The notes beneath the pieces were generated by a model, which did not search any database, was not told the origin of the DNA, and saw only the letters and a program-made list of their open reading frames with translations. From NCBI GenBank assembly GCA_003243255.1, contig QFQM01000016.1, forward strand, positions 1-42,829: 42,829 nt of DNA, given 5' to 3'. A program made the position numbers and the translations under genes. How positions within the stretch are numbered: the first letter of the stretch is position 1; every line of letters begins with the position of its first letter. Positions 1-42,829 of this stretch are shown piece after piece. Source of the DNA: Flavobacterium psychrophilum. GTDB taxonomy: Bacteria > Bacteroidota > Bacteroidia > Flavobacteriales > Flavobacteriaceae.

Positions 1-2
1 AA

Positions 3-203
3 AAAGGATGGATCATTGGCAGCGACCGTGGAGGGCTTCCTGAAGCTGCACAGGCTGTTTATACAGGTGAAGAAAATGTAATGCAGGCCGGATTTGACAC
101 CTCAACCGTTGGCGGTTTCGGTGCAGGAGCGGCATCTGAATCATTTGATGAACCAATGACCGGAGCCACAGCTACAAATATTGCCAGTTTATTTATTGTC
201 TGA
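3..203 (+). CDS. C-terminal part of an unrecognised protein (5' end outside window)
   Basis: An open frame enters from the left edge and stops at TGA 201-203, giving the last 66 residues. The tail is rich in Gly, Ala, Thr and Glu (for example GGFGAGAASESFDEPMTGAT) and has no Cys, no membrane segment and no motif I recognise. A strong terminator follows 30 bases later, which supports this being a real gene end. No function is proposed. Confidence 0.6.
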   Translation, partial: KGWIIGSDRGGLPEAAQAVYTGEENVMQAGFDTSTVGGFGAGAASESFDEPMTGATATNIASLFIV

Positions 204-233
204 TAAGGTAAAAGACCGATTTTAAGCTTATTT

Positions 234-261
234 AAATCCCTTACGTTGGTGAGGGATTTTT
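234..261 (+). terminator. Rho-independent terminator after the first partial gene
   Basis: Arms 234-244 and 249-259 pair over 11 bases with one G-T wobble around the loop GTTG, and the right arm runs into a T tract ending at 261. It lies 30 bases after the stop of the left-edge gene. Confidence 0.85.
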
Positions 262-741
262 ACATTTATAATAACCTGTAAGTTTTAACACGTCGCATAC
301 CGACAATAACAATTATTATCATTCGTGCGCTAATTTGCAGCAGAGTAGCTGTAAAAAGAATTATGAAGATTCACAAAATTGCTACTGGGGATACACTTGT
401 TTAGGGTAAGTCATACAGTATTATTAGGAAATATCGAGTCGACTGTAAAGCACTAACTTCTCGATTGCTAAAATGATAAATTATCAGGAAAAGCTCTTCT
501 TTTTATAGTAAAAAATTGTATAAAGAACTATGAAGTCAGGGGTTAAACACGCAAGGAATTTTGCAAAATTTTACCTCCATGTTGCAAATTATCATATCAT
601 ATAAGAATGTTGCTGCCCGCACTAAGTCGAGAAAATTATGATCATTAAAAAGTTTCTATAAATTTTTACTAATTCTCAAGAAATCTAAATTTAAATCTTG
701 AATACGAAAATTTCTTAATTTGGCTAAATAATAATAAATTA
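262..741. other. Long non-coding gap, little recognisable
   Basis: This AT-rich stretch holds no convincing ORF. The only visible elements are a 14-base palindrome, AATTTTGCAAAATT, at 557-570 (13 bases recur at 3621-3633) and a weak -7-like box TTAATTTG shortly before the amine oxidase start at 742. Otherwise I see nothing in it. Confidence 0.5.
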
Positions 742-2055
742 ATGAAAGATACAGATATAATTGTTATAGGCGCAGGTGCTGCCGGGCTTATGGCTGCCCA
801 CACCTTAACAAAGGCAGGCAGAAAAGTACTCCTGCTTGAAGCCAGGGACCGTTTGGGTGGCCGTATACATACGATCAATGATCAGGGCTTTTCCAGGCCT
901 GTTGAACTGGGTGCGGAATTCGTACATGGTGATCTGCCCCTCACCCTCGCACTCCTGGACGAAGCAGGTATCGGCACAACTGACGTGAAGTTTGAAATGT
1001 GGCAGCATCACAACGATTCTTTTACGATGAGCGAAGAATTTGTTGATAACTGGGATATGTTCCTTGAACAGGCCAACCGGCTTGACCACGACATGACACT
1101 GCTGCAATTTTTGGAACAAAATTTTACTTCAGAACATTATGCCAAAATGCGCAGACAGATTGAAAGTTATGTGGCAGGATATGATACAGCTGACATAAAA
1201 GACATCAGTATCTTTTCACTACGTAACCAATGGAATCATGAAAACGAAGATGCTCAGCACCGGGTTAAGAACGGATATTGCGGTATGGTAACGTATTTAG
1301 CCAAAACGATCGAGGATTTGGGAAGCCATATCGTACTCAATAGCGTCGTGAAAGACATTATATGGAAAAAAAATTCAGTTACAGTTACTACTTCAGATAC
1401 TACTGCCTTCACGGCGCAAAAAGTGATTATAGCGCTTCCGTTAGGCGTACTTCATGCGGAGAAACATAATGCAGGTTACATACAATTTAAACCACACATG
1501 CATGAATACGATCAGGCATTAAAAAATATTGGCTTCGGATCGGTAATTAAGATATTGCTGGAGTTTGATGAGATCTTCTGGAAAAGTGAGAAAGTTAACA
1601 AGTTGGCGGGAACGGGCTTATCGGGCATGGGATTTCTGTTCAGCGATGAAGTAATCCCTACATTCTGGACACAGGCTCCGGCTCAAACCCCGCTTCTTAC
1701 CGGATGGCTGGGCGGACCGCCGGCTTATGCCAAAAAAGACAACCCGCCTGAAGCGATTTTAGCCCTTGCAATCAACTCACTATCCAGGATATTTAAAATC
1801 AGCGACAGCCTTCTTACGGAAAGGCTGACCGCATGGCGTGTTGCCGACTGGAGCAGCGATCCCTACACCCTGGGATCATATGCCTATGATAAAATACAAA
1901 GTGCAAAAGCGCGAAAAGTTTTACGACATGGTGTAAAAGATACCGTTTTTTTCACAGGCGAGTATATGTATGATGGACCCGCCATCGGAACGGTAGAAGC
2001 CGCCCTTAACAGTGGTAAGCATGTAGCGGAAATGATACTCAAATCAGATACGTGA
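742..2055 (+). CDS. Flavin amine oxidase (monoamine oxidase-like, FAD-dependent)
   Basis: A 437-residue flavoprotein of the amine oxidase family. The N-terminus is a Rossmann FAD site (VIGAGAAGLMAA, about residues 8-19). It is followed by an acidic ribose-binding position and the motif EARDRLGGRIHT (about residues 34-45), which is the family signature. The C-terminus has the second FAD-contacting segment, FFTGEYMYDGPAIGTVEAAL, typical of this fold. There is no signal peptide, so it is probably cytoplasmic. Members oxidise primary or polyamines to aldehyde, ammonia and peroxide; the substrate here cannot be read from sequence. It stands alone, with no close co-directional partner, and is preceded by an AT-rich leader without a Shine-Dalgarno sequence. 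Confidence 0.9.
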   Translation: MKDTDIIVIGAGAAGLMAAHTLTKAGRKVLLLEARDRLGGRIHTINDQGFSRPVELGAEFVHGDLPLTLALLDEAGIGTTDVKFEMWQHHNDSFTMSEEFVDNWDMFLEQANRLDHDMTLLQFLEQNFTSEHYAKMRRQIESYVAGYDTADIKDISIFSLRNQWNHENEDAQHRVKNGYCGMVTYLAKTIEDLGSHIVLNSVVKDIIWKKNSVTVTTSDTTAFTAQKVIIALPLGVLHAEKHNAGYIQFKPHMHEYDQALKNIGFGSVIKILLEFDEIFWKSEKVNKLAGTGLSGMGFLFSDEVIPTFWTQAPAQTPLLTGWLGGPPAYAKKDNPPEAILALAINSLSRIFKISDSLLTERLTAWRVADWSSDPYTLGSYAYDKIQSAKARKVLRHGVKDTVFFTGEYMYDGPAIGTVEAALNSGKHVAEMILKSDT

Positions 2056-2209
2056 TATAAACACCTGATTCAATGAGATTACAACACTACGCTTAATTGT
2101 TAACTTTTGGCATAGCCTTGTCATTGTAAAAACTATAACATTAGTTATGGGAACTTTTTTATACAAAAGTCGTAAATTACATAGCTATCCTTTACTAATA
2201 CTCATAACA

Positions 2210-2551
2210 ATGGACAACAAAACGATACTCATGAAAGCAAACGCGGCGGTCGCTGCCGGAGACAACGAAGGTTTCCTCCATTATTGCACTGAAGATACCA
2301 CATGGACATTCGTCGGCGAACAGACGCTTAACGGTAAAAGCTCGGTACGTAAATACATAAGCAAGGCTTATCTCGAGCCACCTAAATTCACTATTGAAAA
2401 TCTGATTGCTGAAGGAGATTTTGTAACCGCTGTTGGGAAAATTACCACTAAAGATGAAAATGGTGAAGAGGTAGAAAATGCCTATTGCGATATTTGGCGA
2501 TTCAGGGATGGAAAAATGGCGGAGTTAAAAGCATTTGTCATTGCTTTGTAA
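2210..2551 (+). CDS. SnoaL-like / NTF2-fold small protein
   Basis: This 113-residue protein has the pattern of an NTF2-like (SnoaL) cone: an N-terminal helix (KANAAVAAGDNEGFLHY), the strand CTEDTTWTFVGEQTLNG, then strands ending in YCDIWRFRDGKMAELKAFV. An in-frame ATG at 2147 would add 21 residues of non-conserved, basic sequence. I prefer 2210 because homologues begin just before the first helix and because the upstream stretch looks like leader DNA. Such proteins are small-molecule enzymes or binding proteins; the specific role is unknown. It is monocistronic. Confidence 0.75.
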   Translation: MDNKTILMKANAAVAAGDNEGFLHYCTEDTTWTFVGEQTLNGKSSVRKYISKAYLEPPKFTIENLIAEGDFVTAVGKITTKDENGEEVENAYCDIWRFRDGKMAELKAFVIAL

Positions 2552-2730
2552 AATATAATAGGGACAAGTCATCTTCGTTTTCCTTTCACCTGAATACAAG
2601 CACCAAAAATGTTGTAGTTTAAACATGCAATTTTATAAAAAGTATGACCTGTATTCCCGGAGCTTTTTTCGTATTATAATTATGCTGCTATTAACCCTAA
2701 ATTTCGAAAACGTCTTATACCTTTATATCT

Positions 2731-2800
2731 GAAACAATTCGTGGAGTAGGAGATTATTATCTGATTCACCAGCTCTTCCCTCAAGGGAAGAGCTTTTTGT
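2731..2800 (+). ncRNA. Candidate small RNA ending in a strong terminator
   Basis: A -7-like box TACCTTTA (2718-2725) precedes about 70 bases with no ORF, ending in a perfect 10-base-pair hairpin and T tract. It lies 180 bases after the SnoaL gene, with a promoter-like box in between, so the hairpin more likely ends its own short transcript than the upstream gene's. No Rfam family was recognised. An extended 3' UTR is the alternative. Confidence 0.35.
2771..2800 (+). terminator. Rho-independent terminator
   Basis: Arms AGCTCTTCCC (2771-2780) and GGGAAGAGCT (2785-2794) pair perfectly around TCAA and are followed by TTTTTGTTT. Confidence 0.9.
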
Positions 2801-2977
2801 TTCATTTAAAATACTACTACAGCCAACCTTAATTTTTATAAGCGAGCAACCCCATCAATCGGGCTAAAAGAGATCAGGCCGGGGAATTTCAAAGATACCA
2901 TAGGCATAACGATATAACAAAAAGCTGGTAACAATAAGTGAAGCTCGGGTAGCTTCTGCATCATAGCAGAACGGCTG

Positions 2978-3211
2978 CTACTGATCAAAGTCTATATCTA
3001 ATAGTCTTGACACGTCGATATGTAAGCCTTTGGCAAGTTCCAGTAAAGTAGTAAATGCAAAATTCTTGCTTCCTTCTTCGATTGAAGCTATATCGGTCTT
3101 AGATAATGATGTTTCTCTTGCCAGGTCGCCGTACTCCAAACCTTTTTCCAAGCGTATGGCCTTGACGTGTGCTCCGAATAACACCAATCTCTTGTCTTTA
3201 AACTGCAGCAT
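2978..3211 (-). CDS. XRE-family helix-turn-helix regulator
   Basis: This 77-residue protein is almost entirely a Cro/CI-type HTH_3 domain. Helix 1 is around GAHVKAIRLEKGL, and the HTH proper is LARETSLSKTDIASIEEGSKN, followed by the family's FTTLLELAKGLHID segment. It has no effector domain. The gene stands alone on the minus strand in the gene-poor region with the candidate small RNAs, so it has no obvious operon partner. It probably represses or activates a few promoters, possibly including its own. The antisense ORF over the same DNA is a shadow. Confidence 0.85.
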   Translation of the reverse strand: MLQFKDKRLVLFGAHVKAIRLEKGLEYGDLARETSLSKTDIASIEEGSKNFAFTTLLELAKGLHIDVSRLLDIDFDQ

Positions 3212-3340
3212 CTTTAAATTTTACGATTAACTTTCAAATGTAACTAATATACCTTTGTAGTAACCGTTCTGTGTCTAATACAGATTTAGAATAAATAAAA
3301 TGTCCGTAAAATGCTGAATGACCGTGGTCGTGCTGTAGTC

Positions 3341-3450
3341 CAAAAATAAACCCCGTATTACAACGGGGTTTACGTACTAAATTTTTGAAACTCACTCAAA
3401 CTTGGCACAGAGACCTTACCCAATGTGCCATGAAAATTTAATTATCTCAT
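3341..3450 (-). ncRNA. Candidate leftward small RNA with internal hairpin
   Basis: A -7 box that matches TAnnTTTG exactly (TAAATTTG on the minus strand, 3457-3464) is followed by about 110 bases without an ORF. They contain a 7-base-pair stem (arms 3403-3409 and 3424-3430, TGGCACA / TGTGCCA) and then the terminator at 3348-3371. Promoter-like box, internal stem and terminator in the right order suggest a discrete RNA. No good -33 TTG was found, and the family is unknown. Confidence 0.4.
3348..3371 (-). terminator. Hairpin terminator read on the minus strand
   Basis: Arms 3348-3356 and 3363-3371 (AAACCCCGT / ACGGGGTTT) pair perfectly. On the minus strand the hairpin is followed by TATTTTTGG, so it best ends a leftward transcript. 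No leftward gene lies close upstream of it, which motivates the small RNA call at 3341-3450. Confidence 0.65.
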
Positions 3451-3686
3451 ACAATTCAAATTTACGACCAAATAAAATAATTTCGTTGTAAGATTTTACA
3501 TTTGTTTTTATAAAATAATTCAAAAGCATATCATTTTGCGAGAGTAATTTGGAAGCTGAGAGCAGCATTATATCCATGGAGAAAAAAACGAGTAGGGCGC
3601 TAATGCCAGCGGTATTGTAAAATTTTGCAAAATAGCCGTTTAATGCTATAGCAAATGAAACGCACCGGATCGCTAACTTTACAATT

Positions 3687-3756
3687 GTGTTACAAAGAGA
3701 ATATGTCTATTCTCATAAGGATTATATTGGTAGCCCCGTTAGCGGGGCTTTTTCTT
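3687..3756 (+). ncRNA. Candidate small RNA (two hairpins)
   Basis: A TAACTTTA box (3674-3681) is followed by a 6-base-pair hairpin (GAGAAT 3697-3702 with ATTCTC 3709-3714) and then a GC-rich terminator at 3732-3757. There is no start codon with a useful reading frame. The layout matches the units on either side (hairpin, short linker, terminator). Confidence 0.4.
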
Positions 3757-3757
3757 T
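3732..3757 (+). terminator. Rho-independent terminator
   Basis: AGCCCCG (3732-3738) pairs with CGGGGCT (3743-3749) around TTAG and is followed by TTTTCTTTC. Confidence 0.85.
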
Positions 3758-3856
3758 CAGAAAAGCTACCTTTGCTCCTTTTGTACAATACAGTAATATG
3801 CAACAAAGCGTTAAAATAATTGTTTAATCTCCGTTTTATATGGAAATTGCATTACT

Positions 3857-3924
3857 CTAAAGATGTGGGGGCTTCTTTAGCAAATATAAATGTCCGTTAT
3901 TCGCCGGAATAACGGACAATTTTT
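3857..3924 (+). ncRNA. Candidate small RNA, third rightward unit
   Basis: A 7-base-pair hairpin (CTAAAGA 3857-3863 with TCTTTAG 3874-3880, G-rich loop TGTGGGGGCT) precedes the 12-base-pair terminator at 3891-3924. The transcription start is not evident, so the 5' end is a guess. The G-rich loop is the kind of accessible seed seen in regulatory RNAs, but that is inference only. Confidence 0.35.
3891..3924 (+). terminator. Rho-independent terminator with 12-base-pair stem
   Basis: TGTCCGTTATTC (3891-3902) pairs perfectly with 3907-3918 around GCCG and is followed by ATTTTT. The remaining DNA to 4108 shows no ORF. Confidence 0.9.
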
Positions 3925-4108
3925 GTTTAAGCACCACCCGTTACTGCAATTTTTCATGCCATGGAGAGGGTAAATTGGTGAGAAGACATCAGGCACGTGA
4001 AAATTTGGTTAATTGATTAGTATACATAGGCCAAAATACCTAAATTAGCGCAATGCATGAACCTTGCTTCACGACAATGGCTCATTAACCTTACTTTAAT
4101 ATATCTAT

Positions 4109-4516
4109 ATGAATCTTAGTGGCCCGATTATTATCATTGAGGATGACCCGGACGAGGCGATGCTGCTAAAAGAGTTGATTGAATTCAGGACAGCTTCGCA
4201 TAGGGTCATTGTCGTGCCTCAAAGCGCTCTTGCGATCAAATTCCTCGCGGAATGTGAAAAACCTTTCATGATATTAAGCGGCATAAACCTGCGCGGGCTG
4301 AATGGTTTTCAACTGAGGGATATTATTCTATCAGACCCTTTGCTGGCCCGTAAATGCACACCCTATATATTTTATGCTGCCCACAGCAGCGAAGATATGC
4401 TGGAAAGGGTATCGGAACTTCAGGCCGGAGGCTATTTCCATGACATAAACGATTACAACCAGTTAGGGGATCGGCTTTCCTCGATAATCAGCTATTGGGA
4501 ACAATGTGCTGTTTAA
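4109..4516 (+). CDS. Atypical (pseudo-)receiver protein lacking the phospho-acceptor Asp
   Basis: This 135-residue protein folds like a CheY-type receiver: strand 1 and acidic pocket IIIIEDDPDEA (residues 7-17, E11-D12-D13 present) and the strand 3 region PFMILSGINLRGLNGFQLR. In strand 3 the phospho-acceptor Asp is replaced by Gly58 (compare IIFLDLNMP in the next gene). The switch Thr/Ser becomes Tyr89 and the conserved Lys becomes Ile113. It therefore cannot be phosphorylated in the usual way and may act as a docking or inhibitory receiver for the kinase two genes downstream. It is first in a three-gene operon, 46 bases before the next start. No DNA-binding or output domain follows. Confidence 0.8.
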   Translation: MNLSGPIIIIEDDPDEAMLLKELIEFRTASHRVIVVPQSALAIKFLAECEKPFMILSGINLRGLNGFQLRDIILSDPLLARKCTPYIFYAAHSSEDMLERVSELQAGGYFHDINDYNQLGDRLSSIISYWEQCAV

Positions 4517-4562
4517 GGGACACTATAATTAATACACTACTATTTTACTACAATTTAAAAGA

Positions 4563-5009
4563 ATGAAGAGAATTTACAGCCATGTGCTGCTTGCCGATGA
4601 CGATTATGACGATTGTGATTTTTTTGAAGAAGCATTTACTGCCGCATTCCCCGATATCAAACTATCAATATCCAACAATGGGGGAAAACTTATGGAACAT
4701 CTTAACAGGCCGCCGGAGCCGCTGGCGGATATTATATTTCTGGATCTGAACATGCCGGTGAAAAATGGTGTAGAGTGCCTTGCTGAGATACGCTCTGACA
4801 GCGCCTTGCAGGACAATGTTGTGGTTATCTTCACGACAAGCAGCAACCCTGAAGATATAGAAAAGTTATATCGTCTGGGGGCTAATTATTTTATAACTAA
4901 GCCTGTTGATTTTAATGATTTGCCGGTGCTGATTGAGAAGGCTATGTCCAGAGTGGCACAAAGCGGTACCACCCCACCCAGTTTTGAAGACTTTTACATC
5001 CGCTGCTAA
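4563..5009 (+). CDS. Single-domain response regulator (CheY/Rcp1-like)
   Basis: This 148-residue receiver carries all the phosphorylation residues: acidic pocket D12-D13-D14, acceptor D61 in IIFLDLNMPVKNG, switch T91 in VVIFTTSSNPED, and K113 in FITKPVDFND. It has no output domain, so it works by protein contact or as a phosphate shuttle. Insertions between strand and helix, and the D-L-N-M-P signature, place it with the Rcp1-like receivers often paired with PAS or phytochrome-type kinases. It sits between the pseudo-receiver and the PAS kinase (17-base gap to the latter), which is its likely cognate partner. Confidence 0.92.
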   Translation: MKRIYSHVLLADDDYDDCDFFEEAFTAAFPDIKLSISNNGGKLMEHLNRPPEPLADIIFLDLNMPVKNGVECLAEIRSDSALQDNVVVIFTTSSNPEDIEKLYRLGANYFITKPVDFNDLPVLIEKAMSRVAQSGTTPPSFEDFYIRC

Positions 5010-5026
5010 GACAGACAAACAAACCC

Positions 5027-6505
5027 ATGGATAATCAAGCCGCAGTACCGGACCACATACTTAAAAACGTTTTGGATACCGCTCCCTTCCCTATGGGATT
5101 GTATACCGGCTACCAGATGAAGATCGTTATGGCCAACCGGTCAATGATCCAAACATGGGGAAAAGGAAACGATGTTATAGGAAAAAATTACACCAATATC
5201 CTTCCCGAGCTGGAAAACCAGAAAATATTCGACCAGCTTCGCAGGGTTTTGGCTACGGGAGAACCTTTTGAAGCCCGCAATGCAAGGATGGATATTGTTG
5301 TTGATGGAATCCTTATGCATCGCTACTTCAATTATAACTTTACCCCGATATACGATCAGGCGGGCAAGATTTACGGCGTGATGAATACAGCTGCCGAGGT
5401 TACAGAACTCAACATATCACGCCAGCAGAACATAGCCGCGCAACAGCAATTGCACCATGCCATTGATGCGGCGGAGATAGGAACTTTTGAAAAGGATCTT
5501 GACAACCGCACCATTACCGGATCACAAAGGTTTTACGAAATTTGGGGTATTGACCCAGGCGCCAGCACCGAGCAGGAAATGGTAGCCAGGCTGCATCCTG
5601 ATGACATAGCTGTCCGTGATCTGGCCTATGAGCGTTTTCATGCTACGGGACACCTGGATTACGATGTCAACATTCAGGTGAAGGGCCGGCAAAAATTCGT
5701 ACGTATTAAAGGTTCATTATCACTTAGGGACAACGGACGCTATATTATAGGGGTCGTCCAGGACATAACCGAGCAAAAACTTTTCGCGCTGCGCTTAAAG
5801 GACATGGTTGAACAGCAAACCATGCAGCTAAAGAGATCCAATGAAGATCTCAGTCAACTAGGGCACGTCATGAGCCACGACCTAAAAGAGCCGGTACGTA
5901 AAATAGCAGTTTTCAGCAATATCCTCAGAGAGGCGATAAACGCAGGTGAAAAGACAAAAACTAATAGGTATATCGATAAGATAAGTAATTCAGCAGCAAG
6001 GGTTACCACAATGATCGATGACATACTTCTTTATTCAAGCATGGAAGGAAATGTGGATCTTTTCGATCAGGTAGACCTTAACGCTATAATACTCAGGGTT
6101 CAGGAAAATTTTGAGCTTACAATACAGGAGAAGGGAGCCACTTTTGTCTTGGAAGAACTGCCCCCCTATAAAGGGTCAGCATCCCTCTTACAACAGCTAT
6201 TCCATAATCTTATCGGCAATTCACTTAAATTTACAAGCCCGGGTGTCCCGCCAGTCATTACAATTACTGGCAGGACATCCGGCAACATGTTGTATATCGA
6301 AATCAGTGATAACGGGATTGGTATCGAAGACAAATACCTTGACAAGGTGTTTGGTACTTTCCAGAGGCTTCACGCCAAGGATAAATTTGAAGGTACCGGA
6401 CTTGGCTTGGCGCTTTGCAGGAAAATAGTGGAACGCCATAAAGGAACCATACGGGCCATATCCAATGGCACAGGGGCAAAGTTTTTAATAGAGCTCGCCT
6501 TGTGA
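5027..6505 (+). CDS. PAS-domain sensor histidine kinase
   Basis: This 492-residue cytoplasmic kinase has no transmembrane segment. It carries two PAS domains (about residues 10-130 and 140-252), a coiled linker, a HisKA dimerisation domain with the phospho-acceptor His284 in VMSHDLKEPVRK, and a HATPase_c domain. The ATPase shows an N box (LFHNLIGNSLKF), a G1 box (DNGIGIEDKY) and a G2 box (GTGLGLAL). The H box with SHDLKEP is typical of the soluble Bacteroidota PAS kinases that signal to Rcp1-like receivers. It is third in the operon with receivers at 4109 and 4563. The sensed signal cannot be read from sequence. Confidence 0.92.
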   Translation: MDNQAAVPDHILKNVLDTAPFPMGLYTGYQMKIVMANRSMIQTWGKGNDVIGKNYTNILPELENQKIFDQLRRVLATGEPFEARNARMDIVVDGILMHRYFNYNFTPIYDQAGKIYGVMNTAAEVTELNISRQQNIAAQQQLHHAIDAAEIGTFEKDLDNRTITGSQRFYEIWGIDPGASTEQEMVARLHPDDIAVRDLAYERFHATGHLDYDVNIQVKGRQKFVRIKGSLSLRDNGRYIIGVVQDITEQKLFALRLKDMVEQQTMQLKRSNEDLSQLGHVMSHDLKEPVRKIAVFSNILREAINAGEKTKTNRYIDKISNSAARVTTMIDDILLYSSMEGNVDLFDQVDLNAIILRVQENFELTIQEKGATFVLEELPPYKGSASLLQQLFHNLIGNSLKFTSPGVPPVITITGRTSGNMLYIEISDNGIGIEDKYLDKVFGTFQRLHAKDKFEGTGLGLALCRKIVERHKGTIRAISNGTGAKFLIELAL

Positions 6506-6576
6506 TTTCAATAATTGGCTCGGGGTCTTCCAAACGAAATCAGCCACGTGAGCTATTGTAAACCCAATGAGTTTGC

Positions 6577-7257
6577 TTAAGCGCGACAATTATCCAGCGG
6601 CTTAACCCATTCTTCCTTACCGCAGCGCCTGCATTCCTGAGGCTGGGATAATTCTGAGCATTCTCCGCAATAGGTACAGGCATAAAGGCCTTTTTGGCCA
6701 ATCGCCGTCGACCTTTTGTTGTAGAGTTTAGGTAGTACCGGTAAGCCCGGCCGTACCCTCTCATTTTCATAGAAATAAATGCTAAGCTTTCCGTTGGTCT
6801 CTAAAATTGCCGTATGGATTTGGCCAACATGCGAGATACCCATATTGCGCATCTCAGCAAAGAATTCATCCCTGGCAAAATTGTGCTCATTCCTTCCGCT
6901 AAGCACAAACCTGCCATCTTCAATCACGTAGACAGGATCACCTTCCACGAGCCGTTCGAAGCCTTCGTATCTCCCTGCCAGATAGGTAATACCCCGGTAT
7001 AAAGCGATTATCACTGTAAAAACCAGAAGTGAGGGAACAATAGCAAAATCCTGGCTGATCATCGGATCGCCGGCCGCAGAGCCTAACGCAATTATGATAG
7101 CTACCTCGAAAATGGAAAGTTGCCTCACACCCTTCTTACCACTTAACCTAAGAAAAGTTAAGATCAGTAAAAACATGATCAGTGTCCTTATTGCAATTTC
7201 AACAGAAAGTTGTAAGTCCAGCTCATTGATAAACATGGTATCCCATTCAAAGTTCAT
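6577..7257 (-). CDS. DUF421 (YetF-type) membrane protein with C-terminal zinc ribbon
   Basis: This 226-residue protein has three N-terminal membrane helices (about residues 18-38, 46-64 and 70-92). A cytoplasmic DUF421 domain follows, containing RYEGFERLVEGDPVYVIEDG and a DEFFAEMRNMGI segment as in YetF/YcaP proteins. After the usual domain it carries a tail with C194-x2-C197 and C209-x2-C212, which looks like a small zinc ribbon. DUF421 proteins are linked to spore germination and envelope stress, but their biochemistry is unknown. The gene converges on the kinase gene at 5027 with about 70 bases between and no clear terminator. Confidence 0.85.
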   Translation of the reverse strand: MNFEWDTMFINELDLQLSVEIAIRTLIMFLLILTFLRLSGKKGVRQLSIFEVAIIIALGSAAGDPMISQDFAIVPSLLVFTVIIALYRGITYLAGRYEGFERLVEGDPVYVIEDGRFVLSGRNEHNFARDEFFAEMRNMGISHVGQIHTAILETNGKLSIYFYENERVRPGLPVLPKLYNKRSTAIGQKGLYACTYCGECSELSQPQECRRCGKEEWVKPLDNCRA

Positions 7258-7329
7258 AATCAGTACTTGATTTAATTAATTTTAACTCTTGTCTTATTTT
7301 ATCTTTTTCCATACCAGACCCATCGATGC

Positions 7330-8082
7330 TTATATCCTGAAGGAAAATCCTATGCTCTCAAAAGTACTGTGCCGGTGGTCATGGCGTGTGGTGATTTCAT
7401 AGCCGCCAGAAACATCCAATTGGATATCTTTCGTAATCAGAAACATCAAACCACCGTCAACCCAATGCTCGCTATGCCTGCCAACCTTAAGGAAACCATA
7501 GGACTCAACAAAAGCTTTAAGCATGTTTGCCAACCGTACAGAAGGTGAAAAAGTATAGTCATACAGCGCCCTGGTATGCTCACCATCCCATTCAATGGAA
7601 GTATTATAGCCCAAATCTATTTCTTGGCTAATGGTATTGCGGAAAAGAAATCGCAACTCAGGACCCGGATAGTCCGTTTTCATGGACTTGGCAGACAAAT
7701 CGGGAAGTAGGACCTGTCCGATAACGGAAGCCTGTGGCAATATACCCTGTTCATCCCATAACTTATACTTAACTCCTACGACTACCGGCTCAAGCCCGCC
7801 CTGTGATTCCCGGGGCTGTTTTTCATAGCAGATAGTGGTTATTACCCGCAGCTCTAATTTGCTGCTCACACCATACTTCCACAGGGTAGAAGGAAGCTCA
7901 AAACGCCGGATGTCTTCAGAGACTTCATAACTGTGTGTCAGGCCGTTTTCAAACTGAAAGCGGTTTAAAGGGACTGTCAAGGGTGTCTCTGTCTGGTCCG
8001 GCCTGTCCGTATCGATCTCATCCTGCTGCGCACTAATAATGTTTAATGACAGTAGGAGAAGCAAGGTAATTTTTTTTTTCAT
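7330..8082 (-). CDS. Outer-membrane transporter-like protein (MetA phenol-degradation family)
   Basis: This 250-residue protein begins with a signal peptide (MKKKITLLLLLSLNIISA, cleavage near residue 18). The mature part opens with the segment DTDRPDQTETPLTVP, characteristic of the Phenol_MetA_deg family in Bacteroidota. The rest consists of alternating amphipathic strands ending in an aromatic/basic terminus (GFSFRI), consistent with an outer-membrane beta barrel. The family name is historical, and a transport role is inferred rather than shown. It is co-directional with the DUF421 gene (about 70-base gap) and may share its transcript. Confidence 0.75.
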   Translation of the reverse strand: MKKKITLLLLLSLNIISAQQDEIDTDRPDQTETPLTVPLNRFQFENGLTHSYEVSEDIRRFELPSTLWKYGVSSKLELRVITTICYEKQPRESQGGLEPVVVGVKYKLWDEQGILPQASVIGQVLLPDLSAKSMKTDYPGPELRFLFRNTISQEIDLGYNTSIEWDGEHTRALYDYTFSPSVRLANMLKAFVESYGFLKVGRHSEHWVDGGLMFLITKDIQLDVSGGYEITTRHDHRHSTFESIGFSFRI

Positions 8083-8300
8083 ACAGGTGTTTTATCTAAA
8101 GTTAACCATTGCTTGCTATTATACTTTTAAACTTTTCATAATTCTTTTTGTAAACGGATTGCCAAATAACTGTAACAAGACTGCAGAACCGAAAGTTTAA
8201 TAGTGTTAAAGCAAGATACGGCGGATTTAACTGGGCGTTAACCGACAATTAACAGGCTTCGGTGTTTACTTTGCACGCAATAACTTGAAATAATACTGAT

Positions 8301-9653
8301 ATGAAAAAGATCAAACTTTTACCGATTGCAGCTTTTGCAATTATGGCAATGGCCTCGTGCAGCGACGACGACAGCAACACAATCGATACTGGCAACCAGC
8401 CCGGCCAGGTAACTGCCCAGGCCAATCTGGAAGAAACAGGGGATTACGATTTAAGCAGTACCCAGAAAAACATCCACCTTAACGGCACTTCTGCAACCTC
8501 CGATGACAGCACCGTTAGCACCAACGAGGGGTCGCGGGTAACAATAACTCAGGCAGGAACCTATCATGTAACCGGTAACCTTACCAACGGTCAGTTGGTG
8601 GTTAAAGCCAATCAGGACCAGAAAGTAAAGATAATCCTCGATAATGCCTCCATTTCAAGCAACACGGATGCTGCAATCGATATTGAGAATGCCGACAAAG
8701 TTATCATCAATGTGAAAGGCGGGACTACTAACTCACTTGCTTATAATGGAAGTAACAGTCAGCACGGCGCTATCTTCAGCAGAACAAAACTAAGCATCTT
8801 CGGAGATGGCACACTAAATCTTAACGGTGGAGGCAACACCGCCATCCACAGCCAGGGAGGTATCATCGTTAAAGAAGGTACCTTTAATTTAACAGCGGGC
8901 ACCGACGCCCTGCATACCGACCATAATATTATCGTATACAATGGCGAGCTAAATATTAATGCGCAAGGTGACGGCTTTAATGCCCAGAGCGATATCACCA
9001 TTAATGATGGCACTATCAATATCACCAACAGCCAGGATGGTTTTGAGGCGGGTGCGGTAAACATCCTTAACGGAAATATCAGGGTTGTTGCCTCTGAAGA
9101 TGGTGTAAGTGTAGATGGGGAAAATACAGACGCAGCTACGCAGCTATTTGTTAAAAATGGCTACCTTTACGTGAACGCTGCAGGAAATGGTTTTGATGCC
9201 AAAGGCTCAATCACTATTGAGGCAGGAACGGTTATCATTGACGGTCCAACCTCGGATAATACAAGCGGAATCAATTATACCTCTTCTTTTAACATTAACG
9301 GAGGATATGTTATTGCGGTCAATGGCAGTAGTTCCATTGGTACACCAAGTGAAAATTCAGCCCAGAACAGCATCATCATCAAATTTGACCAGATGCAGGA
9401 GGCCAATACCCTGCTGCACGTGCAGACAACTCTCGGCGCCAACCTAACGACTTTCAGGCCATCAAAAGGTTTTAAAACTGTACTGTTATCCTCTGCAGCC
9501 ATAAACGACAACGGAACGTTCCAGGTATATACCGGAGGCACGGTTACCGGCGATGTGCTTGACGGCCTTTACGAACTTATCAGCTACATAGGCGGATCTC
9601 TTTACGCTACCTTTACTGTTACAGGCAGTGTCACGACAGTGGCTGCGAGTTAA
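8301..9653 (+). CDS. Surface lipoprotein with carbohydrate-binding beta-helix domain (Cthe_2159 type)
   Basis: This 450-residue protein has a lipoprotein signal ending in lipobox MASC, followed directly by SDDDS. That tail is the S-plus-acidic lipoprotein export signal that sends Flavobacterium lipoproteins to the cell surface. The mature protein is a series of short G-N-D-rich beta repeats (for example GTLNLNGGGNTAI and GTFNLTAGTDALHTDHNI), as in the DUF4353/Cthe_2159 parallel beta-helix proteins that bind acidic polysaccharide. I see no catalytic motif. It is monocistronic with its own terminator at 9681. It probably binds plant or microbial polysaccharide, or matrix material, outside the cell. 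Confidence 0.85.
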   Translation: MKKIKLLPIAAFAIMAMASCSDDDSNTIDTGNQPGQVTAQANLEETGDYDLSSTQKNIHLNGTSATSDDSTVSTNEGSRVTITQAGTYHVTGNLTNGQLVVKANQDQKVKIILDNASISSNTDAAIDIENADKVIINVKGGTTNSLAYNGSNSQHGAIFSRTKLSIFGDGTLNLNGGGNTAIHSQGGIIVKEGTFNLTAGTDALHTDHNIIVYNGELNINAQGDGFNAQSDITINDGTINITNSQDGFEAGAVNILNGNIRVVASEDGVSVDGENTDAATQLFVKNGYLYVNAAGNGFDAKGSITIEAGTVIIDGPTSDNTSGINYTSSFNINGGYVIAVNGSSSIGTPSENSAQNSIIIKFDQMQEANTLLHVQTTLGANLTTFRPSKGFKTVLLSSAAINDNGTFQVYTGGTVTGDVLDGLYELISYIGGSLYATFTVTGSVTTVAAS

Positions 9654-9680
9654 TCTAATAGTTATATAGGATTTAATAGG

Positions 9681-9718
9681 AAAAGCAGGGGGTTGCGTAA
9701 GCGATACTTCTGCTTTTA
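9681..9718 (+). terminator. Probable terminator of the carbohydrate-binding lipoprotein gene
   Basis: AAAAGCAG (9681-9688) pairs with CTGCTTTT (9710-9717) around a long, partly structured loop. The run of T in the right arm is short. It ends just before the next gene starts at 9725. Confidence 0.6.
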
Positions 9719-9724
9719 TCGTTC

Positions 9725-10357
9725 GTGCATCATTACACAAACATTCAAAATTTGAAGCTACCCTTTTCATATTATCAGAATCAGGACGTCACCTTCCTAG
9801 CCAAAGATCTTTTGGGTAAGGTCCTGTGCACGGATATTGACGGGATACTTACCTCAGGTGTCATCGTTGAAACAGAAGCCTACTTTGGTATTCAGGACAA
9901 AGCATCCCATGCCTATGGAGGCCGCAGGACCGCGCGTACGGAAACGATGTATGCACAGGGGGGAGTATCTTATGTCTATCTGTGTTACGGATTGCACCAT
10001 CTTTTCAATGTAATTACCTCAGTTGAGAATGAACCCCATGCTGTCCTGATAAGGGCTATAGTCCCACTCGATGGATTAGGGATAATGGAACAGCGTCGCA
10101 ATATGCCGGTTTCGAAGGTTGCATTTACCGCAGGTCCCGGTGCAACGGCAAAGGCCTTAGGCATTGATCGTAGTCAAAACGGGAAGGATCTCACAGGAAA
10201 TGAAATATGGATCGAGGATCGGGGCATCCGCTTTACAGAAGAAGAAATTGAAGCTACACCGAGGGTGGGTATAGCCTACGCGCAGGAACAAGCTTTGCTG
10301 CCTTGGCGCTTTTTTGTCAAAGGTTGCAGGTATGTGAGCAGGCCAAATAAAATTTAG
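9725..10357 (+). CDS. mpg: DNA-3-methyladenine glycosylase (AAG/Mpg family)
   Basis: This 210-residue enzyme removes alkylated purines in base excision repair. The family core is clear: LAKDLLGKVLC, then GVIVETEAYFG with the catalytic Glu51 and base-contacting Tyr53, His62 in KASHAYGGRRTART, and VYLCYGLHHLFNV. Length matches bacterial members. The chosen start is GTG at 9725, because no ATG exists between the upstream stop and the conserved core. A TTG a few codons later is the alternative. It is transcribed away from a terminator and converges with the unknown three-gene operon ending at 10370. Confidence 0.92.
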   Translation: MHHYTNIQNLKLPFSYYQNQDVTFLAKDLLGKVLCTDIDGILTSGVIVETEAYFGIQDKASHAYGGRRTARTETMYAQGGVSYVYLCYGLHHLFNVITSVENEPHAVLIRAIVPLDGLGIMEQRRNMPVSKVAFTAGPGATAKALGIDRSQNGKDLTGNEIWIEDRGIRFTEEEIEATPRVGIAYAQEQALLPWRFFVKGCRYVSRPNKI

Positions 10358-10369
10358 ACCGTAAAATAC

Positions 10370-10783
10370 TTAATCAATCCCCGGCAGGAACCATTTTTTT
10401 CTAGCTTCCAATGTTACAAGTCTGTACTTATCAATATCCAGTTGCAATCGCGTATTGTCTCCTCTAAGCATAACTTCTTCGGAACTTCTGAATCGGTCGG
10501 CAAAGATTTTTATAAGTGCCTGTTCACCCAATCGAAGATCTATCTTTCCAATGGTGTGGTATTTTAAGATAACACTCGTGAAGAAACCTTTCCCATCGGA
10601 TTTTGTAATAAGAGGGTTGGGCTTTTCAAAGCCGCTGGTAAGCAATTTTGCCTCACCGGACTCTAAAGATTTCAGCACCATCTCGCAGATCTGCTTACGT
10701 CGCCCTTTTCCGCGTGCATAAAGAGGCAGTTTAATTTTATTGGGAAGATGTAACAGCAAATAATATAATCTAGGTGTTGTCAT
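10370..10783 (-). CDS. Unrecognised 137-residue protein
   Basis: This protein is basic and soluble (KGRRKQ near residue 26) with no signal peptide, membrane helix or motif I can name. It is the last gene of a three-gene minus-strand unit (11568 to 10370), 5 bases after the preceding stop, so the three are probably co-transcribed. The C-terminal half has regular hydrophobic spacing, suggesting a mixed alpha/beta fold. No function is proposed. Confidence 0.65.
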   Translation of the reverse strand: MTTPRLYYLLLHLPNKIKLPLYARGKGRRKQICEMVLKSLESGEAKLLTSGFEKPNPLITKSDGKGFFTSVILKYHTIGKIDLRLGEQALIKIFADRFRSSEEVMLRGDNTRLQLDIDKYRLVTLEARKKWFLPGID

Positions 10784-10788
10784 AAGAA

Positions 10789-11148
10789 TTAGTTTTGAGA
10801 ATCAAGGTTAGCGACAATCCTTGTAAAGGGGCCGCTGGCATGTCGTACGGCTTCCACTACTTTTATTTTGTTATGGCGTATGTAGTTAGCTAATAATTCA
10901 TTGCTGATGCCTTCCATAGCTATTTCTTTGTCATGGAGGTTGATGTGTAGGATAAGTTCAGATTTATCCAAAGGCTTTTTGTAGCCTTCAATCGGGCTTG
11001 CAATACCATAGTGATGCTTAAAAAGGGCGAATTTATCTTGTCCCAGATGTGATATGATATGCTCAAGCAGCAGTTCGCCATCAATAGCTTCCAAATTGGG
11101 AAAATCAGGAATTTCCTCGCTAAAGGCGGTGATTACATTAGAATCCAT
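10789..11148 (-). CDS. Unrecognised 119-residue protein
   Basis: This small acidic soluble protein lies between two other unknown genes in the same operon (15 bases after one, 5 before the next). It contains a His-containing segment (KFALFKHHYG) and a C-terminal strand-helix pattern, but no Cys pair, signal or known motif. Its conserved placement with its neighbours is the only clue; no function is proposed. Confidence 0.65.
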   Translation of the reverse strand: MDSNVITAFSEEIPDFPNLEAIDGELLLEHIISHLGQDKFALFKHHYGIASPIEGYKKPLDKSELILHINLHDKEIAMEGISNELLANYIRHNKIKVVEAVRHASGPFTRIVANLDSQN

Positions 11149-11163
11149 AACTATAGTTCGAAT

Positions 11164-11568
11164 TTATTTGAAGCTGATATCGCATTTTTCGACCAACAGC
11201 AATCGGTAACTGTCCGTCACTGCCAGGATGTCAAGAGAGCAGGCGCCTTCAATCTGGTTTTTGATTTCCTGCTCAATGTGTTCCATTTGGGCCACGGGCA
11301 CCGGAAAATCAAACTGTATGTAGGTGGCAAATGCTTCTCCATGCTCAATTGGCTTTAGTGAGAAACTCGTATGATCGCCAAGGCAGATGATTTGGTAATC
11401 CTGTGTTTTGATTGCATGGTCCAGCTCACACAATAGTTGTTGGTAATTTAGGGGTGAAAAACGCTCGCCTTCACTTTTAATTTTGATCACGCAGGTGCTG
11501 AAAGGCTCCATAATTACTATATTTTTATAAGGTTCGGCAGTTTGTATTTCCTGTTGTGCTGTATGCAT
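11164..11568 (-). CDS. Unrecognised 134-residue protein, first gene of its operon
   Basis: The longest frame starts at 11568. An internal Met at residue 20 (MEPFSTCVIKIKSEG) is an alternative start and falls just before the first predictable strand, so the true protein may be 115 residues. It is soluble, acidic and without recognisable domains. It leads a three-gene unit with the genes at 10789 and 10370, downstream of the catalase/DUF892 pair but separated from it by the hairpin at 11595. Confidence 0.6.
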   Translation of the reverse strand: MHTAQQEIQTAEPYKNIVIMEPFSTCVIKIKSEGERFSPLNYQQLLCELDHAIKTQDYQIICLGDHTSFSLKPIEHGEAFATYIQFDFPVPVAQMEHIEQEIKNQIEGACSLDILAVTDSYRLLLVEKCDISFK

Positions 11569-11594
11569 ATTGTAATGATTTTAGTAGCATTTAA

Positions 11595-11624
11595 ATACAG
11601 GAGCAGCGCTAACCGCTCCTGTAT
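11595..11624 (-). terminator. Intergenic hairpin after the catalase-DUF892 unit
   Basis: ATACAGGAGC (11595-11604) and GCTCCTGTAT (11615-11624) form a perfect 10-base-pair stem. On the minus strand it is followed by only a weak T run. On the plus strand the T run is better, but no gene reads into it. It probably separates the catalase unit from the three unknown genes. Confidence 0.6.
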
Positions 11625-11641
11625 GGCTTTTTATTTTTGAA

Positions 11642-12259
11642 TTATCTGGCAGAAGTTTTGGAATTTTCTGCAGCAACAAGATTAATTGCACCGCAGGCAG
11701 CATCACTGAGAATCATATCGGCCTCTTTTTCCTCCGACAGGGTTAGCGTCAGCAGTTGTACAGCATCATTTTCACCCACCGCTTTGGCAAAGGAGCATAA
11801 TGTCCCGTAAGTAGCAATCTCGTAATGCTCAATTTTTTGCGAGGCCGCGATTATACCTGCATCACGCACAGGCCCAGGTGTAGTCTCCTCCAGTATACTC
11901 TCACCCTCCTTTATCAGGCCCGTCATAGCTTCACACTTTTTCCCCTCGGCTTTTTCTCCTAAACTTGCGAAAACGGCTTCAAGACGGTCAATCTGGTTTT
12001 TGGTAACTTCAAGGTGTTCAGTAATGGCAGATGCCAGAAGTGGTGATGTGGCGTTTGCTATCATTTTAGGGAGCGCCTTGGTCAGAGCATTTTCTGCCCA
12101 GTAGATATCTTTAAGGGAATCGATGAACAATCCTCTAAGGTCGCCCGCTGCGTCCGCCCGGGGTGCAACACCGTTGGTTTTGTTGTTGTTATTGTTACCC
12201 TTATTGTTGCCTTTAGTTGTCTCCTTGCCTGTTGCAGGCTCTTTTGAAGTATTTTTCAT
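11642..12259 (-). CDS. DUF892 (YciE-type) ferritin-like protein, copy 1
   Basis: From the start at 12259 the protein is 205 residues. A low-complexity head rich in Asn, Lys and Gly (about residues 5-30) precedes a DUF892 domain: LRGLFIDSLKDIYWAENAL, KKCEAMTGLIKEGESIL, GIIAASQKIEHYEIATYGTL, and TLSEEKEADMIL. The Glu and His spacing of the helices is that of a four-helix ferritin-like bundle that can hold a di-metal site. A farther ATG at 12301 overlaps the catalase gene and is less likely. It is 17 bases downstream of the catalase and surely co-transcribed with it. The family is induced by osmotic and oxidative stress in enterobacteria; its chemistry is not known. A paralogue lies at 17316. 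Confidence 0.9.
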   Translation of the reverse strand: MKNTSKEPATGKETTKGNNKGNNNNNKTNGVAPRADAAGDLRGLFIDSLKDIYWAENALTKALPKMIANATSPLLASAITEHLEVTKNQIDRLEAVFASLGEKAEGKKCEAMTGLIKEGESILEETTPGPVRDAGIIAASQKIEHYEIATYGTLCSFAKAVGENDAVQLLTLTLSEEKEADMILSDAACGAINLVAAENSKTSAR

Positions 12260-12276
12260 AATTATTCTAGTTTGCG

Positions 12277-14430
12277 TTATAAATTGGCCTCTCGTGCCCA
12301 AAAACGGTGGTTTGCCATCGCTGCAATAAAGTTTGCGGTAAAGTCCTGACGCTCCATTTGCTCATCCAATAGTATTCCCTGATCTTCATTATCCAGTTTT
12401 GATGCGAACGGAGCTCCTGAAAGCAGGGCTATACCATTACCCTGTGCACCGATTAATTTGCAGTGCCTGTAGGCATCACTCAGGAAATCCATCACATCGG
12501 GATTTTGGGACAATTCATTCATATCCTGCCCGCCAGGGATATACACCGCATCAAAGAGGACGGAAGAACTGGTCAGGAAACTGAAATCCACAGGTAGCTC
12601 CCCTTCGGTATCGGTTACAACCTTTCCAAGATATGGGGCTATGACACATCCCTTAGCATTTTCTTTTATCAGGGCGCTCTTCATTGTCAACACGTTCTTG
12701 TCCGATACCCCGTCAGCACATAAAATTGCTACCTTACGCGAGGCGATTGTAGGTTGCACCGTCGGGTTGTTGATCATGCTAAGCGCCTGCGATGCGTCAA
12801 TTGAAGAAGGTACACTTTTGGGCTCCTGCTGTCCCTGATCATCAGCAGAAACGCCATAGTTCATGGGCTGTTCGGGTGTTGCAGGAACTTCCAGTCGTAA
12901 TGCTGCCGCTACCCTAGCGGCAAGGTCACTGTCGATTTGATTAAGGATCCCTACCATGCGCACCCTGATAGCAGTAGTTTCGACCTTGCCCAACTCAAAG
13001 CTGAAGGCCTTAATGATATGTTTTTTCTCTACCTCTGTCTGGCTACTATAAAATAGTTTTGCCTGCCCGAAATGATCGGAAAAGCTCTCACTTCTCTGGC
13101 GAACCTTATGGGCGTCGACACGTTCACTATAGCTTACAAAGCCGCCTTCGGTGATCTTTGCCTGGTAAGGGCAGTTGCCGCCCAGCGAGTTAGGGGAATA
13201 ACTTACGCGTCCGACATTGATTTCCTGGCGCATGTGCCCATCACGCTGATTGTTATGCATTGGGGCAATAGTTCTGTTGATTGGGATCTCATGAAAATTA
13301 GGGCTTCCAAGGCGTGAAAGCTGTGTGTCTGTGTAAGAGAAGAGCCTTCCCTGGAGTAACGGATCATTGGTAAAATCAATACCCGGCACCACATGCCCGG
13401 GATGGAAAGCCACCTGCTCGGTCTCGGCGAAGAAATTGTCAGGATTTCTGTTAAGTACCATCCTCCCTATAATAGTTACCGGAACAAGCTCTTCAGGAAT
13501 TATTTTGGTCGGGTCGAGTAAATCAAATTCAAATTTATACTCATCAGCTTCCGGTACTATCTGTACTCCCAGCTCCCACTCAGGGAAATTCCCAGTCTCA
13601 ATTGCTTCCCAAAGATCCCTCCTATGGAAATCAGGGTCTTTACCGGATATTTTCTGGGCTTCGTCCCATACAACCGCATGCGTCCCCAATTTGGGCTTCC
13701 AGTGGAATTTTACAAAATGGGATTCATTACTCTCGTTAATGAACCGGAAGGTATGCACGCCAAACCCCTCCATCATACGATAGCTCCTGGGTATCGCCCT
13801 GTCAGACATCGCCCACATGATCATATGTGCTGATTCCGGCATCAGTGAGATAAAATCCCAGAACGTATCGTGCGCCGAGGCTGCCTGCGGTATCTCATTG
13901 TGTGGCTCAGGTTTTACTGCATGGATAAGGTCAGGGAATTTGGTAGCGTCCTGTATAAAAAATACTGGTATATTATTGCCTACAAGATCGTAAACACCCT
14001 CCTGCGTATAAAACTTTACAGAGAACCCCCTGACATCCCTGGCAAGGTCGGTCGAACCGCGTGAACCGGCAACGGTGGAAAACCTTACGAACACCGGTGT
14101 CTTCTGTCCCGCCTGCTGCAGAAAACCCGCTTTGGTAAATTGGGGAATCGGGTTGGTCACCTCAAAAAAACCGTGCGCACCCGATCCTCGGGCATGCACT
14201 ATCCTTTCAGGAATACGCTCATGGTCAAAATGGGTGATCTTTTCCCTAAGGATAAAATCCTCCAGCAGGGATGGCCCGCGTTCACCTGCCTTTAAAGAGT
14301 TATTGTCATCATTGATCCTTACACCGTGGTTTGTTGTAAGGAATTTGTTTGTAGCATCAGACTTGTCCAATGATAAGTCACGCTGCTTCGCTTCCTGGTC
14401 GTTATGGGCCGGTTTGTCATTTTGTCTCAT
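12277..14430 (-). CDS. katE: Large-subunit (clade 2, HPII-type) catalase
   Basis: This 717-residue monofunctional haem catalase converts hydrogen peroxide to water and oxygen. The distal His79 lies in RIVHARGSGAHG, and the catalytic Asn in YDLVGNNIPVFFIQD (about residue 152). The proximal haem tyrosine lies in the RLFSYTDTQLSRLG segment. The C-terminal 150 residues form the extra DJ-1/PfpI-like domain (RKVAILCADGVSD through FDAVYIPGGQDM) that marks large catalases such as E. coli KatE. It is cytoplasmic. The promoter region carries a long inverted repeat (14515-14541). It is followed by a DUF892 gene and faces a divergent ankyrin gene. Confidence 0.97.
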   Translation of the reverse strand: MRQNDKPAHNDQEAKQRDLSLDKSDATNKFLTTNHGVRINDDNNSLKAGERGPSLLEDFILREKITHFDHERIPERIVHARGSGAHGFFEVTNPIPQFTKAGFLQQAGQKTPVFVRFSTVAGSRGSTDLARDVRGFSVKFYTQEGVYDLVGNNIPVFFIQDATKFPDLIHAVKPEPHNEIPQAASAHDTFWDFISLMPESAHMIMWAMSDRAIPRSYRMMEGFGVHTFRFINESNESHFVKFHWKPKLGTHAVVWDEAQKISGKDPDFHRRDLWEAIETGNFPEWELGVQIVPEADEYKFEFDLLDPTKIIPEELVPVTIIGRMVLNRNPDNFFAETEQVAFHPGHVVPGIDFTNDPLLQGRLFSYTDTQLSRLGSPNFHEIPINRTIAPMHNNQRDGHMRQEINVGRVSYSPNSLGGNCPYQAKITEGGFVSYSERVDAHKVRQRSESFSDHFGQAKLFYSSQTEVEKKHIIKAFSFELGKVETTAIRVRMVGILNQIDSDLAARVAAALRLEVPATPEQPMNYGVSADDQGQQEPKSVPSSIDASQALSMINNPTVQPTIASRKVAILCADGVSDKNVLTMKSALIKENAKGCVIAPYLGKVVTDTEGELPVDFSFLTSSSVLFDAVYIPGGQDMNELSQNPDVMDFLSDAYRHCKLIGAQGNGIALLSGAPFASKLDNEDQGILLDEQMERQDFTANFIAAMANHRFWAREANL

Positions 14431-14491
14431 TGCGTTTTTTTTTGACAGTTGATATGAACGTGAAGTTCCTCATTATCACATCAAAAGCTGC

Positions 14492-14499
14492 CAAATTCA
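14492..14499 (-). promoter_or_regulatory. Probable -7 box of the catalase promoter
   Basis: On the minus strand the sequence is TGAATTTG, one mismatch from TAnnTTTG, 62 bases before the katE start. No -33 TTG lies at the usual spacing. That position is instead near the inverted repeat at 14515-14541. Confidence 0.45.
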
Positions 14500-14514
14500 T
14501 ACTAAAACAATTTA

Positions 14515-14541
14515 CATGATTTTGCTTGATGCAAAATCATG
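14515..14541. promoter_or_regulatory. Perfect inverted repeat in the catalase/ankyrin divergent region
   Basis: CATGATTTTGC (14515-14525) and GCAAAATCATG (14531-14541) are perfect 11-base arms around TTGAT. No T tract follows, so it is more likely an operator than a terminator. It would sit about 30-56 bases upstream of the inferred catalase start site, where an activator would bind. Which regulator binds is unknown, and it does not match the OxyR consensus I know. The rest of the 14431-14755 gap is AT-rich and shows only weak -7-like boxes. Confidence 0.6.
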
Positions 14542-14755
14542 TCCTACGACGATCAATAAAGATATAAGTATCTATAAAACAAATACTTATATTGTAAAAT
14601 AAGCGCATTACTTCCGCTTATGGATGAGGCAGACGTATTATTATGTAAAAAACTTTAAATGATCTTTAAAACTCTGATAAAATTAAGCTGCGTAATTTGG
14701 AAGAAGCGCAAAAGAGTATTGCGATAACCACAAATTGAAATAAAACAGTTACCAC

Positions 14756-15244
14756 ATGGATCAGATAACACAAGCACTATTTGCAGCATCCCGCCAGGGC
14801 AACGTCCCTGTATTAAGGGAAATATTTCCTTTGAAAAACAATCTGGATATACAGGATGAAAAAGGCTTCACACCGCTAATTCTCGCCGCCTATAACAATC
14901 ATCCCGAAGCGGTAAAAGAACTTCTTGAAGCAGGAGCTTCAATAGATGTGGGGGATAATAGTGGCAACACCGCACTAATGGGTGCGAGCTTCAAAGGCTA
15001 TTCCGAGATCGTAAAAATATTGATAGAGGAAGCCGCAGCTCTCGACATCCAGAATGGGAACGGCGGAACGGCACTGATGTTCGCTGCAATGTTCGGTCGC
15101 AATGACATTGTGGAGCTTCTTCTGGCGTCGGGGGCCGACAGGCATATCAAAGATTTCAGGGGCATGGCCGCGCTCGACCTTGCCGCGCAACAGGGTAATA
15201 CCTATGCAGTTGCAATCCTTCAGGAACATATAAACGAAGAATAA
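14756..15244 (+). CDS. Ankyrin-repeat protein
   Basis: This 162-residue protein consists of about four to five ankyrin repeats (the pattern G-x-TPLILAAYNNH, then LLEAGASIDVGDNSGNTAL, then LDIQNGNGGTALMFAAMFG, then LLASGADRHIKDFRGMAAL). There is no signal peptide or membrane helix. Ankyrin proteins mediate protein contacts. Small bacterial ones next to catalase genes (AnkB beside KatB in Pseudomonas) are known to support catalase activity. Here it is divergent from katE across 325 bases, so a similar partnership is a reasonable inference. The unknown gene at 15266 follows after 21 bases. Confidence 0.93.
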   Translation: MDQITQALFAASRQGNVPVLREIFPLKNNLDIQDEKGFTPLILAAYNNHPEAVKELLEAGASIDVGDNSGNTALMGASFKGYSEIVKILIEEAAALDIQNGNGGTALMFAAMFGRNDIVELLLASGADRHIKDFRGMAALDLAAQQGNTYAVAILQEHINEE

Positions 15245-15265
15245 TCAAATTAAAACATAAAGTCT

Positions 15266-16039
15266 ATGAGAACTACAGATATAGTAATACGGCTTAACGG
15301 GCAACAGGTACCGGAACTTAAAATCGGGAACCCGCAAAACTACCCGCTTTTTTATAGCGAGCTGCGTAATGCCATTAGCCTGCAGCAAGGGGATATTGTT
15401 CATAAGGGAGATTACTTCCGCCTGGATCACCATCTTTTGCCAAAAGACGATAAGGGATACACTACCTATGCACTGTTTAGGGATATAAACCTCACGGAAA
15501 ACGATGATGATGCCGGTTTATGGGAACAACTTGAAAATCAGTTGGAATATCTGAATTATCCTGAAATAAGGGAATCGGCTACGCACCATCAGCTCGTTGA
15601 ACTGTCTACGCTACCGGAAGCAGACAGGAACATCAGGCTGCAGGAAGAAGCTGTTTCAGAAGATGTCTTGGTACGCATCGCCGGCACAAGAGAACAACTG
15701 GAATTTGATCCCCTGGTAGGCGAAGGCAACAAAATTCTCTATGACCGCCTGGCAAAGCTTATATATGACAGGGAAATTGAGATCATGTATAAAGGGCCAA
15801 AGTTGAATTTCGATGAAAACAGGGATCTTTTTATAAATTCGGATGAGTTTTCAATTTACATCCTGTTCCGTTCCCGCAGGGACAGCAATTATGAAGATAA
15901 TGAGCTTTTGTGGTCCAATCTGGGCAATGACCTTAAAGTACTTTCAAAGATTACGCTGCTCAAATCTTCAAAAGATTATCAGGTGCTGCTTTTTACGCAT
16001 GAGGACATATCGTATGGTGACGATGCGATTCAGCTCTAA
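15266..16039 (+). CDS. Unrecognised 257-residue protein with an internal duplication
   Basis: This soluble acidic protein matches no family I know. It appears to contain two copies of one domain. Residues about 26-96 and 155-226 share the plan N-Y-x-L-F-Y, then TYALFRD / IYILFRS, then a D-rich loop, then GLWEQLENQLEYL / LLWSNLGNDLKVL. The repeat period is about 130 residues. It is 21 bases after the ankyrin gene and overlaps the same leader as the YdaT-like gene at 16051, so the three are probably one operon. No catalytic motif is visible. Confidence 0.75.
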   Translation: MRTTDIVIRLNGQQVPELKIGNPQNYPLFYSELRNAISLQQGDIVHKGDYFRLDHHLLPKDDKGYTTYALFRDINLTENDDDAGLWEQLENQLEYLNYPEIRESATHHQLVELSTLPEADRNIRLQEEAVSEDVLVRIAGTREQLEFDPLVGEGNKILYDRLAKLIYDREIEIMYKGPKLNFDENRDLFINSDEFSIYILFRSRRDSNYEDNELLWSNLGNDLKVLSKITLLKSSKDYQVLLFTHEDISYGDDAIQL

Positions 16040-16050
16040 AATCTAATGCC

Positions 16051-16224
16051 ATGCCATGGTACAACGGGGATTATCCTCCATCTTATAAGAATCAGCCGGA
16101 ACAGCTGCGCAAAAAAGCTGTGGAGATTGCAAATGCACTTATAACGGAGGGTGTAGAAGAGGGCATTGCTATTGCAACGGGCTTAAAGCAGGCCCGTAAG
16201 TTTTTTGCCAATAATCAGAAATAA
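16051..16224 (+). CDS. Small YdaT-N-terminal-like stress protein (57 residues)
   Basis: This 57-residue gene reads MPWYNGDYPPSYKNQPEQL, then KKAVEIANALITEGVEEG, then AIATGLKQARKFF. That is the pattern of the N-terminal half of Bacillus YdaT (MPW-x-x-x-DYP-x-S-x-KNL ... KAI-x-IANA ... EEGxAI). An earlier ATG at 16046 is out of frame. YdaT is a sigma-B general stress protein of unknown function. The gene starts 11 bases after the preceding stop and ends in the terminator at 16224. Confidence 0.8.
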   Translation: MPWYNGDYPPSYKNQPEQLRKKAVEIANALITEGVEEGIAIATGLKQARKFFANNQK

Positions 16225-16248
16225 AAAGCCCGGAATATCCGGGCTTTT
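16224..16248. terminator. Bidirectional terminator between converging genes
   Basis: AAAAGCCCGGA (16224-16234) pairs perfectly with TCCGGGCTTTT (16238-16248) around ATA. A-rich and T-rich flanks on each side let it work for the ankyrin operon on plus and the DUF3606 gene on minus. Confidence 0.9.
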
Positions 16249-16275
16249 CCATAAATAACTTGGTAACACACCAAA

Positions 16276-16473
16276 TTAGTCCTCTTGCCTGTTTCCTTTT
16301 TCTTTAAGATATCTTTCGACTTCTTCAGGATTATTTCCCACCGCTCTCACCGCACCGGAGAGCCTTTGCGAGGATACACCAAATTTATTCTTCCAATAGT
16401 CCATCTCATACCTTTCAGTAAGGCTAATTCTTGAACGGTCCTGTCCACCCGTATTGTTTCTGTCATCTGCCAT
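16276..16473 (-). CDS. DUF3606 small protein
   Basis: This 65-residue protein matches the DUF3606 pattern: a DRSRISLTERYEMDYWKNKFGVS segment followed by LSGAVRAVGNNPEEVERYL. The family is a small helical, possibly nucleic-acid- or protein-binding module found in stress and plasmid contexts; its function is not established. It is single, minus strand, and converges on the YdaT-like gene with a shared terminator. Confidence 0.85.
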   Translation of the reverse strand: MADDRNNTGGQDRSRISLTERYEMDYWKNKFGVSSQRLSGAVRAVGNNPEEVERYLKEKGNRQED

Positions 16474-16653
16474 AGCTAATCTTTTAAACTACATAAAGTT
16501 AGTGATTTGACAGCAGGGTTATTTTACATGTTATTTCGACAGGTTTGTATTATTTTTCAATAGGTGCTCTTTATTTTTTACAGTTAACATTTATACTGAG
16601 CGCATAATGATACAAGTGATTCGAAAAATTATACAAGATGATTTTAGATAGAT

Positions 16654-16773
16654 ATGACGAACTTTGAATATCTCAATCGGATCAAATTAGCATCCCGTTC
16701 CAATCATAGAGCAAATGCTCAAAAACAAACCCTGGATAATGGATCCGGTTATGATACGCGTAGCTGGCCATGA
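16654..16773 (+). CDS. Possible small ORF of 39 codons, unsupported
   Basis: An ATG at 16654 opens 39 codons (starting MTNFEYLNRIKLASRSNHRA) to TGA at 16771. It has no known motif and lies in the 345-base gap (16474-16818) before the CinA-like gene. It could be a leader peptide or chance. The rest of the gap holds AT-rich promoter-like DNA and nothing else I can name. Confidence 0.25.
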   Translation: MTNFEYLNRIKLASRSNHRANAQKQTLDNGSGYDTRSWP

Positions 16774-16818
16774 CTCCGGGGTTTACAACACTAGTCAGCA
16801 ATTCAACTAAACATATAT

Positions 16819-17304
16819 ATGCCATCAAGCCTGATCATAAAATGCGCTGCATCTATTGCTTACAGAAACTGGAATATAGCTTTTGCCGAAAGTGCGACAG
16901 CGGGAAGGATGTGTTCGGAGTTCTCCCTGACGCCGGATTCTGGAAAGATCTTACGCGGAGGTATCTGTTGCTATGAAATTTTCATAAAGGAGCAAATCCT
17001 AAAGGTACCGCATAAACTAATTAAGCAGTATACCGCAGAATCAGCAGAGGTAACCCTTGAAATGGCTAAAAATGCAACGAGGTTCTTTAACAGTAATGTT
17101 ACAGTGGCGGTAACCGGACTTACCGCGCCAGGTGGCAGTGAGACAGAAGATAAACCTGTTGGGACCATGTTTTTGTGTATTATCACACCCGTTGGCACAA
17201 TCCACGACAGGACCGTGTTTTCCGGTTCTCCGGAAGAAATTATAAAACAGGTTATCGAACGGGCGGCAGCCCTTATTACAGAGCAGTTAACTATAAATAA
17301 CTAA
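16819..17304 (+). CDS. CinA C-terminal-domain protein (nicotinamide-nucleotide amidase-like)
   Basis: This stand-alone 161-residue CinA C-terminal domain resembles PncC, which deamidates nicotinamide mononucleotide in NAD recycling. The opening motif ESATAGRM (residues 24-31) replaces the usual ESCTGG, a variant common in short paralogues. Further on, ILRGGICCYEIFIKEQIL matches the GGVVAYS-x-x-x-K block, and AVTGLTAPGGSE matches the TGIAGPGG block. The altered Cys-Thr-Gly-Gly loop leaves open whether it is an active amidase. An overlapping frame starting at 16770 is a shadow. Eleven bases separate it from the DUF892 gene, so they share a transcript. Confidence 0.85.
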   Translation: MPSSLIIKCAASIAYRNWNIAFAESATAGRMCSEFSLTPDSGKILRGGICCYEIFIKEQILKVPHKLIKQYTAESAEVTLEMAKNATRFFNSNVTVAVTGLTAPGGSETEDKPVGTMFLCIITPVGTIHDRTVFSGSPEEIIKQVIERAAALITEQLTINN

Positions 17305-17315
17305 ATATAAAGAGT

Positions 17316-17891
17316 ATGAAAAATTCGGTAGAACCAACAAATGAAAAAGGCCGCAGGACCGTAAAGGCAAAATCAGCGGCAGCAGAAGGCTTAAGGGAGC
17401 TTTTCATTGATGAGCTTAAAGACATCATCTACGCGGAACGCGCTTTAGTAAAATCGCTGCCCAAAATGGCAAACAATGCCTCTGAAGGCAAATTAAGGGA
17501 TGCAATAAATGAACATATCGCTATAACTGAGCGCCAGGTAGAACGCCTTTCTCAGGTGTTTGCATTATTAGGGGAGTCAGATCGAGGCAAGAAATGTGAA
17601 GCGATGGAAGGCCTTATAAAAGAAGGGGAAACCATCCTGGAAGATACGGAACTGGGACCGGTAAGAGATGCGGGAATAATTTCAGCATCCCAAAAAATAG
17701 AACATTACGAGATCGCTTCATACGGCACTCTGGTAGCTTTTGCAAAGATTTTAGGAGAAGATGAAGTTGCCTCGTTACTTGAACAAACGCTTGCCGAAGA
17801 AAAAGAAGCTGATATGCTGCTTACCGAAGCAGCCTATGATACGATCAATCTCGATGCTGCTGAAGGCGAAGGAAATGATCAGGATATATAA
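17316..17891 (+). CDS. DUF892 (YciE-type) ferritin-like protein, copy 2
   Basis: This 191-residue paralogue of the protein at 11642 carries the same blocks: LRELFIDELKDIIYAERAL, KKCEAMEGLIKEGETIL, GIISASQKIEHYEIASYGTL and TLAEEKEADMLLTEAA. The Glu/His ligand pattern of a ferritin-like bundle is kept, and the low-complexity head is shorter and Lys-rich. It sits in an operon with the CinA-like gene before it and a small lipoprotein after it. It is probably stress-induced, as family members are, but its metal chemistry is unproven. Confidence 0.92.
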   Translation: MKNSVEPTNEKGRRTVKAKSAAAEGLRELFIDELKDIIYAERALVKSLPKMANNASEGKLRDAINEHIAITERQVERLSQVFALLGESDRGKKCEAMEGLIKEGETILEDTELGPVRDAGIISASQKIEHYEIASYGTLVAFAKILGEDEVASLLEQTLAEEKEADMLLTEAAYDTINLDAAEGEGNDQDI

Positions 17892-17939
17892 TCCTCGATA
17901 ATTTCCCATCTTATATATTATAGCTTACAGTAAATAATC

Positions 17940-18197
17940 ATGAGACTAAAACATATCGTCTTTGGTGGCCTGGCAGCCCTCATTATGATCAGTGCCCAGT
18001 CCTGTATCGACAACAATAACAGGGACAATAAAGAATCGCAGGGCCGCAACCGCGAGTCCGATTATAGGCAGGATGCCCCTACCTACAACAAAACAAGGGA
18101 TGATACAGAGGAAAATATGGATACTGTTTCGACAGAAACACGTATACCCAAAGATACTGTCGAAATTAAGTCCAAAGGTAATGCCTCCTCCAAATGA
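17940..18197 (+). CDS. Small lipoprotein with charged disordered tail
   Basis: This 85-residue protein has a lipoprotein signal with lipobox ISAQSC (Cys22), then a hydrophilic tail rich in Asn, Asp, Arg and Lys with no predicted fold. No acidic triplet follows the Cys, so it probably faces the periplasm. It starts 48 bases after the DUF892 stop and ends at a good terminator. Two lipoproteins of the same style lie at 34944 and 36395. The function is unknown. Confidence 0.8.
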   Translation: MRLKHIVFGGLAALIMISAQSCIDNNNRDNKESQGRNRESDYRQDAPTYNKTRDDTEENMDTVSTETRIPKDTVEIKSKGNASSK

Positions 18198-18214
18198 GAA
18201 GTCTTTAAATAACA

Positions 18215-18241
18215 AAAGCCGGCATTGCCGGCTTTGTTTTT
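18215..18241 (+). terminator. Rho-independent terminator of the CinA-DUF892-lipoprotein operon
   Basis: AAAGCCGGC (18215-18223) pairs with GCCGGCTTT (18227-18235) around ATT and is followed by GTTTTTA. The converging receiver gene on the minus strand ends at 18259 and may also use it. Confidence 0.9.
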
Positions 18242-18258
18242 ATCTGTTATGTAACATA

Positions 18259-18702
18259 TCAGTAATTGATCATAAAGTACTCTTTATTGAAGCCATCGGT
18301 AATATATTGCCAGTTGATATATATGATTTCCGTCAGTATCTTTTTCAATTCATTGAACTCATTAGGCTTTTTGATGAATACGTTGGCACCAAGGTTAAAT
18401 ACCTGTTCAACGGTAATGGTATCAGAAACTGATGAATATATTGCAATGGTTATATCGCGTAAATCCCTGTTTCTTTTTATCTCACGTAAACATTCGATAC
18501 CCGATTTTCCCGGCATATTAAGGTCAAGAAAGATTATATGAGGCTTTTCCTGAGCAGAATTCAGGTACTCCATAAGTTCAATTCCATCTTCGCACATGTG
18601 TAAGGTGTGGTGTATTTTTACGTGATTGAATACTTTCTGGAAAAGAAGGCGGTCGTCCTGATCGTCTTCAGCAAGTACGATATGAAGTTTGTCAAGATAC
18701 AT
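18259..18702 (-). CDS. Single-domain response regulator next to an AraC regulator
   Basis: This 147-residue receiver has acidic pocket E12-D13-D14, phospho-acceptor D60 in IIFLDLNMPGKSG, a Ser switch residue in IAIYSSVSD, and Lys in FIKKPNEFNEL. It has no output domain. It is 10 bases downstream of the AraC-type gene in the same direction, so the two are co-transcribed and could act as the two halves of a split response regulator. The nearest kinase (19457) is divergent from this pair. Confidence 0.92.
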   Translation of the reverse strand: MYLDKLHIVLAEDDQDDRLLFQKVFNHVKIHHTLHMCEDGIELMEYLNSAQEKPHIIFLDLNMPGKSGIECLREIKRNRDLRDITIAIYSSVSDTITVEQVFNLGANVFIKKPNEFNELKKILTEIIYINWQYITDGFNKEYFMINY

Positions 18703-18712
18703 GGCTACTTTT

Positions 18713-19276
18713 TTAAGTTTGTATTATTGCTCTAAAGTTACGGCGGCTTTGTGCCAGTTTTTGAAAAGAACTTGGTGTTAGGCCGGTGATGTTCTTAAAC
18801 TGGTTCGATAAATGGCCCACACTGCTATAATTCAGCTTATAGGATATCTCAGTTAACGACAATGACTCTGAGGTGAGCAGTTTTTTGACCCGCTCAATTT
18901 TACTGATAATAATAAAATTTTCTACAGTGATATGGCATACCTCTGTAAAGACCTGTGCAATGCTCCTGTAACTCTCCCCCAGTTTTTCAGACAGGTGCGC
19001 TGATATTTTTATCAGCGGCATATTGCCATTATCAAGCATTTCATTAATGACGGCCTTAACCTTTTGTACCATTATGGCTTTTTTATTGTCAATAACCTCA
19101 ATGCCGTAGTGGTTAACTACCTCATGTATTTTTTTGTAGTCGCACTCAGGTACCTTATCAAAGAAGTATACAGAACCATTTTCGTTCAGGGCATAGCGGT
19201 AACCGAATTTATCCAACTGCTCACGCAATACGATCCGATACATCGTATCAGCGTTATAACGAAGGTAAAGGTTCAT
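18713..19276 (-). CDS. AraC-family transcriptional regulator
   Basis: This 187-residue protein has a C-terminal two-HTH AraC domain (about residues 90-180). It contains SHLSEKLG-like first-helix sequence (SAHLSEKLGESYRSIAQVF), then LTEISYKLNYSSVGHLSNQFKNITGLTPSSFQ, whose spacing and FK-x-x-TGLTP motif are diagnostic. The N-terminal 85 residues are a small unknown alpha/beta segment, not a cupin or receiver. It is the only DNA-binding two-component-associated protein in the window. It is coupled to a receiver (10 bases downstream) and divergent from a kinase. Confidence 0.9.
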   Translation of the reverse strand: MNLYLRYNADTMYRIVLREQLDKFGYRYALNENGSVYFFDKVPECDYKKIHEVVNHYGIEVIDNKKAIMVQKVKAVINEMLDNGNMPLIKISAHLSEKLGESYRSIAQVFTEVCHITVENFIIISKIERVKKLLTSESLSLTEISYKLNYSSVGHLSNQFKNITGLTPSSFQKLAQSRRNFRAIIQT

Positions 19277-19426
19277 GGGTGGTGTGGTTTAGTAAGTAAA
19301 TGTATGAAATTGGCATCCCAAAACCCTTGAAATTTATCTTAATTGTGATTTTTATAACATTTTTGAATAATTTCAGTTCATACGCGTTTACGTAAAATAA
19401 TGTAAGATACGTATACTGTTTGATCT

Positions 19427-19434
19427 TACCTTTG
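19427..19434 (+). promoter_or_regulatory. -7 box of the sensor-less kinase gene
   Basis: TACCTTTG matches the Bacteroidota TAnnTTTG consensus exactly, 22 bases before the ATG at 19457. No -33 TTG is evident at the usual spacing. Confidence 0.6.
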
Positions 19435-19456
19435 CTTATTTCACATTCAAAACGGT

Positions 19457-20167
19457 ATGAGCGAAAATAATTTACATCCAAACCAGTTGTCATTGGCATT
19501 CATAGCAAGTCACGACCTGCAGGAACCATTACGTAAGATTCAGCTTTTTACCGCTTTTATTGCCGAGGACCAGCACTCGCAGCTTTCTGATGAAGCAAAG
19601 GGCTATTTGCTACGCATTACAAGATCTATCGAGCGTATGCAGCATCTCACTGAAAGCCTTTTATCCTACTGGAATCTTACAGAAAGTGATATTGCCGGTA
19701 AGTTTGAACATATTGACCTTCACCAAATGATAGCGGATATCAGGGTTCAGTTGTCTGATAAAATTCTGGCAGCAGGAGCTACAATAGAAATAATGGAGAT
19801 GCCTATTGTTTATTCAGATCCCTTTTTGATATCAGTGCTATTTACTAATCTTTTAGAAAACGCCGTCCTGTTTAAAAATCCGGCACATGCCTCCCAAATT
19901 ACCCTTACATCAGAAACTGTGCTAAGGGATAAAGCGCGATACCACAAAATCACAATCACAGACACAGGCATAGGTTTTTCAGATGAAAGTGCTTCCAGAA
20001 TTTTTGAGCCGCTACAGCGCCTTCACTCTAAAGATAAATTTGAAGGTGCGGGAATGGGACTAACCATATCCAGCGAGATAGCAAAACTTCAAGGTGGCTT
20101 TATTACAGCCAGCGGTGCTCCCGGAGAGGGTGCCACATTTTCTGTATTTATACCGGTTAACCAATAA
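19457..20167 (+). CDS. Soluble histidine kinase without a sensor domain
   Basis: At 236 residues this is only the catalytic core: HisKA with phospho-acceptor His19 (AFIASHDLQEPLRKI), then HATPase_c with N box LFTNLLENAVLF, G1 box DTGIGFSDES and G2 box GAGMGLTI. No PAS, membrane or N-terminal domain exists, since the H box begins within 20 residues of the start. Such kinases need a partner for input. It is divergent from the AraC/receiver pair and 101 bases before the multi-PAS kinase, so it may act as a shared phosphotransfer hub. Confidence 0.9.
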   Translation: MSENNLHPNQLSLAFIASHDLQEPLRKIQLFTAFIAEDQHSQLSDEAKGYLLRITRSIERMQHLTESLLSYWNLTESDIAGKFEHIDLHQMIADIRVQLSDKILAAGATIEIMEMPIVYSDPFLISVLFTNLLENAVLFKNPAHASQITLTSETVLRDKARYHKITITDTGIGFSDESASRIFEPLQRLHSKDKFEGAGMGLTISSEIAKLQGGFITASGAPGEGATFSVFIPVNQ

Positions 20168-20236
20168 GATTTTAAGCCGCTATCTAAGTAAATAAAAAGG
20201 AAAATATCTGAGTGGTAAAAATTTCTTAATTTCTTA

Positions 20237-20264
20237 TTGATGGCTCATTTAAAGCCTATCTTTA
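20237..20264 (+). promoter_or_regulatory. Promoter of the multi-PAS kinase, giving a near-leaderless mRNA
   Basis: TTG at 20237-20239, a 17-base spacer, then TATCTTTA at 20257-20264 (one mismatch from TAnnTTTG). The ATG lies only 4 bases beyond the box, so transcription should start at or within a few bases of the start codon. Confidence 0.55.
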
Positions 20265-20268
20265 TGAA

Positions 20269-22977
20269 ATGATAACCAATCACAATATAGCTGCATCAGG
20301 GCACTCAAATTCAGGAGATAGTCAAAACCAGCGTATCATCAAAGCTTCCGATATAGGCACAATTTTTTTGGATCTGGGACTGAAGATCACTACATATACT
20401 CCCTCTGTAACCGGAATTTTTAATTTAAACACCGATTTTCATGGGCTTTTTATAGGTGATATAGCCGCTCAGTTGGGCTACATTGATCTTGTCAGCGATA
20501 TAGAAACTGTGCTTGAACAGCTCAATGAAATAGAAAAAGAGATCAAACTGCAAGACGGCAGCATTTACCTGTTCCGGCTTACCCCCTACCGTACTGATAA
20601 GGACCCTATCCGTGGGATTGTCATCACATTTATTAATATTACTGAATCGAGGCGTGCAGAAGAAAGGCTTCAGAAGGCTGAATCTTTACAGCGCGAGAAG
20701 GAAAGCAGGGAGCTACTTCGTTCAGTAATTGATAGTTCTCTGGACATTATACAGGTACTCAAGTCGGTACGAAATGATAAAGGAACAATCATCGATTTTA
20801 AATGGATTATGCAAAACCAAAAGGCTTTCCAACAGAACGGTGATGTTATAGGAGCAAGTTTGCTCGAAAAAAATCCTGGAGTTGTTGACGCCGGAATTTT
20901 TGAAAAGTTAAAGCAGGTTACTGATACAGGGGTTCCCCAGGAACTGGAACAATACTACTCCTCAGAACAATTTTCGGAAAAGTGGTTTTATCTGGCCATG
21001 GTAAAACAGGATGATGGCGTAGTAATGACTACACGCGACATTACAGAGCAGGTAAAAGCAAAAAAAGAAATTTTTGTTTTAAAGGATGAACTTGCCCAAA
21101 ATGTCACTGACAAATATTTAGGACTTTTCAACGCTATTGATGAAGGTTTTTGCATTATAGAAGTTCTTTTTGATAAAGAGGAAAAGCCCTATGACTGGAG
21201 GTTTCTCGAAGTCAATCCCGCTTTTGAAAAAAACAATGGGTTATTTAATGCCACTGGGAAAACAATGGTGGAAATGGCTCCTGATATTGAGCCGAAATGG
21301 TTTGAAATTTATGGAACAGTTGCAAAAACCCAAAAACCACTTCGCTTTAAGGAACATTCTGTAGCACTTAAACGTCACTTTGATTTATACGCCTTCCCCG
21401 TGGACAAACCGGGGGACAATCACGTAGCTGTAATCTTTACAGATATAACCCAGCGCATCATTAGTGAGGATGCGTTGCGGAATTCTGAGGAACGTCTTCG
21501 CGTAACTATGGAGAGTGCGCTGGACTATGTAATTATTACTATGGACACCCAAGGCAATATCCAACACTGGAATACCGGGGCGAAACACACCTTTGGATAT
21601 TCACTGGAAGAAGTAACTGGTAAATCCTTTGGCCTGATTTTTACAGCAGCAGACAGGCAGGATAATATTCCTGAAAAGGAACTTCGTATGGCCAGAGAAA
21701 AAGGCTACGCAGATGACGAGCGGTGGCATTTACGCAAGGATGGGACACGGTTTTTTATGAGTGGGATGACCAGGCCAATATATAATCCTGAACTTACCGG
21801 CTACGTTAAGGTGGCCAGGGATATGACGCAAAACCAACAGGCCGCCGAACAGTTGCGCCTTCTCGAGGAACGGCACAGGATCGCATTGGGATCAGGCGGT
21901 ATGGCCGCATGGGACTGGAATATTAAAGAGGGTAAAATGACGTGGAGTGAAAACCATTACACCTTACTGGGATTGGCCGTTCCGGATTCCTTGGATGCCA
22001 AAGCTCCGGATTTTATGCAATTTGTCCATCCGGACGATAAAAGCGTCATCACTGCTGCGATGGAACAGGCAATGCGCACCGGCGATGTGTATCAGGCGGA
22101 ATATCGTATCATACGGGCAGACAATGAAAAAGTGGTTTGGGGTAAGAGCTATGGCAGCGTGGTAAGTTATGAAAAAGGAAAAGCCGCCCGTATGGTTGGG
22201 GTCATGCTTGATATAACGGAACACAAATCACTTACCGAAGAACTCAGCCGATTAGTAGCCGAAAGGACAAACGAACTACAACGCTCCAATGACGACCTGC
22301 GCCAATTTGCCCATGTGGCCAGCCATGACCTCAAAGAGCCTGTACGAAAGATACGCACCTTCAATAATCGCCTACTGGATGAATTTGAAGATAGTCTGCC
22401 CCCACAAGCCAAAACATTTATAGAAAGGATCGAATCATCATGTGCACGCATGTATTCGATGATTGAGGGAGTGTTGCACTATTCGAAGTTAGAAGGTGCC
22501 AATGCGCCGCTCGAAGATGTTGACCTTAATGCGATCATCAGCCACATAAGTACCGACCTGGAGGTTTTGATAGAAGCAAAAAATGCATGCATCTTAACAG
22601 CAGAACTTCCTCTTATTAAGGCGAACAACAGCCTGATTTACCAGCTGTTCTATAATCTGATACTTAATGCACTTAAATTCTCAAGATCAGTTGTTCCTGC
22701 GGAAATTAAAATTTACGCTTCACGGGTGAACGTAAATTGTGTTGAATATTTCAAAATAGAACTGAAAGATAACGGTATTGGGTTCGACAGCAAATACTCT
22801 TCAACTATTTTCAACACCTTCACAAGGCTGAATTCGGCTGATCTTTATGAGGGCTCCGGATTAGGGCTGGCGCTCTGTAAAAAGATTGTCGAACGCTATA
22901 AAGGCAGCATAAGTGCTGAAGGCCTGCCCGGCGAGGGTGCCACTTTTACGATTTTACTTCCAACTAATAATTTTTAA
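20269..22977 (+). CDS. Multi-PAS sensor histidine kinase
   Basis: This 902-residue cytoplasmic kinase has about five PAS/PAC units before the catalytic core. PAS1 (about 25-130) resembles the PAS of CheB/CheR fusion proteins (GTIFLDLGLKITTYTPS ... GIVITFINITE). PAS2 is at about 147-260, PAS3 at 285-395 and PAS4 at 400-520 (DYVIITMDTQGNIQHWN). PAS5 is at about 530-655 and of the PAS_3 type (WDWNIKEGKMTWSENHY). HisKA carries His686 in HVASHDLKEPVRKI. HATPase_c has YNLILNALKFS, DNGIGFDSKY and GSGLGLAL. A receiver gene follows one base after the stop and is its likely target. The signals are unknown. Confidence 0.92.
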   Translation: MITNHNIAASGHSNSGDSQNQRIIKASDIGTIFLDLGLKITTYTPSVTGIFNLNTDFHGLFIGDIAAQLGYIDLVSDIETVLEQLNEIEKEIKLQDGSIYLFRLTPYRTDKDPIRGIVITFINITESRRAEERLQKAESLQREKESRELLRSVIDSSLDIIQVLKSVRNDKGTIIDFKWIMQNQKAFQQNGDVIGASLLEKNPGVVDAGIFEKLKQVTDTGVPQELEQYYSSEQFSEKWFYLAMVKQDDGVVMTTRDITEQVKAKKEIFVLKDELAQNVTDKYLGLFNAIDEGFCIIEVLFDKEEKPYDWRFLEVNPAFEKNNGLFNATGKTMVEMAPDIEPKWFEIYGTVAKTQKPLRFKEHSVALKRHFDLYAFPVDKPGDNHVAVIFTDITQRIISEDALRNSEERLRVTMESALDYVIITMDTQGNIQHWNTGAKHTFGYSLEEVTGKSFGLIFTAADRQDNIPEKELRMAREKGYADDERWHLRKDGTRFFMSGMTRPIYNPELTGYVKVARDMTQNQQAAEQLRLLEERHRIALGSGGMAAWDWNIKEGKMTWSENHYTLLGLAVPDSLDAKAPDFMQFVHPDDKSVITAAMEQAMRTGDVYQAEYRIIRADNEKVVWGKSYGSVVSYEKGKAARMVGVMLDITEHKSLTEELSRLVAERTNELQRSNDDLRQFAHVASHDLKEPVRKIRTFNNRLLDEFEDSLPPQAKTFIERIESSCARMYSMIEGVLHYSKLEGANAPLEDVDLNAIISHISTDLEVLIEAKNACILTAELPLIKANNSLIYQLFYNLILNALKFSRSVVPAEIKIYASRVNVNCVEYFKIELKDNGIGFDSKYSSTIFNTFTRLNSADLYEGSGLGLALCKKIVERYKGSISAEGLPGEGATFTILLPTNNF

Positions 22978-22978
22978 A

Positions 22979-23410
22979 ATGACAAGAATATTACTTATAG
23001 ACGATGACAGGGACGACAGGGATTTTTTTACTGCCGCTTTATCCAGGCTGCCACATGAAGTGCAATGTACTACCCTTGAAAATGGCCACGCCCTATTACC
23101 TAAATTAGCCCAGGGAGCGATTGACCGCCCGGATGTAATATTTCTGGATGTAAATGTGCCGGAGATGAGCGGGTGGGAATGCCTTAATCTGATCAAAGCC
23201 TATGAAAATTTCAAAAATATTCCTGTCATTATGTATTCGACCTCAAAGCATCAGGAAGATATCCTAAGGGCAAGGACAAGCGGCGCTTTATGCTTTTTTA
23301 CAAAGCCTTATGCGATTGCAGAGTTAAGGGAAGCACTAACAGACGTGGTGAGTCGCTTAGAAAAAGGCAACATTGAAAATCTGGCACGGGAATCGCCATT
23401 GTTCTTTTAA
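22979..23410 (+). CDS. Single-domain response regulator, partner of the multi-PAS kinase
   Basis: From ATG 22979 this is 143 residues. A longer in-frame extension upstream into the kinase gene is not needed. It has acidic pocket D8-D9-D10, acceptor D57 in VIFLDVNVPEMSG, a switch Ser/Thr in VIMYSTSKHQED, and Lys in FFTKPYAIAEL. It has no output domain. The ATG begins 1 base after the kinase stop, which indicates translational coupling and a cognate pair. Confidence 0.93.
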   Translation: MTRILLIDDDRDDRDFFTAALSRLPHEVQCTTLENGHALLPKLAQGAIDRPDVIFLDVNVPEMSGWECLNLIKAYENFKNIPVIMYSTSKHQEDILRARTSGALCFFTKPYAIAELREALTDVVSRLEKGNIENLARESPLFF

Positions 23411-23536
23411 GGTTTTGTACGGAATGCTTTATCGGTTTTTAACGTTGCTTTACGATTTCCTTAGCATCGGCTGGGTTACCTTTGTCACATCCACTAAAAA
23501 TTTGCTGAATAACCCCCTAACATTATTCAGTACTCT

Positions 23537-23812
23537 ATGCCAAATTTCAAAAGAGAAGATTTAAAATACAATTATAACTGGGACATCCCTTTTATCGAGA
23601 AAAAATACGTTGAGCGTGACGATTTTATCGACCGCAAGAATGGTCATCAGATGCTGTCGTTCTTCAATCGTTTCCTTAAGCTTCATGGGCTTTTCAGTCG
23701 CAGTTCGCTGCACAGGCTTGAAAAATTAGTCTGTAAGTATATGCCTGCCAGAATAAACACCAGAGCTCAAATCAAGGACTGGATAGGGGAAAACTGGAGC
23801 AGGCATTTTTAA
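23537..23812 (+). CDS. Unrecognised 91-residue basic protein
   Basis: This small Arg/Lys-rich protein has aromatic clusters (FNRFLKLHGLFSRSSLHRLEK) and a C-terminal segment with DWIGENWSRHF. No signal or membrane helix is present, and no family was recognised. Basic helical sequence of this kind suits a nucleic-acid- or protein-binding role, but that is a guess. It stands alone after the kinase/receiver pair and converges on the stressosome operon end; a weak hairpin lies in the 23813-23948 gap. Confidence 0.55.
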   Translation: MPNFKREDLKYNYNWDIPFIEKKYVERDDFIDRKNGHQMLSFFNRFLKLHGLFSRSSLHRLEKLVCKYMPARINTRAQIKDWIGENWSRHF

Positions 23813-23948
23813 ACCGATATGGTTTGATAAATGTTCAAATAGGGCTGTTATATTTAATTTTGGCCCTAATTTTTAAAAGCAAAACCACACCAATAAGAAA
23901 AATGGGTATCCTTTTGAAAATGCTATAGTAACGCCTACTTATTGAGCT

Positions 23949-25571
23949 TTAGTGTAAGACCGGTAAGAATACATCAATGGTTGTCCCCGAACCGGGAATG
24001 CTGTGAATCGCAATCCGGCCGCCATGATTTTCAACTATCTTGTCGCATAATGCGAGCCCAATGCCTGTGCCTTCATATTCGCTTTGGTGATGCAGCCTCT
24101 TGAAAATGGTAAATATTTTCGAAATGTATTTATCGTCAATCCCTATTCCATTATCGGTTACTGATATTTTATGAAAGTTTTTATTTTCCGGTTGATTTGA
24201 TTTACTATTTTCCAGATATTCATATCCGATGCTGATAACAGGGATGGCTTCTGTAAATTTCAGCGAATTGCCAATCAGATTGTAGAACAATTGTCCCAAC
24301 TGAACCGGAATACCCTTAACCACCGGTAACTCAGGTAAGCTTATATCGGCTTTTTTCTCCGCGATTTGAAATTCAAAATCATCAATGACTTCGCTCATCA
24401 CGACATTGAGGTCAACCTCTGAAAATTCATTTTCTTTATTGGTAAGTTTCGAATAATTCAGGACATCGGTAATTAGCCTGGACATACGCTCAGCCGATGC
24501 ATTGATCTTATTGAAATATAGCTTCTCTTTTTCTTCTTTGGTCAGGCTTCTCTCGGCAAGGGAAGTGAAATTCCTGATCTTGCGCAAAGGCTCCTGCAGG
24601 TCGTGGCTGGCTATATAAGCAAACTGTTCCAGCTCTTTGTTTTTTCGGAAAAGCTCGTCATTGGTCTTTTTCAGGTGCTCCTGTGCCTCCCTTAGTTCCC
24701 TGTTATCCTTAAGGGTTTCTTCAATAAGCTTTTGCGCATGTATATCAACCATTGAAATGATCCAACCGGGCGCGTTGCCGTTTTCGTCACTTTCCGGAAC
24801 AATCGAAATGAGATGCCACAAATAAGAATCTTTAATGTTTACGCGGGCCTGCCCTTTGAAAACTTTATCTCTCTTTTTTACCATCTCCCACCCTTTCAAG
24901 ACGCTGTCCGCATCTTCAGCATGAAAAAGTCTCCGCATTGCCGGTGTAGTGAATGAAGTAAAGGCATCTCCCAGCAAATCCTTTAGCTGTTTATTGGCCA
25001 GGCTCACCATACCGTGGGCATTGACAGAAAACACAATCAGTGGCAGGGTATCAGTTACCTGACGGTATTTGCTTTCGCTATCGCTTAGTTTCTCCGAAAG
25101 CTCTATAAGCTGAATATTTTTCTTTCGTATCTCCTCATACGGTGAAAGTGCGCTTTCCCGTTTGAAATGCTCTACAAATGATTGTAGCCGGCTCTCCGAT
25201 ATTATCCCTGAATATGGTAGCTTAAGGGTTAACGTAGTGGTATATTTGCCTTGTGCGTGATCCCGTTGGATATCTTTTGACAGGCGGGAAGCATAGGCAT
25301 AAGCATCAGGGTTGCAGCTTTCAAGGTCAATACTGTCACTGATTACAGCCATGATCTGTTTTTTGCCTCCATTGAGGGAATGGATCCCCAGTTGCAATGC
25401 TGAATTTTCCCCATGGGTAATCGAGCAGCGTGCAATCTCAGAAACCGCAGTGGCAAAACGTGTTTGGGACGATGCTATCAGTCCGCATAACTCCGCAAGC
25501 TTAATGGTCCTTTTATGGGCAAGGATCAAATCCATTTCATTGTCCAAACTGATACGCGCTATCTCTTTCAT
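23949..25571 (-). CDS. Hybrid histidine kinase: degenerate RsbT-like head, PAS, HisKA, HATPase
   Basis: This 540-residue protein ends the stressosome operon, 2 bases after the phosphatase gene. Residues 1-120 resemble the GHKL ATPase fold of RsbT/RsbW (FATAVSEIARCSITHG against the RsbT line TAASELVRNLLKYGG). However, the metal-binding Asn of the N box is Cys49, and no DxGxGI loop is present, so ATP binding there is probably lost. A PAS domain follows (about 165-280). HisKA then carries His323 in IASHDLQEPLRKI, and an intact HATPase_c has DNGIGIDDKY and GTGIGLAL. I infer that the head docks on the stressosome and the kinase transmits the output to a receiver. Confidence 0.88.
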   Translation of the reverse strand: MKEIARISLDNEMDLILAHKRTIKLAELCGLIASSQTRFATAVSEIARCSITHGENSALQLGIHSLNGGKKQIMAVISDSIDLESCNPDAYAYASRLSKDIQRDHAQGKYTTTLTLKLPYSGIISESRLQSFVEHFKRESALSPYEEIRKKNIQLIELSEKLSDSESKYRQVTDTLPLIVFSVNAHGMVSLANKQLKDLLGDAFTSFTTPAMRRLFHAEDADSVLKGWEMVKKRDKVFKGQARVNIKDSYLWHLISIVPESDENGNAPGWIISMVDIHAQKLIEETLKDNRELREAQEHLKKTNDELFRKNKELEQFAYIASHDLQEPLRKIRNFTSLAERSLTKEEKEKLYFNKINASAERMSRLITDVLNYSKLTNKENEFSEVDLNVVMSEVIDDFEFQIAEKKADISLPELPVVKGIPVQLGQLFYNLIGNSLKFTEAIPVISIGYEYLENSKSNQPENKNFHKISVTDNGIGIDDKYISKIFTIFKRLHHQSEYEGTGIGLALCDKIVENHGGRIAIHSIPGSGTTIDVFLPVLH

Positions 25572-25573
25572 GG

Positions 25574-26590
25574 TTATAGGTTTATTTTTGCGGTAAATAT
25601 TGACATGTCATCATTGTAACGTGCATTGCCTTTATAAAGAACCGCGGCTATCAGTCCCGGATCATACTTGAGCAATCCCGGCAAATCCTTAAGGTTCCAT
25701 CTTGTTCGCAGGCCATCAGAATGCATTATAAGTGTCTGGTAACGGTTCAGCTCCTGTACCGAGTCATTGAGGGTTCTGGGTATGTTGTGGCCAATGATAC
25801 CGTTATAAGGCGTATAGTTCTTACAGGCAAGCCCTGTGTAAAGGCTGGTAGCGATGTTACCAACACCGCACGTCAGCCATCTTTGAAGCTTGTAATCCAA
25901 ATAGCTTACCGTCGCCACAAGCCCCCTCGTTTTTTTTACATTAAGGTGAATATATTTCAGTACCTCGGCAGGGCTTTTTTCCCTGCAGCTTTCAAAGGCT
26001 TTTATAGCTTCGATTACAGCCTCATTAGCGTTAATGCCGTGCCCTAGTCCGTCACCCATGAAGAATTGGTATCCGTCTGCGAATTTTTTAACGGCATAAC
26101 CGTCGCCGCAGATTTTTTCGCCGGGGCAGCACACCTTGATCGCTCCAAAATCAAATTGATTCTTCTCCGTTCTCATAGCTGGCTGATCTTTATATACCCT
26201 GCTGTGTACGACTGTACCCCAATCAGGTATACTATAGACTGCTGAGGAGTGGCTAAGGCGTTCGATCGCGCCAAAACCCTGTCCTAGCGTATTGGATGTC
26301 GATACGCCATCCTGCATCATCCTGGCAAGGTTTCGGATGCCTTTTCCATTATCAAGGCAGTAAATTTCAAAAAAAATACCGTCAACATCACTTCCTGTGC
26401 GATACAACAGCTCGCCCTCGCCGGCAAATTTTATAAGGTTTGAGGTAAGTTCCGCTACAATGATATCGACCTCTCCTATTTTTTGCGGGTTAAACCCGGC
26501 TGCAAATACCAGATTGTGAATCTCCCTCTTTATATAAGAAACATAACTCCTGTCTTCTATCTTATAGCTCAAAAAAACGGTATCATCCAT
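25574..26590 (-). CDS. RsbT-like ATPase fused to PP2C (SpoIIE/RsbX-type) phosphatase
   Basis: This 338-residue protein has two parts. Residues 1-140 are a GHKL kinase-like domain with an intact N box (VAELTSNLIKFAG, E47 and N51), G1 box DNGKGIRNL and a G2-like GQGFGAI. Residues about 150-338 are a PP2C-type phosphatase with metal motifs CGDGYAV, MGDGLGHG and RYNDDMSIF. In Bacillus, RsbX resets the stressosome by dephosphorylating RsbS and RsbR. Here the phosphatase is fused to a switch-type ATPase, as in other Gram-negative RST modules. The start overlaps the rsbT stop by 8 bases, so translation is coupled. Confidence 0.9.
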   Translation of the reverse strand: MDDTVFLSYKIEDRSYVSYIKREIHNLVFAAGFNPQKIGEVDIIVAELTSNLIKFAGEGELLYRTGSDVDGIFFEIYCLDNGKGIRNLARMMQDGVSTSNTLGQGFGAIERLSHSSAVYSIPDWGTVVHSRVYKDQPAMRTEKNQFDFGAIKVCCPGEKICGDGYAVKKFADGYQFFMGDGLGHGINANEAVIEAIKAFESCREKSPAEVLKYIHLNVKKTRGLVATVSYLDYKLQRWLTCGVGNIATSLYTGLACKNYTPYNGIIGHNIPRTLNDSVQELNRYQTLIMHSDGLRTRWNLKDLPGLLKYDPGLIAAVLYKGNARYNDDMSIFTAKINL

Positions 26591-27002
26591 TTTTCCATTT
26601 TATAATTGTAACCGTGGTGCCTTCACCTACAGTTGACTTAATACTAAATTCATTAACAATCCGCTTGGTTCCGGGCAAACCCAGGCCAAGGCTCTTTCCG
26701 GTACTGTAACCGTCCTTCATCGCCAGGTCAATATCCTGTATGCCCGGCCCTTTGTCTGAAAATATAAGACGTATGCCATCTTCCCGGCCATTTGAGACCG
26801 ACTCGACTTCAACGGTACCTCCCCCTCCATATTTAAGAAGGTTTCGTACCAGCTCGCTCGCAGCTGTAATTAGCTTGGTCTGGTTCAGAATCCCCATACC
26901 GATTTTTACGGCTGCTTCCTTCACCTTATTGCGAAAGGGAACTACATCCATTTCCTTTGCGATGATAAAGTTCTGCTTATTCAGCACCACCGTCCTGGTC
27001 AT
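26583..27002 (-). CDS. rsbT: RsbT-like switch kinase of the stressosome
   Basis: This 139-residue GHKL kinase has an N box with E50 and N54 (TAASELVRNLLKYGG), G1 box DKGPGIQD and G2 box GKSLGLGLPGTKRI, all as in RsbT. RsbT phosphorylates RsbS and RsbR on stress and then leaves the complex to activate a downstream partner. In Bacillus the partner is the phosphatase RsbU; no RsbU gene is present here. The start overlaps rsbS by 26 bases. The order R-S-T is the classic stressosome order. Confidence 0.92.
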   Translation of the reverse strand: MTRTVVLNKQNFIIAKEMDVVPFRNKVKEAAVKIGMGILNQTKLITAASELVRNLLKYGGGGTVEVESVSNGREDGIRLIFSDKGPGIQDIDLAMKDGYSTGKSLGLGLPGTKRIVNEFSIKSTVGEGTTVTIIKWKNG

Positions 27003-27375
27003 AACTTATGCCTTCACTTAAAAGAATCTTCTTACGTAACAGTTCCATGCCTTTTTCGACATTAAGCGCTGTAGAGACTCCGGTTAATGTCAGGCCAAGC
27101 TCTACCAACGTCATTGCTACTGCTGGCTGCATGCCCACTATAACTGACTCTGCCCCCATAATCTTTGACATCACACCAATATTTCCCAAAATACGTCCCA
27201 TAAAAGAATCGATTATGGAAACCGCTGAGATGTCAATCAGGACACCTTTCGAGCCGTTTTTTTGAACGGCATTGACAAGGTCAGTCTCAAGATTTTCAGC
27301 CAGCTGATCATAAAGATCAACCTGTATGGTGACTAACAGAAAGTCACCCATTTTCAAGATAGGGATTCTTTCCAT
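26977..27375 (-). CDS. rsbS: RsbS-like STAS antagonist of the stressosome
   Basis: This 132-residue single STAS domain holds RsbT in the stressosome core until phosphorylated. The phosphorylation site is Ser57 in VSIIDSFMGR, aligned with Ser59 of Bacillus RsbS. The rest follows the STAS fold (KGVLIDIS, ESVIVGMQPAVAMTLVELG). It is 4 bases after rsbR and overlaps rsbT, so the stoichiometry of the three is probably set by translational coupling. Confidence 0.93.
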   Translation of the reverse strand: MERIPILKMGDFLLVTIQVDLYDQLAENLETDLVNAVQKNGSKGVLIDISAVSIIDSFMGRILGNIGVMSKIMGAESVIVGMQPAVAMTLVELGLTLTGVSTALNVEKGMELLRKKILLSEGISYDQDGGAE

Positions 27376-27379
27376 CAGC

Positions 27380-28231
27380 TTAACTATGTATTACACCAGC
27401 TTTCTTTTTAGCGACTTCGAGCTGAAGCATAGCGAATGCCGTCTGTAATGCACTTGCCAGGGTTGATTTTGTGATAATATTAGACAGGTCTATACCCAGA
27501 TGTACTACAATTTGTGCGATTTCAGGACGGATACCACTTATTATGCATTCTGCACCCAAAAGCCTTGTAGCGCTGACAGTCTTAATCAAATGCTGCGCTA
27601 CCAGCGAATCGACTGCAGGAACTCCTGAAATGTCAAGTATCGCAATAGTACTGCCGGTCTCAACAATCTGCTGAAGCAGATTTTCCATTACAACCTGGGT
27701 CCTTGCGCTATCCAGCGTACCAATTATAGGAAGGGCTACAACACCGTCCCATACTCTGATAACAGGTGTAGAAATTTCAGTGATCTCGTCTGTCTGCCTT
27801 GCGATAACGTCCTCACGTCCCTTGATGTATCCCTCAAAAGTAAGGATGGCCATATTATCTATTATTTTACTGATCTTCAGGCTGTCTTCATATAATTGTT
27901 TTGGTTCATCAATGTGCGTTGATAATGTTTCAAGAAGTGCTTCCTTAAAAGTGAACAGATAAATCCCCGTCTCTCTTGGCGAAAATCCTCTCTTAGCCCT
28001 TGATATGGAAATTCCCATAAGTGTGTCGTGCACTTTCTCAAAAGACCTGTCATCTTTATCATTTATGCTTGTTTGATTTAAAGCAGCTAAAAATGCAGTT
28101 ATAAAATCTTCAGAATCCTCGTCCTGATCCTCGCTGTTAAAATAACTCTCCTCTGCCTTTTGTTTGGATATCCAAAGTTCAAGGATTGTCTCCTTGCTTT
28201 CCTTTAAAATTTGTGTCGTTTTATCTTCCAT
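27380..28231 (-). CDS. rsbR: RsbR-like co-antagonist with sensor head and STAS domain
   Basis: This 283-residue protein has an N-terminal RsbRD-type four-helix sensor region (about 1-145) without the globin fold of Bacillus RsbRA. A linker and a C-terminal STAS domain (about 155-275) follow. The STAS domain has LPIIGTLDSART and DISGVPAVDSLVAQHL; the residues at the two RsbR phosphorylation positions (Thr171 and Thr205 in Bacillus) are Ser175 and Ser209 here. RsbR and RsbS build the stressosome shell, and the heads receive the stress signal. It is the first gene of the five-gene operon and has an exact -7 box upstream. Confidence 0.92.
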   Translation of the reverse strand: MEDKTTQILKESKETILELWISKQKAEESYFNSEDQDEDSEDFITAFLAALNQTSINDKDDRSFEKVHDTLMGISISRAKRGFSPRETGIYLFTFKEALLETLSTHIDEPKQLYEDSLKISKIIDNMAILTFEGYIKGREDVIARQTDEITEISTPVIRVWDGVVALPIIGTLDSARTQVVMENLLQQIVETGSTIAILDISGVPAVDSLVAQHLIKTVSATRLLGAECIISGIRPEIAQIVVHLGIDLSNIITKSTLASALQTAFAMLQLEVAKKKAGVIHS

Positions 28232-28269
28232 TAAGGTTACTGATTATGGTTATAATGATATAATATAAA

Positions 28270-28277
28270 CAAAAATA
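28270..28277 (-). promoter_or_regulatory. -7 box of the stressosome operon
   Basis: On the minus strand the sequence is TATTTTTG, an exact TAnnTTTG match 39 bases before the rsbR ATG. A TTTG lies 15 bases further upstream, slightly closer than the usual 17-23 base spacing. Confidence 0.55.
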
Positions 28278-28406
28278 CTATAGAAATAAAAACAAACGGT
28301 TATATTTTACACATAATTTCTTATAGTTTTTACCGCCTTTTCGCTAGCTTTTAGCCTGTAAATAGACGATAAAACAGCTACTACAAAAGGCTTAACTGTT
28401 CGTCCC

Positions 28407-28482
28407 TCATGGACTGTCATAGCCACCGCTTAATGTAGATCTGTCCGGTCAAAAAGCGTGCATCATTTGAGAGGCCAGATGG
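28407..28482 (-). pseudogene. Eroded C-terminus of a short-chain dehydrogenase
   Basis: In the otherwise empty 28300-28714 gap, the minus strand reads SGLSNDARFLTGQIYI, then, after a one-base shift, SGGYDSP and a stop. Residues of the type D-A-R-x-x-T-G-Q ... D/SGG are how SDR proteins end. No intact upstream part is seen, only scattered similarity with stops, so this looks like a decayed gene remnant. It is not from the two intact SDR genes in the window, whose ends differ. The rest of the gap holds the stressosome promoter and a -7-like box (28738-28745) for the next gene. Confidence 0.4.
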
Positions 28483-28771
28483 GCATCAGTAGCAGCCACC
28501 GCTAACCTGAAGCAGCTTACTTTTAAGAACATGTCCAATACCGTTGTCACGGGATGCTAGACTGCCTGAGACACCGAAGACTGGTATTAGCAAATGAATA
28601 ACCTAATAGTAATCCCACATTAGTATTATTGGCTACATTGTTAACGAACTACAAATCCTTAGCCATCAAAATCTTAAATATTCATTACTGTATAAATCTT
28701 TAACAGGGATTTATATGCAGCTCACCTATTCATTGGTTAACTTTAACGATAATGACGCTAAGACACGGAAT

Positions 28772-29242
28772 ATGAAAACAGCAGAAAAAATTATTGTCGC
28801 TGGAATTATCGGTACAACATTTATGACGCTCTATAGCTATTGGAAGTCAAAACAGGAAAAGCAGGAATATGTCGAACCGGTAATGATAAACAAACTGATC
28901 GATAAATCTGATAACCTGCCGCAGGTAGATGATAATGATACGCATCCTGCCGGCTGGGGCCTGCATTACCTCACAGGTATTGCTTTCGTTTCGGCGTACT
29001 GGCTGATCTGGCACAAGGCATTAAGGAAGCCCACGACATCAAAAATACTTATAATTGGAATCGCCAGCGGTAGTATTGGGATTGCGGTCTGGAAACTGCT
29101 TTTTACGCAACATGATAATCCGCCACATAACTACAGATACGGTTATTACAGGCAGTTGCTTATTGCGCATATAGTCTTTTCAGCATTTGCATTGGCTGGC
29201 TATAAAGCCCTCGGATATATCAATAATAAAGAATTAAACTAA
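28772..29242 (+). CDS. Small integral membrane protein of unknown function
   Basis: Starting at 28772 the protein has 156 residues with about four hydrophobic helices (near the N-terminus, GIAFVSAYWLIWH, ILIIGIASGSIGIAVW, and LIAHIVFSAFALAGY). The longer frame from 28715 covers a TAACTTTA -7-like box at 28738-28745, which favours the internal ATG. No family was named. It is directly followed (6 bases) by the Nei/Fpg glycosylase gene and may be in its operon. Confidence 0.7.
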   Translation: MKTAEKIIVAGIIGTTFMTLYSYWKSKQEKQEYVEPVMINKLIDKSDNLPQVDDNDTHPAGWGLHYLTGIAFVSAYWLIWHKALRKPTTSKILIIGIASGSIGIAVWKLLFTQHDNPPHNYRYGYYRQLLIAHIVFSAFALAGYKALGYINNKELN

Positions 29243-29248
29243 AAGAAC

Positions 29249-29980
29249 ATGCCCGAAGGTCCGAGTATAGTAATTGCCAAAGGAGAAATGACCCAATTTA
29301 TTGGCTATAAAGTTATTTCAGCACAGGGTAATGCCAAGATAGATTTATCCAGGCTGGAGAATAAGAAACTGCATGACATAAAAACCTGGGGCAAACATTT
29401 GTTGTTATGTTTTGACGGATTTACCATACGCATCCATTTTCTGCTGTTTGGCACCTACAGGATTAACCAAACCAAAGAAGCCCGGCTCAGGTTAGGATTA
29501 CGGTTTAAAAATGGAGAAATCAATTTCTACACCGCTGCGGTAAAAGTGCTGGAAGGCAATATTGATGCTCACTATGACTGGTCAGCTGATGTCATGCAAG
29601 AGCAATGGGATAAAAAAGCCGCTTTGAAAAAACTCGGTCACTGGCCCGGAATGATGGCCTGTGATGCTTTGTTGGAACAGGATCTTTTTTCCGGGGTTGG
29701 CAATATCATCAAAAATGAGGTATTATACAGGGTGCATGTCCATCCGGAATCATTCATAGGAAAAATGCCGGATGACAAGCTAAAAGAGATGATTGACCAG
29801 GCCAGGCAGTACAGCTTTGATTTCTTAAGATGGAAAAATGAAGGCACGCTTAAAAAGCACTGGCTGGCGCATACCAAAAAGATCTGTAAACGCTGCGATC
29901 TCCCCATGCATAAAGAATATACAGGAACCAAAAAGCGCCGCAGCTTTTTTTGTACGAACTGTCAGGAACGCTACTCATGA
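29249..29980 (+). CDS. Fpg/Nei-family DNA glycosylase (endonuclease VIII-like)
   Basis: This 243-residue protein starts MPEGPS, with the catalytic Pro2 (Schiff base) and Glu3 of the family. The helix-two-turn-helix region has the DALLEQDLFSGVGNIIKNEVL block. The C-terminus holds a zinc finger with C213-x2-C216 and C235-x2-C238 and an Arg in KKRRSFFC that contacts DNA. The short N-terminal domain and MPEGPS start favour Nei (oxidised pyrimidines) over Fpg (8-oxoguanine), but I cannot decide the substrate. The stop overlaps the DUF72 start (ATGA), so both are translationally coupled. Confidence 0.93.
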   Translation: MPEGPSIVIAKGEMTQFIGYKVISAQGNAKIDLSRLENKKLHDIKTWGKHLLLCFDGFTIRIHFLLFGTYRINQTKEARLRLGLRFKNGEINFYTAAVKVLEGNIDAHYDWSADVMQEQWDKKAALKKLGHWPGMMACDALLEQDLFSGVGNIIKNEVLYRVHVHPESFIGKMPDDKLKEMIDQARQYSFDFLRWKNEGTLKKHWLAHTKKICKRCDLPMHKEYTGTKKRRSFFCTNCQERYS

Positions 29981-30732
29981 AAAATAACACTATAAATATC
30001 GGCTGTTCGAGTTATGCCACAGCATCGTGGCAGCCACTGTTCTATCCCGAAGGATTGCCCGGGAAACAATGGTTTGACTACTATTGCAAATTTTTCAGTA
30101 CCTATGAGCTCAATTCAACATTCTACAGGTTTCCGAGTGTAAAAAGCCTTCAGGCATGGTATGAAAAAAGCCCTGAGGGATTTACATTTAGCATCAAGGT
30201 TCCTAAAGCCATCACGCATATTAAAAGGCTTGCAGGTTGTAAGGAAGAGATTGAAAAGTTCTACAATGTGGCAGCTGAAGGCCTGAAAGATAAGTTAGGC
30301 TGTGTGCTTTTTCAGCTACCTCCAAGTTTCAGCTACAGCACCGAACGGCTGGAGGCGGTTATCGGCGCTGTCAATCCCATTTTCAATAATGTTGTCGAGT
30401 TCAGGCATGAAAGTCGGTGGAAAGAGGACGTAATCGAGAGATTATCGAATAATAATATTACCTTCTGTAGCGTAAATTTTCCAAAACTCCCAACCTCCGT
30501 AATGAAAACTACCCAAACTGCTTATGTGAGGATGCACGGCAACCCAAGGCTCTTTTACTCTGAATACACGCAACAGCAAATAAAAGGCTTGTGTAATGAG
30601 GTCTTTAGCCAAAACTTTAAGCATATCTACATTTATTTTAATAATACTGCTTCAACGGCAGGAATTATTAATGCGTTGCAGGCAAAAAAGATAAATGATG
30701 AATTCGAAGACCATGAAAAAGAGAATCTATAA
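29977..30732 (+). CDS. DUF72 (YecE-type) protein
   Basis: From the ATG at 29977 (overlapping the glycosylase stop by 4 bases) it has 251 residues. The DUF72 pattern is complete: IGCSSYATASWQPLFYP, FFSTYELNSTFYRFPS, FTFSIKVPKAITH, CVLFQLPPSF, VEFRHESRW and YVRMHGNPR. The fold is a TIM barrel. Its activity is unknown, though it often neighbours DNA-repair and stress genes. It overlaps the next gene by 20 bases. Confidence 0.92.
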   Translation: MKNNTINIGCSSYATASWQPLFYPEGLPGKQWFDYYCKFFSTYELNSTFYRFPSVKSLQAWYEKSPEGFTFSIKVPKAITHIKRLAGCKEEIEKFYNVAAEGLKDKLGCVLFQLPPSFSYSTERLEAVIGAVNPIFNNVVEFRHESRWKEDVIERLSNNNITFCSVNFPKLPTSVMKTTQTAYVRMHGNPRLFYSEYTQQQIKGLCNEVFSQNFKHIYIYFNNTASTAGIINALQAKKINDEFEDHEKENL

Positions 30733-31261
30733 CCAGGTTTCATTATTCGGCCCACTATATGCTTATCTTGTGGTACTATCGCCCCCTGCCACAGTAAAAG
30801 AGTCGATTGCTGCTATTAAAAGCGAACTTAATGCCATTTCAGATATCGGAGAGGGGAACCTGCATTCCATCCCCCATATTACCCTGATCGATAAGCTTAC
30901 GGACGATATACTCTTCCCGCAAACCATTGAAGATTTTGTCGATGGGAAGAAATCGTTCGCGGTTACCATAACCGGTTGGGACTATTTTGACCATGGGCAC
31001 AGCATCACCGTATATCTCAAAGTCCTTAACCCGGATCCAATAACCGGCCTGATGGAAGCTGTACGGTCTAAAAACCGCTCACCGCATATCAGCCTGGCTA
31101 AAAAGATTTCCTATGAAACATTCGATAAGCTAAAGCTGTACCTGGAAAAAATAAATTATACAGCCCAATGGAACTGCACCGAGATAGTTGTACTTAAAAA
31201 ACTGATGTCAGAAAAACATCTGGGCTTTAAGGATAAATTTATTATACCATTAAAATCGTAA
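30713..31261 (+). CDS. 2H phosphoesterase / 2'-5' RNA ligase-like protein
   Basis: From ATG 30713 the protein has 182 residues with the two signature HxT/S motifs: H55-I-T57 in SIPHITLID and H125-I-S127 in RSPHISLAKK. They face each other across a bilobal fold. Members hydrolyse cyclic phosphates or join RNA 2'-5'; which applies here is unknown. The start falls within the DUF72 gene (20-base overlap), so it is translated with the glycosylase and DUF72. Thirteen bases separate it from the DUF6766 gene. Confidence 0.88.
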   Translation: MKKRIYNQVSLFGPLYAYLVVLSPPATVKESIAAIKSELNAISDIGEGNLHSIPHITLIDKLTDDILFPQTIEDFVDGKKSFAVTITGWDYFDHGHSITVYLKVLNPDPITGLMEAVRSKNRSPHISLAKKISYETFDKLKLYLEKINYTAQWNCTEIVVLKKLMSEKHLGFKDKFIIPLKS

Positions 31262-31273
31262 CAAAATCTATCT

Positions 31274-31930
31274 ATGAAAACTTTTATCAGGAACAACAGC
31301 CTTTCTCTTGCCTTTTTACTATTGTTTTTCGTTTCCATTATTGGCCAGGTTATATTTGGCATGAAAGAATATAATAAAGACCTTATCCAGCAAGGCGCAG
31401 CCGCTGTTAGCCTTACCGAGTATTTTACATCGGGACATTTTGTACAGGCGACGTTTGAAAACTGGGAAAGCGAATTCCTTCAGATGGCGCTTTTCGTAGT
31501 ACTGACTATTTTTCTACAGCAGAAAGGCTCATCGGAATCCAAAGATTTTGACAAGGAAGAGGAAGTAGACAGGGAACCGGATCCAACAAGAAAAGATGCG
31601 CCCTGGCCAGTTAAGGCCGGAGGATTTATAATGACTGTCTATAAACACTCGCTCACAATAGCCCTATTTGCATTGTTTGCCGCCAGTTTCGTATTGCATT
31701 TTTATGGAAGCCTGAAAGATGAAAATGTACAGCTTGCACTAAAGGGCCTCCCTGCCGAATCAGCGATAGATTATTCTACCGATTCACGGTTTTGGTTCGA
31801 ATCCTTCCAGAATTGGCAAAGTGAATTCCTGTCCGTTTTCGCAATCATAGTGCTTTCTATCTTTTTGAGGCAAAAAGGCTCTTCCCAGTCCAAACCGGTA
31901 GATGCGCCTACTATGGAAACTGGAGAGTAA
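31274..31930 (+). CDS. DUF6766 membrane protein with two repeats
   Basis: This 218-residue protein has about four membrane helices. The same unit is seen twice: helix, GQVIFGMKEYN loop, FENWESEFL (61-69), helix, FLQQKGSSESK; and again with FQNWQSEFL (178-186), helix, FLRQKGSSQSK. The W-x-SEFL core and Q-K-G-S-S-x-S-K ends are DUF6766 marks. Its function is unknown; family genes lie in stress regions of soil bacteria. It ends the plus-strand run from 28772. Confidence 0.85.
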   Translation: MKTFIRNNSLSLAFLLLFFVSIIGQVIFGMKEYNKDLIQQGAAAVSLTEYFTSGHFVQATFENWESEFLQMALFVVLTIFLQQKGSSESKDFDKEEEVDREPDPTRKDAPWPVKAGGFIMTVYKHSLTIALFALFAASFVLHFYGSLKDENVQLALKGLPAESAIDYSTDSRFWFESFQNWQSEFLSVFAIIVLSIFLRQKGSSQSKPVDAPTMETGE

Positions 31931-31948
31931 AAAAGGCGCGGAAGCTTA

Positions 31949-34168
31949 TCAAAATTTTATGCTTACACGGCTATTGCCCTTAAGGTAATACTCCTGATAT
32001 TTTTTCGTGTTTTTTGAAGATTCAATCTCAACTTTATCGCTATCTCCCATAACGAATATTTTCAGTTCCGGCAATTTTTGACTTTCATCAACTGGCACAA
32101 TCATCATCCTGAAGCTAAGCCGGTCATCCCCGCGTGTAAAAAAGGAAACAGCAGAACCCCTCAACTGAAAATCCGTCGCAGGATATTCTGTAAAGATCAT
32201 AAAGCCTGCCTGCTCCACTTTATGGTACTGTCGTGGTACTACACCGAATGCGATACCCGCTCCATAGACTTCCTGACCTACCTGTCCTGATTTTTCCCAG
32301 CCGTCTTGCAGGTCTTCCAGAGCAATCCACAAATTCGGGTCTATTTCACCTGTTTTCACTCCTTTTTTGCCTGCTATTATGCTTTTGTCCAACATGGGCG
32401 GATAATAGTAAGCCACCCTGTTGATGATATATTTTATGCATTCTGCCAGCAATAATTTAACGGATGGCAAGATCGAATCTATCAGGTCAGCTTCTCTTAA
32501 AAAACTATGGATACCGGCGAAAACCTCCTGTTCTTCATATGCAGCGGTGTAGGGCGCATCTTTAAGCGGATACACGGCAAAAAAGGTTGGATAATGTCTT
32601 GCATTTCCATAATCGCACTCCCACAGCTGTACATTTTTAAGAATAGCGGCGATACACATATAACTTATGTCAAGATATAGCGTATCTTTTGTTTCTCGGT
32701 ACAATCGCAGCAGGGCACCGGCTGAGAATGCAGTATTATTGGCCTGGTAGAAAATATCAAAGCCCAGACCGTCCAACTTTTTGGCAGCCTTCAGGGCTTC
32801 ATCAAAGTAACGCTGCTCTCCCGTCAGCTGCCAAACCTGGATCATAAGATGAGCATAGGCACCGGGTACGTCTTTTTCACCGCCCTGTCCTTCTGCCGTT
32901 TCTTCTTTAAGAACTTCAAGTGTCGCCATTTTGTAAAATACCGGCCATTCGTACCTGAAATGCCGGGCGACCCTGATGACATAGTCAATCGAATCCAGTA
33001 CTAATTTTTCAGCAAGTTTGTCACCGTCTAAAGCCAGCCTCGAAAGATTCAGTAAAGGATGGTGCAGGTACCAGGCGTCCATTACCTCGGGCTGTTTCTG
33101 CTCTTCGCTCCAGTCCAGGTTTTTCTCAAGGGCAGGAAGCCACCGCACCACGGTTCCCAACTCTTTGTCATAAAAATTTTCTAGGCCTTCATGGATAGTG
33201 TCAATAATATCACTATGGTTTTCCCCGCTCCAGCTGTCATAATCCTTGAGTGGCAGCAGCACGGCAAGTTGTACCATACTTTCGGGAGGTGTCTTGTAAT
33301 CGCTGACATAGGCATTGAGATAACTTCTTCCATCCGCAAACTTCCAGCATCCCTGGTGTTCTTTCAGGTCATTGAGCCCCTGCCTTACAATCGTTGGCCA
33401 GTCTTGGTAAACGGTCTCCGGTTTTGGCAACAACACGTAAATTATCGCCAGATGATCCAGAAACTCACGCGACATCTGGTAGGTATCTTTAATGAGACTA
33501 TCGCTTAGCACTACAAATGCATCGGAAATGACATAACTTTCTCCCTTCTTTAAGGGTTTGTCTTCAGAAGCCGGGAGCTTTAACCCGATATCCGGCCAGG
33601 TCCCACCTACAAGGTCATCGCCTGAGGTTTGGGTAGCCTCAAAGAATTTATTAAGCGAGGTGAGGTTCTGAAAATAAAAGACAGAGCCTGTAACCGGTTT
33701 TTCCAATGTAAAGAAAAGCAAGCCGGAGCGTGTACCAACCTGGCTTGCATGGATTGTACCATTTGTATTTTGCGTTCTGCCATTCGATTTAAATAAAGGC
33801 ATTATATCCCTGGGCCAATACGGTACGACAATATCAAATTGTGGGGTGATAGTCGTCGTATATCTAAAAACTTCAGCCTTGCTTTGGGGGAAATAAAGTG
33901 TAACATCAACCTGCATCGTAGCGCTTTCCAACCCAAATTTAATTGCGTCCTGCTCCTCTTTCATCGCTTTTAAGTCGAGCTCACTACCCGCGGCATGGGC
34001 CGCCCTAAAGGCAACCCTACCCCTGTCTTTCCATTGCACCACAAACCATAAGTCATAGTCGTCGAAAATGATCTTTATCTGATATCCTTTTACTTTTTTT
34101 TCCAGGATAAGCGTGCCGCTTTCCAAATTGACCTGCGCGGCGGCCGTCCAGGCAGAAACTGGCTTCAT
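31949..34168 (-). CDS. 739-residue protein of unknown function with a six-hairpin-like helical domain
   Basis: There is no signal peptide, so it is probably cytoplasmic. Residues 1-220 look like beta sandwich (many strands, FDDYDLWFVVQWKDRG). Residues about 240-600 are helix pairs with an alternating pattern such as YAHLMIQVWQLTGEQRYFDEAL, then AFSAGALLRLYRETKDTLYLD, as in (alpha/alpha)6 glycosidase-like toroids. The C-terminal 100 residues are again beta. I recognise no catalytic acid pair and cannot name a family. It is the last gene of the redox cluster, 20 bases after the SDR at 34189. A carbohydrate-active role is a guess. Confidence 0.7.
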   Translation of the reverse strand: MKPVSAWTAAAQVNLESGTLILEKKVKGYQIKIIFDDYDLWFVVQWKDRGRVAFRAAHAAGSELDLKAMKEEQDAIKFGLESATMQVDVTLYFPQSKAEVFRYTTTITPQFDIVVPYWPRDIMPLFKSNGRTQNTNGTIHASQVGTRSGLLFFTLEKPVTGSVFYFQNLTSLNKFFEATQTSGDDLVGGTWPDIGLKLPASEDKPLKKGESYVISDAFVVLSDSLIKDTYQMSREFLDHLAIIYVLLPKPETVYQDWPTIVRQGLNDLKEHQGCWKFADGRSYLNAYVSDYKTPPESMVQLAVLLPLKDYDSWSGENHSDIIDTIHEGLENFYDKELGTVVRWLPALEKNLDWSEEQKQPEVMDAWYLHHPLLNLSRLALDGDKLAEKLVLDSIDYVIRVARHFRYEWPVFYKMATLEVLKEETAEGQGGEKDVPGAYAHLMIQVWQLTGEQRYFDEALKAAKKLDGLGFDIFYQANNTAFSAGALLRLYRETKDTLYLDISYMCIAAILKNVQLWECDYGNARHYPTFFAVYPLKDAPYTAAYEEQEVFAGIHSFLREADLIDSILPSVKLLLAECIKYIINRVAYYYPPMLDKSIIAGKKGVKTGEIDPNLWIALEDLQDGWEKSGQVGQEVYGAGIAFGVVPRQYHKVEQAGFMIFTEYPATDFQLRGSAVSFFTRGDDRLSFRMMIVPVDESQKLPELKIFVMGDSDKVEIESSKNTKKYQEYYLKGNSRVSIKF

Positions 34169-34188
34169 AAATATTGTTTTAATTAGAC

Positions 34189-34938
34189 TTAAATTACCTG
34201 CAAATGGGGCCTTATTTTAAGGTCAACTATATCGCAGCGTTTGGGCTGAGACAGACAATACAGTACACTTACCGCTATATCGCCTGCGGTGAGCATTTTT
34301 AATTCCTGAACTTCTTTTTGCTTTTCTATTGTAGTTTCAGGCTGCATGTCGGTATCAACAGCCCCAGGCTCAATGAGCGTAACCTTAATACCATTCTTAT
34401 TGACCTGCTTTCGAAACGCCTCGCTAAAGCCCTGAATACCGGATTTTGTGGCTACATATACAGAACCGGTCTCTTCACGGACATCCGCACTCATAGAGCC
34501 AATATTTATGATATGCCCTCCACCACTCATCTGTCTTACAGCTTCACCGCAACAGGCTATATAAGCTGTCAGGTTGGTGTTTACTACGTTTTGCCAGTCC
34601 GCATAGTTCCCCTCGTCCGTTGTTCCAAAAGCCAAAGCGGCATTGTTAACCAACACGTCCAGTTGTGTAAAATGTATATTAGCCTGCTCAAACACACTTT
34701 TCACACCTTGTTCGGTGCCAAGGTCAGCGAGCAAGCTATATACTTCTCCTGTAGCCAACTCAGATAAATCCTCCAGTGTGTCTTTCAGATGCTCTTCGGT
34801 ATGGCCTACTACAAGGATGTTGGCACCAATGTTAGATAAAAGCATTGCTGTAGCCCTGCCTATCCCCGTGGTGCCTCCTGTTATAATTATGTTTTTTCCC
34901 GAAACTGCTGTCGGTAAATATTCATTCAAATTCTCCAT
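34189..34938 (-). CDS. Short-chain dehydrogenase/reductase (SDR)
   Basis: This 249-residue classical SDR has the cofactor motif TGGTTGIG (20-27), NNA (98-100), catalytic Ser148, Tyr161 and Lys165 (VYVATKSG). The loop after the second strand (VVGHTEEHL) lacks an acidic residue at the NAD-selective position, so NADP use is more likely. The substrate is unknown. Its gene order in the minus-strand cluster (after the lipoprotein gene at 34944, 5 bases) suggests co-transcription with the zinc alcohol dehydrogenase and the FAD-Rieske gene. Confidence 0.92.
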   Translation of the reverse strand: MENLNEYLPTAVSGKNIIITGGTTGIGRATAMLLSNIGANILVVGHTEEHLKDTLEDLSELATGEVYSLLADLGTEQGVKSVFEQANIHFTQLDVLVNNAALAFGTTDEGNYADWQNVVNTNLTAYIACCGEAVRQMSGGGHIINIGSMSADVREETGSVYVATKSGIQGFSEAFRKQVNKNGIKVTLIEPGAVDTDMQPETTIEKQKEVQELKMLTAGDIAVSVLYCLSQPKRCDIVDLKIRPHLQVI

Positions 34939-34943
34939 AGCCC

Positions 34944-35174
34944 TTAGTTCCTGTTTTCATTATTATTACTTGGCGGCGCACCCGAATCTGTATCTGTCGC
35001 ATCACCTTTACCGGAATCCTGGTTATCCGCCGGTTTTTCTGTACCTCTGGTCTCGCCATTGGAACGTTGCCCGGCTTCCGTCCCCTTCGACTGTTTAGTA
35101 TCCCGGCACGCTATCGAAAATAATAATATAAGTGCTAGCAGGACCTTTACGATAATTGATTTTATAGTTTTCAT
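34944..35174 (-). CDS. Small lipoprotein, disordered tail
   Basis: This 76-residue protein has a lipoprotein signal with lipobox LFSIAC (Cys23), then a hydrophilic tail of Asp, Gly, Thr, Glu and Asn (ends PPSNNNENRN). No fold or motif is visible, and no acidic triplet follows the Cys, so it is probably periplasm-facing. It is in an operon between the zinc alcohol dehydrogenase and the SDR. The function is unknown. Confidence 0.75.
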   Translation of the reverse strand: MKTIKSIIVKVLLALILLFSIACRDTKQSKGTEAGQRSNGETRGTEKPADNQDSGKGDATDTDSGAPPSNNNENRN

Positions 35175-35204
35175 AATTGTAAAATTTTAGATTTTAAAAT
35201 GTAC

Positions 35205-36374
35205 TTACGCCCAGGGATCCAATACCACTTTAACACAGCCGTCTTCTTTCTTTTTAAAGATATCATAGGCATGGGCTATATCGGTGAGCGGCAGCCTGTG
35301 GGTAATAATATCATCAAGGGTTACCTTGCCTTCCCTTACATATCCCAAAAGTTTGTCAATATGTTTATGAGCCGGTGCCTGTCCACCTTTTAGTATGATT
35401 CCCTTGTCAAAGAACTGCCCGATGGGGAAATTATCATAGGTTGTCGGATATACACCCAGCACAGAAACAATGCCGCCACGGCGCACTGCGCTCATACAGG
35501 CCTCCAGCACCTTTACGGATCCTTTCTCAAAATTCACTACTGCTTTTGCCCTGTCCAGAAAACTTCTGTCCGGCTCAAAGCCTACGGCGTCAACCACAAC
35601 ATCGGCACCGCGCCCCTGCGTCATTTCCCGGATCTGTTTGACAACGTCTTTGGCTCCGTCTTCCCATAATATCGTTTCGCAATTTGCTGTAGCTTTTGCT
35701 TTATCAAGTCTATACTGTAATGTATCTACAATTACCACCCTGGCGGCACCTCTTAACCATGCACTTTTTGCCGTCATGATACCCACCGGACCCGAACCGA
35801 AGATGGCCACCGTTTCCCCTCCTTTTACTTCGCCCCAGTCGATTCCTGTATATCCTGTTGGGAAAATATCGGTCAGGAACAAAACCTGCTCATCAGTAAG
35901 GTTATCCGGCACTACCCGTGGCCCGAAATTAGCATAAGGTACGCGTACGTATTGTGCCTGACCGCCATCATACCCCCCATATAGGTCGGTATATCCAAAA
36001 AGAGCACCTCCCTTTTGGGTCAAAAGGCCGCCTTCCGGCCCATAATGTTCCGGGTTGCTATGCTCGCAATGTCCAGGCAGCTCATGGTTGCAAAAAAAGC
36101 AGGAACCGCAGGCTATGGGAAAAGGCACTACCACCCTGTCGCCACGTTTTAGGTGCGTAACCCCTTTGCCGACTTCCTCTATTATACCCATAAATTCATG
36201 GCCTAAAACCATTGGTCGTGGCTGTGGAATGCCTCCAGAATAGATATGAAGGTCAGATCCGCATATAGCAGTGGAAGTTACTTTGAGTATTATATCATCC
36301 TGGTTTTTGATGATGGGATCATCTATGTTGTCACAGGTTATTGTACCCGGACCGTGTATAACTGCTGCTTTCAT
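35205..36374 (-). CDS. Zinc-dependent alcohol dehydrogenase (formaldehyde-dehydrogenase-like MDR)
   Basis: This 389-residue medium-chain dehydrogenase has catalytic zinc ligands C38 and H59-E60 (GHEFMG) and four structural-zinc cysteines C89, C92, C95 and C103. The nucleotide motif is GSGPVG. The long insert between the two halves and the segment AVGFEPDRSF resemble the glutathione-independent formaldehyde dehydrogenase group, which oxidises aldehydes or alcohols with NAD. The true substrate is unknown. It is cytoplasmic, and its neighbours are two lipoproteins, two SDRs and the FAD-Rieske protein. Confidence 0.93.
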   Translation of the reverse strand: MKAAVIHGPGTITCDNIDDPIIKNQDDIILKVTSTAICGSDLHIYSGGIPQPRPMVLGHEFMGIIEEVGKGVTHLKRGDRVVVPFPIACGSCFFCNHELPGHCEHSNPEHYGPEGGLLTQKGGALFGYTDLYGGYDGGQAQYVRVPYANFGPRVVPDNLTDEQVLFLTDIFPTGYTGIDWGEVKGGETVAIFGSGPVGIMTAKSAWLRGAARVVIVDTLQYRLDKAKATANCETILWEDGAKDVVKQIREMTQGRGADVVVDAVGFEPDRSFLDRAKAVVNFEKGSVKVLEACMSAVRRGGIVSVLGVYPTTYDNFPIGQFFDKGIILKGGQAPAHKHIDKLLGYVREGKVTLDDIITHRLPLTDIAHAYDIFKKKEDGCVKVVLDPWA

Positions 36375-36394
36375 AATTCAGTTGGTTAAAATGA

Positions 36395-36613
36395 TTATTG
36401 ATTTTTATGAACTGTGTCTCCAATAGTTGCCGAACCCGGTCCTGTTTCATGTGCCGTGTCAGCTGTCGCCTCATCATTTTCACTTGGCGTGGCATCTCTT
36501 GAAGTTTCTGTTGGCCCATATGAGTCCTCATTGGTTGAAGACTTGCCCTTGCAGGAGTAAGTAAGCGCAATCATTACTAATGCAGTAACGTAAAGGATTT
36601 TTATCTTTTTCAT
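36395..36613 (-). CDS. Small lipoprotein, acidic disordered tail
   Basis: This 72-residue protein has a signal ending in lipobox ALTYSC (Cys21), then KGKSSTNEDSYGPTETS and a Thr/Glu/Asp/Ala-rich tail. No folded domain is visible. A second ORF in another frame (36331-36570) overlaps it and is a shadow. It lies between the FAD-Rieske gene (18 bases) and the zinc alcohol dehydrogenase gene (20 bases). The function is unknown. Confidence 0.75.
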   Translation of the reverse strand: MKKIKILYVTALVMIALTYSCKGKSSTNEDSYGPTETSRDATPSENDEATADTAHETGPGSATIGDTVHKNQ

Positions 36614-36631
36614 GATAAATATGTTTTGTGG

Positions 36632-38203
36632 TTATACAATTTTCTTTAATCCGCATATAGCAGGGCCATTGATTACCGTGCCATAGGCTGTAAAACGGGA
36701 ACCGTGAAGCGGACAATCAAAAGATTTTTCATCATCATTCCACTGCAACACTCCTCCCAGATGAGGGCATATGGCCGAACAACTGTGTACATCACCATTT
36801 GCATCTTTATATACCGCTAGTTTTTCAAGGCCATGGGACAGGATAGCTCCTTTGTCAGGCTCAAGCGCTGAGATCTCTTTAATATCTCCGGATGTTATCC
36901 AGTCCTTAACCATGCTGTATCCCATATTCCCCAGTTCCTTAAGAAAGTCGAGGCCTGTCCGCAATGTTACCCGGGAGGGATCGTAGAGCTCTGCATAAGG
37001 ATTGGAGTTTCCGTTTATCAGATCGCTAATGATAAGCCCGCCAAGCGTACCATGGGTCATACCATTTCCTGAATCGCCAGTTATGATATAGGTAGTATCA
37101 TCTCCCGGATTTTTACCGATAAACCCCAGGCTGTCCACAGGTTCCATAACCTGCCCTGACCATTGGTGCGCTACGTTTTCAAAATAGGGAAAATGCGCCT
37201 TAGTCCAGGCTATAAGCCGTTTGTAACGCTGTCCCTCGCTTATCGCTTCCTGATCCGACTGTCCCGTTTTATGGTCCTCGCCTCCAGAGATCAGCAGGTC
37301 ATGGTGCTCATCAAAAGGCTCCAGCCTTACATAATGATATGGTTTGGCGACCCATTTGGAATTTTGGTTACCGGTGTCCCACCATAATGCATAGGGTAAA
37401 ATCCCTTTGGGGACTTTGGCCGCAATGGCATAAGTACGATACGCCCATTGCTTGGTATGCATCGTAAATATGTCATTGATAGGGGTATTGGTGGCAACGA
37501 CTATTTGATTGGCCCTGATTGTAAATCCGTTAGCCTTTGCACTATTACTACTGATACTGTCCACATGGGTTGAGGTGTAAATTTCCCCACCCATACGCAG
37601 GATCGCCTCAGCCAGCCCCTTTATATATTTCATGACATGAAACTGTCCCTGCTCAGGAAAGTTTATCGCTCTCAGGTATTTTCCTGCTGGCAATCCGGGA
37701 ATTTTCGGAATCATTTGAACAGGTAATCCGGCTTTTAACGCCGCTTGGAATTCTTTATCAAGATTTTCTTCTCTGTCAGTAGGATCGGTAAACAGATAGC
37801 CGTCGACAGCTTTAAAATTGCAATCTATCCCTTCTGCTGCTATACTATTTTTTATCCACTCCAGAGCCTCCTTATGACTTTGAGCGGCTAGCCTTGCTTT
37901 TTCTTCACCGAAGAATTTCTCCAGATCATAATACCGGTCATCAAGCGCATAGGTTATATGTGCTGTTGTCCTTCCTGTCTCGCCGCTTCCGAGATAACCG
38001 TCCTCAAGCAATACTACTTTTTTTCCTGATTTGCCCAGGCAATAGGCAGCCGTTACACCCGGTATACCGCCTCCGACGACCAATACATCAGTTATCTTGT
38101 CCGACTGGAGCGAACCATAATCCAAAGGCTCTTCCGAATCATTCCAATAGGAATGGTGAGCACCGCTGGTAAGCTTATCATCAATGGAATCCTGATTGTT
38201 CAT
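36632..38203 (-). CDS. FAD-dependent oxidoreductase with C-terminal Rieske domain
   Basis: This 523-residue protein joins two redox modules. The N-terminal DAO-type domain has the FAD motif GGGIPG (44-49) and a GSGETGRTTAH loop. The C-terminal Rieske [2Fe-2S] domain has C479-P-H481 and C497-P-L-H500, the exact C-x-H ... C-x2-H ligands. No signal peptide is seen. Similar proteins (Bacillus YhfW) are known, with unknown substrate. The Rieske part probably passes electrons to or from the flavin. It lies between the SDR at 38216 and a small lipoprotein. Confidence 0.93.
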   Translation of the reverse strand: MNNQDSIDDKLTSGAHHSYWNDSEEPLDYGSLQSDKITDVLVVGGGIPGVTAAYCLGKSGKKVVLLEDGYLGSGETGRTTAHITYALDDRYYDLEKFFGEEKARLAAQSHKEALEWIKNSIAAEGIDCNFKAVDGYLFTDPTDREENLDKEFQAALKAGLPVQMIPKIPGLPAGKYLRAINFPEQGQFHVMKYIKGLAEAILRMGGEIYTSTHVDSISSNSAKANGFTIRANQIVVATNTPINDIFTMHTKQWAYRTYAIAAKVPKGILPYALWWDTGNQNSKWVAKPYHYVRLEPFDEHHDLLISGGEDHKTGQSDQEAISEGQRYKRLIAWTKAHFPYFENVAHQWSGQVMEPVDSLGFIGKNPGDDTTYIITGDSGNGMTHGTLGGLIISDLINGNSNPYAELYDPSRVTLRTGLDFLKELGNMGYSMVKDWITSGDIKEISALEPDKGAILSHGLEKLAVYKDANGDVHSCSAICPHLGGVLQWNDDEKSFDCPLHGSRFTAYGTVINGPAICGLKKIV

Positions 38204-38215
38204 GGTTTCTGTATT

Positions 38216-39097
38216 TTAATAATCTCCGTTTACGCCTTCCCGCTTAGCATTAATGCTGCCTCTTTCACGTTGTGAGGCGGGATGTGAGGAGCTTCTTCTT
38301 CCGTCTTCCTTCATACTGGACTCCATTTGTTTGTGCATATTAGCTGCGATAGCGCTGTCCGGCATAATGGTATTCATTGCTTTTTGGGTTTTGTTCATAA
38401 ATCCGGGGCTGACAACCGCAGTACCCGTCATTAGCGCCTCATAACCAGCCTCGGCAACCTCTTCTGCTGTATACAGGCCGGTTTCCTTATAGGTAACTGT
38501 ATTCTCGGCTTTGGCCTTATGAAAGAAGTCGGTATCGGTTGCCCCGGGCTGAAGTGCTGTAATGCTCACTTCGGTATCTTTCAGCTCCTCATTTAATGCT
38601 TCCGTAAAGGATAGCACAAATGCTTTTGTCGCTGCATACACTGAAAGGTATGGCGATGGTGCTTTGGAAACCGAAGAGGCTAATTGAAGTATCCTACCCT
38701 CATTACGTTCAACCATGTCTGTAAGGTAAAATTTGGTAAGGCTTAGTAGCGAAACGATATTCAATTGTACAAGGTCTATTTCCCGTTTAAGGTCAGTCTT
38801 AATGAACCTGCCCCACTCTCCCTGTCCTGCATCGTTGACCAGTATATTTACAGTGATACCTAATTCGGTTGTTTTGTCATATACTTTCTGGGCAGCATCC
38901 TGCTCAAAAAGATCGACAGCGATAATGTGCGTATGAATATCGCTGTTTAATTGTTTCATCTCGTTTGCCGTCTGCTGCAGGTTATCTTCATTTCGGGCCA
39001 CCAAAATGAGGTTATATCCATCTTTAGTAAACAATTTGGCAAGCTCATATCCTATTCCGCTGGTGGCACCTGTTATTAGTGCATGTTTCTTTTCCAT
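38216..39097 (-). CDS. Short-chain dehydrogenase/reductase with a charged tail
   Basis: From ATG 39097 it has 293 residues. The longer frame from 39151 has no support, whereas an AGGAAG Shine-Dalgarno-like stretch lies just upstream of 39097. Cofactor motif TGATSGIG (9-16), NDAG (88-91, Asp in place of the usual second Asn), catalytic Ser141, Tyr154 and Lys158. The last 30 residues are a charged, Ser/Arg-rich extension (DGRRSSSHPASQRERG) unusual in SDRs. Substrate unknown. It is second in the operon. Confidence 0.92.
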   Translation of the reverse strand: MEKKHALITGATSGIGYELAKLFTKDGYNLILVARNEDNLQQTANEMKQLNSDIHTHIIAVDLFEQDAAQKVYDKTTELGITVNILVNDAGQGEWGRFIKTDLKREIDLVQLNIVSLLSLTKFYLTDMVERNEGRILQLASSVSKAPSPYLSVYAATKAFVLSFTEALNEELKDTEVSITALQPGATDTDFFHKAKAENTVTYKETGLYTAEEVAEAGYEALMTGTAVVSPGFMNKTQKAMNTIMPDSAIAANMHKQMESSMKEDGRRSSSHPASQRERGSINAKREGVNGDY

Positions 39098-39113
39098 ACT
39101 CTTCCTAGTTATA

Positions 39114-39443
39114 TTAAACAATAATATCTTTTTCAGGTTCTGCATAATCACTTATAGGATGTTGCTCCGTAATAACAGGATTTTCAGAATACGTATTCTT
39201 TTCCTTTTTATCGCTGCCTTCTACCTTCACTATTTTGTTATAGAGTCCTAATAGCAAAAAAGGAGCCGCCCACTGTCCTACGAACAGAGCGGACTTGTCC
39301 CTTCCAAGACACTTAAGTATTGCCGATCCAGCCATTGATGCCGCGGCTCCCCATAAAAATAAGTCTGATGGTAATTTTGCAGTTTGTTTTTCAATAGCCT
39401 TTGCTACTGGTCCCTCGGAATGATCGTTTTGAATAATTGACAT
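39114..39443 (-). CDS. Small membrane-associated protein, first gene of the redox operon
   Basis: This 109-residue protein has two hydrophobic segments (about residues 29-45, LFLWGAAASMAGSAIL, and 52-67, ALFVGQWAAPFLLLG) and charged ends. No family was recognised. Its ATG lies about 38 bases below the -7 box at 39481. It starts the eight-gene leftward run that ends at 31949 (gaps of 5-30 bases, apart from somewhat larger ones around the lipoproteins). The function is unknown. Confidence 0.7.
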   Translation of the reverse strand: MSIIQNDHSEGPVAKAIEKQTAKLPSDLFLWGAAASMAGSAILKCLGRDKSALFVGQWAAPFLLLGLYNKIVKVEGSDKKEKNTYSENPVITEQHPISDYAEPEKDIIV

Positions 39444-39480
39444 AATAAATTGTTTTAAATTAATTTTTTTGATGTAAGGG

Positions 39481-39508
39481 TAAAGTTAAAACCACTGTAT
39501 TCAAGCAA
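39481..39508 (-). promoter_or_regulatory. Promoter of the redox operon
   Basis: On the minus strand: TTG (39506-39508), 17-base spacer, TAACTTTA (39481-39488). Spacing is ideal for the Bacteroidota housekeeping sigma factor, and the last base of the -7 box is A instead of G. The start site would be near 39475. Confidence 0.65.
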
Positions 39509-39783
39509 CTTATATTGTTTTGTTAATTAGTTATAAGGCGGCGTTAAAGTCTAAAAAACCATTTTTTGGTGCGATTGGGCGATATGGCGTACCTGAAAGA
39601 ATTTAAGGGTAATTATATAGTAATCATTTTCTTATGTTACCTCACAAGAGTTTGCTAATTGGGAAAATGTAATTTATATAGCTGCAGATTGCATTTGTTG
39701 TTTTAACCTCTATAATATCACTTTTGATAATCAGTGTTGACAAAACCGGCTTTAAACACCTCGGATTAATAATTGCACCCCTT

Positions 39784-39819
39784 TGACATTTTTTCAGTTT
39801 AAAATCTGAAAAAATGTCA
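39784..39819. promoter_or_regulatory. Perfect 14-base inverted repeat upstream of hsp20
   Basis: TGACATTTTTTCAG (39784-39797) and its perfect complement (39806-39819) flank TTTAAAAT. It lies 97 bases before the hsp20 ATG and is followed by TTTTCTT. It could be an operator or a terminator for an unseen upstream transcript. Half-site-like TGTCA words recur closer to the gene (39851-39860). The rest of the 39509-39915 gap has no ORF. Confidence 0.6.
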
Positions 39820-39869
39820 TTTTCTTAGAGTGGCACAATTTTGGGTTTTTTGTCAATGTCACTGAAATG

Positions 39870-39881
39870 GTGAACGTTCAC
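39870..39881. promoter_or_regulatory. 12-base palindrome in the hsp20 promoter region
   Basis: GTGAACGTTCAC is a perfect palindrome 35 bases before the hsp20 ATG. A regulator bound there could block or assist transcription. The regulator is unknown, and the sequence is not the classic CIRCE element. Confidence 0.45.
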
Positions 39882-39915
39882 AACTTAATGTATAACAATT
39901 TTAAAGTTAACCGTT

Positions 39916-40368
39916 ATGAATCTAATTAAAAGAAACGGAAGCCAGTTACCGGGCTTTCAGCGTTTGTTTTTTGATGACATCTTTGGCCGTGAGCTTTTCA
40001 ATTGGGAAAACAATAACTTCTCATCCACAAGCACGACATTGCCATCGGTAAACATCAAAGAAACTGGAGACAGCTACGAAGTGGAAGTAGCTGCGCCAGG
40101 AATGGAGAAAAGTGATTTCAATGTCACTTTAGATGGTAACCTGTTGACAATTTCGTCTGTCAGGGAGCATAAGCAGACCATGCAGCAGGAAAACTTCACC
40201 CGCAGGGAATTCAGCTACCAATCGTTCCAGCGAAGCTTTGAATTACCTAAGAATGTGGTTGACGAAGAGCACATCACTGCCCGTTACGAAAATGGACTGC
40301 TGCTTCTCACCGTTCCTAAGAAAGAGGAAGCAAAGCAGAAGCCTCCGAGGACGATTGAAATTTCATAA
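39916..40368 (+). CDS. Hsp20-family small heat-shock protein
   Basis: This 150-residue ATP-independent chaperone has an alpha-crystallin domain of about residues 40-140: SVNIKETGDSYEVEVAAPGMEKSDFNVTL with the usual A-x-x-x-n-G-v-L shape near ITARYENGLLLLTVPK. The C-terminal segment includes RTIEI, the IxI-type anchor. It holds unfolded proteins as large oligomers in the cytoplasm. It carries its own long upstream region with two palindromes, so it is probably heat- or stress-regulated. A hairpin separates it from the antiporter. Confidence 0.95.
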   Translation: MNLIKRNGSQLPGFQRLFFDDIFGRELFNWENNNFSSTSTTLPSVNIKETGDSYEVEVAAPGMEKSDFNVTLDGNLLTISSVREHKQTMQQENFTRREFSYQSFQRSFELPKNVVDEEHITARYENGLLLLTVPKKEEAKQKPPRTIEIS

Positions 40369-40391
40369 TCCGATTTATTTTACCTCAATGA

Positions 40392-40417
40392 AATAGCTGC
40401 CCGAGTGGGCGGCTATT
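40392..40417 (+). other. Stable hairpin between hsp20 and the antiporter gene
   Basis: AATAGCTGCCC (40392-40402) and GGGCGGCTATT (40407-40417) pair with one wobble around GAGT. No T tract follows, so it is not a strong terminator. It may stabilise the hsp20 mRNA end or limit read-through. Confidence 0.45.
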
Positions 40418-40439
40418 CAATTATAAAAAACGTATACCC

Positions 40440-41615
40440 ATGTCATCACAATTATTTTCAGGGATGGCAGTGCTGTCCTTCGTCGTTTTATTGTTGATCC
40501 TGCTTTTACGCAAACTAAAACAGCCTTATTTCATCGCATATATCTTATCCGGACTGGTTCTGGGGCCGGCTTTCCTTAACATTATCAATGAACCGAAGGT
40601 AGTTTCGGAGCTCGGTGAAATAGGAATAGTCATGCTGATGTTTACCATCGGTACCGATATCGATTTGCGGGCTCTAAGCCAAAACTTCTACAAGCCGCTT
40701 CTGATAGCCCTGGTGCAGCTCGCACTCAGTGCGAGCTGCATGCTTCTTATTGGAAATAAGGCCGGTTGGAGTACCGAAATAATTATTCTTACCTCATTCA
40801 TTATTAGCTTAAGCAGTTCGGCCATTGTATTTCAATATCTTAAGAGAACAGGCGAAATCAGCAGCCAACTGGGTATCATTACCTGCGGAGTTCTGCTGAT
40901 ACAGGATATTTTAGTGGTACCTATGATCCTGACGTTGAATTTGCTGTCCGGCAGCAATGCCTCGCCCTTTGAAATCGTTAAGGTTTGCATTGGTGGAATA
41001 CTGATTTTGCTTTTTTTGAATGCGGCCATCAAGCACAAACTCTTCAGTATTCCCATGGGCCGGGAAATTCTGGCGGATCACGACCTTCAGGTTTTTGTAG
41101 GCTTTTGTATCTGCTTCGGGATGGCCTGTTTCAGCGACTGGTTCGGGCTTTCACCAGCATTTGGCGCTTTTGCTGCGGGTATAATAATCAGCCAGGATAA
41201 GGCTACCCGATGGCTCGAAAAATCGATTGTGCCATTTCGGGTTTTCTTTATGGCTTTCTTTTTTTTGGCGATTGGGCTACAGCTCGATATTGTTTTTTTT
41301 GCAGATAATGCCGTTACGATTCTATTTGTAACGGTCTCCGTGCTTATAATCAATAGCCTGATAAATGCGGCACTATTTAAAGCGACAGGCAACAATTGGC
41401 GTGACAGCCTATACGGTGGCGCATTGTTATCGCAGATTGGCGAGTTTAGCTTTGTACTCGTTACAATGGCCTCGTCATTAAGCCTGGTCGGCAAAGCTAC
41501 ATATCAGATAACGTTATCAGTAATTACCTGTACAATGCTTTTCACTTCCATATGGTTGAACATTATACAAAAATTGATCTATCGGCTGCCTTTGGCTGAG
41601 GATACTTCGAATTAA
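40440..41615 (+). CDS. Cation:proton antiporter (CPA2/KefB family, membrane part only)
   Basis: This 391-residue protein has about 12 hydrophobic helices, beginning AVLSFVVLLLILLL. The CPA2 marks include LSGLVLGP in helix 2, SLSSSAIVFQYL, and GAFAAGIIISQ. It exchanges Na or K for protons across the inner membrane. Unlike KefB/KefC it has no C-terminal TrkA-N/RCK regulatory domain. It lies 71 bases after hsp20 and 17 before an unknown gene, so at least those two are co-transcribed. Confidence 0.92.
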   Translation: MSSQLFSGMAVLSFVVLLLILLLRKLKQPYFIAYILSGLVLGPAFLNIINEPKVVSELGEIGIVMLMFTIGTDIDLRALSQNFYKPLLIALVQLALSASCMLLIGNKAGWSTEIIILTSFIISLSSSAIVFQYLKRTGEISSQLGIITCGVLLIQDILVVPMILTLNLLSGSNASPFEIVKVCIGGILILLFLNAAIKHKLFSIPMGREILADHDLQVFVGFCICFGMACFSDWFGLSPAFGAFAAGIIISQDKATRWLEKSIVPFRVFFMAFFFLAIGLQLDIVFFADNAVTILFVTVSVLIINSLINAALFKATGNNWRDSLYGGALLSQIGEFSFVLVTMASSLSLVGKATYQITLSVITCTMLFTSIWLNIIQKLIYRLPLAEDTSN

Positions 41616-41632
41616 TAAATAAAATCGACATT

Positions 41633-41923
41633 ATGGACAATTCATATTATATATCACTTAATATCAAAACCCTTCCCGGATTTGATTCATATGCAACTTA
41701 TACCGTTGAGCAGGATAAGGAAAAAGCTATAGCAATATTTGGCCAACTTAAGGGGTCTCCCAATCTGTCGGATAGCACTGTGCTCACGATGGATCTCACT
41801 GAAATTAACGATGGGATTCTTTTTCCACTTGAAATGCTCGAGTGCACCTTTCAGGATGTTATCCACAACACAAAGATCATCACACGGGAAATATTTAAAG
41901 ACCTTAACTTTGAAACAGATTGA
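41633..41923 (+). CDS. Unrecognised 96-residue protein after the antiporter
   Basis: This acidic soluble protein (KTLPGFDSYATYTVEQDKEK, LTMDLTEINDGILFPLEML) has no known motif, Cys or membrane helix. It starts 17 bases after the antiporter stop. The spacing of strands and helices suggests a small alpha/beta fold. Possibly a partner of the antiporter; this is a guess from position. Confidence 0.6.
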   Translation: MDNSYYISLNIKTLPGFDSYATYTVEQDKEKAIAIFGQLKGSPNLSDSTVLTMDLTEINDGILFPLEMLECTFQDVIHNTKIITREIFKDLNFETD

Positions 41924-42167
41924 TTTGGTTAACAAACAAAAAGTAAATCATTAAAGACACTTTAATTGGAAGTTAAAAAAACAAGCATCTTTAGTAGACA
42001 GTCGCAATAGCCAACTAATTTGATACGCAGCGGTGAAATCAAATATATCATAGAATAACATTAGCCAGTTATCCTTCCTAGACTCGAGAGATACGAAGAT
42101 TTTAGTCAACTGTGGAACACATTGGCTTGTGAAACTTTCGACGCCCGATGCAAAACTTAAAATCAGA

Positions 42168-42572
42168 TTAACTCCGGGAACTGCCATAATGTTCCTGTAA
42201 TACATTTTTTAAACTGTTTTCAAAATCGTTAAAATCACTGTTTTTGAAAACACAGCCTGTCACGCTTGATTTGATGATCTCTGAGATATTTCCGAACATG
42301 AAAGGCGTCGTGTAAATATAAACAGGAATGTCTTTGGTTCTGCCTCGCTTTTTAAGTTCGATAATAAATTCTTCGCCCGACATTAGATGCATATCGAGAT
42401 CCGTAAAGATGATGGCTGGTAGTTTGTCTGTAGTTTTGAGATAGTCAAGGGCATCCTTGCCATTTGAAAATTGTATACATTCAATAGAAGAAGGCATGTC
42501 GTGGACAATAAGACAAAATAGCTCCCTGTCGTCACTATCATCTTCTACCAGGATAATAGATTTTGAGTGCAT
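42168..42572 (-). CDS. Single-domain response regulator
   Basis: This 134-residue receiver has acidic pocket E10-D11-D12, acceptor D58 in IIFTDLDMHLMSG, Thr switch in VYIYTTPFM, and the conserved Lys in CVFKNSDFNDF. The Pro after Lys is replaced by Asn, and the Pro of D-x-x-M-P by His, so it is a slightly unusual receiver. It has no output domain and no kinase next to it. The ORF on the same strand at 41951-42205 overlaps its end and is not supported. The 41924-42167 gap shows no gene. Confidence 0.88.
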   Translation of the reverse strand: MHSKSIILVEDDSDDRELFCLIVHDMPSSIECIQFSNGKDALDYLKTTDKLPAIIFTDLDMHLMSGEEFIIELKKRGRTKDIPVYIYTTPFMFGNISEIIKSSVTGCVFKNSDFNDFENSLKNVLQEHYGSSRS

Positions 42573-42574
42573 AT

Positions 42575-42582
42575 CAAATTTA
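42575..42582 (-). promoter_or_regulatory. -7 box two bases before the receiver ATG
   Basis: On the minus strand TAAATTTG matches TAnnTTTG exactly and lies 2 bases before the start codon, which would give a leaderless mRNA. No -33 TTG is clear, so the box could be fortuitous. Confidence 0.35.
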
Positions 42583-42691
42583 CATTAATAGTGATTACTG
42601 CGAAAATAAATACTAATGATCAAGTTATTTTATAGCATTTTACGTTAATGCTTATGGTCCGCTATTAAATGATCTTTTACAATAGTTAGCT

Positions 42692-42725
42692 ATAAAAGGG
42701 TATCATTTGAATGATACCCTTTTAT
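42692..42725. terminator. Long terminator hairpin (15-base-pair stem)
   Basis: ATAAAAGGGTATCAT (42692-42706) pairs perfectly with 42711-42725 around TTGA. T-rich or A-rich sides in both directions let it end the fasciclin gene on the minus strand. Confidence 0.85.
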
Positions 42726-42762
42726 GGTTCCTAAAATTATTGGGATAATTTGACTCTTCAGC

Positions 42763-42829
42763 TTACATAGGCGGTAGAAGTACTTTATTTATAACATGGA
42801 CAACGCCGTTGGAAGCCTGTACGTCCGAT
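42763..42829 (-). CDS. C-terminal end of a fasciclin (FAS1) domain protein, 5' part outside window
   Basis: The minus-strand frame from the right edge reads ASNGVVHVINKVLLPPM and stops at TAA (42763-42765). The N-G-V-V-H-V-I-x-K-V-L-L-P-P ending is the conserved H2-type close of a FAS1 domain. Such proteins are usually secreted or lipid-anchored adhesion proteins. Only the tail is visible. Confidence 0.85.
   Translation of the reverse strand, partial: SDVQASNGVVHVINKVLLPPM

Follow-up and report, generated by a model that had tools for sequence, protein, structure and literature searches.

A stressosome operon ending in a histidine kinase gene

The window, that is, the whole stretch of DNA analysed, comprises 42,829 nt of Flavobacterium psychrophilum (GCA_003243255.1, contig QFQM01000016.1, forward-strand positions 1 to 42,829). 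The genes considered here are rsbR, rsbS, rsbT and two further genes, designated X and K (Table 1). The open reading frames, their junctions (R/S gap of 4 nt, S/T overlap of 26 nt, T/X overlap of 8 nt and X/K gap of 2 nt) and the Pfam assignments confirm the tight minus-strand operon of RsbR, RsbS, RsbT, an ATPase-phosphatase and a PAS kinase described in the initial annotation.

Table 1. Coordinates of the operon genes and of the N-terminal features of K
Feature	Position	Strand	Description
rsbR	27380..28231	minus	283 aa; RsbRD-type N-terminal domain + STAS; stressosome sensor/scaffold
rsbS	26977..27375	minus	132 aa; lone STAS scaffold protein
rsbT	26583..27002	minus	139 aa; switch Ser/Thr kinase
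X	25574..26590	minus	338 aa; RsbT-like ATPase domain (~residues 1-140) + PP2C/SpoIIE phosphatase
K	23949..25571	minus	540 aa; pseudo-RsbT domain + helix + PAS + HisKA + HATPase_c
K residues 1-135	25167..25571	minus	degenerate RsbT domain
K residues 136-168	25068..25166	minus	conserved helix between pseudo-RsbT domain and PAS

RsbR carries the Pfam domains RsbRD_N (9.4e-18) and STAS (6.6e-15), and its residues 10-277 match RsbR of the solved stressosome (E 6.6e-33). RsbS contains a STAS domain (2e-10) and matches solved stressosome RsbS (E 9.6e-32), while RsbT is recognized as HATPase_c (3.4e-13), with the N, G1 and G2 boxes intact in all 67 RsbT sequences compared, including that of the studied operon. 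The presence of a sensor-plus-STAS RsbR, a STAS RsbS and a GHKL kinase RsbT in one operon identifies a stressosome module. Ser57 of RsbS aligns with the Ser replaced by Ala in the solved variant 9o4r, and Ser175 and Ser209 of RsbR align with the two Thr replaced by Ala in the variants 9o3o and 9o3z. In view of these Ala replacements, we take the three residues to be phosphorylation sites; the phospho-acceptor positions would thus be present, with Ser in place of Thr in RsbR.

By its position, X is RsbX-like. It matches SpoIIE (2.2e-8) and, at 22.7 bits (1.1e-4), HATPase_c_2, under the 27.4-bit cut-off of that family. In hhalign, its N-terminal domain matches RsbT (99.6%, E 5.3e-24), and the N-box Glu and Asn are kept in 61/61 X sequences compared.

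The RsbT-derived N-terminal domain of K

The matches of K to PAS_4, HisKA and HATPase_c make it a histidine kinase, and no Pfam family was matched by its residues 1-135, although these are conserved. In the best 120 of 917 homologues, which were chosen by a search with residues 1-165 and therefore favour the N-terminal part, the mean identity to the studied K is 0.57 (residues 1-135), 0.74 (residues 136-165), 0.42 (PAS domain) and 0.52 (C-terminal ATPase domain). The structure model places the predicted helix at residues 144-168.

The comparison of the N-terminal domain with RsbT by hhalign gives a match of 95.4% (E 1.7e-8), the predicted fold is a GHKL fold of the RsbW type, and RsbT-specific positions are retained. 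The N, G1 and G2 boxes expected of an active kinase are not preserved in this region: Glu45 and Arg48 of the N-box are kept, the N-box Asn is replaced by Cys49, and the G1 loop and the ATP lid are deleted, so the domain is derived from RsbT and is not an active RsbT. In the relatives, a series of intermediates connects RsbT with the degenerate domain, and the K N-domains of the lineage range in stages from motif-complete to ATP-dead. A domain tree agrees with the relation to RsbT, on 137 columns, with unsettled bootstrap values and one long row. K thus begins, as read from its sequence, with an RsbT-derived pseudo-ATPase domain, a specific link to the stressosome that had been overlooked in the initial annotation.

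Three other readings of the K N-terminus were rejected: a decayed duplicate of its own C-terminal ATPase domain (hhalign 0.26%), a PAS-like sensor (hhalign 0.24%) and RsbU_N, the fold being RsbW-like and Pfam RsbU_N giving no match at E up to 1. A sequence search of solved structures with a six-row alignment of the domain returned nothing significant (best E 0.047). Against RsbT, the K of one locus (L159) scores only 10.8 bits; this locus was grouped with the 40 'other' K in the comparison of ATP motifs. The K N-domain and the RsbT-like domain of X do not match each other in hhalign (2.7%, E 0.017), which counts against the docking model proposed below.

Conservation of the operon and its output

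The order R-S-T-X-K is found in 79 of the 80 loci located by the K N-domain alone (best 80 of 112), and this recurrence places the arrangement beyond chance. Among the environmental carriers are Flavobacterium aquidurense and Cytophaga aurantiaca (loci L032 and L054), and the Cytophaga operon has a receiver of its own. When the loci are seeded with RsbS, K lies in the operon at 58/65. The 66 RsbS-seeded loci do not include L157, whose contig ends 949 bases after the RsbS start; a broken second copy with internal stops in G468 was left aside, as were seven genomes whose RsbS matches were all weak (E 2e-14 to 5e-13, 30-31% identity, frames of 296-380 aa), taken as RsbR-like. The kinase is therefore a stable member of the operon, and its absence from most relatives, named in the initial annotation as speaking against a phosphorelay output, is not what we found; yet in an evenly drawn phylum-wide sample K directly follows X in only 6 of 12 RsbS loci, or 7 of 12 with L086, where it lies one gene further on. 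The five loci of this sample that have no K altogether count against the docking model.

As for the output, neither an RsbU_N domain nor a SigB/F/G sigma factor scoring above the curated threshold occurs in any of 12 relatives' genomes, in line with the absence of RsbU and sigma B noted at the outset, and sub-threshold sigma-factor matches occur in all 12. Single-domain receivers directly adjoin 29 of 116 related operons, 16 near-duplicate operons having been left out of this count. A receiver adjoins only 4/52 of the high-scoring (Flavobacterium-like) operons and 1/16 of the operons with an intact domain, which, like the lack of a receiver in the studied operon, counts against the docking model. 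The suggestion that the output passes into a phosphorelay thus stands in part: K is stable in the operon and receivers adjoin related operons, but K is not merely a PAS kinase, and we infer the phosphorelay in F. psychrophilum, since the open reading frame list places no receiver gene inside the studied R-S-T-X-K operon.

The convergent receiver gene at 22913-23410 was set aside as a less likely partner of K: it lies on the opposite strand and directly overlaps the end of a gene for a 902-aa PAS kinase, which it fits better.

Proposed mechanism and comparison with known systems

The model we propose, to which we assign a probability of about 0.6, is a stressosome with a two-component pathway as its output, in which K is docked through its pseudo-RsbT domain. 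RsbR and RsbS would form the STAS core, which, by homology, RsbT would phosphorylate on stress and X would dephosphorylate. K would have arisen when a HisKA/HATPase kinase acquired an RsbT domain by fusion, and in this lineage the N-terminal domain, which has lost its ATP site, would have docking as its sole role. K would most likely sit on the STAS surface also used by RsbT, so that phosphorylation of the core would alter its docking; this change would be transmitted through the conserved helix and the PAS domain to the kinase domain, leading to the phosphorylation of a single-domain response regulator. The data show the operon and its conservation, the descent of the domain from RsbT, the loss of its ATP site and the linkage of response regulators to related operons, while docking on the core, the direction in which the signal runs and the identity of the regulator are proposals.

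The domain could alternatively be a receptor for free RsbT instead of the STAS core, the RsbT released on stress pairing with it and switching the kinase on as a substitute for RsbU_N. RsbW and SpoIIAB pair in dimers, and the RsbW/SpoIIAB-type fold of the domain fits this idea. According to passages of PMC12143880, released RsbT binds a dimeric effector N-terminal domain in the known pathway, and some Proteobacteria have RsbU_N kinases in their stressosome operons; furthermore, the kinase of one Bacteroidota operon whose X is single-domain (L088) matches RsbU_N at 25.0 bits against a cut-off of 25.5. We nevertheless consider this unlikely, the part of RsbT kept by K being the helix pair with the N-box. 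Still less probable is a role of K as an input, a decoy RsbT on the STAS sites whose own PAS state would set the amount of free RsbT: the PAS sensor and a docking domain unable to bind ATP canonically are what a competitor would show, but the intact HisKA-HATPase kinase and the operon-linked receivers argue for outward phosphotransfer. That K shares no more than the transcript and does its sensing on its own, its N-terminal domain being a ligand sensor on a recycled fold, is very improbable, for although a shared operon need not mean interaction and K stands apart in one locus (L075), the genome of that locus still carries R-S-T-X, the linkage is otherwise near-obligate and the RsbT-specific positions are retained.

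A bolder reading, to which we give slightly less than even odds, is that RsbT, X and K, all with RsbT-family domains, compete for the same STAS sites, with histidine kinases as structural clients. Ser/Thr phosphorylation of the core would then directly gate a His-Asp relay, and the docking module of K would be a pseudo-kinase, the decayed form of a once active RsbT, of which living relatives still have intermediates.

RsbT-like domains could instead associate with RsbT, with one another or with a sigma-like partner, which counts against the docking model.

In this lineage, the link between stressosome and kinase can be read from the kinase itself, which bears the stressosome's own switch domain. 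This domain suggests how a stress sensor might be coupled straight to two-component signalling and not to a stress sigma factor, and it gives a concrete, testable docking model with named residues (D14, Q36, T37, E45 and R48, all on the helix pair). A full-text literature search, with most subscription papers outside its scope, found no description of an RsbT-histidine-kinase fusion. Fusions of this kind also appear in Acidobacteria, where 3 of 40 listed matches bear such a name. On the other hand, passages of PMC9237108 and PMC12143880 already propose a two-component output for stressosomes, and those of the former name Bacteroidetes among the carriers of RSTX modules. The same passages on Vibrio describe most downstream proteins as lacking a recognisable RsbT-binding domain, report no interaction between VvRsbT and VvD1, and treat signal output from stressosomes that have no sigma factor as an open question.

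Like Bacillus and Listeria RsbRST-RsbUVW-SigB, the present system has RsbR, RsbS, RsbT and the presumed phospho-acceptor positions; unlike it, a kinase stands in the place of RsbU, in keeping with the 12 relatives' genomes. In contrast to the RsbW/SpoIIAB family, K lacks the ATP lid and the N-box Asn and is fused to a histidine kinase. It resembles the RsbU_N histidine kinases and GGDEF proteins of stressosome operons, as presented in parts of PMC12143880, in being an effector whose N-terminus is a partner-switching domain and whose linker is helical, but those effectors use the RsbT-binding four-helix RsbU_N, whereas the N-terminal domain of K comes from RsbT itself, the other switch partner. 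As in Vibrio vulnificus RsbRSTX, in the sections of PMC9237108 concerned, an RSTX module without RsbU, RsbV, RsbW or SigB is followed by two-component proteins proposed as its output (VvD1-VvD2); there, however, RsbR is globin-coupled and RsbX single-domain, whereas here RsbR is of the RsbRD type, X has an RsbT-like domain and the kinase an RsbT-derived one.

The stressosome operon and its conservation

Open reading frames, Pfam matches and solved-structure matches confirm the initial annotation of a five-gene stressosome operon with a terminal histidine kinase, K. In operon order, 4 nt separate the first pair of genes, the next two pairs overlap by 26 nt and 8 nt, and 2 nt separate the last pair. 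Solved stressosome proteins align with RsbS and RsbR along most of each length; RsbS Ser57 falls on a position that is Ala in the solved variant 9o4r, and RsbR Ser175 and Ser209 on positions that are Ala in 9o3o and 9o3z. In view of these Ala variants, the three serines are putative phospho-acceptor sites. The N, G1 and G2 boxes of RsbT are all intact. About 65 nt upstream of rsbR stands TTTG-15 nt-TATTTTTG, resembling the Bacteroidota promoter but with a shorter spacer.

Features of the operon and its surroundings in the window
Feature	Positions	Strand	Description
Operon RsbR-RsbS-RsbT-X-K	23949-28231	minus	five ORFs
RsbR		minus	RsbRD_N + STAS (Pfam)
RsbS		minus	STAS (Pfam)
RsbT		minus	HATPase_c (Pfam)
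X (RsbT-like ATPase/PP2C phosphatase fusion)		minus	SpoIIE + sub-threshold HATPase_c_2 (Pfam)
K (histidine kinase)		minus	PAS_4 + HisKA + HATPase_c (Pfam)
Promoter-like element	28232-28300	minus	
91-aa ORF	23537-23812	+	between K and convergent receiver; no Pfam match
Single-domain response regulator	22913-23410	+	nearest receiver to operon; convergent
902-aa multi-PAS histidine kinase	20269-22977		end overlapped by receiver gene

The operon was compared across relatives. The order RsbR, RsbS, RsbT, X, K is found in 79 of the best 80 of 112 loci retrieved with the N-terminal domain of K, in Flavobacterium and in named Cytophaga, Emticicia, Spirosoma, Larkinella, Chryseolinea, Flavihumibacter and others; in the sole exception among these 80 (L075), K stands by itself and is followed after 10 bases by a receiver, while RsbR-RsbS-RsbT-X lies on a different short contig of the same genome. 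Flavobacterium hungaricum carries two complete operons (L006, L025) about 20 kb apart on the same contig. The RsbS query (E <= 1e-12) matched 12/296 genomes of a phylum-wide draw, the only unbiased sample, and 40/241 and 8/248 genomes in two orders and 15/199 of one genus, all picked around K-carrying genomes. After some matches had been set aside, 66 loci were read and 65 were assessable. In 58 of them the gene next to X encodes a K with an RsbT-related domain (weakly so in L159). In L086 this K lies one gene further downstream, and in L164, where the contig ends, it is found elsewhere in the genome; L087-L091 lack an RsbT-type K, and their X is single-domain. In the phylum sample, K directly follows X in 6/12 loci (7/12 including L086) and is lacking in five.

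A sigma-B branch was not detected in 12 relatives' genomes: none has RsbU_N (B. subtilis control positive) or a match above the SigB/F/G cut-off, which B. subtilis alone exceeded among 14 control genomes. Sub-threshold sigma-factor matches occur in all 12.

The N-terminal domain of the kinase

Residues 1-135 of K match no Pfam family, and a search with residues 1-165 returned 917 proteins at E <= 0.001. In the best 120 of these, which were picked via the N-terminus and are biased towards that part, mean identity to the window K is 0.74 over residues 136-165 and 0.70 over HisKA, followed by 0.57 over residues 1-135, 0.52 over the catalytic domain and 0.42 over PAS. Flavobacterium is frequent among the named members of the 120; Glu45 and Arg48 are each present in 120/120, and 118 of the 120 have Cys at residue 49, where the Asn of the ATP site would stand. 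When 62 RsbT were compared with 39 K whose RsbT domain is degenerate, the G1 loop and lid were a gap in 39/39 K. At nine positions (E12, D14, Q36, T37, T41, A42, S44, E45 and R48, K numbering) one and the same residue occurs in at least 90% of the RsbT and at least 90% of the K; all nine fall on helices 1 and 2 of the K model (12-28, 33-53). X keeps the Glu in 61/61 and mostly does not keep the others. We regard the descent of this domain from RsbT as virtually certain. A docking-only module would be expected to lose the ATP site and keep one face, as this domain does, and the retained face would contact the STAS proteins.

Receivers and the proposed signal path

Of 116 non-duplicate operons, 29 have a single-domain receiver gene immediately next to them on the same strand (24/48 lower-scoring degenerate, 4/52 high-scoring Flavobacterium-like and 1/16 intact-domain operons), and the 1,053 kb of flanking sequence hold only 15 other such genes. 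A receiver with a weaker score lies just past K, on the opposite strand, in seven intact-domain loci (L138-L141, L143, L144, L155). The window's own operon has no receiver gene; the convergent receiver is a candidate partner for K or for the 902-aa kinase. In L086 (7687-11892, +), a double-receiver histidine kinase lies between X and the RsbT-kinase, behind which stand a single-receiver gene and a double-receiver gene, so that this stressosome operon includes a large phosphorelay cluster.

The reading of a stressosome-to-kinase output holds in part, and is improved by placing the link in an RsbT-derived domain on K that would serve for docking. We put the probability of a functional coupling of K to the stressosome at about 0.9; K is probably its output rather than its input, and docking on the STAS core is somewhat favoured. 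By homology, the core would be phosphorylated by RsbT and dephosphorylated by X. The pseudo-RsbT domain would most likely be the dock of K onto the STAS surface, core phosphorylation being sensed as lost or altered docking; the conserved helix and the PAS domain would relay this change to the catalytic core of K, which would pass it on to a single-domain receiver.

Comparison with known stressosome outputs

PMC9237108 already reports the RsbR-RsbS-RsbT-X module without SigB, including in Bacteroidetes, and two-component proteins as its presumed output; PMC4976288 does not settle where the Vibrio brasiliensis stressosome sends its signal. Among the papers listed by full-text literature searching, none is described as dealing with a histidine kinase that bears an RsbT-derived domain. 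The Pfam layout HATPase_c_2, HisKA, HATPase_c appears as generic kinases in 40/40 public-database rows (P0121-P0160), which are RsbT-HisKA-HATPase_c fusions with motif-complete RsbT domains, 3/40 named as Acidobacteria. Among the five phylum-sample loci without RsbT-type K, the one kinase looked at (L088, 7268-9811, +, after a single-domain X) is of HisKA_3 type and matches RsbU_N with 25.0 bits against a cut-off of 25.5. Bacteroidota therefore have at least two solutions, one with an RsbT-type kinase and the second being, apparently, an RsbU_N-type kinase; PMC12143880 describes RsbU_N-bearing kinases in stressosome operons of some Proteobacteria.
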